Assembly: GCA_013297885.1 (NCBI GenBank)
Contig: JAAFIR010000001.1
Coordinates: 1-64,000 of the forward strand
Source of the DNA: Leptospirales bacterium
GTDB taxonomy: Bacteria; Spirochaetota; Leptospiria; Leptospirales; Leptospiraceae
Length of the DNA: 64,000 nt
Direction: 5' to 3'
The notes beneath the pieces were generated by a model, which did not search any database, was not told the DNA's origin, and saw only the letters and a list, made by a program, of their open reading frames with translations. How positions within the stretch are numbered: position 1 is the stretch's first letter; each line of letters opens with the position of its first letter. The translations under genes were made by a program, and so were the position numbers. Below, one piece after another: positions 1 through 64,000 of this stretch.

Positions 1-172
1 AAACTGATCTATTTAATTTATTTTCTTCTAGAAAGAAATTTTTTAATTCAGAAAAATTTTCATAAAAAATTTGATTTTTATATTTCTCTAAAAAATTTTC
101 TATTTCCAAATTTGAAATATACTTCATTTTTTTGGAAATATAAGAATTTTGTATCTCTAAAATTAAATTCAT
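1..172 (-). CDS. N-terminal part of divergent ORF, possible integron integrase
   Basis: This ORF starts with ATG at 172-170 and runs off the left edge, leaving 57 residues that begin MNLILEIQNS. The visible part is charged and helical-looking (EIENFLEKYKN, ELKNFFLEEN). That would suit the N-terminal SAM-like domain of a tyrosine recombinase, but no family motif is visible because the catalytic R-H-R-Y region would lie outside the window. The identification rests on position: it is transcribed away from a cassette array, with an attI-like site and a cassette promoter in the gap, which is the usual intI layout. The product could be something else. Confidence 0.4.
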   Translation of the reverse strand, partial: MNLILEIQNSYISKKMKYISNLEIENFLEKYKNQIFYENFSELKNFFLEENKLNRSV

Positions 173-232
173 ATATCCACTATTTTTATTCGGTTACTAA
201 TGTAAATTTTTATATACTAAATGATATTATAT

Positions 233-262
233 TTGACAGAATAAGCGAAATTCGAACAATAT
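233..262 (+). promoter_or_regulatory. putative cassette promoter (Pc-like)
   Basis: TTGACA at 233-238 is followed 18 bp later by CAATAT at 257-262, pointing into the cassette genes. It lies between the divergent left-edge ORF and the attI-like core, where a promoter driving an integron array is expected. The -10 is weak, so this is a plausible promoter, not a certain one. Confidence 0.4.
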
Positions 263-275
263 TAGTTAGTTGCAA
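256..275 (+). other. putative attI core / 5' boundary of cassette 1
   Basis: GTTAGTT at 265-271 resembles the integron core GTTRRRY with one mismatch. It is the exact reverse complement of AACTAAC (1478-1484), the first bases of the attC-like site ending cassette 1. In integrons the R'' core of an attC matches the 5' end of its own cassette, so this pairing places the boundary after G265. No second attC arm is seen upstream, so it reads as attI and not the end of a further cassette. Confidence 0.5.
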
Positions 276-306
276 TTTCGGCAATTAAAAAAAGGACGAA
301 AATAAA

Positions 307-849
307 ATGAATATAGGTGAAGAGATTGTGGGTTCATATCTGCAATATATTAAAAATTGTGAATTTATTCAAAAAAATTTATATACTCCCGATATACAAG
401 GGGAAATTGATGTCGTTGGAATTGATGTAAACAAAAAGGTTATTTATGTCTGTGAAGTCGCAATACATTTAATTACAGGTTTGCAGTATACAAAAGAAAA
501 AAGACCAAATAATGTAAATAAGCTAATTGAAAAATTTTCAAAAGATATTGAATATACGAATAAGTATTTTAGTGATTATACGAAAATATTTATGTTTTGG
601 TCTCCGATAGTAAAGAATCAATCGAGTGATTCAAAGTATAATCAGATGAATGACATACTTGAAATAAAAAAAATTATAAAGCAAAAATACAATGTGGAAG
701 TTGAAGCAATAATAAACGAGAAATTTTTGGAATGTTTGAAAGAGTTGAGAGAATATGCTAAAACAGAAACAAAAGATATTAAATCGCCTATTATAAGATT
801 GTATCAAATTGAAGAGTATACGAAAAAGCATATTGAAAAACTAAAATGA
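307..849 (+). CDS. cassette protein, restriction-endonuclease-like fold suspected
   Basis: This 180-residue protein is the first gene of cassette 1 and starts at ATG after AAGGACG. Residues 32-52 (GEIDVVGID then IYVCEVA) have the pattern of a PD-(D/E)XK core: an acidic residue on one strand and an acidic residue on the next, although the usual lysine after E is alanine here. The rest is lysine-rich and helical. I do not recognise a named family. It could be a nuclease, a restriction-like defence protein or a Holliday-junction-resolvase-like protein. Its direction matches all other cassette genes. Confidence 0.5.
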   Translation: MNIGEEIVGSYLQYIKNCEFIQKNLYTPDIQGEIDVVGIDVNKKVIYVCEVAIHLITGLQYTKEKRPNNVNKLIEKFSKDIEYTNKYFSDYTKIFMFWSPIVKNQSSDSKYNQMNDILEIKKIIKQKYNVEVEAIINEKFLECLKELREYAKTETKDIKSPIIRLYQIEEYTKKHIEKLK

Positions 850-917
850 TATTTCTAAAAAGAAGATTATAAAGTTCTAAAGTAGATAGCAAAATTAGAA
901 ACTTAGAATTATTCCGT

Positions 918-946
918 TTGACAATATAATTATTTTGTAATTATAT
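918..946 (+). promoter_or_regulatory. promoter and palindromic operator of brnTA
   Basis: TTGACA (918-923) is followed 17 bp later by TTATAT (941-946). The spacer and -10 are covered by a perfect 9-bp inverted repeat, ATATAATTA at 924-932 and TAATTATAT at 938-946, with a 5-bp gap. An operator over the -10 is the expected autoregulation site for a ribbon-helix-helix antitoxin such as BrnA. The cassette therefore carries its own promoter. Confidence 0.6.
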
Positions 947-1244
947 GATACTTATGAACTTAAATTTTTCATGGGATAATAAAAAGAATACAATAAACAA
1001 AAAGAAACATAAAATTTCCTTTGAAGAAGCGGAAACTGCTTTTTATGATGAACGAGCAAAATTAATTCCAGACCCCGACCATTCTGAAAATGAAGAAAGA
1101 TTTATTTTACTTGGTATAAGTTTTAATTTAAATCTTTTAGTTGTTATTCATACATTTTTAGAAAAAGTCGGAGTAATCAGAATTATTTCAGCTAGAAAAG
1201 CTACAAAAAAAGAAAGTAATAAATACAATAAAGGAGACGAATAA
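945..1244 (+). CDS. brnT: BrnT-family toxin (RelE-like ribonuclease)
   Basis: The 99-residue product matches the BrnT family along its length: FSWDNKKN and KHKISFEEA near the N-terminus, DPDHSENEERFILLG in the middle, and IRIISARKATKKE at the C-terminus, where the conserved basic residues of this RelE-like ribotoxin lie. BrnT cleaves RNA and is neutralised by BrnA, the next gene 2 bp downstream. The annotated ATG overlaps the -10/operator, so the true start is more likely the second ATG at 954, which gives MNLNFSWD. The gene appears intact. Confidence 0.85.
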   Translation: MILMNLNFSWDNKKNTINKKKHKISFEEAETAFYDERAKLIPDPDHSENEERFILLGISFNLNLLVVIHTFLEKVGVIRIISARKATKKESNKYNKGDE

Positions 1245-1246
1245 AT

Positions 1247-1456
1247 ATGAGAAAAGAATATGATTTTACTAACTCTAAAAAAAATCCCTATGCAAGTAAA
1301 TTAAAAAAGCAAATTACTATTAGAATTGATGAAAATACAATTAAGTATTTTAAAGAAGTAGCTGGGAATACCGGAATTTCTTATCAAAATCTCATTAATT
1401 TGTATTTATATGAATGTGCTACAAATAAAAAGAAATTAGAATTAAGATGGAATTAG
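1247..1456 (+). CDS. brnA: BrnA-family antitoxin (ribbon-helix-helix)
   Basis: This 69-residue antitoxin begins MRKEYDFTNSKKNPYASKL, typical of BrnA, followed by a ribbon-helix-helix DNA-binding segment (KKQITIRIDENTIKYFK). It is expected to bind and inhibit BrnT and to repress the pair from the 924-946 palindrome. A strong AGGAG ribosome-binding site lies at the end of brnT and the intergenic gap is 2 bp. The attC-like site begins about 20 bp after its stop, so the pair is the last cargo of cassette 1. Confidence 0.85.
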   Translation: MRKEYDFTNSKKNPYASKLKKQITIRIDENTIKYFKEVAGNTGISYQNLINLYLYECATNKKKLELRWN

Positions 1457-1477
1457 TCAGAGTCCTGCCGAAACAGC

Positions 1478-1816
1478 AACTAACTGCGAGTATCCACTTC
1501 GAGAGCGGACTATGTTCGGATGCTGTTCACCTCCTTGCTCCAAGCCGGCTTAATTGTGGTTGTTGAACTTTGTAGTATATTTGTCAGACTCACGCAAGTT
1601 CAGTGCCTTCGTCCACCCGCTCTGCCCCCACTACTTTTTTTTGGAAAAAGTAGTATGGTCACAAAACTTGCAAGAGAATAATGCAAGTTTTGCGTCCTAC
1701 ACTCAGTCACGGAACTTGCTAGTAGTTGGTCGGCTTGGAGACATGACTTTGAAACTCAAAAGGTGCTACCGCACTTTCGAGTTTCAAAGTCACGTCGGAT
1801 ACTCTTAACGTTAGGC
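1478..1816 (+). repeat. attC-like recombination site 1 (about 339 bp)
   Basis: The left arm (AACTAAC, then TGCGAGTATCC) pairs with the right arm (GGATACTC, then TTAACGTTAGGC). The right end GTTAGGC (1810-1816) fits GTTRRRY. Internal stems are CTCCAAGCCG 1538-1547 with CGGCTTGGAG 1731-1740, GCAAGTTC 1594-1601 with GAACTTGC 1712-1719, and GACTTTGAAACTC 1745-1757 with GAGTTTCAAAGTC 1779-1791. Typical attC sites are roughly 55-140 bp, so this one is unusually long. An 84-codon open frame inside is a by-product of the repeat. Confidence 0.65.
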
Positions 1817-1867
1817 GAAAGGCGTTCAGGATTGAACCCTTACGAAAACGTTTAGGAGGAAAAGCCG

Positions 1868-2587
1868 ATGGTAGCTTTTTACATAAAGCTGGTAATTTTT
1901 ATTGGAATTGGTTGTTACAGTATTTACAATGTGAGATTTCCCTCATATTTTTACGTAAAACCAGGTGATGGTCTTAATCTGAGGAGTGAAGCAAATATAA
2001 ATTCAACCCGACTTACGACTATTAAAAAAGGAGAAGAAGTTTCTGTCACAGATAACTCTCTTGAAGAAACACAATTGAACGGACTCAAAGGAAAATGGTT
2101 AAAAGTAAAATTTAATTCTCAGGAAGGATTTATTTTTAGTGCTTACTTAGATGAAGAAACGGGAACGTGGAAATTTATTTGGAAAAATAAACTGTATTTG
2201 TTTGGCTGTATTGTATTTCTTTTTGGGTTTCTTAGCACAATAAAATCTGAAAATAAAAGAAGAGAGGATTTAGAAAAAGCAGCAGAAAGAGAGGAGTATA
2301 TTAAAGATATAGCTAGAGCAAAAGAAAAAATATTGCAGGATTACGCTAAAAAATATGGAGAAGCAGTAGCGGAAGCAATTAGAAGAAAAGAACCGAAAAT
2401 CGGAATGAACCAAGGAATGATAGAATTTATGTTCCCTGTTCCAGATAAAATAAATGTAACAGAAAATGCTGATGTAAAGATTGAAGAATATTGCTACGAC
2501 CCATACGTCTACAGGAATCAGACATTACACAAAAGGCGATTTATTTTTGAAAATGGAATTCTGAAAGAGTATAAGATAGAAGAATAG
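1868..2587 (+). CDS. cassette membrane protein with SH3-like domain
   Basis: This 239-residue protein is the first gene of cassette 2, with a strong AGGAGG site just upstream. Residues 5-22 form a membrane segment. Residues 30-96 are an SH3b-like domain (VKPGDGLNLRSEANINSTRL ... GKWLKVKFNSQEGFIFSAYL), a fold usually associated with cell-wall or peptide binding. Residues 107-125 form a second membrane segment, followed by a charged helix (about 128-175). The tail (HKRRFIFENGILKEYKI) resembles the SmpA/OmlA-type end of small envelope proteins. Function unknown; envelope location is inferred. Confidence 0.6.
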   Translation: MVAFYIKLVIFIGIGCYSIYNVRFPSYFYVKPGDGLNLRSEANINSTRLTTIKKGEEVSVTDNSLEETQLNGLKGKWLKVKFNSQEGFIFSAYLDEETGTWKFIWKNKLYLFGCIVFLFGFLSTIKSENKRREDLEKAAEREEYIKDIARAKEKILQDYAKKYGEAVAEAIRRKEPKIGMNQGMIEFMFPVPDKINVTENADVKIEEYCYDPYVYRNQTLHKRRFIFENGILKEYKIEE

Positions 2588-2602
2588 AAAAGGGGAACAT
2601 AA

Positions 2603-3295
2603 ATGAAATTTTACGATACAATTGATTTTTTAAAACAGACAGCAGCGTTCGAAGAGTATTTGATAAACTCAAAAATTTTAATAGACCCGAGCGTAAATAA
2701 AAGATTATTATTCAAACCAGTGTCAACGTCCGAGAACCAGCTAAAACATAAAATTGCATTCTGGGGAATCAATGCATATAGCGGCAAAGATGATTTACTC
2801 TCTTTTGAAGATAATAGCAATTTTGCTGTTGAAGTACAAAAAGATTACTGGAAACTCATGGAAATGATTTCAACTTATGAAGATAAACTTCAATTAGCCG
2901 GTCATAGCTATTACACAAACGTTATCAAAGATGTTCTTCTGTATGAGAATGAATTCGGTTCCGCAATGAAAGTATGGGAAGTATTTAAACAATTTCCTCT
3001 TGTCAGAAAAACAATAGAAAGTTTAGTATGGAGCGAAATGCAAACTTTGATTTTCAATGGATGTGACTATTTCGTTTTTCTTGGAGATTTGCCTTGGAGC
3101 GTATTTGAATTGTCCAGAGCGAATCTTTCGTTATCCGCAAATAAAATAGAAGTAAAGGATAACGGAAACATTTTAGTTTTTGAATTTTTGAGTAGAAAAA
3201 TATACTTGATTTCTGAATATCATTTTTCTAGACCAAGTAATAAGAAAAAAGAGTATACGAATAGAATAATAAGCGAAATCTTGAGCACTAGATGA
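2603..3295 (+). CDS. cassette hypothetical protein
   Basis: This 230-residue protein is the second gene of cassette 2, starting 15 bp after the previous stop with a GGGG-type ribosome-binding site. It has no signal peptide or membrane segment and is rich in aromatic residues (YWKLMEMI, YTNVIKDVLLYENEF, CDYFVFLGDLPWSVFEL). I recognise no family. Position and spacing suggest co-expression with the SH3-domain gene. The next attC-like site begins about 10 bp beyond the stop. Confidence 0.55.
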   Translation: MKFYDTIDFLKQTAAFEEYLINSKILIDPSVNKRLLFKPVSTSENQLKHKIAFWGINAYSGKDDLLSFEDNSNFAVEVQKDYWKLMEMISTYEDKLQLAGHSYYTNVIKDVLLYENEFGSAMKVWEVFKQFPLVRKTIESLVWSEMQTLIFNGCDYFVFLGDLPWSVFELSRANLSLSANKIEVKDNGNILVFEFLSRKIYLISEYHFSRPSNKKKEYTNRIISEILSTR

Positions 3296-3304
3296 ACGCC
3301 AATC

Positions 3305-3608
3305 GCCTAACTTCGCGTCATCTGCTGCGGAGGTGAACTATGTTCGGATGCTGTTCACCTCCTTGCTCCGAGTCGGCTTAGTTGTATTAGCTACATCTTT
3401 TAGTTTCTTTGTTAAACTCATGCAAGTCCAGTGCCTTCACTACTGTCACAAAACTTGCAGGAGGGGATAAGCAAGTTTATGCGCCATCCGTTCAGTCACA
3501 GGACTTGCTAGTAATAGTACGACTCGGAGACATTGAAAAAAATGTCCAAAAAATGCTTGGGGCATTTTTGAACATTTTTTTCAACGTCAGATACGCTTAA
3601 CGTTAGGT
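3305..3608 (+). repeat. attC-like recombination site 2 (304 bp)
   Basis: GCCTAAC (3305-3311) is the exact reverse complement of GTTAGGC at 1810-1816, the 5' boundary of the same cassette, as integron biology predicts. The right end is GTTAGGT (3602-3608). Internal stems are AGGTGAAC 3331-3338 with GTTCACCT 3353-3360, CTCCGAGTCG 3366-3375 with CGACTCGGAG 3520-3529, GCAAGTCC 3422-3429 with GGACTTGC 3501-3508, and TTGAAAAAAATGT 3533-3545 with ACATTTTTTTCAA 3572-3584. Relative to site 1 several base pairs have changed on both sides. The 63-codon ORF inside is spurious. Confidence 0.7.
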
Positions 3609-3785
3609 GATATTTTAGACTTGACCATGTTTTTAAAAGGACTAATGCTTGGACTTTGTCGGAGTAGGTTTCCTTGACATCCGTGTCTCGGAAAGACTTC
3701 GTTGGTTTGAATTTCGTATTTTATCAATAAAAATATAATTGAGAAATTAAAATAATATTATATGAAATAAGGTAATATAAGTAGG

Positions 3786-4499
3786 ATGCAAATTCCTAGA
3801 AAATACATTGAATTAAGCAACCGTAGGGATTTTACAGGAATGAAAAATATATCCTTCTTATTAATATTCTGTCTCCTATTACATGATTGTATTTCCATGC
3901 CCACCGGTTTTATAGTTGCTGAAGTTGATGAATTAAGGAAAGAAAAATTAAGAGTGAAAGATTGTACATTTAAAGAAATTCTTGAGCAACGTTTTGAAAA
4001 ATATGGACGCTATCATTTACGTCCATTTGTCATAGGTTTGGGAGTCATTGATTTGGCGGTAGGTATTCAATATTATCTGCGAGTAAATCCAGTTGGATTT
4101 CATTTATACTTAAATGGACTATATACTGTGATGGCGGGTTTTATGTTTACTATTACTTTAATTAGCTATAATGAAAAAATAAATATTACATTTTATGGAT
4201 GGGAACATCTATATGCGGCGGAATGCAAAGCTGATTATTTTGTTCTAGCTTATAGCGGTGACAATTATTTTAAGCGCAATGAAAATTTTATTTATTTGCT
4301 TGTGTCTTATTCAGAAATTTCTAATCCGTCAAATAAGAAGAATTTTGAAAAACTTATAACGGATTTTGTTCAAAATAATCAAATTATAATCCATGAATAT
4401 ACGGAGCAATCTAGATTTTTCCGGTACTTCTATTATAGGGGCGGAAAGAAGAAATTCAAAGAAGACTTTCAAAAATACTTAGATAAGCATTCTGATTAA
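3786..4499 (+). CDS. cassette 3 lipoprotein-like membrane protein
   Basis: The frame allows 237 residues, but a better start is the ATG at 3840, giving MKNISFLLIFCLLLHDC. This is a lipoprotein-type signal with Cys at the end of a hydrophobic stretch. Two hydrophobic segments follow (VIGLGVIDLAVGIQYYL and GLYTVMAGFMFTITLI). The C-terminal half is aromatic and charged. I recognise no family. The 15-bp sequence GCAAATTCCTAGAAA occurs just inside the first possible start (3788-3802) and again after the gene (4638-4652). It lies in cassette 3. Confidence 0.5.
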   Translation: MQIPRKYIELSNRRDFTGMKNISFLLIFCLLLHDCISMPTGFIVAEVDELRKEKLRVKDCTFKEILEQRFEKYGRYHLRPFVIGLGVIDLAVGIQYYLRVNPVGFHLYLNGLYTVMAGFMFTITLISYNEKINITFYGWEHLYAAECKADYFVLAYSGDNYFKRNENFIYLLVSYSEISNPSNKKNFEKLITDFVQNNQIIIHEYTEQSRFFRYFYYRGGKKKFKEDFQKYLDKHSD

Positions 4500-4677
4500 T
4501 TTAAATTGAATTCAATATAAGGCTTTAAAAAGATTGAAAAAATTTCAATCATGATTGAATACTGCTTGAAGATTTACAGCCAATTAGCCGTTTACTTTTA
4601 AGCAGAATTTTAGGTAGCGAGGAGTAAGAAGCGAAACGCAAATTCCTAGAAATAAAAAAATGAATATTCGATTCCGC

Positions 4678-4741
4678 GCCTAACGTTGAGTTTGCGGAAA
4701 TTGCTACAAAATAGTATTTGACAAGCAACTTCGCAAACCCA
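4678..4741 (+). repeat. decayed attC-like end of cassette 3
   Basis: GCCTAAC (4678-4684) is followed by TTTGCGGAAATTGCT (4691-4705), which pairs imperfectly with AGCAACTTCGCAAA (4723-4736). This has the left-arm layout of the two upstream attC sites, but no GTTRRRY core follows the right arm. The R'' expected from this cassette's 5' end would be ACCTAAC, one base different. It is best read as a truncated attC marking the end of the recognisable array. Confidence 0.35.
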
Positions 4742-4776
4742 AAATATAGAAAGAATCGTATTGGGTAATGGAGTTA

Positions 4777-4812
4777 AGCCTACACTCGACATCGTGTTGA
4801 GGCTGGTTTTTT
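4777..4812 (+). terminator. probable rho-independent terminator
   Basis: AGCCT(A)CAC and GTG(TTG)AGGCT form a stem with an 8-nt loop, followed by GGTTTTTT. It lies just after the decayed attC end and would stop read-through from the cassette array. Confidence 0.45.
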
Positions 4813-4975
4813 AGGGGGACTCCAAACTATAGTTTTTGAATCTCACAGGCAATTAGGTAGATGAGAAGTATTGGCCAGGGCTTGGAACAGTTGCAGGATT
4901 AATCTCAAGCAGAATCGCTTGCGAGTATGCAGAAAAATAAAAACAACAGTTTTGCTCTGACAAAAGAATTACTAA

Positions 4976-5224
4976 AAGGAATACAAAGAATTACCAAAAG
5001 ACAGAATTGAAATTGTTAGTGATGTAAATTTAAGAGACGGAATAGGCATAGAAGTTTACAGAGAAAATAAATTAGTGATAGAAATATTTCGAGATGATAC
5101 AAAGTTAATTAGAACAGTTACCATACACCAACAAGATATTTCTCTAGACTTTATTGAAGAGAGTATAGAAAATTTTAAAAAAGAAATTCCTTGGGATTTT
5201 ATAAACTATGACAATATAAAATAA
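4976..5224 (+). pseudogene. start-less remnant of unknown small protein
   Basis: After an in-frame TAA at 4973-4975, 82 codons of coding-like sequence run to TAA at 5222-5224. They include LPKDRIEIVSDVNLRDG, LVIEIFRDDTKLIRTVT and IPWDFINYDNIK. There is no ATG, GTG or TTG in a sensible position, so the 5' end appears lost. I do not recognise the family. The 480 bp upstream (4500-4975) otherwise hold only the repeats and terminator listed separately. Confidence 0.4.
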
Positions 5225-5315
5225 TTAATAATAATGCATTCACTTTTGAAAAAAAGTATATTCTTCAAACGGATTAAGATTGTTATTTAGAGAGATATTT
5301 CATAGATGACTTTTT

Positions 5316-5345
5316 GCAACTAAAAAGTAGTTGCAGCTTTTTTTA
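5316..5345 (+). terminator. rho-independent terminator
   Basis: GCAACTA (5316-5322) and TAGTTGC (5328-5334) form a 7-bp stem with a 5-nt loop, followed by AGC and a run of T. It ends the remnant region and precedes the HicA fragment. Confidence 0.55.
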
Positions 5346-5365
5346 AATGAATTAATCTAAATAAA

Positions 5366-5467
5366 ATGAGTAAATTAGACAAACTAATTCAAAGATTTTT
5401 AAATAGACCAAAAGATTTTTCTTATGAAGAAAGAATTAAATTTCTCTTCACAAAAACTTACTCCTAG
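5366..5467 (+). pseudogene. truncated HicA-type toxin fragment
   Basis: The 33-codon ORF reads MSKLDKLIQRFLNRPKDFSY followed by EERIKFLFTKTYS. This matches the N-terminal third of HicA mRNA interferases (SKxxKLIxRFLxRPKDFxYxE). A complete HicA has about 60-90 residues and a conserved histidine later on, which is absent. No HicB antitoxin follows. It is a relic of a toxin-antitoxin pair and unlikely to be functional. Confidence 0.55.
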
Positions 5468-5508
5468 ACTCCAACAGGCAATAATTTAACAATCTAGGGA
5501 CAAAAAAA

Positions 5509-5901
5509 ATGAGTATTTTTTCTTATCATCTTGTTCGATTATCCTTTACATCTGCATTCAGAATTATTTTTTTTCCTCATTTAAAAAAGATAAACGGACT
5601 TGTTCACCATGAAACAATGTCTGCTATGATTTTAGGATCTTCCATTTTTTCTAGCTCTAGAATTTTCAACAGAGAAATTGTTTTTTTTGCACAATGGGAA
5701 AATGAAGATTATCTTAATGAGTTTTTAAAATCAAATTCAATTGGAAAGCAAATAGCAAAAGGTTGGCATATTCGATTAGAATATCTAAGACAATGGGGAA
5801 AAATTTCTGGATTCCAAATTCCAACATTAGAAAAAAAATTAGAGAGCGAAAAACCTGTTGTAGCTGTAACACTTTTTTGGGGAATTAAATGGAATTGGTG
5901 A
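5509..5901 (+). pseudogene. truncated CrtA (spheroidene monooxygenase)-like gene
   Basis: The 130-residue frame begins after a good GGGA ribosome-binding site. Residues 1-120 resemble the CrtA/spheroidene-monooxygenase-like family: HLVRLSF, ILGSSIFSSSRIFN, FFAQWENEDYLNEFL, GWHIRLEYLRQWGKISG, and PVVAVTL. The homology-like part stops at VVAVTL, where normal members continue for another 80 or more residues. The frame then changes to FWGIKWNW and stops. This looks like a gene cut short by a deletion near 5868. Confidence 0.5.
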
Positions 5902-6619
5902 AAATTTTATTTATCAATTAGCAGAAAAAGAAAATTTAAGAATCATAAGAAATTCCAGCTCAAAAGGTTTGTTACGATCAATCTCTGATCTTAATTTAAC
6001 TGAGAAAGATGTTAAAAAACTTTCTCAAAAAGTAATTGATTTTTACGAAAAAACAGCAGATTATAAATTACAGTTAAATGTAAAATGGAATCCTTTTTTT
6101 AAACTATTTGGTTTTTTAGTGAATAGATTATTCAGCGAACGGATAAACCAATTAAATATTCCAACAGAAAATATCAAAGAATCTGAAAAACTATTGAGTG
6201 AAATAATTGAACTAGTTTCCAGCGAAAACGAAGAAGTAAAATACACTATCTGGCAGAGAAAATTCCAATCATCTGGGAAAGTTATTTATTCTGGAATTTA
6301 TTCCACAACTACTCTTCCAATGGGAACTACTTGCATAAAAGCAATTTTCCCATTACCAAAAGGAAATGCAACAGTGATATTAAAACCAACTGTTAGTGAT
6401 AAAAATGAACTTATATTAAATTCTTCAGGAGCAAAATTTGGTGATGCTGGATTTTACTTTCTTCTAAGCGATTCCAAAGGAAATTATTGGAGTCAGTACA
6501 TTCAGTGTTTCACAGACAAACTGATCGTAAGGGAGAAAGAAGAAAATCTAATTGCAATACAAACTCTTAAATTATGGAATTTAAAAGTTGCAACGTTTGA
6601 GTATAGAATAAAAAAATAA
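5870..6619 (+). pseudogene. 5'-truncated conserved hypothetical gene
   Basis: Coding-like sequence opens after TAA at 5867-5869 and runs to 6619. It begins FFGELNGIGENFIYQLAEKE without a plausible start codon until a TTG at 5969. The later part (VKWNPFFKLFGFLVNRLFSERI, SGIYSTTTLPMGTTCIKAIF, SSGAKFGDAGFYFLL) looks like a well-conserved protein of unknown function. The overlap in another frame with the end of the CrtA-like gene suggests two genes fused by one deletion. If translated from TTG it would give 216 residues. Confidence 0.45.
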
Positions 6620-6660
6620 ATTATATACACACTTAACGAATTACTTTTCGATTTTTGTTT

Positions 6661-6803
6661 GGGCGAATTTTTTTGTCAGGACTTCGAGAGCCTCAGTCAC
6701 TGACAAAAAAACCGTGCTTTATGCTGCAATCTTTTGCAATCTATTATTTTTGGAAGATTTTTTTATTGATAGCAAAAGGATTTCCGCTTCAATCACTTTC
6801 GCT
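6661..6803 (+). repeat. interspersed two-hairpin element, copy 1
   Basis: The closing stem pairs GCGAA 6663-6667 with TTCGC 6798-6802. Hairpin A pairs TTTTTTTGTCAG 6668-6679 with CTGACAAAAAAA 6700-6711. The linker CCGTGCTTTATGCT is followed by hairpin B, AATCTTTTGC 6728-6737 with GCAAAAGGATT 6772-6782 (one bulge). The right linker is CCGCTTCAATCACTTTCGC. It lies about 40 bp after a stop codon. Confidence 0.75.
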
Positions 6804-6839
6804 TTTTCAGAGAAAAATTACAGAATTACCAAATCCAAC

Positions 6840-6857
6840 AGTGGGTTTTGACCCACT
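6840..6857 (+). other. short perfect hairpin
   Basis: AGTGGGT (6840-6846), loop TTTG, ACCCACT (6851-6857). A T-rich stretch begins only 11 bp later, so it is not a classical terminator. It lies in the 429-bp gap before the hydrolase gene, together with repeat copy 1. Confidence 0.4.
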
Positions 6858-7048
6858 AAACTACATAAAAAATTTTTTTTAACCACAATGAACACAAAGT
6901 TCACTGAGATATTTGTTCTAAAAAGATTTTTTTAATTCTATATTTAAATCCTTAAATTATTTTTCCAATATTTCAACTTGACAAAATGAACAAAATACGT
7001 CTAGTAAATGTTAGTTGAAAATTCAACAAATTCTGAAGGAATTTAAAT

Positions 7049-7996
7049 TTGTCAAAAAATAAAAAAATCCTAAAACGATTATTATGGATATTTGCTATTA
7101 TCTTTATAGTTTTGAATCTTGTGGCAATTTTTCATTCATACAAATTCACTCATTTTGATGACAGTAAAAAAGAAAAAACTAAAGATCCGAAAAATTTAAC
7201 TATGGAACAAAAAATTTCAACTTTAATTTTTGGGATAAACAATCCTAAACCAATAAATGAAAAAACACCTTCATCCCAATTTGAAACAATCATATTAGAT
7301 AGTAACAAAAAAATAGAATGTTGGAATATTCAAACAATTAATCCAAAAGGAACAGTAATCCTATTTCACGGTTTTGCTGGAAGTAAATCTTCTATGCTAG
7401 ACAAAGCTGAAATTTTTAAAGAACTAGGTTTTAATACATTCTTAGTTGATTTTATGGGTTCAGGTGGTTCAGAAGGCAATCAAACTACAATAGGTTTTTT
7501 CGAAGCAAAGCAAGTAAAAACAAGTTTTGATTATTTAGCAAAAAAAGGAGAAAAAAATATTTTTCTTTTTGGAACTTCAATGGGTTCAGTTGCAATTATG
7601 AAAGCAGTTAGTGAGTATGGTATTAAACCAAAAGGCATTATTATTGAGTGCCCATTTGGTTCCATGTATAAAACAGTTTGTGCAAGGTTCAAGATGATGA
7701 ATGTACCAACTTTTCCAATGGCAGGACTTTTAGTTTTTTGGGGCGGAATTCAAAATAGTTTTTGGGCTTATAAGCATAATCCTATTGAGTATGCAAAAAA
7801 AATTACATGCCCCACACTTTTGATGTATGGACTACTGGACGAAAAAGTAAGTAAAGCAGAAATCGAAGAAATATTTTTAAATTTGGCTGGACCCAAAGAA
7901 TTAAAAATTTATAAAAATGCTGTACATGAAAATTATTTAACAAAATATAAAAACGAATGGAGAAATGATATTTCAGAATTCATTAAGAGAAAATGA
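7049..7996 (+). CDS. membrane-anchored alpha/beta hydrolase
   Basis: This 315-residue protein starts at TTG, with GAAGGA 8 bp upstream deciding the start. Residues 9-30 are an N-terminal membrane anchor, so the catalytic domain is probably extracytoplasmic. The hydrolase fold shows the oxyanion strand ILFHGFAGSK (about 104-113), the nucleophile elbow GTSMGS with Ser177, an acid in YGLLDEKVS (about 260) and a histidine in AVHENY (about 290). This is the S33/serine-aminopeptidase-like family of esterases and lipases. The substrate cannot be told. It appears monocistronic. Confidence 0.75.
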   Translation: MSKNKKILKRLLWIFAIIFIVLNLVAIFHSYKFTHFDDSKKEKTKDPKNLTMEQKISTLIFGINNPKPINEKTPSSQFETIILDSNKKIECWNIQTINPKGTVILFHGFAGSKSSMLDKAEIFKELGFNTFLVDFMGSGGSEGNQTTIGFFEAKQVKTSFDYLAKKGEKNIFLFGTSMGSVAIMKAVSEYGIKPKGIIIECPFGSMYKTVCARFKMMNVPTFPMAGLLVFWGGIQNSFWAYKHNPIEYAKKITCPTLLMYGLLDEKVSKAEIEEIFLNLAGPKELKIYKNAVHENYLTKYKNEWRNDISEFIKRK

Positions 7997-8071
7997 AAAG
8001 GACAACCTAACAAACCTGTTTAAAACAATTGTTTGCTATTTTCCAATTCTAAATCCACTGGACAGTTTCAA

Positions 8072-8162
8072 AATAAGAAAAATTAATAAAGTTATTCAAT
8101 TTACTAATCCAAAAAATGATGTTGCTTTAAAAAAAAATTTTGGAAATGAAGTAAAAAAGTGA
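8072..8162 (+). pseudogene. fragment of Rpn/PD-(D/E)XK transposase-family gene
   Basis: The codons read KIRKINKVIQFTNPKNDVAL then KKNFGNEVKK and stop. The phrase FTNPKNDVAxKKxFG is the hallmark N-terminus of Rpn-type recombination-promoting nucleases (putative transposases of the PD-(D/E)XK superfamily, normally 250-300 residues). Here the frame ends after about 30 residues and no start codon or catalytic region remains. It is a short relic of a mobile-nuclease gene. Confidence 0.5.
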
Positions 8163-8207
8163 TTTTATTTCTTTTTTAATTTTTTAGAATTAAAAAACCT
8201 TAAAAAA

Positions 8208-8597
8208 ATGAAAGAAATACGACCTAGGAATATGGAAGAATATAAGAATAAAACTTTTTCTATTGAAATCCTAAATAAGGGCGAAAAGTTACTTTATAAA
8301 GATATTGATTATGAAATCTTTTTTGACATAACATTCTTTCCTTTTACAACTTTTAATTTATATGAACTAAGTGATAATTTTAACAATGATTTATTTTCTC
8401 TAAAATTTGGGATTATTTTAGAAAGAATAATTAATTTTTTAATCGCCCATACAAAATATCTTATAATTGAATGTCGAAATATTAAAGATGCGAATTTTAT
8501 TACTGAGAATATTCAGGATAAAAAGTTAATAGATTTAAGTGAATGGGATTTAAAAGTATCTGAAAAGAATATTATCATTGAGAAAAAACTTATGTGA
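8208..8597 (+). CDS. hypothetical protein
   Basis: A 129-residue acidic/aromatic protein (ILNKGEKLLYKDIDYEIFFD, LIAHTKYLIIECRNIKD, IDLSEWDLKVSEKNIIIEKK). It has no signal peptide or membrane segment. An alternative start is the internal ATG that gives MEEYKNKTF. No family is recognised. It lies between an Rpn relic and a PilZ gene on the other strand, and its AT content is like its neighbours. Confidence 0.45.
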   Translation: MKEIRPRNMEEYKNKTFSIEILNKGEKLLYKDIDYEIFFDITFFPFTTFNLYELSDNFNNDLFSLKFGIILERIINFLIAHTKYLIIECRNIKDANFITENIQDKKLIDLSEWDLKVSEKNIIIEKKLM

Positions 8598-8643
8598 AAG
8601 AAAAATAAAATTAATATCTAATCAAAACCTATATGCAAAATAA

Positions 8644-9027
8644 CTATTTTTTTGCATTTGTATCTTTGAAAAAAACTTTGTGAATGTATTCTTGAATTAA
8701 ATTGTTTTCAATTTCAGGAAGTTCTTCATATCGAATTACAAAATCTTTTCCAGAACCTCTCGCAACCACTCCAGTTATATTTAAGTCATCATGACCTAAT
8801 TTGAAATTCACTTGTACTTTGTCACCGTTGTAAAGAGTAGTGGGGGATTGAATAGTCAAACCACCAGTTCCAAGATCAATCAAATTACAAGTATAAGGCC
8901 TTTGCTTATTTGAATTTAAAATAAAGCTAGCTGGTGTAGAAAGTCTAACTCTAGATTTTTTTCTTTTTTGCTTTTTAGTATCAAATACTACAAAAGATTG
9001 GTTAAATAATTGTTTTGCTTCAGCCAT
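8644..9027 (-). CDS. PilZ-domain protein
   Basis: The 127-residue protein carries a PilZ-like domain, a family best known for binding cyclic di-GMP. The basic N-terminal motif RKKSRVRL (about 22-29) leads into the barrel, and LIDLGTGGLTI (about 49-59) corresponds to the (D/N)xSxxG motif with Gly for the usual Ser. This could weaken nucleotide binding. The remainder (GDKVQVNFKLG, ITGVVARG, FVIRYEELPE) fits the barrel strands. It is divergent from pabBC with a 65-bp shared promoter region. Single PilZ proteins often tune motility or surface polysaccharide; that role is inferred. Confidence 0.75.
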   Translation of the reverse strand: MAEAKQLFNQSFVVFDTKKQKRKKSRVRLSTPASFILNSNKQRPYTCNLIDLGTGGLTIQSPTTLYNGDKVQVNFKLGHDDLNITGVVARGSGKDFVIRYEELPEIENNLIQEYIHKVFFKDTNAKK

Positions 9028-9092
9028 TTTTTTTAAACTCCAAAAGTTGGCTTATTATATGCAATTAAAAAATTTGTCAAGGCAATTCTTAA

Positions 9093-10772
9093 ATGGATTT
9101 AAAAATTTTATTGGAATTTAAAAATAAAGGCATTAATGCTTATGAATTTAAAAATCCAATTGAAATCATTGAGTGTAATCAATTTGATCAAGTTTTAGAA
9201 AAATTAGAAATTTTAGAGAGTTATGTCCGAATTGGAAAAATTTTAGCCGGTTTTATTAGTTTTGAATTTGGATATTATTTTTTTCCAAAACTAAATTTTC
9301 AAAAAAAATCTAAATTTCCTCTTTTTGTATTTGGTGTTTATGATGAATTTGTAGAAGAAAATAGAAAGGAAAAAAAGAATTCATCATTTCAAATCCTAAA
9401 TTTTGTTTCAGAAATTGATTTTGAAACTTACAAAAAATCCATATTAAATATTAAATCTAATATTGAAAATGGTGAAACTTATGAAGTCAATTTTACTTAT
9501 AAAAATTTTTTCAATTTTTATGGAGATGCAAAAAGTTTTTATGAAGAATTAAAAAAAAATCAGAGAACAGATTATTCTTCATATATTGAATATGAGGATT
9601 ATAAAATTTTATCTTTGAGTCCTGAATTATTTTTTGAAATAGAAAATGGAAAAATGAAAACTAAACCCATGAAAGGCACAACAAAAAATAATGAGATATT
9701 AAATGAAAAATTAATTTCTGAAAATCATATCATTGTAGATTTACTCCGAAATGATCTGGGTAAAATTTCTAAACTTGGTTCTGTAAAATTAAATTCCATT
9801 TTAAAAAAAGAAGAGTTCAAAACACTAAATCAATTTACCTCTGAAATTGAATCTGAGTTAAAAGAAAATCTTAGTTTTTTAGAAATCATGTCTGCAATTT
9901 TTCCGGGTGGTTCTATTACTGGGGCTCCAAAACAAAAAACATTAGAAATTATTTTAAATGAAGAAAATTCTGAAAGAGAAATTTACACTGGTGCAATTGG
10001 TTTTTATTCCAAAAATTTTTCAAAATTTAGCTTGGCAATAAGAACGATTCAAATAGAAAACGAAAAAGCAAAAATGGGAATTGGTTCTGGAATTGTTTAT
10101 GATTCTAATCCAGAAGAAGAATTTGAAGAATGTAGTCTAAAAACAAAATTTTTATTAAAATCAACTGATTTTGAAATATTTGAAACCATCCTATTTAAAA
10201 GAAATACTTTTTATTTTTTAAAAGAGCATTTAATTAGGTTTAAAAATTCTTCTGAAATATTAGGATTTGAATTTAATGAAAATGATTTTTATTCTAAACT
10301 ACAAAACTTAAATTTAAAATCAAATTCTAGAGTTAGAATATCTTTAAATAGAAAAAATGAACTAAATTTTCAGTCTAGTCAAGTAGATAAAAAAATTAGA
10401 ACAGGTAAAATCAAATTAGCAGAAGTAAAATTAAATTCACGAAATTTATTTCAATACCATAAAACTTCCATAAGAAAAATTTATAATCAATATCGAAATA
10501 AAGCAAATGAAAAAAATTTTACAGATTATATTTTTTTAAACGAAAAAGAAGAAATTACAGAAGGAACAATTTATAATTTGTTTATCAAACTAAATGGAGA
10601 ATTTTACACACCAAATATTCATTCTGGAATTTTAAATGGAATTTATAGACAAAAATTAATCGATAGAAAAATTCTTTTAGAAAAAAAGCTTTTTTTAGAA
10701 GATTTAAAAAGTGCAGAAAAAATTTATTTATGTAATTCAGTTAGAGGAATAATTCGAGTTGAGCTTGTTTGA
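9093..10772 (+). CDS. pabBC: fused aminodeoxychorismate synthase (PabB) and lyase (PabC)
   Basis: The 559-residue protein has two folate-pathway domains. Residues about 110-355 are the chorismate-binding domain, which aminates chorismate to 4-amino-4-deoxychorismate. They show ENGETYEVNFTYK, the PabB-type KPMKGT motif (about 191-196), HIIVDLLRND and FPGGSITGAPK. Residues about 362-559 are a PLP-dependent class IV aminotransferase-like lyase (FLKEHLIRFKNSSEILGF, EITEGTIYNLFIK) that releases pyruvate to give 4-aminobenzoate. The glutaminase subunit PabA is not in the window. The start is the first ATG after a weak ribosome-binding site. Confidence 0.85.
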   Translation: MDLKILLEFKNKGINAYEFKNPIEIIECNQFDQVLEKLEILESYVRIGKILAGFISFEFGYYFFPKLNFQKKSKFPLFVFGVYDEFVEENRKEKKNSSFQILNFVSEIDFETYKKSILNIKSNIENGETYEVNFTYKNFFNFYGDAKSFYEELKKNQRTDYSSYIEYEDYKILSLSPELFFEIENGKMKTKPMKGTTKNNEILNEKLISENHIIVDLLRNDLGKISKLGSVKLNSILKKEEFKTLNQFTSEIESELKENLSFLEIMSAIFPGGSITGAPKQKTLEIILNEENSEREIYTGAIGFYSKNFSKFSLAIRTIQIENEKAKMGIGSGIVYDSNPEEEFEECSLKTKFLLKSTDFEIFETILFKRNTFYFLKEHLIRFKNSSEILGFEFNENDFYSKLQNLNLKSNSRVRISLNRKNELNFQSSQVDKKIRTGKIKLAEVKLNSRNLFQYHKTSIRKIYNQYRNKANEKNFTDYIFLNEKEEITEGTIYNLFIKLNGEFYTPNIHSGILNGIYRQKLIDRKILLEKKLFLEDLKSAEKIYLCNSVRGIIRVELV

Positions 10773-10790
10773 AAAATGGATTTTAAAATA

Positions 10791-10916
10791 CTAGCGAAAA
10801 CGATCGAAACGATGTCAAAAAATTGCGTATGCAATTTTTTGACAAGAGTTGAGAGCGTGTTTTTTTGATGTAGGGAACTGTCGCGACTGTTCCCGACATG
10901 AAAAAAATTCGCCCAA
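10791..10916 (-). repeat. interspersed two-hairpin element, copy 2
   Basis: Inverted orientation. The closing stem pairs TTCGC 10908-10912 with GCGAA 10794-10798. Hairpin A is a near-perfect palindrome around GGGAACtGTCGCGACtGTTCCC with flanking T/A runs. Hairpin B is a perfect 14-bp stem, TGTCAAAAAATTGC 10813-10826 with GCAATTTTTTGACA 10831-10844, with loop GTAT. It lies between two converging genes. Confidence 0.8.
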
Positions 10917-10927
10917 ACTTTTTTAGA

Positions 10928-11374
10928 TTACATACCTGGAATTTTTGGAGCCTTTGGTAAATCTTTTGCTGATGGCATAGATGGAACTGAAGGTGCAGAA
11001 ACACCAGCAGCATTTGCAGTACAACCAGCAGCTTTTGAAGTTGCAGCTTGTAATTTTGCAGTTTGAGCTGGAGTCATTTCTTTAACTGAATCAGCATCAG
11101 CTTTAAGAGTTTTTAAATTATCAGCATCAGCTTTAAAATCTTTTGCTAAAGCTACTTTTTCAACAGCAGAAGCAGTTTTCATTTTGTCTGTTAATGCACA
11201 ATATTTTGTAACAAAATCTTCATAAGCTTTGATTTTAGAATCTCCACCATTTTCAACAGTTGCAGTAGTTTTTGCTTCTTCTTTCATTTCAGTTTTAGCT
11301 TCTTCTTTTTTACCACAGAAAGCTAATGAAATTGCTAATGTAGCAATTAGAATGTAATTAAATTTTTTAGACAT
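10928..11374 (-). CDS. small alanine/lysine-rich lipoprotein
   Basis: A 148-residue secreted protein with a signal peptide ending LAISLAFC (Cys20), a spirochaete-type lipobox. The mature part has an acidic/lysine spacer (EEAKTEMKEEAKTT), a helical middle (DKMKTASAVEKVALAKDFKADAD) with two later cysteines (in KYCAL and AAGCTANA), and a proline-rich tail (PSVPSMPSAKDLPKAPKIPG). It has a good AGGAG-like site and is transcribed alone. It is probably an abundant envelope lipoprotein; function unknown. Confidence 0.7.
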   Translation of the reverse strand: MSKKFNYILIATLAISLAFCGKKEEAKTEMKEEAKTTATVENGGDSKIKAYEDFVTKYCALTDKMKTASAVEKVALAKDFKADADNLKTLKADADSVKEMTPAQTAKLQAATSKAAGCTANAAGVSAPSVPSMPSAKDLPKAPKIPGM

Positions 11375-11591
11375 TTACATCTCCTTAATTAAACTATCAA
11401 TTTTTTATTTTGTTATCTAGTCAATTGTAAATTGAAAAAAGATTCGTATAATTTCTGTGATAAAAATTATTACTTGTCAATTTATTAAATTTTCTGAGAT
11501 GAAAAATAAATTTTTTTATAGAAACTATTTTTTAAAAATTTTTTTATTGAAAAGGTATTTACTTTTAATTCTAAAATTTAGAATATGTCAT

Positions 11592-12041
11592 ATGAATAGA
11601 AATGAGCTTAGCTTTAATACTTATGATGAAATTATTTTAGAGATAAATAATTTAAAGAAAAATGGCTATGAAATAGGAAGCAACTGGAATTTAGGTCAAA
11701 TTTGTAGGCACATTTCTTATTTTATGAAAGGCTCACTTGATGGATTTGAAAAAGAATTTCCTTGGATAGTTCGAGTTACTATTGGAAAATGGCTGAAAAA
11801 AAAACTTTTTTCAACAACTAGATCAAAACCAAATGGTCCCACAGATCCAAATGCAATTTTTCAAAGAGAAGATGATGATAACGAAGCAATAGAAATGGCA
11901 TTAAATTTATTAGAACGATTAAAAAATCAAACAGAGCCATTAAAACCATCTAGCATTTTTGGTGATCTTAGTAATGATGAATGGAATTATCTTCATAAAA
12001 GACACTGGGCTCAGCATTTAAGTTTTTTAATCCCTAAATAA
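11592..12041 (+). CDS. DUF1569-family protein
   Basis: The open frame begins at 11457, but the ATG at 11592 is preferred because the family-like sequence starts there (MNRNELSFNTYDEIILEI). The upstream 45 codons are a low-complexity K/F/L run. From this start the protein has 149 residues. Family-type landmarks are NWNLGQICRHISYFM (about 30-45), DGFEKEFPW, and the C-terminal HKRHWAQHLSFLIPK with histidines likely to bind metal in a DinB-like four-helix bundle. The biochemical role of DUF1569 is not established. Confidence 0.65.
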   Translation: MNRNELSFNTYDEIILEINNLKKNGYEIGSNWNLGQICRHISYFMKGSLDGFEKEFPWIVRVTIGKWLKKKLFSTTRSKPNGPTDPNAIFQREDDDNEAIEMALNLLERLKNQTEPLKPSSIFGDLSNDEWNYLHKRHWAQHLSFLIPK

Positions 12042-12044
12042 ATA

Positions 12045-12263
12045 TTATTTACTTCTTAAAACTAAAATTGGAATTTCAGCAGGACAATTAAATCTTAAAG
12101 GCAAAATTGACCAGCCAATTCCAGCAGATATAAAAACCAATTCTCCCAAATTAGAAATTTTTATTCCTTTATCAAATTCTTTATTTTTAACAGGAAGCAC
12201 AGGTGAATAATTCATAAAAGGAATTCTCACTTGTCCACCGTTCAGAAGGCTGAACTTGTTCAT
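12045..12263 (-). pseudogene. 3' fragment of a metallophosphoesterase gene
   Basis: The 72 codons encode LLNGGQVRIPFMNYSPVLPV and then ISNLGELVFISAGIGWSILP, which match the C-terminal end of YaeI-type metallophosphoesterases (GHTHGGQxxxP ... SxGxGxxxxPxRFxxxPEI). The metal-binding N-terminal two-thirds are missing and the GHTH preceding GGQ is replaced. It is a relic, facing the DUF1569 gene 3 bp away. Confidence 0.55.
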
Positions 12264-12394
12264 TTTTTTCCAAAATGAACACTACCTGAAGACTTAGGAC
12301 ATAAATCCATTTTTTTAATTTACAGTTTAATTTTTAATTGCAACTTAAATAATGTCAAGAATAATAAACTAGATTAAAAAATGAGATTTTTATT

Positions 12395-12904
12395 TTGATA
12401 GAAAACAAGCGAATTGAAATTTTAAATACAGTTAATAATTTAGAAATTATTATTACTCCAACTTTAAATTCTGGTGTTTTGACATGTTTATATTTTATTT
12501 GTATGATACCCTTGTTAGTTTATGATAAATTTTTTCCAAATTTATTTAACTTACCTGTTCTTGTAATTTTTCTAATATTAGTTTTTGAAATTTTGTGGCA
12601 GTTTTTTGGTGAAGAAAGACTTTTCCTAAATAATAATAAAATCTATATTGAAAAAAAAATTTTTGATTATGGATTAAAAACTGAAATTAACTTAATTGAA
12701 GTTAAAGATTTTAAAATTCCTAAAGATGATATTGAAGTAGCAATGGAATACCAAACTAAAAGATATATATTGGAATTTCTTCAGAAAGGAAAAATAGAAA
12801 TTCAAACAATTAATAAAAATTATACTTTTGGGAAATTCATAAATGATAAAGATGCAAAATTTTTAATCAATGAAATAAAAAATAAATTAAATAAATCTTC
12901 CTAA
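12395..12904 (+). CDS. hypothetical two-TM membrane protein
   Basis: The 169-residue protein starts at TTG (12395). Two hydrophobic segments (about 27-46 and 52-72, the latter LPVLVIFLILVFEILWQFF) are followed by an about 95-residue cytoplasmic part (NNKIYIEKKIFDYGLK, EIQTINKNYTFGKFI). This layout resembles small PH-like membrane proteins, but no family is recognised. Its 3' end overlaps that of the opposite-strand NeuB-like gene by 4 bp. Confidence 0.5.
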   Translation: MIENKRIEILNTVNNLEIIITPTLNSGVLTCLYFICMIPLLVYDKFFPNLFNLPVLVIFLILVFEILWQFFGEERLFLNNNKIYIEKKIFDYGLKTEINLIEVKDFKIPKDDIEVAMEYQTKRYILEFLQKGKIEIQTINKNYTFGKFINDKDAKFLINEIKNKLNKSS

Positions 12905-13854
12905 AACTTCAAATAATCCCAAGCTTCCAATTTAGATTTATCTTTTAAATGAATGGCTGGACGTTTAGAAATCATTGCACCGTTTTCAACACATAGACTT
13001 CTTCTTCCAAAAAATCTTCCATTTTTTTCTTGTTCACTTGGTTTAGTTCTTTTTTCACCAGTCATCAAAAATGATTTTTCTATCATTTCAGAAACTAATT
13101 TCATTTCTTCCGGATTTAAAGAAATTGTATGATCTGGTCCATTTAAATTTTTATCTAATGTAAAATGTTTTTCGATTACTCTAGCATTTTTACTCACAGC
13201 AATTGCAGAAGCTAAAAATCCTTCTGAATGATCTGAAAATCCAAGCACTCCATCAAAAAAACTTTCATACAAAGAAATTGTTTCTAAATTTAATTCATTT
13301 ATTGGAGTAGGGTAGAGGGAAACACAATACATCAAACAAAGCTCTTGCACTTTATCTCTTAATAATTCTAATGCTCTTGTAATTTCAAAAAGTTCAGCAG
13401 CACCACTAGATAAAAAAATTGGCTTATTTGTTTTAGAAACTTCAAGTAATAGTTCTGAATTTACAATATCTCCAGAAGCAATTTTAAATAATGGAACATT
13501 TAAAGATGAAAGTAAATTTACTGATTTTACATCAAGTGGAGTTGAAAAAAAAATAAGTCCTTCATTTTTTGCTGTATCTTGAAATATTCTATGTTTTTTT
13601 TCGTCTAGTTCATATTTTTTAAATATATCAAATAAAAATTTTGCTTCAATATTTTCTTTATCAATAAAATCTTCAGTTACATAAGATTGAAATTTAACAG
13701 CATCCACACCTGATTTTTTTGCAGCTGCAATTGTGCGTTTTCCAATTTCCAGATCATTATTATGATTAAGTCCAATCTCAGCGACTAAAAATGGTTTTTC
13801 AAATTTTGAAATTTTTTTATTTTCAATAATGATTTCTTTTTTAAAATTGTACAT
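12901..13854 (-). CDS. NeuB-like sialic/nonulosonic acid synthase, short C-terminus
   Basis: This 317-residue enzyme belongs to the NeuB/SpsE family, which condenses phosphoenolpyruvate with an amino-sugar to make nonulosonic acids for surface glycans. Residues about 22-265 are the TIM barrel: FLVAEIGLNHNND, VDAVKFQSY, FSTPLDVKSV, FKIASGD, FLSSGAA, GFSDHSEG, VIEKHFTLD and GPDHTISLNP. The C-terminal SAF/antifreeze-like domain, about 60 residues in full-length members, is cut to about 35 (RRSLCVENGAMISK, then DKSKLEAWDYLKF). The usual partners NeuA and NeuC are not in the window. Confidence 0.75.
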   Translation of the reverse strand: MYNFKKEIIIENKKISKFEKPFLVAEIGLNHNNDLEIGKRTIAAAKKSGVDAVKFQSYVTEDFIDKENIEAKFLFDIFKKYELDEKKHRIFQDTAKNEGLIFFSTPLDVKSVNLLSSLNVPLFKIASGDIVNSELLLEVSKTNKPIFLSSGAAELFEITRALELLRDKVQELCLMYCVSLYPTPINELNLETISLYESFFDGVLGFSDHSEGFLASAIAVSKNARVIEKHFTLDKNLNGPDHTISLNPEEMKLVSEMIEKSFLMTGEKRTKPSEQEKNGRFFGRRSLCVENGAMISKRPAIHLKDKSKLEAWDYLKF

Positions 13855-13936
13855 AATTTCCTCTATTTAATAATTCGGAATATTTAAGAATTGTAACAGG
13901 ACAAAACCTAAAAAACTTGGAATTGAAGGAAAGATT

Positions 13937-14389
13937 ATGGCTAAAGCAATTTTTAAAACCAACCAAGGTTCATTTACAATTGAACTAGACGAAGAAAAAG
14001 CACCTATCACAGCTGGAAATTTTATTAAATTAGTAAAAGATGGATATTATAACGGACTTTGTTTTCATAGGATTATTGAAAATTTTATGATACAAGGAGG
14101 TTGTCCAAAAGGAAACGGTACAGGTGGACCTGGATACAATATCAAAGATGAATTTCATCCTGAACTTAAAAATGCAAAATTCACTATTTCAATGGCAAAT
14201 GCAGGACCAAACACTGGTGGTTCACAATTTTTTATCAATGTTAGAGATAATTTTTATTTAGATAACCGACATGCTGTTTTTGGTAAAGTTACTGAAGGTT
14301 CAGATATTGTAATGAAAATTTCTGAAACAAAAACAGGTTTTCAAGATGTACCTGTTGAAAAAATTACAATGGACATTACTATCGAATAG
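13937..14389 (+). CDS. cyclophilin-type peptidyl-prolyl isomerase
   Basis: A 150-residue single-domain cyclophilin without signal peptide, so cytoplasmic. The active-site pattern is complete: [18 protein letters not shown] (catalytic Arg in FHR, Gln in QGG), [16 protein letters not shown] and [11 protein letters not shown]. It speeds proline isomerisation during folding. GAAGGAAAG lies just before the ATG. It is monocistronic; a two-hairpin repeat follows 17 bp after the stop. Confidence 0.9.
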
Positions 14390-14406
14390 CAATAGTATTT
14401 AATTTA

Positions 14407-14518
14407 GGGAGTTCCCATTCGCTACGCCAAATTTTTGGCTTCAAATGGTCGTGCTCTCAGTTCTGGTCAATATTTTGTTTTTACAAAATATTGACCCCAC
14501 TTCGATCACTAACTCTAG
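14407..14518 (+). repeat. interspersed two-hairpin element, copy 3 (covariant closing stem)
   Basis: The closing stem is GAGTT 14409-14413 with AACTC 14511-14515 instead of GCGAA/TTCGC, so both sides have changed together. Hairpin A has CCATT 14415-14419 with AATGG 14444-14448 and inner GCCAA/TTGGC. Hairpin B is a perfect 14-bp stem, GGTCAATATTTTGT 14465-14478 with ACAAAATATTGACC 14483-14496, loop TTTT. The remaining 280 bp to the next gene are AT-rich with no other feature seen. Confidence 0.75.
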
Positions 14519-14796
14519 TAATAAAGACTTACTTGATTTAAGTTAAAAAAGAAAGACTTTTTTTATTCAATTTTATTTAATATTATTCTATTCATACTAG
14601 CAAAAAACACAAAAAAAAATTATCTCATCATCATTAATAACTCAAGTATTTATTAATTAAGTTTAAAAAAGGATTTATTTCAAATTGATTAAATTTATAA
14701 AAAAATTGTATTTAAAAGAGTCTTTGGAAAAGTAAAATTTCAACATAATACTAAAATAATGCTTTTAGAATTAGAATCTAATTAAATATTTGAGAA

Positions 14797-16851
14797 ATGG
14801 AAAAAAAAAGAAGCGTGACTAAGCCATTATTTTTTGATCGAGAACTTTCTTGGATAGATTTTAATTTAAGAGTTTTAGAAGAAGCTTGTGACGAAACAAA
14901 CCCAATTTTAGAAAGACTAAAATTTTTATGTATCACTGAATCCAATTTAAATGAATTTTATATGGTTCGTGTTGCTGGATTAAGAAATGATCTACAAATG
15001 GGAATTGATAGTAAAAGTCTTATTGGTCTAAAAACAGAAGATTTGATTTTAGAAATTTCCAAACATGTAAATGAATTTGTAAAAAAACAATACCTTGTTT
15101 TAGAAGAAAAAATTATTCCTGATTTAAAATCTAACCAAATTCATATTTTAGAAAAAGTAACTGATTTGTCTAAGACTGAAATTGCATTTATAAAAAAATA
15201 TTATATTGAAGAAGTTTCAAGTATCTTAACTCCACTTGCAATTGATCCAGCTCATCCTTTTCCACATTTGCTAAATCGTTCTTTAAACTTAGCTATTGTT
15301 TTGACGGATAATGAGCTTGCAAAAAATACTTTTGCAATAGTTCAAGTTCCTTCCGTACTTCCAAGATTTTTGGAATTACCAAAAGGAGAATTTTCTGAGA
15401 GAAGATTTTTTTCATTAGAAGGAATTATTACACTTCATTTATCCGATTTATTTTTTGGTCGTACTGTTAAAGAAATCCATCCATTCAGAATTATTCGTGA
15501 CTCTGAGCTTTCCTTACATGAAGATAAAGATGTTGATCTTTTAACATCTTTAAAAAAAGAATTAAAGAATCGTTTTTGGGGTGAAGCTGTACGTTTGGAT
15601 GTTCATAATAAAATTCCTGAAAATTTAAAACACTCAGTGATGGAGCTTTTAAAAATCCAAGATCATGAAATTTTTGAAATTCCAAATTTTTTAAATTTAG
15701 TTGACTTAATGTATTTTTACGGACTAGATAATACCAGTCATTTAAAATTTAAAAATTTACCTTTAAAAAATCCACTTGGTGATATGCCAATAGATAAAAT
15801 TTTTCAGACAATTCGAAAAGGGGATTTGATTTTTCACCATCCTTACGACTCGTTTCAAACTGTTGAAAATCTTTTAAAATTTGCTAGCCAAGATCCAAAA
15901 GTTCTTGGAATCAAAATGACTCTTTACCGCACTAGTGGTGATTCTCCAATTATCCAGTATTTAAAACAAGCTGCAGAAAATGGAAAACAAGTTACTGTAC
16001 TTGTTGAATTAAAAGCAAGATTTGATGAAGAAAGAAATATCATTTGGGCACAACGTTTAGAAGATTCTGGTGTTCATGTTGTTTATGGTGTGATTGGTTT
16101 AAAAATTCATTGTAAACTCCTTTTAATTGTCAGAAAAGAAACTGATAAATTAAAAAGATATGTTCATTTAAGTACAGGAAATTATAATTCTGCCACAGCA
16201 AAATACTATACTGATCTTTCCTTATTTACAAATGATTCTTCTATTACTGAAGATGTGGCAACTTTATTTAATGCTTTAACTAGTTCAGGAAAAATGCCTA
16301 GACTTCAAAAACTTTCTGCAGCTCCAGATTATCTTTGGGGAGATTTAATGGAATTAATAAAACAGGAAACTGAAAATGCAAAAAAAGGTTTACCAGCTAA
16401 AATATTTTTAAAAATGAATTCACTAGTTGATAAAAATATTATAGAAGAATTGTACAATGCTAGTAATGCAGGGGTAAAAATAAATTTAGTGATTCGTGGA
16501 ATTTGTTGTTTAGTTCCTGGGAAAATTGGACTTTCTGAAAACATTGTTGTTCGTTCAATTATAGGAAGATTTTTAGAACACTCTAGAATTTATATTTTTG
16601 AAAATGCAGGCGATTCAAAAATGTTTTTGGCATCTGCTGATTGTATGCCAAGAAATTTTTTCAAAAGAATTGAAGTTATGTTTCCAATTATTGATCCCAA
16701 AATCAAAAATAAAATTTTTAGTATCATTGAAATTATTTTAAAAGATAATATCAAAGCTAGAATTTTAAATGAAACAGGTGAATACAAAAAATTAAAACCA
16801 AATTCCGATGAAAAGGAAATCAATTCACATTTAGAATTAGCAAATATATGA
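14797..16851 (+). CDS. ppk1: polyphosphate kinase 1
   Basis: The 684-residue Ppk1 polymerises ATP gamma-phosphate into polyphosphate. Domains follow family order: N-terminal (FFDRELSWIDFNLRVLEEA, LCITESNLNEFYMVRVAG), head, and two phospholipase-D-like catalytic halves. The autophosphorylated histidine lies in LKIHCKL (about residue 438) and the second in LEHSRIYIF (about 595), close to the E. coli positions. It is the first gene of a three-gene run with the two 7TMR-DISM sensors, overlapping the next start by 4 bp, which suggests translational coupling. Confidence 0.93.
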   Translation: MEKKRSVTKPLFFDRELSWIDFNLRVLEEACDETNPILERLKFLCITESNLNEFYMVRVAGLRNDLQMGIDSKSLIGLKTEDLILEISKHVNEFVKKQYLVLEEKIIPDLKSNQIHILEKVTDLSKTEIAFIKKYYIEEVSSILTPLAIDPAHPFPHLLNRSLNLAIVLTDNELAKNTFAIVQVPSVLPRFLELPKGEFSERRFFSLEGIITLHLSDLFFGRTVKEIHPFRIIRDSELSLHEDKDVDLLTSLKKELKNRFWGEAVRLDVHNKIPENLKHSVMELLKIQDHEIFEIPNFLNLVDLMYFYGLDNTSHLKFKNLPLKNPLGDMPIDKIFQTIRKGDLIFHHPYDSFQTVENLLKFASQDPKVLGIKMTLYRTSGDSPIIQYLKQAAENGKQVTVLVELKARFDEERNIIWAQRLEDSGVHVVYGVIGLKIHCKLLLIVRKETDKLKRYVHLSTGNYNSATAKYYTDLSLFTNDSSITEDVATLFNALTSSGKMPRLQKLSAAPDYLWGDLMELIKQETENAKKGLPAKIFLKMNSLVDKNIIEELYNASNAGVKINLVIRGICCLVPGKIGLSENIVVRSIIGRFLEHSRIYIFENAGDSKMFLASADCMPRNFFKRIEVMFPIIDPKIKNKIFSIIEIILKDNIKARILNETGEYKKLKPNSDEKEINSHLELANI

Positions 16852-18728
16852 AAAAAGTTTTTTTTATAATTTTATTTTTTTTTTGTTTTAAAATATATTC
16901 TGAAGATTGTAATAGTTTAATTTCAACTTTTGATAAACCTGTTTCTTTAAATGGAGGTTGGTTATTTCAAAAAGGAGATAATAATGATTGGAAAAATAAA
17001 GAACTAGATGATACCTCTTGGCAAAAAAGATCTTTACCAGATGCAATCCGTGATCCAAATCCAAATGTCGAGATTACAGGATATTATTGGTATCGTTGTA
17101 GAATTTTATTTCCTGAAAACGCAAAAGATACAGTCCATTCAATAGCTATTAATTTAGGAAAAATTAAAGATGCAGATGAAGTTTTTTTTAATGGAAAATT
17201 AATTGGCAGCACAGGAAAATTTCTTCCAAGCTTAGTGAGTGATTTTGAAAAAGATAGAATTTATTCTATTTCTTCAGATGTAATCGAAAGTGGTTTAAAT
17301 GTTTTATCAATTCGTATTTATACATCGACTGATTTTGTTGGACTTGTAACAATTCCAAGAATAGGTTATGAAATTGAAATCAACAGACAAAATAATTTAA
17401 AAGAAATTTTTAACATAACATTTGGATTTGTTTTTATTGCAATGGGACTTTTTTTTGGAATTGGGTCAGTTTTAAAAAGCACAAATAGAAGTAATTTATT
17501 TTTTGCATTATTTTCAATTAGTTTAGGTATTTATATTTTAATTCGTTCACAATACCGCTACAGATTATTTACAAGTTTTTCTTTATCTTATCGCACAGAA
17601 CTAATTTTACTAATGATTTTACCAGTTTTATTTTTAAATTTTATAGCATTTTATGTAAATCATCCAAGAAGATTCTATATATGGTTATTTGAAATTTTAA
17701 TGGGGATTGGAATTTTATTTACAGCAATTTTTGCTAAATCAACTCCAGTTTGGGAAGCAATAACAGATATACTTCCCAAATTACTTTTATATCCTTTAGG
17801 GCTTGTTATTTATATAACCTATCGAAATTATTTAAAACATAAAAGAAAATTAAAATATATTTTTTGGGGAATAGTATTTTTAGCACCTTGTATAATTCTT
17901 GATATTTTAAAAGCATTAGAACTAATTCGATTTCCTTCCACTAGTCATTTTGGATTTATGTTTTTACTAATTAATATTTCAATTCAACTATCTGAAGAGA
18001 TGGTTGAGAATTATCGAAAATTTATTAGTCAGGAAAATGATTTAAAAAAAATGGAAAAACAAAAAACAAAATTTTTAGTTAACCTTTCCTCAGAGTTTAA
18101 ATTTTATATGGACAATATGATAAAAATTGGAAAAGATTTACTTTTAGAACCAGAGCATAAACAAACTTTAACTCGTTTAAAAACAATGGAAAGTTACCAA
18201 GCTCTAACTAGAGCTGTAATTTCAGATGCAGTAGTACTCAATCAAATTGAAAACCGAGAATATGAAAATGTAATCGAAAAATTTTCAATTAAAGATTTAA
18301 TTGAAGATACAATTCAAATAATTGAAACTAGACTTTCACAAAAAAGAATAAATAAAACAATTTCAATTACTTATGGAGATTTTGAAATTATGCAATCCAA
18401 AGAATTGATTTATCTAATTTTTTACCATCTAATAGAAAATATTTATAAATATACTGAACCTGAAAAAGCTTTTCAAATAATTGTAAAATCTGATTTAAAA
18501 ACTGAGATGGAAATTCAAGTAATTGATGAAGGTCCTGGAATAAGTATTTATGAAAAAGCTGATTTGTTTAAAAAATTTGTAAGAGGAGCAAATATTCCAG
18601 AATCTATTCCGGGTGTTGGAATAGGAATTCCACTTGTAAAGTCAATTTCGACTTATCTTGGCGGTAATTTAGAGTTAATAGGTGCAAAAGGAGCAGGTTG
18701 TAAAATTATAATTACAATCCCAACATAA
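16848..18728 (+). CDS. 7TMR-DISM sensor kinase lacking the phospho-acceptor His
   Basis: The 626-residue membrane sensor has a signal peptide (1-20), an extracytoplasmic galactose-binding-like domain (about 30-180, with DEVFFNGKLIG), seven membrane helices (about 185-385) and a histidine-kinase-like cytoplasmic part. Where HisKA domains read NxSHExRTPL, this one reads NLSSEFKFYM (about 410), so the phospho-acceptor His is absent. The ATPase domain keeps the N-box LIENIYKYT (about 528), G1 DEGPG (about 559) and G2 GVGIGIPLV (about 590). It may bind ATP and act by phosphorylating a partner or as a scaffold. Confidence 0.8.
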   Translation: MKKVFFIILFFFCFKIYSEDCNSLISTFDKPVSLNGGWLFQKGDNNDWKNKELDDTSWQKRSLPDAIRDPNPNVEITGYYWYRCRILFPENAKDTVHSIAINLGKIKDADEVFFNGKLIGSTGKFLPSLVSDFEKDRIYSISSDVIESGLNVLSIRIYTSTDFVGLVTIPRIGYEIEINRQNNLKEIFNITFGFVFIAMGLFFGIGSVLKSTNRSNLFFALFSISLGIYILIRSQYRYRLFTSFSLSYRTELILLMILPVLFLNFIAFYVNHPRRFYIWLFEILMGIGILFTAIFAKSTPVWEAITDILPKLLLYPLGLVIYITYRNYLKHKRKLKYIFWGIVFLAPCIILDILKALELIRFPSTSHFGFMFLLINISIQLSEEMVENYRKFISQENDLKKMEKQKTKFLVNLSSEFKFYMDNMIKIGKDLLLEPEHKQTLTRLKTMESYQALTRAVISDAVVLNQIENREYENVIEKFSIKDLIEDTIQIIETRLSQKRINKTISITYGDFEIMQSKELIYLIFYHLIENIYKYTEPEKAFQIIVKSDLKTEMEIQVIDEGPGISIYEKADLFKKFVRGANIPESIPGVGIGIPLVKSISTYLGGNLELIGAKGAGCKIIITIPT

Positions 18729-20662
18729 TGAAATTATTATTTTTATTATTAACATTATTTTCTTTTTGTAATTCTCCGTCAAAAGAGTTAAAAAATGATA
18801 AGCTGATTGATTTATCTGGATCAGAATGGTATGTAAGTTTTGAGGACAATCCAGAATTTACAAAACCAGACTTTAATACTTCAAATTGGGAATCAATAGA
18901 TGTTCCAGGAAATATTAGAAATTTTGATTCTAATTCAAGAGGTGTTTTTTGGTTAAAAAGAAATTTTGAATTATTTGAAACCAGTTTTCCAAATACACAA
19001 GCTCTAAACTTAGGAAAAATTTATGATAGAGATGAGGTTTATTTAAACGGAATTTTAATTGGCATTAACGGAAAAAGTCCAAATGATCTAGTTCAAAATG
19101 AAGTTGCATTTGGCAGACCAAGAGTGTATGCAATTCCACCAAGGATTTTAAAACAAGGAACTAATACAATAGTTATAAAAATTAATTCTAATTTTCGTTC
19201 TTACGGTGGAATAGTTGTTGGAAATGTTGGTATCAGTTCACTTGATCTTGGTGTTAATTCTATATTCCAAAATTCTTTAGATGATGCTATTTATGAATTT
19301 ATATATTTATTTATAGGAATCTTTTTTATTATTTCTTATTTAAAACTTAAAGAATTAAAAGAGTATTTATATTTTAGTATATTTTTAATTGCATTTGCAA
19401 TTTTTCAATTTTCTAGAAATGAGTTTCGTTTTGGAATTGGAAATTTTTTCCTAAGTTTTAAATTTATAGAAAATTCAATTTTATTAAATATGCCTTTTTT
19501 TTATACTTTATTTTTTCAGGAATTTTTCAAACTACCTAAATTAAAATACCAAAATTATTATTTTATATTTAATGCTTTGCTTTCTATATTACTTTTCATT
19601 CCAAACTATGTTTTTTGGACAGATATTTTATCTTTGTGGTCTTTTAATATTATTTTAGTTCTGGGATATTCCCTCTATATTTCACTTACTCGTGCTGTGA
19701 GCAAAAAAAATTATTCTGAAAATTGGGAAGCAATAATATACTCATTTGCATTATTTATTTTTATAATCAATGTATTTTTGGAAATTTTATTTCAAAGAGG
19801 TTTTATTAATTCTGATTCAGGTATAGAAAGTTCTGTTTTATTTTATATTTTAGTTGTAACAATTTGCCTTCGACTTAGATTTATTTTTTTAAAAGTTAAA
19901 ATTCAAAAAAGATTTGAACAACTTAAAGAAATTGATGTTCTTCGAGAAAAAATATTTTTGTACATGGATAGAATTCTTTCTGGAGTGATTGATGAATCTA
20001 TTATGATTACAAGAGCATTAAAAAATAATGTTACACCAGGAAATACAGTTGAAACAGTTTCAAAGGTTCAATTTAATTATGCAGAAATTCAATTAGCATT
20101 AGATGATATTTTAGAGTTATCTAGACTTGAAGTAATGGCTGAACCAGCTTCAAAAGAAACAGTAAATTTTAATGATTTTATTTCTGTTATTTTATCTCTG
20201 GCAAAAATTACTTATACTATTCGTGTAAATGAAAAATTTGAAGTTTATAATTCTTTAGATTTAATCAACTCATTGATTATTCGGCTTATTGATTTTAGTG
20301 GGTTCAAAGATATTTCAAGTAACGATTTAATTGTTACTTCTGATTTGAACAATCATCTTCATTTTAGATTTATGTTGTATTCAAAAGATTATTTTCGAAC
20401 ACAGAAACTTTATAAACAGTTAAATGATTACCAAAAAGGAAAAAATATTCATACAGTTAGATGGGCAATTATAAAAGAGCTTCTAAGGCTTCTAGAAGGT
20501 AATATCGAAATGAAACTCATTAATAAAAAGTTTTTAAGAATTGACTTTTCACTAAAAGCTTTACCAATACGTTCTGAAGATTCAATTCAAATTCCTATAT
20601 TTGATCTAAAAAATTTAAAATTACCAAAAATTAGTTTAAAGTTTCCCAAATTTAAAAAGTAA
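18728..20662 (+). CDS. 7TMR-DISM lipoprotein sensor with eroded kinase domain
   Basis: This 644-residue paralogue of the preceding gene overlaps it by 1 bp. The signal peptide ends LFSFC, so it is probably a lipoprotein. It repeats the architecture: jelly-roll domain with DEVYLNGILIGINGK, seven hydrophobic helices (about 190-385), then a coiled linker and a domain of kinase length. The HisKA-like helix (EIDVLREKIFLYMDRI) has no His, and the ATPase G1 and G2 glycine boxes cannot be found. It is probably a non-catalytic partner of its neighbour. The ppk1 linkage suggests phosphate or stress signalling, which is inference. Confidence 0.7.
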   Translation: MKLLFLLLTLFSFCNSPSKELKNDKLIDLSGSEWYVSFEDNPEFTKPDFNTSNWESIDVPGNIRNFDSNSRGVFWLKRNFELFETSFPNTQALNLGKIYDRDEVYLNGILIGINGKSPNDLVQNEVAFGRPRVYAIPPRILKQGTNTIVIKINSNFRSYGGIVVGNVGISSLDLGVNSIFQNSLDDAIYEFIYLFIGIFFIISYLKLKELKEYLYFSIFLIAFAIFQFSRNEFRFGIGNFFLSFKFIENSILLNMPFFYTLFFQEFFKLPKLKYQNYYFIFNALLSILLFIPNYVFWTDILSLWSFNIILVLGYSLYISLTRAVSKKNYSENWEAIIYSFALFIFIINVFLEILFQRGFINSDSGIESSVLFYILVVTICLRLRFIFLKVKIQKRFEQLKEIDVLREKIFLYMDRILSGVIDESIMITRALKNNVTPGNTVETVSKVQFNYAEIQLALDDILELSRLEVMAEPASKETVNFNDFISVILSLAKITYTIRVNEKFEVYNSLDLINSLIIRLIDFSGFKDISSNDLIVTSDLNNHLHFRFMLYSKDYFRTQKLYKQLNDYQKGKNIHTVRWAIIKELLRLLEGNIEMKLINKKFLRIDFSLKALPIRSEDSIQIPIFDLKNLKLPKISLKFPKFKK

Positions 20663-20770
20663 TTTGTACACAAATTATACAAAATGCTAATTTTTTTGTA
20701 ATTTTTTTGTATTGAAATTATCTTTTAATTAAAAACATAGAAATTAAACTAATAATCAAACATTTTATTT

Positions 20771-20786
20771 TGGCATAAAACTTGCA
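20771..20786 (+). promoter_or_regulatory. sigma-54 (RpoN) promoter
   Basis: TGGCATAAAACTTGCA closely matches the -24/-12 consensus TGGCAC-N5-TTGCA. GG (20772-20773) and GC (20784-20785) are exactly 10 bp apart. A transcript would start near 20797. It lies 110 bp after the second sensor gene. Confidence 0.65.
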
Positions 20787-20796
20787 AATAAGTCTA

Positions 20797-20848
20797 ATAA
20801 GTATTACTAAATCCTCTTGTTTATTTGGGGCGAAAGCCCCTTTTTTTT
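20797..20848 (+). ncRNA. putative sigma-54-dependent small RNA or attenuated leader
   Basis: Between the RpoN promoter and a strong terminator (GGGGCGAAAGCCCC 20827-20840 plus T8) there is room for a transcript of only about 50 nt, with no ORF. It could be a free small RNA, or a leader whose terminator is sometimes read through into the membrane-protein gene starting at 20889. Confidence 0.45.
20827..20848 (+). terminator. strong rho-independent terminator
   Basis: A GGGGC/GCCCC stem closed by a GNRA-type GAAA loop is followed immediately by eight T residues. It is the clearest intrinsic terminator in the window. Its position upstream of a gene, not downstream, is unusual. Confidence 0.85.
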
Positions 20849-20888
20849 ATTTCCTTGCAAATCTAGAAACCAAATTTAATAAAACTAT

Positions 20889-22256
20889 ATGATTAAAATT
20901 TCAGAAATTATTCGCAGAGGTTTTACCTTAAGAATCCTTTGGGACATCTTTATGGTAATGGCTGTGATAGTGAATTTACACCTAATTGTATTTGATTTGA
21001 CCTATTTGAGTTTGAGACCATATTATTTACAACATGTTCCAAAAATTACTAATTTTTATGATCCATTTATGGGGATTGAACCACATCACACAACAGATAA
21101 ATATTTAAGTTTATTAAAAGAATATAATGAAGTTATTAATCATATGGATAAAGAAGGAAATAAAACTAAAGTTTTAGAGCTTTCAGATGAATTGATACAA
21201 GTTTCAATTAAAATGGTTGAAGAAAATTCTTTTGAAAAATCAGGACTAACAGGAAATTTACAAAAAATAAAACATATAGTAAAAAAAGAATTTAGAACTG
21301 CTAATAAAATTCCTGAAGAAAAAGATGTTTCATCTAAAGATGCGTTTAGATGGTTTTGGACTTATGATTCAAACACTGCAATCAATCATGTTCAAATTTT
21401 TAATGATGAGATGAAAGCAATGATGGAAGAAAATTATTATCGAAGTTATGGACTAAATGGGAAATATAAAGATGAGTTTTATAAGTTAGATTTACCATTT
21501 TTTATTTTATTTTTATTAGAATTTTTAGTTCAATGGTATCTATCTCTTAAAAGAAAAGAATATGTTGCTTGGTTTTTATATCCAATGTATCATTTTTATG
21601 ATGTGCTAGGACTAATGCCTTTTCCTCAATTTCGTTTTTTTAGATTATTCAGATTGGCTTCTATGTATATATTCTTAAAAAAAACAAGACTCACAAGAAT
21701 TGGAGATGATATATTTACTAGAACAATTCGTTATTATACAAATATTATTAAAGAAGAATTATCTGATTTAGTTACAATTCGAATTTTAACAGAGATGCAA
21801 GAAGAAATTAAATCCGGTGCTTCTACTGAATTAGTAACTAATGCAATAGAATCTAGAAGAGAAGATATTAAAAAATTAATCAAAATTAATTTAAAAAAAT
21901 CTGTAACAAATTCAAAAGCGACAGAAGCCATGAGAAAATTGCTAGGTGAAGCTTTAGTAAAATCAACTGCAAATGCAAATTCATTAAATATGGTTCCAGC
22001 ATTTTTAAAAGAAAGTATCACTAAAGATATTGGTCTATCAATTTTTGACGCTATGAATGCAGTAATTGCTTCAAAACTTACTGGTGAAGACGGTGAAGAA
22101 AATCTAAATAAACTCGTAGATGGAATTATAGATGATGTGATAATTGGTGCAAAAGATTCGGAAGTAAGTAATTTAAATGAAGTAATGACTATAGAAATTA
22201 TTGAAAATATGAAAAAAGCAGTTGCTGTAAAAAAGTGGGTTAAAGCAAAACTATGA
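20889..22256 (+). CDS. membrane protein with voltage-sensor-like segment
   Basis: The 455-residue protein has an N-terminal membrane helix (about 15-38), a soluble stretch, and further hydrophobic segments (LPFFILFLLEFLVQWYL near 200; YPMYHFYDVLGLMPF near 240). An arginine-spaced helix (FRFFRLFRLASMYIFLKKTR, about 250-270) resembles S4 of ion-transport domains. A 180-residue cytoplasmic helical tail follows. No pore loop is visible, so a true channel is doubtful. The 3' end overlaps the next gene by 4 bp. Confidence 0.5.
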   Translation: MIKISEIIRRGFTLRILWDIFMVMAVIVNLHLIVFDLTYLSLRPYYLQHVPKITNFYDPFMGIEPHHTTDKYLSLLKEYNEVINHMDKEGNKTKVLELSDELIQVSIKMVEENSFEKSGLTGNLQKIKHIVKKEFRTANKIPEEKDVSSKDAFRWFWTYDSNTAINHVQIFNDEMKAMMEENYYRSYGLNGKYKDEFYKLDLPFFILFLLEFLVQWYLSLKRKEYVAWFLYPMYHFYDVLGLMPFPQFRFFRLFRLASMYIFLKKTRLTRIGDDIFTRTIRYYTNIIKEELSDLVTIRILTEMQEEIKSGASTELVTNAIESRREDIKKLIKINLKKSVTNSKATEAMRKLLGEALVKSTANANSLNMVPAFLKESITKDIGLSIFDAMNAVIASKLTGEDGEENLNKLVDGIIDDVIIGAKDSEVSNLNEVMTIEIIENMKKAVAVKKWVKAKL

Positions 22257-23068
22257 ATTTTTTTCTTTTACTATTTTTAGTTTCTCAATTATTTTCTGTT
22301 GAATTAAAAAAAGGAATTCAAACTATTTGTGTTCCTGAAAATACTCCTATTCCATGTAAAAAAAATCAAGTAGCAGTTGATATTTTTATACCTGAAAAAA
22401 AATCAATTAGCACAATTCTTGTTTTAAACGGATGGAATTTTCCTAGAGATGACTGGCAAAAAAAAACAAGCATCTTAAAGCAAGCTGATGAAAATTCATA
22501 TACTTTAATTTTTCCTGAAATGGGAAAAACCATTTATGAATCTGAATTTTTTATAGAAACTAAAACAAAATATTTTATTGAACCAGGTGGAAAATGGTGT
22601 AAAGAAAAATTGATTCCTTCTTTAAATCAAATTGGTTTTTTAATTGAAGGGAATATGAATTTTGTGATGGGACTTTCAACTGGAGGAAGGGGGGCTGTTA
22701 TTCTTGCTTTAAATTCACCAAAAATTTTCAAAAAAGTTGCATCTATTTCTGGTGATTTTGATCAAAGCATATTACCAAATGACAAATTAATGATAAATAT
22801 TTATGGAAAAATGGATGAGTTTCCTAATCGCTGGAAAGAAATCGATAATCCATTTCACAGTTCCAAAAATTGGAATTTACCAATATATTTAGGTCATGGT
22901 AAAAAAGATAAAATTGTTCCATTTTCACAATCAGAAAATTTTCACAAGGAACTAAAAAAACTTCATCCTAATTTAAAAATTATTTTTCATGAGAGTGAGA
23001 ATGATGGGCATGATTATAAATATTGGGAATCTGAAGTAAAACCTATTTTTGATTTTTTTAAAAACTGA
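22253..23068 (+). CDS. secreted esterase-like alpha/beta hydrolase
   Basis: A 271-residue protein with a signal peptide (1-15). It has an alpha/beta-hydrolase pattern similar to esterase-D-type enzymes: VLNGWNFPRDDW, nucleophile elbow GLSTGG (Ser about 142), acid in GHGKKDKIVPF, and histidine in ENDGHDYKYW (about 252). It is translationally coupled to the upstream membrane protein by an ATGA overlap. The substrate is unknown; export to periplasm or envelope is inferred from the signal peptide. Confidence 0.7.
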   Translation: MNFFLLLFLVSQLFSVELKKGIQTICVPENTPIPCKKNQVAVDIFIPEKKSISTILVLNGWNFPRDDWQKKTSILKQADENSYTLIFPEMGKTIYESEFFIETKTKYFIEPGGKWCKEKLIPSLNQIGFLIEGNMNFVMGLSTGGRGAVILALNSPKIFKKVASISGDFDQSILPNDKLMINIYGKMDEFPNRWKEIDNPFHSSKNWNLPIYLGHGKKDKIVPFSQSENFHKELKKLHPNLKIIFHESENDGHDYKYWESEVKPIFDFFKN

Positions 23069-23071
23069 TTT

Positions 23072-23214
23072 GGGCGTTACCCTTTTTTTAATCATAATAA
23101 CTTAAAATAAAAAAAAGGGTCGTGCTTTACGCTCTCATCAAAAAAAAATATTTACAAATTGACTTCACTAAACTTTAAAAATTTTTTTGATGCCGCTTCA
23201 ATCACTAACGCTAG
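23072..23214 (+). repeat. interspersed two-hairpin element, copy 4 (covariant closing stem)
   Basis: The closing stem is GCGTTA 23074-23079 with TAACGC 23206-23211. Hairpin A pairs ACCCTTTTTT from 23079 with AAAAAAGGGT 23111-23120. The linker is CGTGCTTTACGCTCT. Hairpin B pairs CATCAAAAAAA from 23136 with TTTTTTTGATG ending at 23192. It starts 3 bp after a stop codon, between converging genes. Confidence 0.8.
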
Positions 23215-23285
23215 TTCTTGAAAAATTTTTTCCAGGAAGGCTAAAAACCTTAATGAATTTTAAAAAGGAAATTTTAATATTTGTT

Positions 23286-23984
23286 TTATTTATTTTGCAT
23301 TTTAGTTTTAAAAATTTCCAAATTACTTTTTTGGATTTTTAAAATTGATTCAAAATTGATAAAAATATAAACAAAAAATACTAACATTAAAATCAATTCT
23401 AACCAATAAGATCTATTTAAATAAATACAACCTAAATAGAAAAAATAAGAATGAATTAAAAAAGTTAAAGTTATATAAAATATTCTTGTTACTCCAGTTG
23501 ATTCTACAAGAGATACAATTGTACTTAAAGATAAAATTAACATTGCAACTTTATCAAATAAAATAGCAAAATCTTTTTTAAAATCAAATTTTCTTTTTAT
23601 AAAAGAGACTAAACAAAAAAGTCCACCAAGAAAATAATTCATCAGATTGACATAAATATTCTCATTTATCACCGAAATTCCTTCTTCAAATCCAAATAAA
23701 AAATTTAATAAAAGTGAAATTAAAAATAAAGATGATGAAAGTAAGTAGCTATTTTGAAGTAAATAAGCTTCATAAATAAAAAAAAGAGAAATTAAATTTA
23801 AAAAAATAATTTTATAAATAAAATCTATTTCTACAAAACAAAATAATACAAAAAAGAATCCGTATGACAGAGTTTGTAAAATTTTTTGAGGAGTTGAATC
23901 ATTTTCTGGATTGTATAAAGCAAGTTTTGATTTATAAAATAAAAAAGTTAAAAAAAATAAAAGAAAAATGAATCCTAAAATCAT
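23286..23984 (-). CDS. hypothetical polytopic membrane protein
   Basis: This 232-residue protein is almost entirely hydrophobic, with about seven predicted membrane helices (FIFLLFFLTFLFYKS, YGFFFVLFCFVEIDFIY and so on). It carries no recognised motif. It is the third gene of the aroC operon, overlapping the ArsC/Spx-like gene by 4 bp. No function can be given. Confidence 0.55.
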   Translation of the reverse strand: MILGFIFLLFFLTFLFYKSKLALYNPENDSTPQKILQTLSYGFFFVLFCFVEIDFIYKIIFLNLISLFFIYEAYLLQNSYLLSSSLFLISLLLNFLFGFEEGISVINENIYVNLMNYFLGGLFCLVSFIKRKFDFKKDFAILFDKVAMLILSLSTIVSLVESTGVTRIFYITLTFLIHSYFFYLGCIYLNRSYWLELILMLVFFVYIFINFESILKIQKSNLEIFKTKMQNK

Positions 23985-24334
23985 TTAAAAACTTTTTTCC
24001 ATTCTTCTTCTTTAAATCCAATTAAACCTGTTTCATTAGTCAAAACAAATGGTCTTTTTACTAAATTTCCATTTGAAGAAAGTAAATCTAAAGTCTCAGT
24101 TTCACTCATCGATGCTAGTTTATCTTTTAAACCAAGTGACCTATAATCTACTCCTGAAGTGTTAAATAATTTTTTAATATCTTTAATTATCCCAAGCATA
24201 AGTTTTAATTCTTTTTTGGTAGGAGGGGTTTCTCTAATTGCTATAATGTCAGATTCAATTTTTTTTTGCTCTAAAAATTTTAGAGCTTTTCTACAAGTTC
24301 CACAATTGGAATAGGAATAAATTTTTGGTTTCAT
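23981..24334 (-). CDS. ArsC/Spx-family thioredoxin-fold protein
   Basis: The start is set at the ATG overlapping the aroC stop (ATGA), giving 117 residues from [10 protein letters not shown]. The CGTC motif (residues 11-14) is a redox CxxC-type site of the YffB/Spx/ArsC family. Later landmarks are [18 protein letters not shown] and [10 protein letters not shown] (a conserved RP loop). Family members are arsenate-reductase-like or regulatory. Without ars genes nearby, a YffB-like thiol protein is more likely than true arsenate reductase. Confidence 0.75.
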
Positions 24335-25446
24335 TTTTTTTTCCACTTTGCAAGCCATTCAGGATGTAAAGCTCTTTGGTAAAAATAAGCATCGACTAAA
24401 ACTAAATTGATTGCAGCTTCAACAATAGGTACAGCCCTTGGGAGAACACAGGGATCATGTCTGCCACCAGCTTTCATTTCTACATTTTCTGGTGTATCGT
24501 TTACTGTCATTTGCCATTTTGCAATTGTTGCTGTTGGCTTAAATGCAGCACGTAACAATATATCTTCACCATTAGAAATTCCACCTTGAAGTCCACCTGA
24601 GCGATTTGTTCTAGTCCGCACCAGACCAGTTTCTTCTTCTACATAAAATTCATCGTTATGAGTGCTACCAGTAAATTTTGTGCCTTCAAAACCTGAACCA
24701 ATTTCAAAACCTTTACAAGCAGGAATAGATAAAATTGCTCTCCCTAAATCACCATCTAACTTATCATAAACGGGATCACCAAGTCCAGGAGGAACATTTC
24801 TCACAACAGCTCGAATTGTGCCACCAACTGAGTCTCCAATTTTACGAACTTCTTTTACTTTCTCAATCATCTTTTCTGCAGCAACTAAGTCAGGGCAACG
24901 AACATCATTTGCATCAACTTCTTCAAAATTTTTTGGAGGATTTTCTGTGATGTTTGCAAACACATCTCCAATTGAATCAACCCAAGCAATTGTTTCTACT
25001 CCAAGTTCTTCTTTTAAAATTACTCTGGCTAATGCACCAGCTGCAACCCGACCAATTGTTTCACGTACTGAGGCTCTTGCTCCACCTACATGCGAACGAA
25101 ATCCATACTTTGCATGATATGTGTAATCTGCATGTGAAGGTCGATAGATATGACGGAGGTTTTCATAATCTTTTGATAAATGATTTTTGTTGTCAACTAT
25201 GAGAGTAATTGGACTACCAATTGTGCGTCCTTCAAAAATTCCAGACACAACTCTCACTTCATCATCTTCTTTTCTAGGAGTAGTCAAAAGATTTTGGCCC
25301 GGTCTTCTTCTAGTTAAATCTTTTTGAATTTCTGATAAATCAAAAGCAAGTCCACCAGGAACCCCATCAATTACTACCCCAACTGAATCTCCATGTGATT
25401 CCCCAAATGTGCTTACTGTAAAAATTTTTCCCCAAACGGATGACAT
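24331..25446 (-). CDS. aroC: chorismate synthase
   Basis: This 371-residue AroC performs the last step of the shikimate pathway, 5-enolpyruvylshikimate-3-phosphate to chorismate, using reduced FMN. Signatures run in order: [19 protein letters not shown] (about 15-33), [35 protein letters not shown] (about 123-140), and the C-terminal [18 protein letters not shown]. It is the first gene of a three-gene operon with tight overlaps. Chorismate feeds PabBC, encoded elsewhere in the window. Confidence 0.95.
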
Positions 25447-25493
25447 AATTTCAGTTTTTTTTTTGAAAACAAAAATTCAAGTTTCTAAATTTT

Positions 25494-25973
25494 TTAGATA
25501 TATTTTTCTTCTATTTCTTTGCCTAAATTTTTTCTTTTTCCATATAAAAATTTTCCATGATGATTTAGATGCCATATTGAAAATTTTAAAATTTCCAAAA
25601 GGGTTTGTTCCCCTTTGATTGAATGAATTCCAACTCGACTAAAGTCATCGGGCTTTAAAATTTCTAAATGAAATAGAGTCATTTCTCTATTTGATTCAAA
25701 AAGTTTAATTGCAGTAGCCAAAGTTTTTGGATGATAATTTAATCTTTGTTGGTACAATTTTTCATCCAATTTGATTAGAGTAGGGCGGTCTTCAGAAATA
25801 ACTCTTTTCATTCTATCAGCAAAAGATAAGTCTGAATCTAAAATATGAAGAAATACTTCTATTAAAGACCATTCGCCCGGACCAGGTTTTTTTGATAAAT
25901 CAACCAAGTCCAAATCTTTTGCAAGATGAGAAAAAATTGAAATTCCTTTTTTGTAGTCTTCGATTTCTTTCAT
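25494..25973 (-). CDS. DinB-family metal-binding protein
   Basis: A 159-residue DinB-like four-helix-bundle protein. PGEWSLIEVFLHILDSDLSF (about 32-51) carries the first histidine, and FSIWHLNHHGKFLYG (about 131-145) carries the other two, the usual three-His metal site. Relatives include thiol-dependent transferases and damage-inducible proteins, so the exact role is open. It is transcribed alone, 47 bp upstream of aroC in the same direction, and may be read into aroC. Confidence 0.75.
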   Translation of the reverse strand: MKEIEDYKKGISIFSHLAKDLDLVDLSKKPGPGEWSLIEVFLHILDSDLSFADRMKRVISEDRPTLIKLDEKLYQQRLNYHPKTLATAIKLFESNREMTLFHLEILKPDDFSRVGIHSIKGEQTLLEILKFSIWHLNHHGKFLYGKRKNLGKEIEEKYI

Positions 25974-26025
25974 TTAATACTCCTTAAGCGATGTTTTTGA
26001 TTAGTTTAAAATTTTTCAATTCTAT

Positions 26026-26232
26026 GCGAAAGTGATTGTAGCGTTTCTGAATAGCCTCGGACTATAGTACGAGGATTCAGAAGTAGCGAAAAGCACGGTT
26101 TTTTTGTCGGTGGCTGAGTGATTTTCACTCGGACACTTCGATACAAAATTTATTTCGGAACTTCTGAAATAAATTTCACTCAATGACCGTTTGTGAAAAT
26201 CTTATCGAAGCCCCGACAAAAAAATTCGCCCA
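26026..26232 (-). repeat. interspersed two-hairpin element, copy 5 (expanded hairpin A)
   Basis: The closing stem pairs TTCGC 26225-26229 with GCGAA 26026-26030. Hairpin B pairs TTCTGAAT 26045-26052 with ATTCAGAA 26075-26082 and CCTCG 26055-26059 with CGAGG 26070-26074. Hairpin A is enlarged: its T7GTCGG/CCGACA7 base encloses GATTTTCAC with GTGAAAATC, CTTCGAT with ATCGAAG and AAATTTATTTC with GAAATAAATTT. The longest copy in the window. Confidence 0.75.
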
Positions 26233-26255
26233 AATATTTATTCAAATACGTTTTA

Positions 26256-29141
26256 CTATTTGTAAGAATCTATTGGCAAACATGCACATACTAAATTTCT
26301 ATCACCATACACGTTATCCACTCTTCCAACAACAGGAAAGTATTTATGTTCTTTGAGATAAGAAAGTGGATAGCCTGCTCTTTCGCGAGAATACAAATGA
26401 TCCCATTTATCACTGGTCAGCATTTTGAAAGTATGTGGAGAATTTTTTAGAGGATTGTCTGTTGCATCTAGTTTTTTGTTTTCGATATCCACAATTTCAG
26501 AGTGAATAGAAATCATCGCATCACAAAAACGATCTAGCTCTTCTTTGGATTCAGATTCAGTTGGCTCAATCATAAGTGTACCTGGAACTGGCCAAGACAT
26601 AGTTGGTGCATGAAAACCATAATCAATTAATCTTTTTGCAATATCTTCAACTTCAATTTTTGCAGATAATTTAAATTCTCTCACATCAATTATACATTCA
26701 TGTGCAACAAAACCTTCACGACCTTTGTATAGAACTTGGAAATAGTTTTCTAATCTTTTTGCCATATAGTTTGCGTTGAGTATAGCAAGTTTAGTTGCCT
26801 CAGTTAATCCTTCTCCCCCAAGCATTGAAATATAAATCCAAGAAATTGTGCAGATGCTACTTGAACCAAATGGAGAAGAAGTTGTGGAATTGGAATTACG
26901 TTTTGATCCATTTTCAATAAACACATGTCCTGGTAAATAAGGAGCTAAATGTTTTGCTACACCAATTGGACCAACACCAGGACCACCCCCGCCATGAGGA
27001 ATACAAAAAGTTTTGTGAAGATTTAGATGGCATACATCAGCTCCAATTTCAAAAGGAGAAGTGAGTCCAACTTGTGCGTTCATATTTGCTCCATCCATGT
27101 ACACTTGTCCTCCAAATTCATGGATGATTGCACAAATTTCTTTGATGCTTTCTTCAAACACTCCATGTGTAGAAGGATATGTCACCATCAAAGCACCAAG
27201 ATTTGTTTTGTTTTGTTCTGCTTTATTTTTTAAATCCACTAAATCCACATTTCCATTTTTATCACAAGCCACAACCACCACTTCAAAACCAGCCATTACA
27301 GCAGATGCTGGATTAGTTCCATGTGCTGATGTTGGAATTAAACAAATATTTCTATGTGCTTGGTTAGTTGCTAAATGATAATCTCTGATTGCTAAAAGTC
27401 CTGCATATTCCCCTTGTGAGCCTGCATTTGGTTGAAGGGAAATTGCATAAAAACCAGTGATTTCACAAAGCCATTTTTCTAATTCTCCAAACATTTCCAA
27501 ATATCCTTTTGCTTGGTCTAGTGGAGCAAATGGATGAATGTTTGAAATTTCAGGCATTGTAAGTGGAATCATTTCAGTAGAAGCATTTAATTTCATTGTG
27601 CAAGAGCCAAGTGCAATCATTGAATCAGCAAGAGTTATATCTCTAGATTCTAATTTTTTGATATAACGAAGCATTTTAGTTTCAGTATGATAAGAATTAA
27701 AAACAGGATGTGTTAAAAATTCAGATTTTCTAACTAATTCTAGAGGAATAGAAAGATTTTGATTTTCTAAATTTATAGTAATTTTTTTTCCAGCAAATAT
27801 AAATAAAATTCTTTCTAACTCAGTTTGGTCAATACTCTCGTCAAGCGATAGTATAATCAAATTTTTTTCATATCTAAAATTTGTTTCGTTTTCCAAAGCT
27901 CTTTTTTTGATTTCAGAAATTTGAGTTTCCGAAACTTCGATTGAATGAGTATCAAAATAATTTTTATTTTTAAATATAAAACCAAGTTTAGTTAATTCTT
28001 CTCTAAAAATTTTTGAAAATAAATTTACTCTAGAAGAAATATGTTTTAAACCCTCAGGTCCATGATAAAGTGCATACATGGATGATAGAACTGCAAGTAA
28101 AACTTGTGCAGTACAAATATTAGAAGTAGCTTTGTCTCTTCTGATATGTTGTTCTCTTGTTTGAAGAGTGAGTCTCATTGCATTTTCACCTTGTGAGTCT
28201 TTGGAAACACCGATCAAACGTCCAGGTAAATTTCTTTTGTATTCATCTTTGGTTGCAAAAAATCCTGCATGAGGACCACCATATCCAAACGGCAAACCAA
28301 ATCTTTGTGTTGAACCACAAACCACATCTGCTCCCATTTCACCTGGAGTTTTAAGAAGTGTTAATGCTAACAAATCAGTAGCAAATATAGTTAAAATATT
28401 TTTTTGTTTGGATGAAGCTACAAGTGATGAATAATCTTCTATGTCACCGAATGTATTTGGGTATTGAAGAATAACTGCAAAATAATCAAGGCTTGGCGAA
28501 AAATTTTTTAAATTTCCAACTTCCACTTCAATACCAACTGGAATCGATCTAGTTTTGATTACATCAATTGTTTGAGGGTGTAAGCTTTCATCTAAATAGA
28601 TTTTATTTTTGTTATCGTCTGATTTTACCGCATAACATAGCGAAACCGCTTCTGCAACTGAAGTTGATTCGTCTAATAGAGATGCATTTGAAATTTCCAT
28701 ACCTGTTAAATCTGTAATCATAGTTTGAAAATTTAATAAGGCTTCTAAACGCCCCTGAGAAATTTCAGCTTGGTAAGGAGTGTAAGCAGTGTACCAACTT
28801 GGATTTTCTAAAATATTTCTCTGAATTACTGTTGGTAAGTTAGTGTTGTAAAAACCTGTTCCAATATAAGACTTAAAAATTTTATTTTTAGAAAAAACTG
28901 ATTTGACTTTTTTTAGAACTTCTGACTCAGAAAGTGGATTTTCTAATTCCAAAGCTTTTTTTAATCGAATAGATGCTGGAACAGTTTTATCAATCAATTC
29001 ATTCATGGAACCAAGCCCAAGCAAGCTTAACATTTCAGAAATTTGTGCTTCATCAGAACCATTATGACGTTTTAAAAAACTGTCCACTGGCGTTAATAAA
29101 TTTTGTTTAGTTACTTCACGATTTAAAGTAGAATTTGACAT
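26256..29141 (-). CDS. gcvP: glycine dehydrogenase (P-protein of glycine cleavage)
   Basis: The 961-residue single-chain P-protein decarboxylates glycine with PLP and passes the aminomethyl group to lipoyl-GcvH. The N-terminal half shows [40 protein letters not shown] and [19 protein letters not shown]. The C-terminal half carries the PLP lysine in [18 protein letters not shown] (about residue 708). The C-terminus ends normally ([20 protein letters not shown]). gcvT and gcvH are not within the window. The reverse-strand frames inside it are codon-bias shadows. Confidence 0.95.
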
Positions 29142-29196
29142 TTAAGCCCTCTAATTCCAAAAATTCTGGTCAAAAAATTATGTCAATTAAGCATTA

Positions 29197-29367
29197 GGGC
29201 GAATTTTTTTACCTAACCCAGTTAGTATGACAAGGAAGGGAGTAAGCAAAAATTTTATCGAATACAAATAGAATTGGGTTAGGTAAAAAAAACCGTAATT
29301 TACGTTTCAGTAAAAAAAAAATTATGGAAATTTTTTTTGACTTTCTCTGCAATACCTTTTCATTAGT
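29197..29367 (+). repeat. interspersed two-hairpin element, copy 6 (eroded right end)
   Basis: GGGCGAA (29197-29203) is followed by hairpin A, a perfect 17-bp stem, TTTTTTTACCTAACCCA 29204-29220 with TGGGTTAGGTAAAAAAA 29275-29291. The linker is CCGTAATTTACG. Hairpin B is imperfect (GTAAAAAAAAAATT with AAATTTTTTTTGAC). The right end CAATACCTTTTCATTAG aligns with CAATCACTTTCGCTAG but has lost the pairing GC. It lies between divergent genes. Confidence 0.65.
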
Positions 29368-29473
29368 TCTGAAAAGTTTTTTTTATCAAAAATTTTTCTA
29401 AAATTTCAAAGTAAGTTTTAACAAAATTGAAAAATCTTTAATAGAAAAAAAATTATCCAAAAACTATTTTTTT

Positions 29474-29584
29474 ATGGATAAAGAAATTTTACCTGAATCA
29501 GAAATTATTTCAGGTGATAAAAATCTAAGTTCAGTAAAAAAAGCTAGAATTTTAGCTTCTAGATTTGATGTTATACTGTTTTGA
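29474..29584 (+). CDS. very small ORF, doubtful
   Basis: A 36-codon ORF (MDKEILPESEIISGDKNLSS, then VKKARILASRFDVILF) lies in the 528-bp gap between gcvP and the chemoreceptor. Its composition looks protein-like, but there is no clear ribosome-binding site and I recognise no family. It may be a gene remnant. Apart from it and repeat copy 6, nothing else is seen in this gap. Confidence 0.25.
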   Translation: MDKEILPESEIISGDKNLSSVKKARILASRFDVILF

Positions 29585-29669
29585 TTTTAAAGTTGTTTTT
29601 ATAAAAATTAGTTTATTATTCCAAAAATGAATTATTTATCGAAGTTTTTTTGACGTTAATGAAATTAAG

Positions 29670-30884
29670 GTGCTTTCCAAATTTTTTAATCTATTTCAAA
29701 AAAATAAAAATAATGAAGAGATTCATAAACTTAAAGAAGAAATCAATTTATTAAAAACTATTTTTTGGAATTTACCTCATGTAGCTTTTGTGAGAAATAA
29801 TAAAGGTGAATTTATTTTAGTAAACAAAAAATTTGCTTCCAATTTTAAACTTCAGAATATGGAAGAAATTTTAGGTAAAACAGATTTTGATTTTAATCCA
29901 AATCCTGAACAAGTTCAAAAAATCCAAAGTCAAGATAAAGAAATTATGAATTCAAAAAAAATATTTCACGTTCCAAAAAATAAATATTTAGATAAACAAG
30001 GAAAAGCAACTTATCTTGAAACAATTAAAGCACCAATAATTATTAATGATGAATCAAAACAAATTTTAGGATTTTCAATCGACATTACTGAAAAAGCTGA
30101 ATTGGAATTAAGAGCAGAAGAAGCACTAACAACTTTGTATTCAACTTTGACTTATGTAGATGAAAAAATTAAAGAGATCACAAATAAAGCAAATCAAATT
30201 AATGAAAATACAAAAAAACAATCTAATAATTTAGAATTTTTAACAAATCTTTCATATATTATTTTAGAATCAAATGCATCTTCCATTTCTATGATTTCAA
30301 ATGTATGGAAAATTGTTAATGAAGCAAACATTTCTGCTGAAGATGGAAATATTCATCTTGAAAAAATTTTAGAATCAATGACAAATATAAAAGAAAATTC
30401 AGAAAAAATGTTAGGTATTGTAGAATTAATTCAATCTATTGCCGACCAAACAAATTTACTTTCATTAAACGCTTCAATTGAAGCAGCTAGAGCTGGAGTT
30501 CATGGAAGAGGTTTTGCTGTGGTAGCACATGAGGTTTCCAAACTTGCCGAAGAGTCAGCAAGTAACACAAAAGGAATTCGTAATTTAGTAAAATTTACAG
30601 ATAATAAAATTAAACTTGGAAATGAAAATGTTTCAAAAGGGGTAGAAACATTTAAAAAAATAATTTCTGAAGTAGACCAAATAGAAGTTCTAATTGAAGA
30701 ACTAAATGAAATGATGAAAAATCAAACTGAACAGTATTCTTCATTTAATGAAAAAATTGAAGATTTAAATTCTGAAGCAAATCAAATTGAAGAAAAAACA
30801 GAATTTCAGAAAAATACTTTAATAGAAATTCAAGTTTTAATCGAAAAATTAAATTCTGATTTTAAAAAATTATTAGCTAAATAA
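29670..30884 (+). CDS. soluble methyl-accepting chemotaxis protein with PAS domain
   Basis: The 404-residue receptor has no membrane helix. Residues about 28-145 form a PAS domain ([20 protein letters not shown] ... [14 protein letters not shown]). The rest is a helical MCP signalling domain whose hairpin tip is intact ([20 protein letters not shown], then [19 protein letters not shown]). The C-terminal bundle is short. It should couple an internal signal, perhaps a ligand or redox state at PAS, to CheA/CheW. The start is uncertain: GTG at 29670 follows AAG with little spacing. Confidence 0.85.
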
Positions 30885-31028
30885 ATTCAAATTTCATCAA
30901 ACATTTCTATTTTAATAATATTTTACTATTTTTGTAAGATAGTTGTTTAATTCTTCAAAAATTCATTTTAGTTTTAAAACATTCTTATTATCTCATTCAA
31001 ATGATATAGATTATAAAATCAAAACAAA

Positions 31029-31643
31029 TTAATTCTTTTTTGATTTTAAAATCATTTCTGTAAAACTTGGAATTTCTTTTGCGATTTTTTCAAGTTCTAT
31101 ATCTTTTGATTCAGTGTTAAATGAATGACAAGAATTTTTGATTCGAGGATCTTTCATCCACCAATGTCTTGCGATTTCTCTTCTGGTTTCACGATTTAAT
31201 TTGCCTTCAAACATTTTTTCTTCGTTGTATTCTTTTGGATAATTTTTTTCTTTCATAAAAAAACCATAAGCAGCATTAAATGCTCGCACTGCTTCATCAA
31301 TTAATTCATTGATATGCAAACAAGAATGAATTTTTTGTTCAGGTTTTTCTTTGGAAAGTTTTAAAATACTTTTATCCAACAGAAAATCATAATTGGAAAT
31401 AGCCATTGGGCAAGAAGAGTAAGGGACACGATTTTCTTCAATTCCAATGTCGGAAATTTTTAGAGTTTTTAAATCCACTTGCAAATACAAATTCATATCG
31501 TGGTATGCGTCTATCATAGTGACTTGAATTACAGAGTTTTCTATTTCGTCTTCAGGAAAAAAAAATACATGAGACTCATATCTTCTTTCAAAACTTCTTA
31601 CAACATTCTGAATTTTATTTTTAAGATTAACTAGACTCATCAA
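31029..31643 (-). CDS. DUF2889-like protein
   Basis: This 204-residue cytoplasmic protein has the pattern IDAYHDMNLYLQVDLKTLKI (about 44-63), VPYSSCPMA (about 73-81) and HSCLHINELI (about 105-114) seen in DUF2889 proteins. Invariant D-H-D and two separated cysteines with His suggest a metal site. The C-terminal part (ETRREIARHWWMKDPRIKNS) is an extension. Biochemical function is unknown; it appears monocistronic. Confidence 0.6.
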   Translation of the reverse strand: MMSLVNLKNKIQNVVRSFERRYESHVFFFPEDEIENSVIQVTMIDAYHDMNLYLQVDLKTLKISDIGIEENRVPYSSCPMAISNYDFLLDKSILKLSKEKPEQKIHSCLHINELIDEAVRAFNAAYGFFMKEKNYPKEYNEEKMFEGKLNRETRREIARHWWMKDPRIKNSCHSFNTESKDIELEKIAKEIPSFTEMILKSKKN

Positions 31644-31708
31644 TTTACCTAAGTTATAATTCCTTTATTTGTTAAGTTTTAACAGTTGAAAAAATAATAT
31701 AAAAAAAC

Positions 31709-32869
31709 TCATTTAGATTTTCTTGTTACCACCATTATATGTTGTTGTTTATCAGCAGTTCCATATCCATATAAAAAATTTATTTTTTCTGGTTTTTGTT
31801 CGTCATGAATTTTTTTTAAGTCTGGTTGAACTTTTTCAGGCCAAAGACCAATTGGTCTTGTGTAACGACCAAAAACTTTTATATCGAAATTATTTGTTGC
31901 TTGTAAGTCTTTGATTCTTGGACCAGTATCATCCATTACAAATAGTTCAGCTTTAGAAAGTAAAAAATCTCTCATCTCTGTAAATGAATCATAATGTAGT
32001 AGGTATGAAGCAGCTTTTATGGGAACTGCAAATGATTCAAATTTATTTAAAAACTTTTTTATACCTGGATAAATTTTAAAACCGTAATTGGAAATATTTG
32101 TAGATAAAAAATAAAGTTTTTTCTTGGAACCATCAACTGGATCTATAAAATCAAATTCAACTGAAAGCTCACCTTCTTTGTAAGAAGATTTTTTGGAAAT
32201 TTCTTCTGGTGTTAAGTATTTGATTTCACCTTCATTTGTGATTACAAAATTTTTGATTGAATATGGTTTGATTTTGAGATAACCAAAATAGGACAAGAAC
32301 ACAGAAGCAGTTCCACGAAAAATGGATTTTGAAATATCATTTTTCATATTATTTGTCATAAAATAATTTCTGCTAGAAATAGTTGCAAGACTAGAATTTA
32401 AAATTGAAAGTCCATTTGCAATTTTGTTTTCATCCAAATTTTCAATTTGAGGATCAAATCCACCAGCTTCCAAACCAATTAAAATATATGTATTTGCTTT
32501 TGGAAATAAAGTATATGCATTTGGAAAATCTGGACCAGAAAATGGATACAAAACTGTTTTTGATTTTGCTACTGCAACATTTTTATTTTTCCAAGAAATG
32601 AAAGGCTCCTGAATTTCTTTGTTATAAAACTCCCAATGCTTTTTAATTCTTTGTTTAAAATTTTGGTAAAATTGTTTTTTTGCAAGTTTACCAAGTTTTG
32701 AGGAATCATCAGCTTCTAAATTTCCACTTAAAAAAAGAGATTTGAGATACAATTCATGTGATTCAGGTGTAGTTGGTAAAACTGATTCAGAAGTTGGATT
32801 TTCTGTTTTACAGAATAAAAATATTATCAGTGCAAGAAATATTATCTTGTTATTATAGGCTTTCATCAT
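31709..32869 (-). CDS. hypothetical lipoprotein
   Basis: A 386-residue protein with a signal peptide ending IIFLFC, a spirochaete-type lipobox, so probably envelope anchored. The second ATG (MKAYNNK) is an equally good start. The mature protein is soluble and ordered: LYPFSGPDFPNAYTLFPKAN, YILIGLEAGGFDP, KSIFRGTASVFLSYFGYLKI, VMDDTGPRIKDL and a tail GYGTADKQQHIMVVTRKSK. It looks like a conserved single-domain protein whose function I do not know. Its start lies only 3 bp from that of the divergent permease gene. Confidence 0.6.
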   Translation of the reverse strand: MMKAYNNKIIFLALIIFLFCKTENPTSESVLPTTPESHELYLKSLFLSGNLEADDSSKLGKLAKKQFYQNFKQRIKKHWEFYNKEIQEPFISWKNKNVAVAKSKTVLYPFSGPDFPNAYTLFPKANTYILIGLEAGGFDPQIENLDENKIANGLSILNSSLATISSRNYFMTNNMKNDISKSIFRGTASVFLSYFGYLKIKPYSIKNFVITNEGEIKYLTPEEISKKSSYKEGELSVEFDFIDPVDGSKKKLYFLSTNISNYGFKIYPGIKKFLNKFESFAVPIKAASYLLHYDSFTEMRDFLLSKAELFVMDDTGPRIKDLQATNNFDIKVFGRYTRPIGLWPEKVQPDLKKIHDEQKPEKINFLYGYGTADKQQHIMVVTRKSK

Positions 32870-32872
32870 TTA

Positions 32873-34249
32873 ATGTCAAAAATTAAGATTATGGAATTAA
32901 AGCGAACACTTTCTCTCAGCGATTCAGTCGCACTTATTTTTAGTTCAATGGTAGGCTCTGGAGTATTTTTTACTACAGGATATATTTTAAATCATATAGC
33001 AAATCCTTGGCTTGTGATTACAGCTTGGGTGCTAGGTGGAATTTTTGCAATTTGTGGTGCAATTACATTTGCTTATCCTGCAGTGATTTTTCCTGAAGCA
33101 GGTGGAGATTATATCTATCTCAAAAAAGCATATTCACCAGTTATTGCATTTATGAGTGGTTGGGCGTCTCTCACAGTAAATTTTTCAGCTAGCATTTCAG
33201 TTCTTGGAATTGCATTTGCAAAGTACATCAAATTCGTTTTTCCAGTGTTAAACGATCTTCCAAGTTACAAAACAAAATTTTTATTTTTAGATATTGAATT
33301 TGGTTTTACTCAAGTAGTTGGTACAATTCTAATTTTCTTTTTTACAATTATCAATTATTTTGGAATTAAAGGTGCAGTGAGACTTCAAAATGTATTTGCT
33401 ACAATAAAAATTTCTGGACTATTAATTTTTATCTTACTTGGTTTTTCGATTGGAAATATAGACACAAAAATTTTATCTGAGAATTCTTTGTTTCCAGAAG
33501 TATTTCAAAAACTAGACTTGCTAGTTTTAGGAATTGTGCCAGTTTCTTTTTCTTATTTAGGTTGGAACATGGTGACGTATGTTGCCGGAGAGGTAAAAGA
33601 CCCACGTAAAGTAATTCCACTTTCAGTGATTATTGCATGTCTCATGGTTGGAACAGTTTATATTTTGATTAATCTTTTATTTTTGGTTTCAGCTCCTGTT
33701 GCAGAACTAAAAGGTCAAACTGGAATTGGTGTGATTGTAGCTAAAAAATTATTTGGTGAAAATGTTTCTATTTTTATGAGTGTATTTATTTGTTGGATAA
33801 TACTCGGTTCAATGTCAGCCATGATAATTGGTGGTTCAAGGATTTATTACGCAATGGCAAATGATGGAGTGTTTTTTAAAAGTTTAGCAAATCTTCATCC
33901 AACTTATGGAACACCAACAAAAGCTCTTTGGGTTCAAGCAAGTTATGCTTCAATTTTGATTTTTTTTAATCAACTTGAAGACCTACTTTATTTTATCACA
34001 TGTGCAATTTTATTTTTGTCTAGTTTAACAGCATTTATCCCCTTTATTTTGGACAAAACACACAAAGAAAAAACTGATTATAAAATTCCTCTATTTCCAC
34101 TTCCACCAATTCTTTACATCCTAGCAAATATTACTCTAATGATTTTACTTGCTAAAGATACACCAATGAATGCAATTAAAGGAATCGGTATTACTCTTTC
34201 AGCAATCCCTGTTTATTATTTATTTAGAAAAAGTTTTGTTGCAAAATAA
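32873..34249 (+). CDS. APC-family amino-acid permease
   Basis: The 458-residue transporter has 12 membrane helices. Helix 1 shows SDSVALIFSSMVGSGVFFTTG (unwound glycine motif of APC carriers) and helix 2 ITAWVLGGIFAICGAITFAY. EAGGDYIYLKKAYSPVIAFMSGW is the classic APC loop before helix 3. Substrate is an amino acid or polyamine, unresolved. The true start may be the ATG at 32891 (MELKRTLSL), since the first ATG nearly touches the divergent gene's start. Confidence 0.85.
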   Translation: MSKIKIMELKRTLSLSDSVALIFSSMVGSGVFFTTGYILNHIANPWLVITAWVLGGIFAICGAITFAYPAVIFPEAGGDYIYLKKAYSPVIAFMSGWASLTVNFSASISVLGIAFAKYIKFVFPVLNDLPSYKTKFLFLDIEFGFTQVVGTILIFFFTIINYFGIKGAVRLQNVFATIKISGLLIFILLGFSIGNIDTKILSENSLFPEVFQKLDLLVLGIVPVSFSYLGWNMVTYVAGEVKDPRKVIPLSVIIACLMVGTVYILINLLFLVSAPVAELKGQTGIGVIVAKKLFGENVSIFMSVFICWIILGSMSAMIIGGSRIYYAMANDGVFFKSLANLHPTYGTPTKALWVQASYASILIFFNQLEDLLYFITCAILFLSSLTAFIPFILDKTHKEKTDYKIPLFPLPPILYILANITLMILLAKDTPMNAIKGIGITLSAIPVYYLFRKSFVAK

Positions 34250-34266
34250 AGCTTAAAAATAAACCA

Positions 34267-34295
34267 TTAAACCCCTTTTAAAAAAGGGGCTTTAA
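34267..34295. terminator. bidirectional terminator between converging genes
   Basis: TTAAACCCCTTTT (34267-34279) pairs with AAAAGGGG-C-TTTAA (34282-34295). A-runs and T-runs lie on both sides, allowing use by the permease gene on the + strand and the lipase gene on the - strand, which converge here. Confidence 0.6.
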
Positions 34296-34302
34296 GTCTT
34301 TT

Positions 34303-35175
34303 TCAAGAATAAGTTGTCAAAAACTCCAATACATCATTCAAAACAATTTCTCTGTCACTAGGAAGTTCATTCATTAGTTCATGATAGAGACCAGGATAAG
34401 TCTTAATCACTTTTTTTTCTGTAGAAAGAAGTCTAAAAATATCTCTACTTCCATTTACATCAGCAATTCCATCATCTTCTCCATGAATTAACATGACAGG
34501 TATTCTCAAGACTCCAACTTTTTCGTAAAGAGCCCTTGATAAATTAAGTAAATTCTTTCCCATTTGAAATGAAATTTTTCCATGTACTAATTTATCTTGT
34601 AAATAAGCTTTTACTTCACTCTCATCATGAGATAAAAATTTTACATTTAAGTTTGCATCAATAGTTGTGTCAGGAAAAAAACTTGCTAGAGTTTCAACTA
34701 CGAATTTTTTAACTTCTTTTTCAAAATCCATTTTTACTTTTACAGCACATGAACTTAATACCAATGCTTGTAAATGATCTTGGTTAAAACCCTCTGTAGC
34801 ATATTGTAAAGAAATCACACCACCAAGAGAATGTCCAAGAAGTGTAACTTTCTCAACTTTTTCTTTATCTTTTGCGATATGAATTAATTCCATTAAGTCA
34901 TTGATATAATATTGAAACTGATCTACATGACCTCGTTTTCCATCGGAACGACCATGGCCTCTTGCATCCAGTGCATATACATTAAAAGAATCATTTTTTA
35001 ATTTTTCTAAAATATGTTTGTATCTGTCTGAATGTTCTCCAAATCCATGTTGAATAACCAAAACTTTTTTTGCTTTGGGTTTTGTCCAAGATTGATAAAA
35101 TATATTTGTTTTATCTGTAGAAGATTGAAAAGTTGATTGTTTGTTTGTAAAAGACATTTGTTCCTCGAAGTTCAT
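34303..35175 (-). CDS. monoacylglycerol-lipase-like alpha/beta hydrolase
   Basis: A 290-residue cytoplasmic hydrolase similar to monoacylglycerol lipases and lysophospholipases. It has KVLVIQHGFGEHSDRYKHI (about 39-57, the HG dipeptide of this family), DARGHGRSDGKRGH (about 73-86), nucleophile in LLGHSLGG (Ser about 115), acid in LIHGEDDGIAD (about 231) and histidine in PGLYHELMNE (about 263). It probably hydrolyses a lipid ester. Repeat copy 7 starts about 40 bp upstream of the start codon, so the promoter lies close to or inside the element. Confidence 0.8.
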   Translation of the reverse strand: MNFEEQMSFTNKQSTFQSSTDKTNIFYQSWTKPKAKKVLVIQHGFGEHSDRYKHILEKLKNDSFNVYALDARGHGRSDGKRGHVDQFQYYINDLMELIHIAKDKEKVEKVTLLGHSLGGVISLQYATEGFNQDHLQALVLSSCAVKVKMDFEKEVKKFVVETLASFFPDTTIDANLNVKFLSHDESEVKAYLQDKLVHGKISFQMGKNLLNLSRALYEKVGVLRIPVMLIHGEDDGIADVNGSRDIFRLLSTEKKVIKTYPGLYHELMNELPSDREIVLNDVLEFLTTYS

Positions 35176-35213
35176 TTGATAAAGAATTAAAATTAATAAT
35201 TAAAAATGTTTTT

Positions 35214-35324
35214 GGCAAATTTTTGCTTTAGCCATTAATGATGGCTGCAAAAACCGTGCTTTCAACTCTTGTCAAAAAATTTCCTACGAAATTTTTTGAC
35301 ATCGTTTCAATCACTTTTGCTAGT
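35214..35324 (+). repeat. interspersed two-hairpin element, copy 7 (covariant closing stem)
   Basis: The closing stem is GCAAA 35215-35219 with TTTGC 35316-35320, a compensated change from GCGAA/TTCGC. Hairpin A has TTTTTGC 35220-35226 with GCAAAAA 35247-35253 and AGCCAT 35230-35235 with ATGGCT 35241-35246. Hairpin B is a perfect 13-bp stem, GTCAAAAAATTTC 35271-35283 with GAAATTTTTTGAC 35288-35300, loop CTAC. Confidence 0.8.
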
Positions 35325-35360
35325 AATTCAAAACTAGATTCTAGTTCAGTTAATTTTTGG

Positions 35361-37382
35361 TCAAGGTGATTTTTTTATTAATCCAAAAGGATCATTCTCT
35401 CTATATTTGGAAAAATATATTTCAGCTTGATCGGGTTTATTTTTTATTATATAAATCTCTGAAAGTTTTAAATAACAAATACTTGAATTTGGGAAAATTT
35501 GAATACATTTCAAAAAATTCTTTTCAGATTTATCAAGAAAATCATTATTTTTACTAACTAAAAAATATTCTAAGTATACTTGTCCCGAAAATTGTTCTTT
35601 TTCATCATCTAGATTTACAGGAATGAACAGTTTATCTAATTTTTCAAATTTTTTAAAATTCTCTTCATTAAAAATTTCTTTATTCAAAAATTCTAAATTA
35701 GAAAAATTATCAATTTGAAATTTATATTTAAAAACAGACTTAATCTGTTTGGAAATAAATTGATTAAATAATAAAATTGAAATTAGTATCAAAAAAACAA
35801 ATACTACTGAGGTTAAAATTTTTGATTTTAACTTAGTAAAGTTTTTATCAAAATTTAAAGATTTAAGATTTATTGAATTTCTAGAAATTACTGCTAGTGA
35901 AATCATAAATGGATAAAAGCTCATTCCATCTATTAAAGTATAATCAAAAATTTCTTGGAATACAATTGCAAGAGGGATAGCAAAAGAAATTAATTCTTCT
36001 TTTAAAATTTCGCTATCTAGTTTTTTAAAAAGGATTTTAAAATATAAAATCATTAAAGAAAATAAAAGGATTATTCCAGTAAAACCGTATGAAAATAAAA
36101 ATTGTATATAATAATTATGAGCATGTGGTGGAGAATAGAAATCGGTGGTGTATTTTTTGAATGCCAAAATTAATTCTTCTGATAAATAAAAATTTGGAAG
36201 AAATAAATTAAATTTTTCATTATTAGGACCAAATCCAAATAGAATAGAGTGGTGATATACTCTTTCTAAAAAAATTTTCCAAATCGAAAATCTTTCTTTT
36301 ATGGAAACATATTTATTTGCCCCAGCTTCATAACTGATATTTAAAAAAGCAAAAACCAAAAATAATAATAGGAATAATGAAATTGTTAAAATAAGTTTTT
36401 TAAATTTTAATTTTTTTTGGAAATAAATTCCCAGAAAAATAATTATCACAAAAGTGCCAAACATGGAAGATCTGGAATGTGAATAATATAAAACAAAAAT
36501 TGAAATAAAAATAAAAAATAAATTTAGAAATTTTGATTCTTTTTTTGCTAATGGAACAAAAAATAAACCAAGATGAATCATAATAACTGATCCCAAATTG
36601 CTTATATGAAAACCTGAAATCGATTTAGTAAAATCTGGTTTACCTTGAAAATGTATTAAATAATAAATTGTAAAAAAACAAAATAAGCTTATTGTTAAGA
36701 TATAATTAAATCTTAAAAAATCAAATATGTTTCCAATTTTTTTTTCATCAGGAAAGTATTTTACAAATATATAAATTAAAATTCCAGAAAGTACATATAA
36801 AAATCCTATCAAACTATTTGTTCCATTATAGTAAAAAGATTTTATTGTAGAAAAAGCAGAAAATAAAAATAACAAAAAAATTAAAACATCAAAATAATTT
36901 TTTTTATAAATTGAGATATTATTTAATAAATTTAAATTACATAAAATATAAAAACAGATCACCAAAATAGTAAATTCTTGTCTAAAAATTAATAAGTTTG
37001 AACAAACTAAAACTGTATAAATTAAAATTTCTTTTCTTGATTTTTCTTTAAAGTGAAGATAAAAATAATAACCTAAGATTATATAAAAATAAATTCTAAA
37101 AAAAACTTTTTGTCTTGGAATAATTGAATCTGGTAAAATTACTAAACCATAATAAGAAGTATTAGTAATCACTAAAACACCGCTCAAAAAGAAAAGATAA
37201 GTACCTAAATTAGTAAATTTTTTTCTATTAAAGTAAAAAAACAGAAAACTAGGAACTATTGCAGTTAAAATTAAATCTCTTGAAACAAAAGGTTGCACTT
37301 GGTCGAGAAAAAGAAAAGCAGAACTAAATACAATAAACCAAATCTGAAATAAATTTCCTGCCATAATTCTAATACAATTCAA
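35361..37382 (-). CDS. O-antigen ligase/polymerase-like membrane protein with TPR tail
   Basis: The 673-residue protein has about twelve membrane helices (residues 8-470). A large loop carries the Wzy_C/WaaL signature: LFGFGPNNEKFNLFLP (about 380) and PHAHNYYIQFLFSYGFTGI (about 416-434). The His-Asn pair and glycine are the conserved core of O-antigen ligases and polymerases. A soluble C-terminus (about 540-673) ends in a TPR-like repeat (FPNSSICYLKLSEIYIIKN). It probably transfers or polymerises surface polysaccharide, possibly linked to the NeuB-like pathway elsewhere in the window. Confidence 0.7.
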   Translation of the reverse strand: MNCIRIMAGNLFQIWFIVFSSAFLFLDQVQPFVSRDLILTAIVPSFLFFYFNRKKFTNLGTYLFFLSGVLVITNTSYYGLVILPDSIIPRQKVFFRIYFYIILGYYFYLHFKEKSRKEILIYTVLVCSNLLIFRQEFTILVICFYILCNLNLLNNISIYKKNYFDVLIFLLFLFSAFSTIKSFYYNGTNSLIGFLYVLSGILIYIFVKYFPDEKKIGNIFDFLRFNYILTISLFCFFTIYYLIHFQGKPDFTKSISGFHISNLGSVIMIHLGLFFVPLAKKESKFLNLFFIFISIFVLYYSHSRSSMFGTFVIIIFLGIYFQKKLKFKKLILTISLFLLLFLVFAFLNISYEAGANKYVSIKERFSIWKIFLERVYHHSILFGFGPNNEKFNLFLPNFYLSEELILAFKKYTTDFYSPPHAHNYYIQFLFSYGFTGIILLFSLMILYFKILFKKLDSEILKEELISFAIPLAIVFQEIFDYTLIDGMSFYPFMISLAVISRNSINLKSLNFDKNFTKLKSKILTSVVFVFLILISILLFNQFISKQIKSVFKYKFQIDNFSNLEFLNKEIFNEENFKKFEKLDKLFIPVNLDDEKEQFSGQVYLEYFLVSKNNDFLDKSEKNFLKCIQIFPNSSICYLKLSEIYIIKNKPDQAEIYFSKYRENDPFGLIKKSP

Positions 37383-37485
37383 TTTTCAAAACTAGTTCAG
37401 TCAAGTTTTCTTTTTTTATAAACATTTATAAAAAATTCTTGCCATTTAAAAAAGATTCCAAGTTCATTGTTTATTTACTACAAAC

Positions 37486-40011
37486 ATGAGGCATTCGATG
37501 AGTTCTGAAAAACATGAAAAATTATGGTCACTTTTAGAAAGAGATCAAATCAATACAAAAGATAGTTTAGAAAAAGCATTCGCTCATCACTTGGAATATA
37601 CTGTTGGAAAACATCGCTACAATACTGAAATCAAAGATGTTTATGAAGCTCTAAGCTATACTGTTAGAGATGTAATTATTGATAGATTAAATGAAACACA
37701 AGGTGGATATAGAGTTAATAACCCTAAAAGAGTTTATTATTTATCTCTTGAATTTTTAATAGGAAGAACTTTATCAAACGCATTAATAAATACTGGTTTA
37801 TTAGATTTAATGAAAGGAATTTTAGAAGAATTTGGTTACAACTTAACTGAAATTTTAGATTATGAACCTGATGCAGGTCTGGGAAATGGTGGTTTAGGAA
37901 GACTTGCAGCTTGTTTTATGGATTCACTTTCGACATTAAATTTACCAGGTTATGGCTATGGAATTCGATATGAATATGGAATCTTTAACCAACAAATTGA
38001 AAATGATATGCAAATCGAAAAACCTGATTCATGGCTCACAAAATCTTCTAATCCTTGGGAAATCATTAGACAAGATGTTGTTTATCCAATTAATTTTTAC
38101 GGATATGTAGATACTAAAATTGACCCTAGCGGAAAAATTGTTTCAGTTTGGCATGCAACAGAAACAGTTTTAGCAATGGCTCATGATTATTCTATTCCAG
38201 GATATAACACAATTACTGTAAATAATCTCAGACTTTGGGTAGCAAAATCTTCAGAAGAGTTTAACTTTGATTATTTTAATCATGGAGATTATTTAAAAGC
38301 TGTAGAAGATAAACAAAAAACCGAAAACATTTCAAAAGTTCTCTATCCAAATGATACAACTGAACAAGGAAAAATTTTACGACTAAAACAACAATACTTT
38401 ATGGTGAGTTCTAGTCTTCAGGACATCATTGTTCGTTATAAAAGAGCAAATAAAGATTTTAAAAAATTTTCAGATGAAGTTGCAATCCAATTAAATGACA
38501 CTCATCCGAGTATTGCCATTCCAGAGCTGATGAGGATTTTTTTAGATATAGAAAAAATGGATTGGGAAACAGCATGGTCGATAACTACAAAAGTTTTTGC
38601 ATATACAAATCATACAGTTTTACCTGAAGCACTTGAAACTTGGACAGTTGCACTGTTTGAATATTTACTTCCTAGACATCTTCAAATCATAAATGAAATT
38701 AATCATCGTTTTTTAGAAGAAGTAAAAAGAAAAAATATTCTTACTGATCAAGAAATTTCAGATGTATCAATTTATTTTGAAGGTGCAGAAAAAAGACTTC
38801 GTATGGCAAATCTTGCAATTATTGGCTCTCATTCAGTAAATGGTGTTGCTGCACTTCATTCAGAACTTTTAAAAGAAACTATATTCAAAGCATTTTTTAA
38901 ATTAAGTCCAGAAAAATTTAACAATAAAACAAATGGAATTACTCAAAGAAGATTTCTAATAAATGCAAATCCAAAACTTTCCAAATTAATTTCTTCCAAA
39001 ATAGGAGAAGGTTTTGCAACTAATTTAGATTTATTAAAAGGAATTGAACAATTTTCTGAAGATTCAGCTTTTCAAGATGAATGGAATAAAATCAAAAACG
39101 ATAACAAACTAGAACTAGCTAAAATCATTAAAGCTGACACAGGATATGATGTAGACATTCATTCTATTTTTGATGTGCAAATCAAAAGATTTCATGAATA
39201 CAAAAGACAGTTGTTAAATATTTTACATGTAATATCATTATTTAGAAAACTTCATGATAACCCAAGCCTTTCTATTACACCAAGAACTTTTATATTTTCT
39301 GGAAAAGCTGCACCTGGTTATTATATGGCAAAATTAATTATTCGATTAATTAATTCAGTTGCAAGAGTTATAAATCAAGACCCAAGAGTTAAAGATTTTA
39401 TAAAAGTAATTTTTTTACCTAATTATAGAGTTAGTCTTGCTGAAAGAATTTTTCCAGCATCAGATTTATCAGAACAAATTTCAACAGCAGGCACTGAAGC
39501 TTCGGGAACAGGAAATATGAAATTTGCACTAAACGGTGCTTTAACTATTGGAACATTAGATGGGGCAAATGTTGAAATTATGGAAGAGGTTGGTGAAGAT
39601 AATATTTTTATTTTTGGTTTAAAAGCACATGAAGTTATGGAAGTTAAAAGGAATGGTTATAATCCTCTTTCTTATATTGGGCAAACTCCTGATTTACAAA
39701 AAGTATTTAATTTACTTCGTGAAAACTTTTTTTCACCATCACACCAAGGATTATTTAGACCAATATATGAAAGTTTATCTCATCAAGATGCTTATCTTTT
39801 ATGTGCTGATTTTGATGCTTATTCAAAATGCCAAGAAAGAGTTTCAGAAGAATTTAAGAACAAAAAAGTTTGGACAAAAAAATCTATTTTAAATGTAGCT
39901 AGAATGGGAAAATTTTCATCTGATAGGACTATTTTAGAATATGCAAAAGAAATTTGGAATGTAAAGCCGACAAATATAAAAAAAGCGAATTTAATTTATG
40001 AGATCAAATAA
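37486..40011 (+). CDS. glgP: glycogen/maltodextrin phosphorylase
   Basis: The 841-residue PLP enzyme releases glucose-1-phosphate from glycogen-type glucans. Family landmarks include RVYYLSLEFLIGRTLSNALI (about 84-103), PDAGLGNGGLGRLAACFMDS (about 127-146), IQLNDTHPSIAIPELMR (about 337-353), and GTEASGTGNMKFALNGALTI with the PLP lysine near residue 681. Length is normal. Either ATG 37486 or the Met four codons later may be used. It is followed 9 bp later by a TPR gene, with AAGGAGAG between them, so the two are probably co-transcribed. Confidence 0.95.
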   Translation: MRHSMSSEKHEKLWSLLERDQINTKDSLEKAFAHHLEYTVGKHRYNTEIKDVYEALSYTVRDVIIDRLNETQGGYRVNNPKRVYYLSLEFLIGRTLSNALINTGLLDLMKGILEEFGYNLTEILDYEPDAGLGNGGLGRLAACFMDSLSTLNLPGYGYGIRYEYGIFNQQIENDMQIEKPDSWLTKSSNPWEIIRQDVVYPINFYGYVDTKIDPSGKIVSVWHATETVLAMAHDYSIPGYNTITVNNLRLWVAKSSEEFNFDYFNHGDYLKAVEDKQKTENISKVLYPNDTTEQGKILRLKQQYFMVSSSLQDIIVRYKRANKDFKKFSDEVAIQLNDTHPSIAIPELMRIFLDIEKMDWETAWSITTKVFAYTNHTVLPEALETWTVALFEYLLPRHLQIINEINHRFLEEVKRKNILTDQEISDVSIYFEGAEKRLRMANLAIIGSHSVNGVAALHSELLKETIFKAFFKLSPEKFNNKTNGITQRRFLINANPKLSKLISSKIGEGFATNLDLLKGIEQFSEDSAFQDEWNKIKNDNKLELAKIIKADTGYDVDIHSIFDVQIKRFHEYKRQLLNILHVISLFRKLHDNPSLSITPRTFIFSGKAAPGYYMAKLIIRLINSVARVINQDPRVKDFIKVIFLPNYRVSLAERIFPASDLSEQISTAGTEASGTGNMKFALNGALTIGTLDGANVEIMEEVGEDNIFIFGLKAHEVMEVKRNGYNPLSYIGQTPDLQKVFNLLRENFFSPSHQGLFRPIYESLSHQDAYLLCADFDAYSKCQERVSEEFKNKKVWTKKSILNVARMGKFSSDRTILEYAKEIWNVKPTNIKKANLIYEIK

Positions 40012-40020
40012 GGAGAGAGT

Positions 40021-40701
40021 ATGTTGGAAATGTTAAAAGAAGTAAATGAATTTATAGATTTAAGAGAATCCGAGGGTAATCTTGATAAAGCTATAAATAA
40101 ACTATTAGAGTTAAAAGCAGATAATCCTAATATGGATATACTTTGTGGAAAATTATCAAGTGCATATTTTTACAAAGGACTTTTTGAAAAAGATAATTCA
40201 AAAAAGCAAGAACTCTATTATGAACATGGAGTAAATTATGGAAAAGAAGCAATAACACTAAATCCTAAAGCAATTTATGGAAATTATTGGTATGCTTCCA
40301 ATGTTGGAATGTTAGGGTTGTGTAGAGGAATGATGGCTTCACTTTCTTCAATAGACCCAATGAAGAAAAGTTATGAAATTGTTTTAAAAGAAAATGAATC
40401 CTTTTTCTTCGCTGGTCCTCATCGAGCTTTAGGGAGAATTTACCACCAAGCACCAGGCTGGCCAATTTCAGTTGGAAATAAAACTAAAGCACTCCAGCAT
40501 CTAGAAAGAGCTGTTGAATTAGGACCAGATTTTTTTAACAATAGATTATATCTTGCTGAGTTGTATATTGATATAGGACAAAAAGTAAAAGCAAAGGAGC
40601 AATTAGAATGGATGGTATCCCGAGAACCTAAACCTGAACATAGAGTTGAAGATATCGGTTATAAAGAAAAAGGTATTGAAATTCTTAACAGGTATTTTTA
40701 A
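40021..40701 (+). CDS. TPR-type protein
   Basis: A 226-residue helical-repeat protein with no signal peptide. Repeats are seen at about 15-45 ([18 protein letters not shown]), 70-90 ([20 protein letters not shown]), 150-175 ([19 protein letters not shown]) and 178-205. A conserved block ([20 protein letters not shown]) lies between them. The overall layout resembles the TatT subunit of TRAP-associated systems, but no transporter genes are near. The AAGGAGAG site is excellent. It may act as an adaptor for the neighbouring receiver protein, which is inference. Confidence 0.7.
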
Positions 40702-40709
40702 TAGTATTT

Positions 40710-41216
40710 ATGCTTAGCACTAAAGGTTATATTGTTTGTGTCGATGATGAAGTATCAGTATTAGAAACATTGAAAGAACAGCTTTTACAAAAGTTTGGTG
40801 AAACTCATTATATCGAAACTGCTGATAGTGCTGAAAGTGCACTTTGTTTAATAGATGAAATTCATGATGGTGGTGAAGTTATTGAGCTAATCATTTCAGA
40901 CCAAGTGATGCCGAACATGAAAGGGGATAAATTTCTTGAAGAAATTCATAAAAAACTTCCAGAGTCAATCAAAGTTCTTCTCACTGGTCAAGCAGGATTA
41001 GATTCAGCGATTAGAGCTATCAATCATGGAGGACTTAGTCGTTATGTTGAAAAACCTTGGAACATTGAATCCCTTAGTCAGGATATTGGAGAACTCATCA
41101 CAAAGTTTAGACAAAATCTTGAAAACTTGCATATGCTTAATGAACTTAACAAAAAAATTAAAGAGTTGGAAACTGAAAACGAATCTCTCAAGTCTAATTC
41201 TTCTAACAACACTTAG
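40710..41216 (+). CDS. single-domain response regulator with coiled-coil tail
   Basis: A 168-residue receiver protein with acidic pocket Asp12-Asp13, phospho-acceptor Asp64 ([11 protein letters not shown]), Thr92 and Lys115 (VEKPWN) all present. It should therefore be phosphorylatable. No DNA-binding or enzymatic output domain follows; residues about 127-160 form a coiled coil ([20 protein letters not shown]). The REC type resembles those with HD-GYP or RpfG partners. The gene overlaps the following signal-peptide HEAT protein by 77 bp in another frame. Confidence 0.85.
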
Positions 41217-42444
41217 TTTTTTTCTAAATTCTAATCTTTTTTCAAATGAACCTAAGTCTGATATTAATCAAGACTTAGATTCATCTTCTGAAAAGAAAAA
41301 AAATCCTCTTGAAACAGATGATGATAAAGAAGATATTTCCTCTTTTCGAAAAAAACCAAAAAAGCATTCTCTAACTCCTGAACAAGTTAAGAAAAAAAAA
41401 GAAATTTTAGAAAAAATAATAAGATATGGGTCAAATAAAGAGCGAAAAGAAGCTCTTCGTGAGCTAGCAACAATGCCTCTAGATGGTTTACAAGAATTAA
41501 CAAAATTAGTTTCTGAAACTCTTTCAACTGATGGGGATAATGGTATTAAAATTGCTTGTCTTAGAACTCTAGGTGAATTAGAAGCAAAGTCTGAATCAGA
41601 AAAAATTATTTCAGTATTAAAAGATAAATCTGATGATGTAAGAGAAATTGCTATACAAACAATTAATCGTTTAAAAATTAATGAAGCAGCAAATGATTTG
41701 AATGAGTTAATTAAAAGTCAAGATTTTACAAAATCTTTAACATTAACAAATTCAGCTATCAACACTTTGGCAGAACTTGAAAACGGAAAAATTTCTTCTG
41801 AATTTTTAGAAAATAAAATTAAAGAAAAAAATAATGCTATTGATGTTCGTTCTTCAATCGCACTTTATTTTGGAAAAACAAAAGATATTAAAACAGAAAC
41901 AACTCTTTTAGAAATTGCTGTTGATGAATCTGAAGATATGAACCTTAGATCATATGTGATCAATGCACTTGGAAAAATGAATTCTCAAAAATCTACTCCT
42001 GAACTTAGAACTGTGCTTGGAAAAATTAACGATGCAAAATCAAAAACAGATTTAAAAAAATATTCAATTCTGAAATTATATGTGATATCAGCGCTAATTA
42101 TGTTAGGTGATAAAGAAATCTTGAAAGAGTTAGTTGTCTATGCAAAAGATGATGATGCAACTGTGAGACTTAGAGCAGTAAAACAACTAGGAGAAATTCC
42201 AGACCCTTCTGTAATAGAATTAATTGAATACAAAGCGAGTAGGGACCCTAGTAAAAAAATTCAAGAAACAGCGAAAAAAATTATTGAGGATTGGAAACAA
42301 AAAGGCGTAATTAATACTAAGACTGTAGTAAATGAAACTGACACAACTAAACAAGCTAAAGACATTGAAAAGAAAAAAGAAAAAGATGCAGATGAATGGA
42401 TGATTAATAAAGGTAAAGTAACTCCAAAAGTATTTCCAAAATGA
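41140..42444 (+). CDS. exported HEAT-repeat protein
   Basis: The frame is open from 41026, but the ATG at 41140 is preferred because it begins an export signal ([20 protein letters not shown] then [15 protein letters not shown]). This gives 434 residues. After an acidic linker ([20 protein letters not shown]) come at least six HEAT/PBS-lyase-type repeats, about 30 residues each (for example [60 protein letters not shown]). Such solenoids bind proteins. It overlaps the receiver gene and the next gene (4 bp), so it belongs to the glgP operon. Confidence 0.7.
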
Positions 42445-42959
42445 AATTTATAATTTATTTAATTTTAATATTCTCATTATTCTCAGTTGAAAAATTTCAA
42501 TATGATATTTCAAAATCTGAAAAAAGAATTAGAGAATATAAAAATGAAACAAAAGGTCTTGATATTATTTTACCTGAGCAGTTAAGACTTTTTTTTAAAG
42601 AGTTAAAAGGTGACTATGCCATATTTTATGATTGGAATGGTGAAGAAGTTTATTATCGTTACAGAAAAAACGAATTTGATTTTGAATCTGAAAAAAAAAC
42701 AATTGGTTTATTTCAAGGCCAAAGTTATAAAATCAAAGGAACTTTTCAAGGAATAGCTTCTTTTAAAGATTTAGAAACTAAAATGATTTTGCACTCACCA
42801 CAGTTTTATTTAAAACCAGACCCAGAAAATTTTTGGTCTTTTGATAGAATTGAATCATTTGATTTAGTTAAAGAAGAAAATCTCAAAGATAGACATTCTA
42901 TTTTAATTTTTAAACTTCTTAGTTTTGAAACAACTTCAATTGATGAATTGATTTATTAA
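42441..42959 (+). CDS. exported hypothetical protein
   Basis: A 172-residue protein with a short signal peptide ([20 protein letters not shown]). The mature part is charged and aromatic with beta-strand-like stretches (DYAIFYDWNGEEVYYRYRKN, GQSYKIKGTFQGIASFKDLE). No family recognised. Its start is inside the stop of the HEAT gene (ATGA), implying coupled translation. It is the last gene of the operon; repeat copy 8 begins 7 bp after the stop. Confidence 0.55.
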   Translation: MKFIIYLILIFSLFSVEKFQYDISKSEKRIREYKNETKGLDIILPEQLRLFFKELKGDYAIFYDWNGEEVYYRYRKNEFDFESEKKTIGLFQGQSYKIKGTFQGIASFKDLETKMILHSPQFYLKPDPENFWSFDRIESFDLVKEENLKDRHSILIFKLLSFETTSIDELIY

Positions 42960-42966
42960 TATTTTT

Positions 42967-43130
42967 GGGCGAGTTTAGAAGTTGTTCAAAGCTTTGCTTT
43001 TTCCAACTTCTAAACCGAGCTGTCAACTACTGTCAAAAAATTTCAGCATCTTTTTTTTTATTTTATATAATCAAATGAATAAAAAAATGCTTAAAAATTT
43101 TTTGACACCGTTTCCATCTCTCTCGCAGAA
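42967..43130 (+). repeat. interspersed two-hairpin element, copy 8 (covariant closing stem)
   Basis: The closing stem is GCGAG 42969-42973 with CTCGC 43122-43126, a compensated change. Hairpin A is a perfect 12-bp stem, GTTTAGAAGTTG 42973-42984 with CAACTTCTAAAC 43004-43015. Hairpin B pairs GTCAAAAAATTT 43032-43043 with AAATTTTTTGAC 43095-43106. The linkers have drifted (CCGAGCTGTCAACTACT; CCGTTTCCATCTCTCTCGC). Confidence 0.75.
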
Positions 43131-43132
43131 TT

Positions 43133-43555
43133 TTATAGTCCTTTTACATCTATCCCAAAAGAGTTAGCAACTTGAGCAAGTTCTTTGTCATAAGTAGGAA
43201 TAAAATAATCTCCTGTTTCGTATTCTTCCCTATACAAATTTGCAGAAGTGAAATGAATTGCATCTAAACTCCCAAGTGAATGTGAAAATGTATTTGAAGC
43301 TTTTTCTAAAATATTAGAATCAACTTCTATCCAATGTACAAATTCTTCAAATTTTTTAAAATGAGAAATAAATTCATTTTTTTGTTCAGTTTAGATTTTT
43401 TCTAATTTCCATAAACGATCAATTGAGCGAAAAAATTCTAATTTCAAAAGTTTGGAAGAAATTAAATTATCCCATTTACCAAAATTTTTATAATAATCAG
43501 GGGATTTCATGATCCATCTCAAATAAGCTGAAGTGTCAAGATAACAAGAAGTCAT
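43133..43555 (-). pseudogene. VapC-type PIN-domain toxin interrupted by in-frame TAA
   Basis: Reading through one TAA at codon 55 (43393-43391), the 141-codon frame encodes a PIN ribonuclease. It has YLDTSAYLRW with the first Asp, LLKLEFFRS with the acidic Glu, GSLDAIHFTSA with the third acidic residue, and YDKELAQVANSFGI at the end. All four PIN acids survive, so the stop is recent or the result of a single-base event. It begins inside the 3' end of the ribbon-helix-helix antitoxin gene (20-bp overlap). The toxin should be dead unless the stop is read through. Confidence 0.7.
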
Positions 43556-43862
43556 TTCTTTTTACTCTATCTTCTTGTAAAAAATCAAGTGGATCAAAAT
43601 CAAATTTTTGTAAAATTTTTGCTTCTGGAAGAGACTTCATATTATGTGAAAAATTTGAAAATTGAACTTGTAAATTTTTTTTAAACTTTTTGAAAGGATG
43701 TTTTTTTTCTAAAGTTTTTTTTTGAATTTCAAACTCACCTAAACCCATTTCAACTTCTAATAAATGAATTAAAATATCTTTAACAATTGTTCCTCTTAGT
43801 ACAGCTTCGGTTTTTACTTTTGTGTAAAGCTTGTCAGGTAATTCAATAGTTGTTTTCATCAT
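43536..43862 (-). CDS. ribbon-helix-helix antitoxin of the PIN pair
   Basis: The frame extends to 43940, but the start at 43862 (MMKTTIELPDKLYTKVKTEA) is chosen because the ribbon-helix-helix domain begins there and GGGAATG precedes it. This gives 108 residues. Residues 1-45 are the DNA-binding domain (TTIELPDKLYTKVKTEAVLR). The long basic tail (KKHPFKKFKKNLQVQFSNFS ... PLDFLQEDRVKR) would occupy the PIN active site. It remains intact while its toxin carries a nonsense codon. Confidence 0.65.
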   Translation of the reverse strand: MMKTTIELPDKLYTKVKTEAVLRGTIVKDILIHLLEVEMGLGEFEIQKKTLEKKHPFKKFKKNLQVQFSNFSHNMKSLPEAKILQKFDFDPLDFLQEDRVKRNDFLLS

Positions 43863-43967
43863 ACACACATTCCCATATTTATTGTTTTTTTCAACCATCT
43901 TTCTAGAATTCCAATTTTTTTCTAATTTTTCGTAACTCATATTATTTATAAGACTTTATTTATGAAT

Positions 43968-45689
43968 TTAATACTCAAAACAATCTTTATATTTTAAATT
44001 TTTATTTTGCAAAAACTCTTCTAAAAAAATTTTTTTTAATAAAAAATCTTTTCCTTTTTCTTTTAAACTACTTCTTTTCGCACAAGAAAAAAAATCCTGA
44101 TTTTTGGATTTTAAAAAAATAGAAAAATAATTTCTACGATTTTCAGGAATATCTATTTTTAATAAATATTGGTTCTTGCTTAAATTAAAAATTTCTAAAT
44201 TACCAATTCTTGTTCCAAAATTAGCAATCCATATTTGAAATTCAGCATTGATCAAATTAATTCCATTTGGGGCTTGGATTAAAATTTGGTTATTTAAATT
44301 AAATCCAAAAAATTCTAAATTTAAAATTTTGGGATTCTCTATTCTTTCTCCAAAACAAAAATCATTTTTTGGTTTATCAAAAGTTTTATTTGAATTTTTA
44401 TCAAATATTTTTAGATAACAATTTTCTAAATTTAAACTAAGAAATTCATTTATAGATGAATCTGAAATTCCAGTTGAAATTTTAGAATAATCTCCTAAAT
44501 ACAATTTATCTTGATTTAGAGTGTTTAGAAAATAAAGTTTCGTTTTAAAATAATCTTCAAATTCAATTATTGGTTGCGAAAGTTTTTGAAGAGAAATCTC
44601 TTTATTAGTTATAGAAAGTGTAGAAGAATTTTTTTCCTCTGTATAAAAGTTTTTTTTAACTTCCAAGTAGGAAGAATTTTTAATTCTCATAAATTCTTTT
44701 TTAAATTCCGATACCAAAAAAAAGTTTTTAGTTATCAAAAAATATTCTCTATTATTATCTCTAGCATTTAAAGAAAAATTATAACTTCCAGTAAGAAGTG
44801 TTTCTTCATCAATTAAAATAGTTTTATGGTGTAAAATACCACCTTCGAAAAAACCACTAGAACCTTGAACTTTATCTTCATTTCCATCTCTAAAAATCTG
44901 AGATGTAATTCCATAAAAATTATCATTTAAATAAGCACCTTCTCTATCAACAGGTGAATCATAAATTCCAGTTACTTGAACTCCTCTTTTTGAAGCTTGC
45001 CGTAATTCATGAGTCAAAATTGAATCTGTATGGTCAAAAGTTAAAAATTGAATTTTATATTTTGATTCTTTTACATATTTTAAAATTTGATCTTGGATTA
45101 AGAGTCCATCATCAGGTGAATTAAAAAATAACATTTGGTTTATTTCAAGAACTGGTTCAGAAAATTTTTCAACTAAAAATTCAGAAAAATCTTTTTCTTT
45201 ATATTTTTCTAATTCAAATTCAATATAACCATTATAATCTAAAGTTAATCCATTTCTTGAAAAATTTCCAGTTCCCAAAAAAATTTTTTTTTCATCAGAT
45301 ACAAATATTTTTATATGATGTAAGGAAGTGGAATTCCAAATTTTAAAAGTAAAACGATTTTCTTTTAACAAATCATATGTTTCTTTTGAATCTAAAAGGA
45401 ACTCTATTTTTACTGATCTATTTCTTGCTTTAACCAAAGCTTCAATAATTTCAGGGTGATTAAATGAATAAGCATAAATTTTTAAACTACTTTTTGTATT
45501 TGAAATAAAACTTAAAATTGAATCCAAAACTTCTCTTTTCTTTTTTTCATCAGTAAATCTTCCTGGATAAGAAAAATAAGCTTTTATATTTGCATTAGGA
45601 TTTAATAATAAAGTGGGGAATAGATTTTGTGAGTCAGAACTTTTTTTACAAAATATAAATAATATTAGAAAAAAAAATTTCATAACCAA
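43968..45689 (-). CDS. phospholipase-D-like lipoprotein
   Basis: The 573-residue protein has a signal peptide ending LFIFC, so it is probably lipid anchored. Two PLD catalytic HxKx4D motifs are complete: LHHIKIFVSD followed by GTGNFSRNG (about 120-140) and HHKTILID followed by TGSYNFSLNARDNN (about 278-305). The family cleaves phosphodiesters in lipids or DNA, the latter as in Nuc-type nucleases. The C-terminal 230 residues are of unknown, beta-rich type. It is the last gene of an envelope operon, overlapping the barrel-like protein gene by 10 bp. Confidence 0.75.
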   Translation of the reverse strand: MVMKFFFLILFIFCKKSSDSQNLFPTLLLNPNANIKAYFSYPGRFTDEKKKREVLDSILSFISNTKSSLKIYAYSFNHPEIIEALVKARNRSVKIEFLLDSKETYDLLKENRFTFKIWNSTSLHHIKIFVSDEKKIFLGTGNFSRNGLTLDYNGYIEFELEKYKEKDFSEFLVEKFSEPVLEINQMLFFNSPDDGLLIQDQILKYVKESKYKIQFLTFDHTDSILTHELRQASKRGVQVTGIYDSPVDREGAYLNDNFYGITSQIFRDGNEDKVQGSSGFFEGGILHHKTILIDEETLLTGSYNFSLNARDNNREYFLITKNFFLVSEFKKEFMRIKNSSYLEVKKNFYTEEKNSSTLSITNKEISLQKLSQPIIEFEDYFKTKLYFLNTLNQDKLYLGDYSKISTGISDSSINEFLSLNLENCYLKIFDKNSNKTFDKPKNDFCFGERIENPKILNLEFFGFNLNNQILIQAPNGINLINAEFQIWIANFGTRIGNLEIFNLSKNQYLLKIDIPENRRNYFSIFLKSKNQDFFSCAKRSSLKEKGKDFLLKKIFLEEFLQNKNLKYKDCFEY

Positions 45690-46975
45690 ATTCCTCCACT
45701 TAGAAAAAAAGAATTTCCTTCAATTGAAATTTCTTTATTTGAATAAAAATAAGAAAAACTAGATTTTAGATAATAACCGAGTTCTTTTTTTCCATACATA
45801 AATTCTAAGCTTGATTCCATTAAAAAAAATCTTTCATAGTCTTTTTTTTGAACGGAAATACTTCCATTCGATTGTTTTAAATTACGTGGTGTAAAATGAT
45901 TAAAAATTAAATTTAACTGAAAATTTTCATACTCAAAACCTATTGAAGCTCTTCCCCAAAAAGAATTCCATCTTCCATTTTGAATGGTAAAACTTTTTTC
46001 TAAACCTATTTCTGTTATCCAAGTTGTTGGATGAAAATTTAAACTTTGTGCAATTAAAATTCCTGAAATTGGACTACCAAAACCAACTGAGCCATATTCT
46101 AAAATTTCACCTGATGAATTTCTTTTTTCAGTATCAGGAAGAAAAAAACTAGATTGAAATTTAAAATACGAAAAATTAGATTTAAAAAATAGTTCTACTA
46201 ATTCACCACTTATTGGAATAGATTTTTTTTCTTGCCTTTCAGAATTATTTAATGTTTTATCTAATCCTCTTGAAATAGTAAAATTAAACCCAGAAATAAA
46301 AAATGAATTTTTCCAAAAAACATTCCAAGAAGTATTATATAAAAAATCATTATCACCATTTGGTCTAGTTCTAGATTCATCATTTGCAATTTTACCTGAA
46401 TTTCTTAAATTAATATAAAGTAAACTGAATCTAGAATAAAAATCTTTATTTTGAAATTCAAAACTTAGTCCATGTCTTAAATTTTCTGAATTTATAATTT
46501 GTTTTTTATCAAGAAAAAAAACTCTTTCCAAAATTGGGAAAGCTCGATAAAAATCTAAAAAATAAAATTCTAATTTAAAATTTTCATTTGGTATAAATCT
46601 AGCAGAAATTCCTTCAATACCGTCTATTTTTTGTTCAGGAAAATAATTATTAAATTTATTTCTGCCTAAGCTAAAAGAATATTTGTCTTTTACAATTCCA
46701 ATGTTAGCGTTTTCACCTAAATAAAATAAATCTTTGGATTCAGATTCTTTTAATCTTTTTATAAAATGAAATTGGAAGTCATAAAAAAAGTTTTCTTTTT
46801 TATCTTTAAACTTTCCTGAAACCAAAAAAGCTTGTTCAGTTTTTCTAGAATCTTTAGTTTCATTTTTGCCTTGTATAGCAATTTTTTCAATATTTCTTTT
46901 CCCATAAGCTAAATATTCTGCTTGAAATTCTGAAAATAAATTAAGTGAAAATAAAATTAGAATGAGGTATTTCAT
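45680..46975 (-). CDS. outer-membrane barrel-like protein
   Basis: A 431-residue exported protein (signal MKYLILILFSLNLFSEFQA). The sequence alternates polar and aromatic residues in strands of 9-12 (FFYDFQFHFIKRL, KYSFSLGRNKFNNYF, FYSRFSLLYINLR, NFQLNLIFNHFTP, ELGYYLKSSFSYFYSNK). This is typical of an outer-membrane beta-barrel. The final residue is not a canonical Phe (it ends GGIWL). It sits between a lamin-tail lipoprotein and the PLD lipoprotein, overlapping both, so it may be their surface anchor or exit pore. That is inference. Confidence 0.55.
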   Translation of the reverse strand: MKYLILILFSLNLFSEFQAEYLAYGKRNIEKIAIQGKNETKDSRKTEQAFLVSGKFKDKKENFFYDFQFHFIKRLKESESKDLFYLGENANIGIVKDKYSFSLGRNKFNNYFPEQKIDGIEGISARFIPNENFKLEFYFLDFYRAFPILERVFFLDKKQIINSENLRHGLSFEFQNKDFYSRFSLLYINLRNSGKIANDESRTRPNGDNDFLYNTSWNVFWKNSFFISGFNFTISRGLDKTLNNSERQEKKSIPISGELVELFFKSNFSYFKFQSSFFLPDTEKRNSSGEILEYGSVGFGSPISGILIAQSLNFHPTTWITEIGLEKSFTIQNGRWNSFWGRASIGFEYENFQLNLIFNHFTPRNLKQSNGSISVQKKDYERFFLMESSLEFMYGKKELGYYLKSSFSYFYSNKEISIEGNSFFLSGGIWL

Positions 46976-49830
46976 TTTGATACCTCATAATCAGATTCAG
47001 ATTCACCTTTTTGATTTTTTTTAAGTAAAGAAAATTCATCTTTTCCTAATATGATAGAAAATGGTTTAGGAGAAAAACGATTTCCGTAAGAATGGATATG
47101 TGTTTTTATTCCTGAATCATTTAGAAATAAATCTAATTTTTCATTAGATGAAATTCCATTTCCGATTGTAGATGTTGTTTTAACTGTTAAAATTAAATTT
47201 GGATTTATTCCTATTTTATTTAATTCAATAAAACTTACATCAGGATCCAATATATAAGCGCATGAAGTTGGATTTAAAATTGTGCTGTTACCGAAAAAAT
47301 CGCTAGTTGTAATTCCTGATGGTAATATTATTCCTCTTCTAGTTTGAAAAGAAACAATTTCGTCAAAACTAGATTCATCCCAAATTTCATACTTTGATAA
47401 ATCTTTTGATACATTTCCACGATTACAAACTAAGACCCATTCATTTTCAGAGCTTGTTGGATTTGGTAAAACTCCTTCAATGTATAGCCCATCTCTGTTG
47501 AATAAATGAATTTCATAACCAGGAATTAATTCTAAATAAACTAATGCTAAATTAGAATTTAAAAAAGAAAAATTAACATTATTACTTAAAGAATCTCTAT
47601 TTAAGTAGGAAACCAATTCTTGAAATGGAAAATAATTAATTTGTTTGATTTGAAAATTTGTAAATTTTTCTGAATCAGGACTTATTAATTGTATATTAGA
47701 TTTTTCAATTAAAAATGGGTTAAATTCATTTGATAAATTTGGTGATGCAAAAACTCTTCCGCTACAACCAGATTCTGAACTACTTGATTTTTCATTTGAG
47801 TTTTTCCAGATTCCATCAATTGCTCGTACATATGAAAATCTTTTTTTTTCAGAAGTATTATTTATTCCATGATTTCTTTTAGGATCATAAGCAAATTGAA
47901 AAGGTATAGAATTTGATTGGATACTGATAGAAGTAGATTCATCTTTTAAAGAAAAATTTTTAAAATGAATATTTTTAGAAATCGGAAAACAGACTAATTC
48001 TTTTTCAGATAGAACAATGATTTCATCATCTTCAACTGGAAAGAAAAATTTTCTATTTTGAATTGTAACTTCTGCTGTACCTTTCCCTAAACTTAAAAAT
48101 TCTACAAAATCCTCTTCACTAAGTGAACTTGTTCCTCGATATGCACCCGCCCAATGAATTTCGTTTAAAATTAATTGTGTAGAATTTTCAGGTAATGGAT
48201 TTTTTTCACCTGGACTAAAAAAATGCTCATTAGAATAAAAAGGATTAATTGTTTTAGAGTCAAATTTTGGATGAAAGATAATTTTCTCATTTTTTATTAG
48301 AACTGAGTGAACATTTTTATTTTTGTCTAAAAAAGAATATTCATGAAGGAAATGGATTCCAGAGAATAAAATTTTATTTTTTTTACGACTTTTTAAATTA
48401 ATTCTTTGATATAAATTCAAATCATTCATATTTATTTGAATCAAATTTAAATTTTGTTTAAAAAATTCTCTTTTACCAAATACAATTAAACTGCTTGGTA
48501 AAATTTTTTCTTTTGAATTTAAAGAAAATGCTTTTGAACCTATGAAAAGTTTAATTCTTTTTAATTCACAAGATTTTTTTCCTAGATATTCTAGTTCTAA
48601 AAATTTCCCATCTGTTTCAATTTTTTCTTTATCTCTGATACCAAATGAGTTTAATTCACTAAGTTCAAATTCATTTATATCACATATTCCAGCATAAAAT
48701 TTTTCTTCAAGTTCCAAATCAATTCCAGGATCAGCACATAAATTTTCATCATGACTAGTATTAAATTCACATAAATTTTCTTTTAATTTAAAACTTCTAG
48801 TTGTATTTTCTGTACTAGTAGTAAAACTTCTTGGAATAAAGATTTCTGCTTTTAATTCATTTGATAAAAAGTTTACTTTAGAGTTTGTTCTTAATTCTGA
48901 CCAAAATTTTTTTGAATTTGGTAAATTTTTAGAGATAGTTGAATTTTCGATTAATGTTTTAACGGAATAAGGAAAATAAAATTTACTAGAATTGGAAATA
49001 GAAATTACTTCTGAATTTAATTGAATCGAAAAATCTGTTATACATAAAATCTGGTTTGAATTGTTTTTCCACTCTAAAAATTCATTTTCACCTAAATAAA
49101 CTTCTGTAAAACTAATTTCACTTTGTTTACATGCTGATACAATTTTAGTATGAATTCCCTCAATTGAATTAAAAAATTTTTCTATTTCTTTTTTGATTTC
49201 AGGAACCTGACTTAAATCCAACACAAGATAATTTTTGTTAAGCGGAAAAATTATTTTTAATTCTGTTGTTGTTTTATATAAACTAAAATAAGAAATAGAA
49301 AAACTAGATTCTATTTTTTTACCTGTGTTGCCACTTAAACTAAATGAATTTGTATAAACTTGATTTGTTTTTTCTTTTAAAGAAGTTTCTAGTTCTTCTT
49401 CGCCAAAAAACAATAATGGATTTTCAGTTTCTGAAATTTCTTTAACAACTTCAGTTCTGGTTTTTGTATCAAACCAAATATTTTTATCTTGGTAAGTCAA
49501 ATTCCCAAAAACTTTCTCTGTTGAATTAAAAATCAAATTTAAATTACTCAAATTTAATTCTGTATTTTCAAAACAAATTCCTAGTTTTGGTCCGTATTCT
49601 TTATTTAAAAAATAAGTAGAATTTGAATAGATACAAGTTTTGTTTTCTTTGATTACAAGATTTGCTCCTAGTTCTGGAAATTCATCGGTTTCTTTAAAAT
49701 CAGTTAAATTTGCATAATCCAAAAAAAATAGTGAATGTTTATCTGATTCAGGAAATTTTGCAAATGGATTTTTATTTTCTTCTTTGCAAAATAGTGTAAA
49801 TAATAAAGTTAAGAATTGTAGATATTTCAT
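46972..49830 (-). CDS. large lipoprotein with lamin-tail-like domain
   Basis: This 952-residue protein has a signal peptide ending LLFTLFC (lipobox). Residues about 560-700 resemble a lamin-tail domain (LILNEIHWAGAYRG, EEDFVEFLSLGKG, then SYVRAIDGIWKNS), an immunoglobulin-like fold found in bacterial surface proteins, often with nucleases. The flanking regions are serine/asparagine-rich and beta-strand-like and look like further surface domains. It is the first gene of a three-gene envelope operon with the barrel-like and PLD-like genes; the starts and stops overlap (ATGA). Confidence 0.55.
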   Translation of the reverse strand: MKYLQFLTLLFTLFCKEENKNPFAKFPESDKHSLFFLDYANLTDFKETDEFPELGANLVIKENKTCIYSNSTYFLNKEYGPKLGICFENTELNLSNLNLIFNSTEKVFGNLTYQDKNIWFDTKTRTEVVKEISETENPLLFFGEEELETSLKEKTNQVYTNSFSLSGNTGKKIESSFSISYFSLYKTTTELKIIFPLNKNYLVLDLSQVPEIKKEIEKFFNSIEGIHTKIVSACKQSEISFTEVYLGENEFLEWKNNSNQILCITDFSIQLNSEVISISNSSKFYFPYSVKTLIENSTISKNLPNSKKFWSELRTNSKVNFLSNELKAEIFIPRSFTTSTENTTRSFKLKENLCEFNTSHDENLCADPGIDLELEEKFYAGICDINEFELSELNSFGIRDKEKIETDGKFLELEYLGKKSCELKRIKLFIGSKAFSLNSKEKILPSSLIVFGKREFFKQNLNLIQINMNDLNLYQRINLKSRKKNKILFSGIHFLHEYSFLDKNKNVHSVLIKNEKIIFHPKFDSKTINPFYSNEHFFSPGEKNPLPENSTQLILNEIHWAGAYRGTSSLSEEDFVEFLSLGKGTAEVTIQNRKFFFPVEDDEIIVLSEKELVCFPISKNIHFKNFSLKDESTSISIQSNSIPFQFAYDPKRNHGINNTSEKKRFSYVRAIDGIWKNSNEKSSSSESGCSGRVFASPNLSNEFNPFLIEKSNIQLISPDSEKFTNFQIKQINYFPFQELVSYLNRDSLSNNVNFSFLNSNLALVYLELIPGYEIHLFNRDGLYIEGVLPNPTSSENEWVLVCNRGNVSKDLSKYEIWDESSFDEIVSFQTRRGIILPSGITTSDFFGNSTILNPTSCAYILDPDVSFIELNKIGINPNLILTVKTTSTIGNGISSNEKLDLFLNDSGIKTHIHSYGNRFSPKPFSIILGKDEFSLLKKNQKGESESDYEVSK

Positions 49831-49903
49831 TTTCCCTCCAAATTATGTAGAATGGAAAATGAAACTTGAACTAGTTTTTTTTTAAATTAAGTTCGTTTAT
49901 TTG

Positions 49904-50350
49904 TTATTTTTTTTCTTTTTCGATTTTCTCAATTGCCCCTTTTGATTTTAAAATTGAAATTACTTCAGTATTTTTAAAATTAATCGCTTCAGAAAGTGGT
50001 GTTCTTCCAAATTCATTAGCAATGTTTACCTCAGCTCCATATTTTAAAAGTAACTCCACTGTATTTTTATCTCCAATAATTGAAGCATAAAATAAAGCTG
50101 TAGCTCCAGATTTATCTGGTTTGTTTACATCAGCACCTTTTTTTAAAAGTAACTCCATTATTTTGAGGTGAGAATTTTCTGTAGCTTTTATTAAAGGAGT
50201 ACTACCTTTTTTATCAGCCATATCTGGATCAGCATCCCATTTTAAAGAAGTTTTAACTTGAGCTAAATCACCTTTTTCACAAGCCCATAATAAAATTTCA
50301 GAATCTGAAAAAATTGAAAATACAAATAAAAAATATAAAATAAATTTCAT
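49904..50350 (-). CDS. exported ankyrin-repeat protein
   Basis: A 148-residue protein with signal peptide (MKFILYFLFVFSIFS) and about four ankyrin repeats: ACEKGDLAQVKTSLKWDADP, STPLIKATENSHLKIMELLL, ATALFYASIIGDKNTVELLL and RTPLSEAINFKNTEVISILK. Such periplasmic or envelope ankyrin proteins mediate protein contacts. It stands alone, with 73 bp to the next gene upstream on the same strand. A partner is unknown. Confidence 0.8.
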   Translation of the reverse strand: MKFILYFLFVFSIFSDSEILLWACEKGDLAQVKTSLKWDADPDMADKKGSTPLIKATENSHLKIMELLLKKGADVNKPDKSGATALFYASIIGDKNTVELLLKYGAEVNIANEFGRTPLSEAINFKNTEVISILKSKGAIEKIEKEKK

Positions 50351-50412
50351 AATATAAGAATCGTAATATTTAAAAAAAAATCAATACTTAAAAATTATCT
50401 TTAAATACAATT

Positions 50413-50922
50413 TTAAGAGTTTTTATTTAATATCCATTTCCAAATTTTTCCAAGTTCAGGATCAGGAATTTCAGAATTAAATTTCATTCCAATTTTTTTT
50501 AGAACTGCATTTGAAGCATTTTCTAAAGAAAGTGTATGTGCTATTATAGTATGAACTTCTTTTTTATCAAATGCAAAATTTCTCATCGCAAATACAGCTT
50601 CAGTAGCATAACCTAAATTTTCATATTCAGTAGCAATTTCATAACCAATTTCAACATTACCAAATTGATCAGGCCCACCTTTAAACCCCCCCGATCCAAT
50701 TAAACAAGATTCATTTTTAAGTATAAAAAATAGTGTTCCCCAAGAATATTCGTTTTTATCTTCTTGAATTTCTTTATCTGGTTGATATGCTTCTGCAAAT
50801 TGAGGCCAACAAACTGCTATTCTTAAGTTTAATAATTTTCCAAGCTCAAATTTACTTTTTGATAAAGCAATTAAATGAGATTGTTTAGCTGGAATTAGCA
50901 ATAAACTTTTAGTTTCAATCAT
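50413..50922 (-). CDS. GNAT-family acetyltransferase (RimJ/RimL type)
   Basis: The 169-residue protein starts IETKSLLLIPAKQSHLIAL, as in RimJ/RimL-like N-acetyltransferases. The acetyl-CoA motif region is NVEIGYEIATEYENLGYATE (about 88-107), followed by VHTIIAHTLSLENASNAVLK and IGMKF, the conserved C-terminal helix and strand. It transfers acetyl from acetyl-CoA to an amino group of a protein or small molecule; the substrate cannot be told. It is monocistronic. Confidence 0.8.
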   Translation of the reverse strand: MIETKSLLLIPAKQSHLIALSKSKFELGKLLNLRIAVCWPQFAEAYQPDKEIQEDKNEYSWGTLFFILKNESCLIGSGGFKGGPDQFGNVEIGYEIATEYENLGYATEAVFAMRNFAFDKKEVHTIIAHTLSLENASNAVLKKIGMKFNSEIPDPELGKIWKWILNKNS

Positions 50923-51034
50923 AAATCAGAGTTTGATAAGGGCTTTTTTTGAATATAAAGATTTTAATATATTAACTTTTTAATCAATTAAATAAAGTTG
51001 TTTACAAAATTAAAAATATATTTTTAATCTAACC

Positions 51035-52759
51035 ATGAAAAATATATTTTTGTTAATGATAATTATTTCTTTAACAATCAATTGTTCAAAAGAAAAAAAA
51101 GAAGGTATAACTGGAAATCTCATCTTGGATTTTTTAGTTTTACAGTTCTTATTAACTCCCCCAAAACCACAAGTAGCATGCACAGCTTCAACTAATACTG
51201 ACCCATTATTTACAAACCAATGGCATCTTTCAAATAACGGAAGTTTGACTTCTTCTGTTTCAGGTGAAGATGCAAAAGTGATCTCAGTTTGGACTAGCGG
51301 TAATTTAGGACAAGGTGTAGTCGTTTCAGTTGTAGATGATGGACTTGAAGTAAATCATGAAGATTTAAAAGATAATATATCTAATTCTGTACAAGGTTAT
51401 AATTCAAGAACAAATGGAGCAAACCCTTCGCATGTTGATATTGAATCAGGGCATGGAACAAATGTTGGAGGTATAATTGCAGCTAGATACAATAATGGAA
51501 TTGGTGTCAGAGGTGCGGCTCCTTGTGCAAGTTTAGTAGGAAGAAATATTTTAGAAGCATCATTAACTTCAACAATTGAAAATATTGCAATGACTAGAGA
51601 CACTTCTTTAATTGCTGTTTCTAATAATTCTTGGGGTGCTCCTGATAACAGAGGAAATTTAGCAGCTTCTAGTTCCATCTGGCAGTCTGCAATTGAAACA
51701 GGATTATCAACAGGTAGAAACAACCTTGGAACAATTTATACATGGGCTGCTGGAAATGGTGCAAATAGTGGTTTTAATCCTTCTGCTACTCTACCTGCGT
51801 TAACTGGTATTAATTTACCTATATCTTCTAATAATTTTGAAGTGGATAATTCCAATTATGACGGGCAAGCAAATTTTTATGGTGTATTAGCTATCTGTGG
51901 AGTTGGTTCAAATGGAAAAAAAGCAAACTACTCTGAAGAAGGTGCAAATCTTTGGGTATGTGCACATACTCAGGGAAACAGTACAACTTCCTCTACTACT
52001 GCAATTTCTACAACTGACCCAACTGGTTCAGCTGGATTTAATTCTAGCGGAGCCAATTCAAATTTTACAAACTTAAATTATAATAATAGATTTAATGGAA
52101 CCTCTGCAGCTACACCTTTAGCAGCAGGAGTGATTTCTTTATTACTTCAAGCATATCCAAATTTTAGTTGGCGTGATGTTAAAGAAGTTATAGCTCGTTC
52201 AAGCAGAAGAAATGATTCAACTGATTCAGATTGGGTTGCAAATGGAGCAGGAATATTTGTAAATCATAAATATGGTTTTGGAACTGTTGATGCAACATCA
52301 GCAATTAACTTTGCCCGCACATGGACACCAATAACAGGTAGTCAAATTGTAGCATCAAATACTTCTTGGCAAACTAATGGCGGAGTCGCAGTCAATATAA
52401 CTGATAATAATACAACCCCAACTACTCAAACAATTTCTGTAACAGGTTCAGGAATATCGAATATCGAATGGGTGAGTTTAGATTTTACATCAACTCATAC
52501 ATATTTTGGAGATTTAACTGTTATTTTAACAAGTCCATCAGGAACAAATAGCATTTTATCCAAAAAGCATACTTGTTTAACTGCAAATGGAAGAGGTGAT
52601 ACTTGCCCAATGAGTAGTTTAACAAACAACACTTGGAGATTTGGTTCTGGAAGACATTTAGGAGAAGCAGCAAATGGAACTTGGACAGTAAGGGTATGGG
52701 ATACAGTAGCTCAGGACACGGGAAATTTTGTAGCAAGAATATCATTTAGAGGAAGATAA
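51035..52759 (+). CDS. subtilisin/kexin-like serine protease lipoprotein
   Basis: The 574-residue protease has a lipobox (LTINC, Cys17). The catalytic S8 domain follows directly: Asp101 (VVDDGLEVNHED), His140 (SGHGTNVGG), the oxyanion Asn near 198 (NNSWG) and Ser357 (NGTSAATPLAAG). Residues about 440-574 form a P-domain (proprotein-convertase type) ending FVARISFRGR. The sequence before the catalytic domain is only about 35 residues, too short for the normal 70-100-residue prodomain. The next gene, 9 bp downstream, encodes a prodomain-like protein. Confidence 0.85.
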   Translation: MKNIFLLMIIISLTINCSKEKKEGITGNLILDFLVLQFLLTPPKPQVACTASTNTDPLFTNQWHLSNNGSLTSSVSGEDAKVISVWTSGNLGQGVVVSVVDDGLEVNHEDLKDNISNSVQGYNSRTNGANPSHVDIESGHGTNVGGIIAARYNNGIGVRGAAPCASLVGRNILEASLTSTIENIAMTRDTSLIAVSNNSWGAPDNRGNLAASSSIWQSAIETGLSTGRNNLGTIYTWAAGNGANSGFNPSATLPALTGINLPISSNNFEVDNSNYDGQANFYGVLAICGVGSNGKKANYSEEGANLWVCAHTQGNSTTSSTTAISTTDPTGSAGFNSSGANSNFTNLNYNNRFNGTSAATPLAAGVISLLLQAYPNFSWRDVKEVIARSSRRNDSTDSDWVANGAGIFVNHKYGFGTVDATSAINFARTWTPITGSQIVASNTSWQTNGGVAVNITDNNTTPTTQTISVTGSGISNIEWVSLDFTSTHTYFGDLTVILTSPSGTNSILSKKHTCLTANGRGDTCPMSSLTNNTWRFGSGRHLGEAANGTWTVRVWDTVAQDTGNFVARISFRGR

Positions 52760-52768
52760 GGAAAAATT

Positions 52769-53374
52769 ATGAAAAATCAATTTTTAAAACTAATATTAGT
52801 TTTTTTATTTACTACAGTTTGTATAAACGCTCAAGACAAAAAACAAATTACTGGAAACAATATTTCCAAAAAAGAAATTTCTTTTATTGAAGGAAAAGAA
52901 ACAAGAAAGTTATTTTTGTTAGAAGGTTACATTGCTGAACATGGAGCAAAATCAGAATCTAGTGCAAAATTAAAATCTATTGACAGAGCAGCAAAAGCAA
53001 TTACAAATTTAGGTTTTGTTCAAGTGTTTAAAATTTCTGATCAAAGTCTTTTAAATAATGGAAAAGTTTCTACTAAATTAAATTCCAGTGAAAATTACTC
53101 AGCAGTTTATTCTTTTTCAGGAACTGAAGATGATATTGTAATTCCTGTTGGAGTTGTTGTTCAGTTTAAGAAAAATGTTACTGAAAATGAAATAATCTCC
53201 TTTGAAAAAAAATATTCAATTTCTAGAGTTGAACTTGGATCAATTAACGGAAAATTAGTTTCTTATCAAACAGAAAAAGGGCAGGCTAGTATTGATCTAC
53301 AAAACCAAATTAAAAACGAATCTATCATTGAAGGAACTTCTTTGGATTTTATTATGGAAAGAAGTAGAAAATAG
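52769..53374 (+). CDS. exported prodomain-like partner of the protease
   Basis: A 201-residue protein with a signal peptide (LKLILVFLFTTVCINA). Residues about 118-200 (VPVGVVVQFKKNVTENEIIS, FEKKYSISRVELGSINGKLV, IIEGTSLDFIMERS) resemble a subtilase propeptide: a VxFK strand, a helix with xEIxxFEKKY, a VE strand, and a C-terminal tail that could occupy the active site. It lies 9 bp after the protease gene with GGA before its ATG. It may fold or inhibit the protease in trans. Residues 20-110 are of unknown type. Confidence 0.5.
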   Translation: MKNQFLKLILVFLFTTVCINAQDKKQITGNNISKKEISFIEGKETRKLFLLEGYIAEHGAKSESSAKLKSIDRAAKAITNLGFVQVFKISDQSLLNNGKVSTKLNSSENYSAVYSFSGTEDDIVIPVGVVVQFKKNVTENEIISFEKKYSISRVELGSINGKLVSYQTEKGQASIDLQNQIKNESIIEGTSLDFIMERSRK

Positions 53375-53556
53375 ATTATTAAAGTGTTATTCTCTCCTTA
53401 ACATCATAACTACTTATAGGGTATTAATTTTTTTTAAATTTACTTATGATTTTTTTAATATCCTTTATTATAAACAATTTTCTAATTACTCAGAAATAGT
53501 ATGTTTTAAATTTTTGGGAAGTTAAAAAAATTAAGAATTAAAATTTTTTAAAAAAA

Positions 53557-53608
53557 ATATTCCTTTACAAGAATATACGAATTATAATATATTCCAATTA
53601 AGGAATAT
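53557..53608 (+). promoter_or_regulatory. double operator for the ArsR-type regulator
   Basis: Two similar inverted repeats lie 32 bp apart: ATATTCC-N6-AGAATAT at 53557-53576 and ATATTCC-N6-GGAATAT at 53589-53608. A -10-like TATAAT (53583-53588) lies between them. The second repeat ends 8 bp before the regulator's start, fitting autorepression. Confidence 0.6.
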
Positions 53609-53616
53609 TCAAAAAT

Positions 53617-53937
53617 ATGAATACAGTAACTTTAAGTGCAATAGCCGAACCAAATCGTTTAAAAATGGTAGAATATTTACGTACCAAACCAAGCAGTGTA
53701 GGAGAGATTGCTTTAAAATTGAAAATTAGACAACCTCAAGCTTCTAAACATCTTCGGGTTTTGACTGAAACAGGCTGGGTAGAAGTTCAACCACTTGCAC
53801 AACAAAGAATTTACCAATTACGAGAAAAACATTTTTCAGAGCTAGATAATTGGTTAGATTCATTCAGAAAGTTATGGGAAGCTCGGTATGAAAAACTGGA
53901 TTCATTGTTAGAAGAATTACAAACAAAAGGAGATTAA
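53617..53937 (+). CDS. ArsR-family transcriptional regulator
   Basis: A 106-residue winged-helix repressor (AEPNRLKMVEYLRTKPSSVG, then the recognition helix IRQPQASKHLRVLTETGWVE and wing QPLAQQRIYQLREK). No metal-binding cysteine pair is visible. It therefore belongs to the group of ArsR proteins paired with AHSA1/SRPBCC genes rather than to metal sensors. It is first in a four-gene operon and probably represses it from the double operator at 53557-53608. Confidence 0.85.
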   Translation: MNTVTLSAIAEPNRLKMVEYLRTKPSSVGEIALKLKIRQPQASKHLRVLTETGWVEVQPLAQQRIYQLREKHFSELDNWLDSFRKLWEARYEKLDSLLEELQTKGD

Positions 53938-53938
53938 T

Positions 53939-54424
53939 ATGTTTTTAAATGATAAATTAAATATAATAACAACCTCGGATAATGAACTTGAGTGGACTAG
54001 AGAATTCAAAGCTTCACGCAAACTTGTGTTTGATGCTCTAACTAAACCCGAATTCATTCGGTGCTGGTTGCTCGGACCTGATGGATGGACTATGTCTGTT
54101 TGTGAAGTTGATTTCAAAGTTGGGGGAAAGTATCGCTATGTTTGGCAGAACCGGGATAAGGGTGAGATGGGAATGGGTGGTGTATTCAAAGAAATTATTC
54201 CTTTAGAAAAAATTATTAGCACAGAAAAATTTGACGAGTCTTGGTATTCTGGTGAAGCAATAGGAACGGTAATACTATCGGAGAGCGATAGTAAAACAAT
54301 TCTTAAAACAAATATGCTATATGAATCAAAAGAAGCTCGCGATGCAGTGCTCAAATCTGGAATGGAACAGGGTCTCATTGCTAGTTACAATCGTTTTGCA
54401 GAAGTATTGGCTAGTATCGTATAA
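53939..54424 (+). CDS. AHSA1/SRPBCC-domain protein
   Basis: The 161-residue protein shows LEWTREFKASRKLVFDALTK (about 15-34), IRCWLLGPDGW, GGKYRYVWQN, and a long C-terminal helix (AVLKSGMEQGLIASYNRFAE). This is the helix-grip fold of AHSA1-like SRPBCC proteins, which bind hydrophobic ligands. It follows the ArsR regulator by 1 bp; this pairing is common in bacteria. The ligand is not known. Confidence 0.85.
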   Translation: MFLNDKLNIITTSDNELEWTREFKASRKLVFDALTKPEFIRCWLLGPDGWTMSVCEVDFKVGGKYRYVWQNRDKGEMGMGGVFKEIIPLEKIISTEKFDESWYSGEAIGTVILSESDSKTILKTNMLYESKEARDAVLKSGMEQGLIASYNRFAEVLASIV

Positions 54425-54438
54425 CAGGAGTAAGTAAC

Positions 54439-54813
54439 ATGAAAGTATTAAAAAGTATTGGAGCAGTCTTCGCTGGGCTTGTGGTGATATTTATTTTATC
54501 ACATGCAACAGATTATTCTTTGGAAAAGTTTGGATTTATGAAACTGCCATTTTCAGATAACCCAACTTGGTTTATTTTACTAGTGCTATTTTATCGCCTA
54601 ACCTATTCTGTCATTGGTTGTTTTGTTACAGCAAAAATTGCTCCAAGTGGCGGAAATTTTCATGCAATGATACTAGGTGGGATTGGAACTGTTCTTAGCA
54701 CACTTGGGCTAATTGCAATGTGGGATCAAGAACCAAAATGGTATTCTTTAGCACTTATTGTATTGGCATTGCCCTGTGCTTGGGTTGGGGGGAAATTGGG
54801 TGAAAACAAATGA
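54439..54813 (+). CDS. small four-helix membrane protein
   Basis: A 124-residue membrane protein with four hydrophobic helices (GAVFAGLVVIFILSHATDY, FILLVLFYRLTYSVIGCFV, ILGGIGTVLSTLGLIAMW, YSLALIVLALPCAWVGGKL). Small proteins like this often accompany ArsR/AHSA1 pairs. AGGAG precedes its ATG. Codon use is less AT-biased than neighbouring core genes, hinting at transfer of the operon. Function unknown. Confidence 0.65.
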   Translation: MKVLKSIGAVFAGLVVIFILSHATDYSLEKFGFMKLPFSDNPTWFILLVLFYRLTYSVIGCFVTAKIAPSGGNFHAMILGGIGTVLSTLGLIAMWDQEPKWYSLALIVLALPCAWVGGKLGENK

Positions 54814-54814
54814 C

Positions 54815-55558
54815 ATGAAAAAGAATAGTTTAATAAAAACTAAAAACAAACATTTGCCAAAAGCAAAAGATTTTATAGAAAAGTTACAACCCAATATTTC
54901 TAAAGAAGATTTAACAGATTACCAAAAGTTCTTTCAGTCAGATGCTAGTAAATCGAATACTGATATATATTTAGGAATACGCATGGGAACTGTTTTTAAA
55001 ATAGCAAAAGAATTTATGGGAATGCCTTTAAGTGAGATAGAAATTTTACTTGAAAGCCAGTTTCATGAAATTCGAGTGGGTGCAGTAAGCATAATGGACT
55101 TTGAGGCTCGAAGTAAAAAGACTAGTGAAGAAAGGCGAAAGCAATTATTTGAATTGTACATTCGAAGGCATGATAGAATCAACAACTGGGATTTGGTGGA
55201 TAGATCTGCTCAATATGTGGTTGGTGGGTTTATATTTGATAAATCTAGGAAAATACTTTTTAAACTTGCTAAATCAAAAAATACTTGGGAAAGAAGAACT
55301 TCAATTTTTAGTACAATGTTTTTTATACGACAAAATGATCTTGATGATACTTTTAAAATAGCTGAGATTCTAATTTTTGATAAACAAGACCTTGTTCAAA
55401 AAGCAACAGGTTGGATGCTTCGAGAAGCTGGACGAAGAGATAAAAAACGGCTTTTAGAATTTTTGGATAAATATTATCCTAAGATGCCAAGAACAACTCT
55501 TCGTTATTCAATTGAACATTTTTGTAAAACAGAAAAAGAATTTTATATGAAGAAATGA
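54815..55558 (+). CDS. AlkD-like DNA alkylation repair protein
   Basis: The start is the ATG at 54815, one base after the previous stop; the longer frame overlaps the upstream gene. The 247-residue product is a HEAT-like helical protein of the AlkD family of DNA glycosylases. Key blocks are MGTVFKIAKEFMGMPLSEIE, VGAVSIMDF, INNWDLVDRSAQYVVGGFIF (with the conserved Asp of the active site) and ATGWMLREAGRRDKKRLLEF. It would excise alkylated purines. It is the last gene of the ArsR operon. Confidence 0.8.
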   Translation: MKKNSLIKTKNKHLPKAKDFIEKLQPNISKEDLTDYQKFFQSDASKSNTDIYLGIRMGTVFKIAKEFMGMPLSEIEILLESQFHEIRVGAVSIMDFEARSKKTSEERRKQLFELYIRRHDRINNWDLVDRSAQYVVGGFIFDKSRKILFKLAKSKNTWERRTSIFSTMFFIRQNDLDDTFKIAEILIFDKQDLVQKATGWMLREAGRRDKKRLLEFLDKYYPKMPRTTLRYSIEHFCKTEKEFYMKK

Positions 55559-55628
55559 ATTCATTTTTTATTCCAAATAAATAAGTTTTGTTATTTTGTT
55601 TCCATGAATAAAAAGGTAAAACTATTTT

Positions 55629-55702
55629 GCATAACACTCTGAGATATGAATCTAAAGAAATAGGGACTAAGTTTTGCAATCTCGTATCGTTTAATGTTAT
55701 AC
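55629..55702 (+). repeat. solitary attC-like site (74 bp)
   Basis: GCATAAC (55629-55635) with downstream GATATGAA faces TCGTATC and GTTATAC (55696-55702). The arms pair roughly as in the large attC sites near the window start; TATCGTTTAATGTTATAC aligns with ATACGCTTAACGTTAGGT. The length is typical of attC. An overlapping inverted repeat (TTTGCATAA 55627-55635 with TTATGCAAA 55709-55717) offers another reading. Confidence 0.3.
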
Positions 55703-55784
55703 AAGTGATTATGCAAAGCTTAAAAAATTGATTTGCAATTAAACAAATTCTTATGTTTAGTTACTAACAAAATCGATATAAAGA

Positions 55785-56495
55785 TCAATAAATCTGAGTA
55801 TTTGAAGATAGGAATGGATTTATAATTTTTAGAGAACTAATTTTTTTGTTATGCAGAAAATCTTCAGAATAAATAAATTTACATTTCATTTCTAATGCAG
55901 TACTGATGATGAGAGTATCGTAATAACTAAAATTATATTTACTTTTTAAATTTAAACAATCCAAATAAAATTTAGGTGAAGGATAAAATTTACATAAAGG
56001 TATTATAATATCTTCTAATATTTTTTTAATTGGTTCAGGTAACTTTCTATTGGAATAATTAAATTCAATTTGTTTATAAAAACTGACAATTATATCCCAG
56101 TACAATTTACCATAATCAGATTTAGAGACAGTATTCATATATTGATTATAAAAAGAAATTATAGTATCTTCAGAAAGTTTCATTTTACTTTTAAATAGTT
56201 CTCGAATTATTTCATTTGCCATCCCAAATTCATTTTTATCTTTATTGGAACGAACTAAAAATGGTTTTAAATCTAATTCTAAAAATTTAGTTAAAAATAA
56301 AACAAATGCAAATCTTTTTTCATCATCCCATTTTTTTATGATCTGGTTATAAATTTCTAAATTTGAAAAATTTACTCTATATAAATTAGATTTATCTCCA
56401 ACTGCTTCTTTAACGGAATTATCAAATACAATTTTGAATTCAGATGATTCTTTTGTAATTCTAATTAAAGTTTTTAATTTATCTAAAATTCCCAA
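55785..56495 (-). CDS. chimeric ORF: unknown N-terminus with a PIN-toxin C-terminal half
   Basis: Residues 1 to about 145 of this 236-residue protein (MGILDKLKTLIRI ... FNYSNRKLPEP) are helical and unlike any toxin. The last 85 (IIIPLCKFYPSPKFYLDCLN, LKSKYNFSYYDTLIISTALE, then CKFIYSEDFLHNKK and IINPF) match the C-terminal half of VapC/PIN proteins, including the YDTLI acid and the SED acid. The first PIN acid and the strand before it are missing, so it is unlikely to be an active nuclease. It looks like two gene pieces joined in frame by deletion. It is 3 bp downstream of the next listed gene. Confidence 0.5.
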   Translation of the reverse strand: MGILDKLKTLIRITKESSEFKIVFDNSVKEAVGDKSNLYRVNFSNLEIYNQIIKKWDDEKRFAFVLFLTKFLELDLKPFLVRSNKDKNEFGMANEIIRELFKSKMKLSEDTIISFYNQYMNTVSKSDYGKLYWDIIVSFYKQIEFNYSNRKLPEPIKKILEDIIIPLCKFYPSPKFYLDCLNLKSKYNFSYYDTLIISTALEMKCKFIYSEDFLHNKKISSLKIINPFLSSNTQIY

Positions 56496-56498
56496 ATT

Positions 56499-56888
56499 TT
56501 ATCCCCCAATCAAAGGAGTGAGTTTAATAAAAGAGATTTTGGAGTTGGTTTTTATTTCTACCATTTGGTCTAATTCTTCTAATTGCTCATTGTCAACTAA
56601 TACAAAAAATCCATTTTTTTGAAATGCAGCTAAGGCTAAATAGATTTGTTTTTCCTTATCTATAATTTGTTTAGGTTTTAGTTTATATCCATTCAGGGTT
56701 TTCTCGGATTCTGTTGGTTCAATTAAACCTCTATAATATTGTGGAAGATTTTGATTATAAGTTTTCACTTCATGAGTAACTCTTTTTTCAATGAGTTCTC
56801 CAGTTGAAATTATTTTATTTTCAAATTCAATTTCAAATTGATTTGTAATAGTTCCATTTAGTTGTTCATCTGTGATAAGTATATTCAT
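56499..56888 (-). CDS. conserved hypothetical protein
   Basis: A 129-residue cytoplasmic protein (ITDEQLNGTITNQFEIEFEN, IEKRVTHEVKTYNQNLPQYY, RGLIEPTESEKTLNGYKLKP, FQKNGFFVLVDNEQLEELDQ, and a glycine-ended tail IKLTPLIGG). Similar small proteins sit, from memory, beside DUF4132-type genes; the chimeric ORF's N-terminus just downstream could be the stump of such a gene. No function can be assigned. Confidence 0.55.
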   Translation of the reverse strand: MNILITDEQLNGTITNQFEIEFENKIISTGELIEKRVTHEVKTYNQNLPQYYRGLIEPTESEKTLNGYKLKPKQIIDKEKQIYLALAAFQKNGFFVLVDNEQLEELDQMVEIKTNSKISFIKLTPLIGG

Positions 56889-57087
56889 TATTTGATTCTA
56901 AATCCTAATTACTTTTAGATGTGTTTTGTTTATATAGTCAATTAAATAATCAAATTATGTTTAATATTTCCAAAAATTCAATTCGATGAATTATTTTATT
57001 TGAGTAAGATTTGCTTAATTTTCTGGAAAAAGTAACCAAGGCTTTTAATCAAATTTATAAATTTAAAATAAAATTTTTTTAAACTAC

Positions 57088-57250
57088 TAGCGAAGCATGC
57101 GAAAGTGATTGAAGCGGAAATCCTTTTGCAGAACTGAAAAAATTTTTTAATTTAAGTTGGTAGCAAAAGATTGTAGCGAAAAGCACGTTTTTTTTGTGTA
57201 GATAACTGGCATTCCTAAAATTCTGCCATATTCATAAAAAAATTCGCCCA
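57088..57250 (-). repeat. interspersed two-hairpin element, copy 9
   Basis: Inverted orientation. The left end is GGGCGAA (minus; 57243-57249 on plus), the right end CTAGCGAA at 57088-57095 with a second GCGAA 7 bp further in. The linkers CGTGCTTTTCGCTACAATC and CCGCTTCAATCACTTTCGC are well conserved. Hairpin B pairs AATCCTTTTGC 57119-57129 with GCAAAAGATT 57163-57172, the same arms as copy 1. Hairpin A is imperfect, with TGGCA/TGCCA. The rest of this 404-bp gap shows no other feature. Confidence 0.7.
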
Positions 57251-57292
57251 TAACCTCAAACTGAAAAATTAAAGTTTCAAACCGAATTTTCA

Positions 57293-58129
57293 TTGACTTC
57301 TTATTTCTTTATAAAAAAGATAATTCAAACTAAAAAGAGGGATAGTGCCATCAAAAATTTTTTTGAAACCCCAAATTTAAAACAAGCTATACTAGACTCT
57401 TTTAAAAAAGGTCCAGAACATTTATTCTTAAATGCTCTGTCTAGGTATGTTGGTGATTCTCTTAGAGATTTTACCATGCTTGAAACTGAAGGATTGGAAT
57501 ATGTTCCACGTGCTGGAAGAGTGATGCTTGTTCCAAATCACTCTGGGCTGCTTGGCTGGGATGCTTCTGTTTTACAAAATGAAATTTTAAGAATGAAAAA
57601 AAGAATCCCTCGCACAATGGCACATGCTTTTTGGGAATCTCAACCTGTTCTAAAAGACCTCAGTCGAAAAATGGGTCTAATCACAACCGATTTTAAACTC
57701 GCTGTTAGAATTTTAAAAAAAAATAAACTATTAATTATTTTTCCAGAAGCAGAGCACGGAAATTTTAAACCTTCCAATAAAATGTACCAACTTGCAGATT
57801 TTAATCCAGGCTTTGTGGCTCTTGCTTTGATGACTGGAACACCAATTGTGCCAGTTGCAATTTTAGGTGCAGAAGAAAATTATATCAACATTGGAACAAT
57901 TGATTGGTTTGAAGACCAAATTGGAGCAAAAATTCCAATTCCATTAAATTTACTTCCACTTCCTTCACGTTGGAAAATTAAATTTTTAAAACCAATTACA
58001 CTTGGAAAATATACCAGAAAAGATGTGAAGAACGAAAAATTTTTACTAGAAGTTTCACATAATGTTAGAATCCGAATTCAAAATGCTCTTCAATCTGAGC
58101 TTAGAACACGCGGAATTTTCAAATTTTAG
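57293..58129 (+). CDS. PlsC-family acyltransferase
   Basis: The 278-residue protein starts at TTG (no better start in frame). The acyltransferase motifs are NHSGLLGWD (HX4D form, about 80-88), FPEAEHGNFKPS (motif III, about 150-161) and GTPIVPVAILG (motif IV, about 181-191). It belongs to the glycerol-3-phosphate/lysophosphatidate acyltransferase superfamily and should act on membrane lipids at the inner membrane, although no membrane helix is obvious. It is followed 9 bp later by a CBS-domain protein. Confidence 0.8.
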   Translation: MTSYFFIKKIIQTKKRDSAIKNFFETPNLKQAILDSFKKGPEHLFLNALSRYVGDSLRDFTMLETEGLEYVPRAGRVMLVPNHSGLLGWDASVLQNEILRMKKRIPRTMAHAFWESQPVLKDLSRKMGLITTDFKLAVRILKKNKLLIIFPEAEHGNFKPSNKMYQLADFNPGFVALALMTGTPIVPVAILGAEENYINIGTIDWFEDQIGAKIPIPLNLLPLPSRWKIKFLKPITLGKYTRKDVKNEKFLLEVSHNVRIRIQNALQSELRTRGIFKF

Positions 58130-58138
58130 GAGAATCAA

Positions 58139-58585
58139 ATGAATCCATCTCAAATGTTAAGTAGATCTGAATTATTAAAAAAATTAAAAGTAGAAGATGT
58201 AATGAGTCGTGAAGTTATCACTGCCGACTATGACGACCTCATCGGTAAAGCTGCAAGACTAATGATTGAAAATCACATCCATTCAGTTCTTGTCATGAAA
58301 TATGGCAAACCAACATATATGATCTCAACTTATGATTTAATCAAAGTTTCTTATGAAGATGCATTTTCAGAAACAAACGCTGATATGTTAAAAACCACAA
58401 TTGAAACAGTTGTCAAAGGTCAGAATATGGTTTCAGTTTCTTCAGACACTTCTCTTCTTGATGCTTTAATGATGTATGTAGAATATTCCATTCATTCTCT
58501 TCCTGTCATTGATGACGGAAATGTAGTCGGAATTTTAACTCTAATGGATCTCGCAAAGTGGTACAAAAAATCTCACGATTTGTAA
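58139..58585 (+). CDS. CBS-domain pair protein
   Basis: The 148-residue protein consists of two CBS domains: LKVEDVMSREVITADYDDLI (about 15-70, with HIHSVLVMKYG) and GQNMVSVSSDTSLLDALMMY (about 88-145, with YSIHSLPVIDDGNVVGILTL). CBS pairs bind adenine nucleotides and act as energy sensors. An AGGAGA site lies in the 9-bp gap after the acyltransferase, implying co-expression and possibly control of lipid synthesis, which is inference. Confidence 0.85.
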   Translation: MNPSQMLSRSELLKKLKVEDVMSREVITADYDDLIGKAARLMIENHIHSVLVMKYGKPTYMISTYDLIKVSYEDAFSETNADMLKTTIETVVKGQNMVSVSSDTSLLDALMMYVEYSIHSLPVIDDGNVVGILTLMDLAKWYKKSHDL

Positions 58586-58627
58586 TTAATCCCCTTTTTT
58601 AAAGGTGAATGCAAAGCAAGTGGATTA

Positions 58628-58766
58628 GGGCGAATTTTTCCCCACCTAATAACCCTCCTAGCCGGACATGCTGAAAAGGTTAGGTGGGGAAAAAACACGC
58701 TTTCAGCTCTTGTCAAAATTTTTTATAAAAAAAATTTTGACACCGCTTCAATCGTTTTCGCTAGTG
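58628..58766 (+). repeat. interspersed two-hairpin element, copy 10
   Basis: The closing stem is GCGAA 58630-58634 with TTCGC 58757-58761. Hairpin A is a perfect 15-bp stem, TTTTTCCCCACCTAA 58635-58649 with TTAGGTGGGGAAAAA 58680-58694. The linker is CACGCTTTCAGCTCTT. Hairpin B pairs GTCAAAATTTTTT 58712-58724 with AAAAAATTTTGAC ending at 58741. A second copy of the A 3' arm (TTAGGTGGGAAAAA, 58781-58794) lies outside the element. Confidence 0.8.
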
Positions 58767-58834
58767 TTGGAAAATCAGTGTTAGGTGGGAAAAATTTTTA
58801 TATTTTAGATTCATAAAAAAAACTTGGAGATAAA

Positions 58835-59119
58835 ATGAAAATATTAATTTTGATACTTTTTTTAATTAGCTGTGCTGGTGATTCAAAAGAAGAAATAAAA
58901 AAGTAACAAGAGAAGAATAGAGTAAAGTGTTTTATGTTATTTGTTACTTATTCAAGGTATAGATTAACAAATACTGGTTATGTGAAAATTAGAGATGCAC
59001 CAGATAATTTATTTTCTGATATTTTCAGAGATTCACTTTTATGGAATTTATATTGTGATATTGTTCTTGAAGATCGAAGACTAAAAGAGCAAAATAAAAA
59101 AGAAAGTATTTTTGAATGA
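58835..59119 (+). pseudogene. small lipoprotein interrupted by in-frame TAA
   Basis: After TTGGAGAT the frame starts MKILILILFLISCAG (lipobox LISC) and stops at TAA 58904-58906 after 23 codons. The same frame then continues for about 70 codons (QEKNRVKCFMLFVTYSRYRL ... DIVLEDRRLKEQNKKESIFE) to a stop at 59117-59119. Signal plus continuing coding sequence indicates one lipoprotein of about 94 residues broken by one nonsense codon. A 61-residue ORF from 58934 is only its 3' part. Confidence 0.55.
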
Positions 59120-59190
59120 GTGAAAAAAGTTAGCAAAATTTTCAGCTAGAGAATTTATTTTTTAAATTCTCAAATGAAGTGCAAAATTCA

Positions 59191-60708
59191 TTAAAACAAA
59201 ACCAAATTATCTTCAAATACTTTACTGCTTGGATTATTTGAAACAAAAGAATTGTATTCAGTTAAATAATTTAATTCCTTAGCAATTTTTTTTAAATCAA
59301 TTTTATTTAATATCTCAGTAGTTATTGGTCTTTTGGAATCCCAAAAAATTAGTGAGCTTAAAATTTTATTTGTAATTGAAGAGTTTAAAATTTTACATAA
59401 AATTTCTGCTTCATCTAAACTTTTACAAGAGATAAAATTACAAGTATCATCTACTTGAATGGATTTATTTAAATGAGGATTTAGAATATTAAATTTGATA
59501 TTTTTATATAAGCCTGAAATTGCAATTTTATATGGGTAAAAAGAATAATCACCAATTGAAAAAATAGAAAATAAAGGTTTGTTTTTATAAATTGAACTTT
59601 TTCGATTCATAAAGCTTTCTTTATTTGCATTCAGATAATTCCAAGTTTTTGGAAAACTCTCTTTGATGTAGTTTGTATTTTCACCAATTCTTTTTTGAGT
59701 AATTATTACTCCTTTTCTTGGTGATAAATTTCCTTTTGCTAAATCAGAACTTTTTAAAAGAGGAAAAACTAAATCTTTTTCAATATCAATAATTTCTCCT
59801 CTACTATTTAGAAAAAGATTATCTTTAAGATTTAATTCCATAACATTTGCTTGGTCATGTTTAATTCCATTTCTCCAAACATATTCACTTGTACCTAAAA
59901 ACTTTTCAACATTTAGAAAAGTATTTGTATTCTGAATAATTGTTTCCCTGAAAAATCCAATTTTATTTGTAAGAATTCTTTTATCAATTGATTCATAAAT
60001 ATTACAAAAAACTTTATTTTGTATTTCACTAAATTTTAAGATAAATAAACAAGCATCAACAGATACATCAAAGTATTTTTTAGAATCAATTGGAAAAATT
60101 TCAGCAGTTTCTAATTGAATATTATTTTTCTCTAAAGAAATTAAAATTTTTCTTGCTACACTAGTTTTAATTAAAAAAGCAAAGATTGAATTTTTATTAA
60201 AAAATAAATCTATTAATTTTATTAAAATAAATTCTGATAAATCGAAATTACTTTTTCCAGTAATAGCTTCAATTCCTCTAAAGTTTTTAAAATTATTTTT
60301 TTTTGGTAAATTTACACTTTCTATTTTCCCTAAAATAGAATTTGTTACCCAAGGTGGATTTCCTATAAATAAAATTTTTCCATTTTCAATTTCAAGTTCA
60401 TTTCTTAAGTCAATGCTAAAGAAATCTTTGTTTAATAAATTTATATTCAAATTTTCATTCTGAATTTTTTCATTTAATTCATTTAAATATTCATCATTAA
60501 TTTCGATTCCAATATTTAATTTAGAACTTGGAAATTTTTTAATTGCAGAAACTAAAATATTCCCTTTTCCACAAGTTGGCTCGATTATACAATCTGGTGA
60601 ATAATTATATTTTTCCTGAATCACTTCACAAATTAAATTAGCTAATTCATCTGGTGTTTGAAAGTCGCCAAATTCAATTTTATTTTTAGATGAGTTTATT
60701 GATGCCAT
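59191..60708 (-). CDS. type II DNA adenine/cytosine-N4 methyltransferase
   Basis: The start is set at the ATG 60708 (MASINSSKNKIEFGDFQTPD), preceded by AGGTGAAG; the upstream ATG at 60741 lies deeper in the endonuclease gene. The 505-residue enzyme has SAM motif I (IIEPTCGKGNILVSA, about 41-55) and catalytic motif IV GNPPW (about 117), as in N6-adenine methylases. The C-terminal half is the target-recognition region. It protects host DNA from the companion restriction enzyme; the target sequence is unknown. Confidence 0.85.
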   Translation of the reverse strand: MASINSSKNKIEFGDFQTPDELANLICEVIQEKYNYSPDCIIEPTCGKGNILVSAIKKFPSSKLNIGIEINDEYLNELNEKIQNENLNINLLNKDFFSIDLRNELEIENGKILFIGNPPWVTNSILGKIESVNLPKKNNFKNFRGIEAITGKSNFDLSEFILIKLIDLFFNKNSIFAFLIKTSVARKILISLEKNNIQLETAEIFPIDSKKYFDVSVDACLFILKFSEIQNKVFCNIYESIDKRILTNKIGFFRETIIQNTNTFLNVEKFLGTSEYVWRNGIKHDQANVMELNLKDNLFLNSRGEIIDIEKDLVFPLLKSSDLAKGNLSPRKGVIITQKRIGENTNYIKESFPKTWNYLNANKESFMNRKSSIYKNKPLFSIFSIGDYSFYPYKIAISGLYKNIKFNILNPHLNKSIQVDDTCNFISCKSLDEAEILCKILNSSITNKILSSLIFWDSKRPITTEILNKIDLKKIAKELNYLTEYNSFVSNNPSSKVFEDNLVLF

Positions 60709-61267
60709 TAACTTCACCTGCTTTTTCAATGATTCTTCCATATTGAAGTCTCCATTGGAGAGCGTTTGAAATTGTTAAATAACCGATTTCAGGTTTATTA
60801 ACAAGAATTTCATTTGCTAGATTTAGAGCTTCAATTTCATCAATTGGCAAATTTTTATCATTAAATAAAGCTACTAGATCATCTTGATTTCCTTTATTTT
60901 CTAAGATATTATGAATTTGAGTTGTCAATTGAAAATCAGCAGTTCTAGTTTTTTCAACAAATACTACATGTAGAATATTTAACTTTGCAGTTTTTTTTAA
61001 ATTATTGTCTATTTTTTCATAGACAAATACTAATAAATTATAACCTAAACCATAAATTTTTTGTCGGGCTGATCTAAATGGACAAGAAGATTGAGGTTGT
61101 TTAATACTAGTGACTTTAATATCAATTTCTAAATTTGGAAAATCAATTCCATTCGCAGAATTTCCTAAATCAAAAGTATAATTTTTTTCTAGATATTTTT
61201 GAAATTTATGTTCTAAATAAGTTCCAACTGCTTTGCCATCAGTAGAGCCAAAAAATAGTTTTTTCAT
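60686..61267 (-). CDS. type II restriction endonuclease
   Basis: The start is set at the Met pair near 61267 (MKKLFFGSTDGKAVGTYLEH), giving about 193 residues. The PD-(D/E)XK-type core is ANGIDFPNLEIDIKVTSIKQ (D ... DIK), followed by PQSSCPFRSARQKIYGLGYN and LLVFVYEK. This is a restriction-enzyme arrangement with a conserved basic/cysteine segment. It overlaps the methyltransferase start by 23 bp, an order in which the nuclease is translated first. The 60-bp gap upstream holds no obvious controller gene. Confidence 0.8.
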   Translation of the reverse strand: MKKLFFGSTDGKAVGTYLEHKFQKYLEKNYTFDLGNSANGIDFPNLEIDIKVTSIKQPQSSCPFRSARQKIYGLGYNLLVFVYEKIDNNLKKTAKLNILHVVFVEKTRTADFQLTTQIHNILENKGNQDDLVALFNDKNLPIDEIEALNLANEILVNKPEIGYLTISNALQWRLQYGRIIEKAGEVNGINKLI

Positions 61268-61518
61268 CATGACTTGATTCTTTCTTCGCAAAAATTTTTG
61301 CTTCTTTTTGTATTAATTGTAAAGTTAATTTTTTTTTCATTGTAAAATCAAAGTCTTAAATCCTCTTTGCAATTCAAAACCAATTGTAGATTTTGTATAG
61401 CAAAAATTGATTAAAAAATTTCTGCTGGACTGGATAGAGGAAAATTTGCATAAAATTCATTTAAGATAAGTTAAGCTATCAACAAAAAGAATATCTACAA
61501 ACCAATGGATCACCACCG

Positions 61519-61698
61519 ATGAAAAAAAACATTGTCTCAGATGGCTTTCCCTATTATATCGAGTAATTAGAAAATAAAAAATATTTGGAGCAGTTTGCAT
61601 CAAATGAAAACATAGCATTGATTGAAAGTCTTACTGAAGAAAAAGCAAATTATCGTTTTGCAAAAGATAAGTTTTTGGTAAACTTTTTATTCTTTTGA
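61519..61698 (+). pseudogene. DinB-family fragment with in-frame TAA
   Basis: MKKNIVSDGFPYYIE is followed by TAA (61564-61566) and then in-frame LENKKYLEQFASNENIALIE, SLTEEKANYRFAKDKF, ending at TGA 61696-61698. The phrase EEKANYRFAKDKF matches the YRYAPGKWS region of DinB-like proteins, of which only the first third remains. It is disabled both by the nonsense codon and by truncation. Nothing else is seen in the 395-bp gap 61292-61686. Confidence 0.5.
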
Positions 61699-61917
61699 AT
61701 CTATCTCAGTAATTATTTCATCAATATATTTTTCCATCAATTCAGTTTTAATTCTTAAATTTGTAATTGCAAGTGACAAATCTACAAATGCTTGTCCTTT
61801 TTTATCATGATCAAGATTTTCGATGTCTGGATTTTTAATTAAATGAATTGTATTCTCACATTCTCTAGAAAGTTCTTCTAGTCTAACTCTTAATTTATCT
61901 TCTTTAATAATTAACAT
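61687..61917 (-). CDS. small coiled-coil hypothetical protein
   Basis: A 76-residue acidic, all-helical protein (KEDKLRVRLEELSRECENTI, HDKKGQAFVDLSLAITNLRI, KTELMEKYIDEIITEIDSKE). No motif is recognised. It starts 4 bp after a smaller upstream ORF on the same strand (61922-62050), suggesting a two-gene unit. Its 3' end runs 12 bp into the DinB relic on the other strand. Confidence 0.5.
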   Translation of the reverse strand: MLIIKEDKLRVRLEELSRECENTIHLIKNPDIENLDHDKKGQAFVDLSLAITNLRIKTELMEKYIDEIITEIDSKE

Positions 61918-61921
61918 ATTT

Positions 61922-62050
61922 TTAATCTCTTTGTAAATTTGATATTCTTATTTGCCAAGCATTTATCTCTGATTCCCAGTGGTGAATATCACCATAATCT
62001 AGAACTTCTTTTTTTAATTCATTTTCTATTTTTTCCAAATGTCGATCCAC
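61922..62050 (-). CDS. very small helical ORF upstream of the coiled-coil protein
   Basis: From a GTG at 62050 the frame gives 42 residues (VDRHLEKIENELKKEVLDYG, DIHHWESEINAWQIRISNLQ, RD), amphipathic and charged like its downstream neighbour. The frame is open further up to a TGA (adding KIINGLQKQ), so the true start is unclear; no ATG exists. Stop and next start are 4 bp apart. It may be a real small gene or the 3' end of a lost one. Confidence 0.35.
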   Translation of the reverse strand: MDRHLEKIENELKKEVLDYGDIHHWESEINAWQIRISNLQRD

Positions 62051-62114
62051 TTGTTTCTGAAGTCCATTAATAATTTTTCATTGACTTGAGATTTTGATTT
62101 TATGTAATTAAAAT

Positions 62115-62396
62115 ATGACACTAAACGAAAATGAAACATTTTGGTCTGATGTGAGTGATGAAGAAATTGCTCGTGAAAGAAAAAAAGCTAAAGAGCTAAA
62201 ACAAACTGCTTGGTGGAAACAAAAACGTTCAAGTGGAATTTGTCATTATTGTAATGGAAAATTTCCAGTGGAAGAAATTACAATGGATCATTTAATTCCA
62301 CTTATACGAGGTGGAAAATCCATTAAAGCAAATTTAGTTCCATCCTGTAAAGAATGTAATTCCAAAAAAAAACACAAACTAGCCTTTGAGGTCTAG
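62115..62396 (+). CDS. HNH endonuclease
   Basis: A 93-residue HNH protein: zinc cysteines CHYC (about 45-48) and CKEC (about 79-82) frame the nuclease core ITMDHLIPLIRGGKSIKANL (about 55-74, D-H ... N). This is the compact HNH type that nicks or cuts DNA, used in restriction, homing or defence. It lies next to the restriction-modification pair but on the opposite strand, with its 3' end overlapping flgJ by 18 bp. It may be an independent mobile or defensive gene. Confidence 0.85.
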   Translation: MTLNENETFWSDVSDEEIARERKKAKELKQTAWWKQKRSSGICHYCNGKFPVEEITMDHLIPLIRGGKSIKANLVPSCKECNSKKKHKLAFEV

Positions 62397-62837
62397 CTTT
62401 GGAAGTGATTTGGACATAGTATTATAAATTTGTTCGGCAAGCCCTAGTGAATGATTTTCAGAAATCTTTTTTGCATATTCATCATATAAAAAATCTTCAA
62501 AAATTTCTTCAGCATAACCTCCATCTATCATTCCAGTTTTGTTAATTGTTTTTTTCATTTGATTTAGCATCATTTTAACAAAAATAGATTCAAACTCAAC
62601 AGAAGCATTAAACAATTTTTTTCTATAAGGATCAACAGCAATTTCTTCTTTGATGGAAGATTTGGTTTGGATAGAAGAGCTAGTAACTTTTCCTTCTAAA
62701 TTTTTATAAATTTCAGAATTTAATTCTTCCTGAAATTTTGGATTTTTTTCTTGCTCTTTCGTTTTGTTTTTAAGTTCGTTTAACTTTGATTCGTCAACAG
62801 AAAACCGATTAATTGTATTTTGAATTGGGTTGTTCAT
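62379..62837 (-). CDS. flgJ: flagellar rod-binding protein FlgJ (rod domain only)
   Basis: The 152-residue protein matches the N-terminal rod-binding domain of FlgJ: FESIFVKMMLNQMKKTINKT (about 83-102), GGYAEEIFEDFLYDEYAKKI and GLAEQIYNTMSKSLPKL. The muramidase domain found in many proteobacteria is absent, as is common in spirochaetes. It caps or assembles the flagellar rod in the periplasm. It overlaps flgI by 4 bp (ATGA). The N-terminal 70 residues are a charged linker. Confidence 0.8.
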   Translation of the reverse strand: MNNPIQNTINRFSVDESKLNELKNKTKEQEKNPKFQEELNSEIYKNLEGKVTSSSIQTKSSIKEEIAVDPYRKKLFNASVEFESIFVKMMLNQMKKTINKTGMIDGGYAEEIFEDFLYDEYAKKISENHSLGLAEQIYNTMSKSLPKLDLKG

Positions 62838-63916
62838 TGTATTACTAACTCCGCGTGAAGTGCTCCAGATTTTTTTAATCCTTCCATAACTGCAATAATA
62901 TCTTTTGTGGAAGCTCCAATTTTATTTAATGCATCCACTATATCCGAAACTCTTGTTCCTTCATTTAACATAGTGATCATTTCAGACTTGCTATCTCCAC
63001 CTTTTTTGTTGGAAACCACAACTGAAATTCCTTGTTTAGAAATAGCCACTTCGTCAACTGTAACATTTGCACCCATTACAATTGTTCCTGTTCTTTCGTT
63101 TATCACAACTTTTGCTTTGGATTCAGGAATAATTTGTAAACTTTCAATTCTGCTAATTGTGGAAAGCACATCACCTTTTTCAGGAATTGTAAATTCAATT
63201 TCAGTAGGGGAAACAACTAAAGTATTAATTTTAATTTCATCAGTGATTAGTTTATTCAAATTAGTTAGAGTTGTAAAATCTTGATTTTCAAGGATTAATC
63301 TATATTTATTATCTTTTGCAAAAAATGTACTTTGGATTTCTTTTTCTACAATTGCTCCAGCCATAACAAGACCAACTGTTTTTGGAGCTGTGCGAAGTTG
63401 GGAAGAAGTGTTTTGGTATTGAGGATTTGCATATCCAAAATAAGCTGAAATTCCGTTTGGATTATGATTTGGTTTTGTGTTTAAATTATCTTTTCCACCA
63501 AACGACATTACTCCGCTAGCGACAGCAACAATTTCTCCATTTGCTGCTTTGAGTGGAGTTTGAATTAACACACCACCTTCTAAAGAGCGAGCATCTCCAA
63601 TTGAAGAAACAGTGATGTCAATTTTATCTCCAAGTCTAGCAGTTGAAGGAATAATTGCTGTAACCACAACAGATGCAATATTTCTTGTATGAGTTAAATT
63701 TTTTCCAGTGTTTAAACCTTGGTTGTTTAAATAATTTTTCATTGCCTCAGTTGTAACTTGGTTTTTTGTATCTCCAGTTCCTGAAAGTCCAGTAACAATT
63801 CCAAATCCAGAAATTTGATTTTCTCTAATTCCAGAAATTCTAGAAATATCTTTAACCTTAACTTCCACTGAATAAATGGAAATGCTAAATAAAATTAGGT
63901 AAGATAAAAATTTCAT
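62834..63916 (-). CDS. flgI: flagellar P-ring protein FlgI
   Basis: The 360-residue exported protein (signal MKFLSYLILFSISIYSVEVK) shows KDISRISGIRENQISGFGIV (about 23-42), GLSGTGDTKNQVTTEAMKNY, VVVTAIIPSTARLGDKIDIT (about 86-105), SSIGDARSLEGGVLIQTPL, and the C-terminal VSDIVDALNKIGASTKDIIA with MEGLKKSGALHAELVIQ. It forms the P-ring around the rod. It is in an operon with flgJ downstream and an upstream gene whose stop overlaps its start. Confidence 0.93.
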   Translation of the reverse strand: MKFLSYLILFSISIYSVEVKVKDISRISGIRENQISGFGIVTGLSGTGDTKNQVTTEAMKNYLNNQGLNTGKNLTHTRNIASVVVTAIIPSTARLGDKIDITVSSIGDARSLEGGVLIQTPLKAANGEIVAVASGVMSFGGKDNLNTKPNHNPNGISAYFGYANPQYQNTSSQLRTAPKTVGLVMAGAIVEKEIQSTFFAKDNKYRLILENQDFTTLTNLNKLITDEIKINTLVVSPTEIEFTIPEKGDVLSTISRIESLQIIPESKAKVVINERTGTIVMGANVTVDEVAISKQGISVVVSNKKGGDSKSEMITMLNEGTRVSDIVDALNKIGASTKDIIAVMEGLKKSGALHAELVIQ

Positions 63917-64000
63917 TGGCTTTCTCCTAATAATCTTTTCAAATTCTTAAGAATAATTTTTTGTTTTTCAGTTTCGGATAATTCTGCTTTTTCAATTTCA
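63913..64000 (-). CDS. 3' end of a gene upstream of flgI (probably flagellar)
   Basis: The last 28 codons of a gene enter from the right edge (EIEKAELSETEKQKIILKNL then KRLLGESQ) and end in TGA overlapping the flgI ATG. AGGAGA, the flgI ribosome-binding site, lies within it. Operon position suggests flgH or flgA; the visible tail is too short and lacks the motifs needed to tell. Confidence 0.6.
   Translation of the reverse strand, partial: EIEKAELSETEKQKIILKNLKRLLGESQ

Follow-up and report, generated by a model that had tools for sequence, protein, structure and literature searches.

The locus and its cassettes

The window, the whole stretch of 64,000 nucleotides that was analysed, starts at base 1 of contig C28 in a genome of 4.6 Mb assembled into 72 contigs. 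An earlier note, made from the letters alone, took the genome to be spirochaete-like, and a spirochaete it is. The left end of the window holds the start of an integrase gene and a divergent row of gene cassettes:

2–172, minus strand: integrase gene, first 57 codons, running off the contig; N-terminus matches the G003:C479, C2 and C56 copies
233–273, plus strand: attI-like core, from TTGACA (233–238) to the insertion point G265/T266; GTTAGTTGC (265–273) is the 5′ boundary of cassette 1
266–1810, plus strand: cassette 1, closure GTTAGTTGC/GCAACTAAC
307–849, plus strand: cassette 1 ORF, 180 aa, no Pfam or PADLOC family
945–1244, plus strand: BrnT toxin-like, cassette 1 (Pfam PF04365, E 2.2e-27)
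1247–1456, plus strand: BrnA/CopG antitoxin-like, cassette 1 (Pfam PF14384, E 2.8e-06)
1473–1821, plus strand: attC-like site 1 (R″ 1476–1484, L″ 1488–1495, L′ 1797–1804, R′ 1810–1818), branched interior; family homologues and covariation
1811–3602, plus strand: cassette 2, closure GTTAGGCGA/TCGCCTAAC
1868–2587, plus strand: cassette 2 ORF, 239 aa, bacterial SH3 domain protein (Pfam PF08239, E 5.5e-12)
2603–3295, plus strand: cassette 2 ORF, 230 aa, no family (including Pfam and PADLOC)
3300–3613, plus strand: attC-like site 2 (R″ 3303–3311, R′ 3602–3611), aligned with 33 other sites
3786–4499, plus strand: ORF, 237 aa, in an unclosed third block, no Pfam family
4675–4741, plus strand: hairpin with GCGCCTAAC, seen in the sequence; near copy on C2

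Both complete cassettes close over 9 nt: GTTAGTTGC (265–273) with GCAACTAAC (1476–1484), and GTTAGGCGA (1810–1818) with TCGCCTAAC (3303–3311). The boundary words lie where the earlier note had put them, GTTAGTT (265–271) with AACTAAC (1478–1484) and GTTAGGC (1810–1816) with GCCTAAC (3305–3311), the match being 9 nt and not 7. Of the three cassettes it had counted, two stand: in the third block (from 3603) a closing site with the expected ATCACCTAAC was not found, and the hairpin at 4675–4741 does not match the start of cassette 3, so does not close it. This hairpin is either degenerate or another element.

The attI-like core ends at the cassette boundary and is conserved in three loci of the window genome, including C2 and C38/C59; TTGACR also lies 5′ of a cassette boundary in genomes G002, G003 and G006. 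The genome, a spirochaete of the class that includes Turneriella, has two integron-like platforms, possibly three, of which the array in the window is one. Of the attI and cassette promoter proposed earlier, an attI-like junction with a promoter-like −35 element is present: TTGACA is conserved upstream of the boundary, but a promoter scan alone scores no higher than shuffles. The core is also a likely candidate for the cassette promoter.

The cargo in the window is all co-oriented, as the earlier note had it, and the array direction is kept by 55 of 58 ORFs in the 27 cassettes that were measured. Pfam identifies the toxin–antitoxin pair seen there as BrnT/BrnA (945–1244 and 1247–1456). Cassettes also occur on contigs without a visible integrase, such as C59, whose cassette 1 encodes a Mokosh-type pair. 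A McrBC-like pair is found in C2 cassette 1, and further cassettes carry type IIG and EcoO109I-type restriction, PD-Lambda-1 and SduA-like proteins.

The attC-like sites

The claim that R″ of each site is the reverse complement of the 5′ boundary of its own cassette holds well beyond the window. In 27 of 30 pairs of neighbouring cassette ends, drawn from 19 loci in five genomes, at least 6 of the 7 variable positions agree; among unrelated ends taken from different contigs, 10% of pairs do so (binomial p 6e-24). Sixteen different boundary words are represented. Because the same end rule recurs across these 19 loci, chance closure is excluded.

The sites are imperfect hairpins with R and L arms and are not canonical attC: they measure about 300 nt, with an R arm of 9–14 nt, long L stems and a branched interior. 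Those in the window are ∼340 and ∼310 nt long, far above canonical sizes, and the distance from R″ to R′ is 236–330 nt in the genus of the window and 85–310 nt in other genera. With one attC-like site as query, about 20 or more copies each were found in G002 and G003, where the ∼300-nt element recurs in tandem at 1–4 kb, and several in G000, G001 and G006.

The R arm exceeds the canonical 7-nt R box and has a fixed irregularity: position 11 is complementary in none of 27 cassettes, which had been preselected for a match at positions 1–10, so that only position 11 onward is free of selection. In G041, position 11 is non-matching in all of ∼10 distinct cassettes (30 rows, since both strands and overlapping stretches were counted), while positions 1–10 and 12–14 match throughout. 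Most often, position 11 forms a T.G wobble in the bottom strand, where the top strand has an A.C mismatch.

Sites were also sought with a detector that uses hairpin and closure only, without sequence similarity. It found linked att arrays beside an integrase in G006, G033, G041, G045, G008, G018 and G011 (one pair each in G045 and G011), with shuffles near 0. In G006, G033, G041, G045 and the window, the array lies 5′ of the integrase gene and diverges from it; in G008, G018 and G011 it lies 3′ of the gene. At several other integrase loci of the class, several of them on short contigs (for example G043, G044, G015, G013 and G025), the detector found no linked att pairs. It returned no credible attC on Treponema denticola-like stretches, no credible linked pairs on the analysed stretches around similar integrases from Bacillota (L067), Bacteroidetes (L068) and an archaeon (L069), and, at a looser threshold, three weak chance links in the rest of the window. 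Being tuned to long L stems, the detector is no general attC finder, and its failures are no evidence of absence.

Folding of the bottom strand gives z scores of −7.3 (site 1) and −11.8 (site 2). An alignment of 34 sites supports a multi-branch fold: an L stem of 8–12 contiguous pairs, a side hairpin, a central arm with two inner helices, and a variable hairpin that is swapped wholesale between types. Pairing is kept in 94.5% of cells and 31 of 59 pairs have changes on both sides, with shuffled and slid controls far lower; since the fold was taken from one site and copies could have exchanged changes by recombination, the cells do not count as independent events. G.U-type changes on one side only are seldom seen except in the variable hairpin. 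Computed with DNA parameters, the fold of the bottom strand is more stable than that of the top in 33/33 sites, by a mean of 9.9 kcal/mol.

An integrase probably without I2

The divergent ORF at the window edge is the N-terminus of a tyrosine recombinase, in agreement with the earlier note, and matches the full-length enzyme G003:C479 at 32% over 50 aa. At the end of C2, 278 bp of the window edge recur with few differences. C28 and C2 are identical for exactly 126 bp, up to their first difference, where they part, and C51 and C20 behave alike at the other end of the gene; this pattern suggests that the gene's middle lies in a two-copy repeat that the short-read assembly has lost. Contigs C51 and C20 open with the final 59 integrase residues, ending in GVKSPL or GIKSPF, and are not assignable to a particular array. 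These 59 residues are 86–88% identical to the G003 protein, which lacks I2. C56 bears a third N-terminal copy, which is truncated.

Full-length relatives come from the same genus (G003, 366 aa, and G002) and the same family (G006 and G007). The earlier note had expected an IntI with its specific patch. That additional domain, I2, is absent from every full-length class relative inspected: the IntI block holding KYPNA is a gap in each of them, and the alignment with VchIntIA breaks where residues 176–232 of 2A3V correspond to 20 residues in a class relative. The distance between the first catalytic arginine motif and HxxRH is 133 residues in 30/30 canonical spirochaete IntI loci and 91–98 in 25/27 class relatives; the spacing of 43 returned for the other two arose because the script caught a later motif. 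The IntI profile TIGR02249 scores 196 bits, split in two pieces, against a cut-off of 265. The window's own integrase probably lacks I2 like its relatives, by which it has to be judged because the middle of its gene is not in the assembly.

An AlphaFold model reaches pLDDT 89.9 from 38 sequences (59 from 3 sequences). Its best structural match is IntI 2A3V (Z 23.0, 266 residues aligned, rmsd 4.2), with XerA a close second, in a comparison that barely covers the N-terminal extension.

Phylogeny and range

In a midpoint-rooted tree of 72 proteins, IntI forms one clade (100/100) that excludes the class integrases, which neighbour it. The genomes' own Xer genes fall outside IntI and the class integrases together (100/95). 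The assignment of the integrase to XerC/XerD was rejected on this separation and because the XerC/XerD profiles score far below cut-off. The clade of the window comprises 16 sequences (100/100), with an N-terminal extension of ∼80 residues. Less certain is a single group of all patchless sequences (93/62), which would also take in two sequences from outside the spirochaetes.

Strong matches to the integrase occur in 28 of 48 genomes and 17 of 28 genera of the class. Canonical IntI (TIGR02249 over cut-off) was not found in the class; the 35 of 296 phylum genomes that are positive are all labelled outside it. Viral contigs matched only with distant recombinases. According to a 2013 report, Treponema was the sole clade of spirochaetes to have integrons (PMC3607928), and in the open-licence literature no report of integrons in the class containing Turneriella was found for Leptospira or Turneriella.

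A model of cassette capture and its alternatives

These features are very probably explained by integron-type cassette capture, by an integrase that is related to IntI but lacks I2, with an attI-like core and hairpin attC-like sites. A tyrosine recombinase without I2 would insert circular gene cassettes at the attI-like core, between G265 and T266, each cassette bringing one large, branched, hairpin-forming attC-like site. The bottom strand of this site most likely folds into a duplex-like substrate for recombination, in which the R arm (9–14 bp, with a bottom-strand G.T wobble and a top-strand A.C mismatch usual at position 11) would be cut next to GTT and joined to attI. The neighbouring integrase presumably does the recombination, and the cassettes would be read from the predicted promoter that overlaps attI. 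Judged by its sequence, the window's system is a putative integron in its working, of a new variant without I2 and not of the canonical kind. I2 was looked for across the subfamily and was absent, so the system is not filed as a canonical integron.

A serious but clearly less likely possibility is that the same cassettes are moved by a double-stranded, Xer-type exchange of both strands, the hairpins being extruded cruciforms or serving another purpose. The Xer-like spacing of the integrase, the long L stems and the lack of I2, the domain linked to single-strand substrates (PMC7790495), would suit such an exchange. It accounts poorly for the conserved strand asymmetry, both at position 11 and in the stability of the folds, which favours the bottom strand in 33/33 sites, and for the conservation, with compensatory changes, of the folded form only.

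It is very improbable that the adjoining integrase is a bystander to a chromosomal Xer or a distant canonical IntI that moves the cassettes. Arrays and integrase are associated in several genera, canonical IntI was not found in these genomes, and although contigs such as C59 bear cassettes with no integrase in sight, the third attI-like core (C38/C59) is reachable in trans. The absence of the gene middle from the assembly leaves room for an ordinary IntI integron whose missing stretch holds I2, which is very improbable given the 86–88% identity of the C-terminal 59 residues to the I2-less G003 protein, the lack of I2 in every full-length class relative and the lack of a TIGR02249 match over cut-off in the class. 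Least credible of all is that the ∼300-nt elements, for all their strong folds and covariation, are dispersed structured RNA genes or repeats and not recombination sites: the end rule couples each element to the start of the preceding gene block, in many genera the elements stand between co-oriented genes next to an integrase, an Rfam gathering scan for RNA or intron gave no match at the sites, and G.U-type changes on one side only are uncommon except in the variable hairpin.

For cassette capture by the I2-less enzyme, one further step has the evidence leaning slightly towards it: an I2-less integron lineage would span the class, a living intermediate between Xer and IntI, in which single-strand recombination predates or is independent of I2 and the sites are recognised through the longer R arm, the fixed wobble and the branched hairpin.

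Relation to known systems

The arrays resemble the sedentary chromosomal integrons (the Vibrio superintegron, Treponema denticola) in their attI-like site, promoter-like element, co-oriented cassettes and folded attC-like sites; they share with them the GTT crossover word, the closure of R″ with R′, an integrase related to IntI, and a cargo of unknown, toxin–antitoxin and defence genes. They differ in the absence of I2 from the class integrase, in an R arm of 9–14 nt (theirs is 7) with its fixed non-match at position 11, in the 8–12 contiguous pairs of the L stem, and in large multi-gene cassettes with multi-branched sites of mostly 180–330 nt. Canonical attC sites measure 63–68 bp in T. denticola and up to 132 bp in Treponema (PMC3607928).

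With XerA, XerC and XerD the integrases share the absence of I2 and a catalytic spacing of 91–102 residues, and the NF040815 score of 207 bits is just below the cut-off of 220. Unlike these, they form a separate clade nearer IntI, carry the N-terminal extension of ∼80 residues in the clade of the window, and would serve many cassette sites and not one dif site. Software that requires IntI would report the arrays at most as CALIN, clusters of attC without a recognised IntI (judging from PMC9024848). Unlike in CALIN, an integrase adjoins the array here, one that the IntI family model does not cover. A search for integrons that depends on canonical IntI would probably miss or mislabel such arrays.

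The origin of integrons is ascribed to the gain of the I2 helix by a Xer-like enzyme; those who did that work regard the absence of intermediates as an obstacle (PMC7790495). In the account of Messier and Roy 2001 given in PMC9668308 and PMC7790495, I2 is necessary for IntI activity, so an enzyme without I2 that acts on folded sites would need another way. An enzyme found in nature that is related to IntI, lacks I2 and is accompanied by cassette arrays in several genera makes the question of integron origin directly testable. Several cassettes carry anti-phage systems, and the arrays are therefore also an unread store of defence genes. Because their integrase lacks the very piece thought to have made integrons possible, these integron-like arrays may preserve an early or alternative gene-capture machine.

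Short repeated elements in the arrays

Two short repeats accompany the integron-like cassettes. The motif GTAGGTTTCCTYGACATCGTGTCTCGGAAAGA recurs close to the starts of unrelated cassettes, at 3661-3700 in the window and in the first cassettes of contig C2 of the same genome and of C479, the contig carrying a full-length integrase in a same-genus relative (G003); it is possibly a leader or a terminator hairpin. The second repeat lies past the 237-aa ORF of the unclosed third cassette block:

4675-4741 and 4750-4810: short hairpin GCGCCTAAC...TTTGCG...CGCAAACCC, then GGAGTTAAGCC

Near copies of this hairpin and of GGAGTTAAGCC lie at both array ends, in the window and in C2 (reverse complement, about 6180-6300), and the pair may perhaps represent a second, degenerate type of att site or an array-end element.

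Cassette cargo and other features

The 180-aa protein of cassette 1 (window 307-849), of unassigned family, contains GEIDVVGID...VYVCEVA, which is reminiscent, by eye only, of a PD-(D/E)XK nuclease core. Two RNA matches were found elsewhere in the window, both in what is a spirochaete genome:

57085-57194, forward strand: Rfam Flavo-1 RNA, score over the gathering threshold
6706-6807, reverse strand: Rfam Flavo-1 RNA, score over the gathering threshold

Further integrases and a third attI-like core

The window's own genome also carries a truncated integrase copy:

C56:26793-27023 (L036, L037): 77-aa stretch of integrase N-terminus, the third such copy in this genome, at 54% identity

No integrase C-terminus motif was found in the 16 kb surrounding it. 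Within the class, the loci of G008, G018 and G011 (L207, L208, L202) form a second group of integrases lacking the IntI-specific additional domain, with the array 3' of the gene; their N-termini share an IPGRxWxxExKxWxIP-like motif that, judged by eye, resembles a HARP domain.

A third attI-like core, with no adjoining integrase, spans the end of contig C38 and the start of C59 (L026, L025), which overlap there by 126 bp. The assembly breaks at TTAGTT, 2 bases beyond the predicted crossover; among other possible causes, such a fork would fit a mixed population with differing first cassettes.
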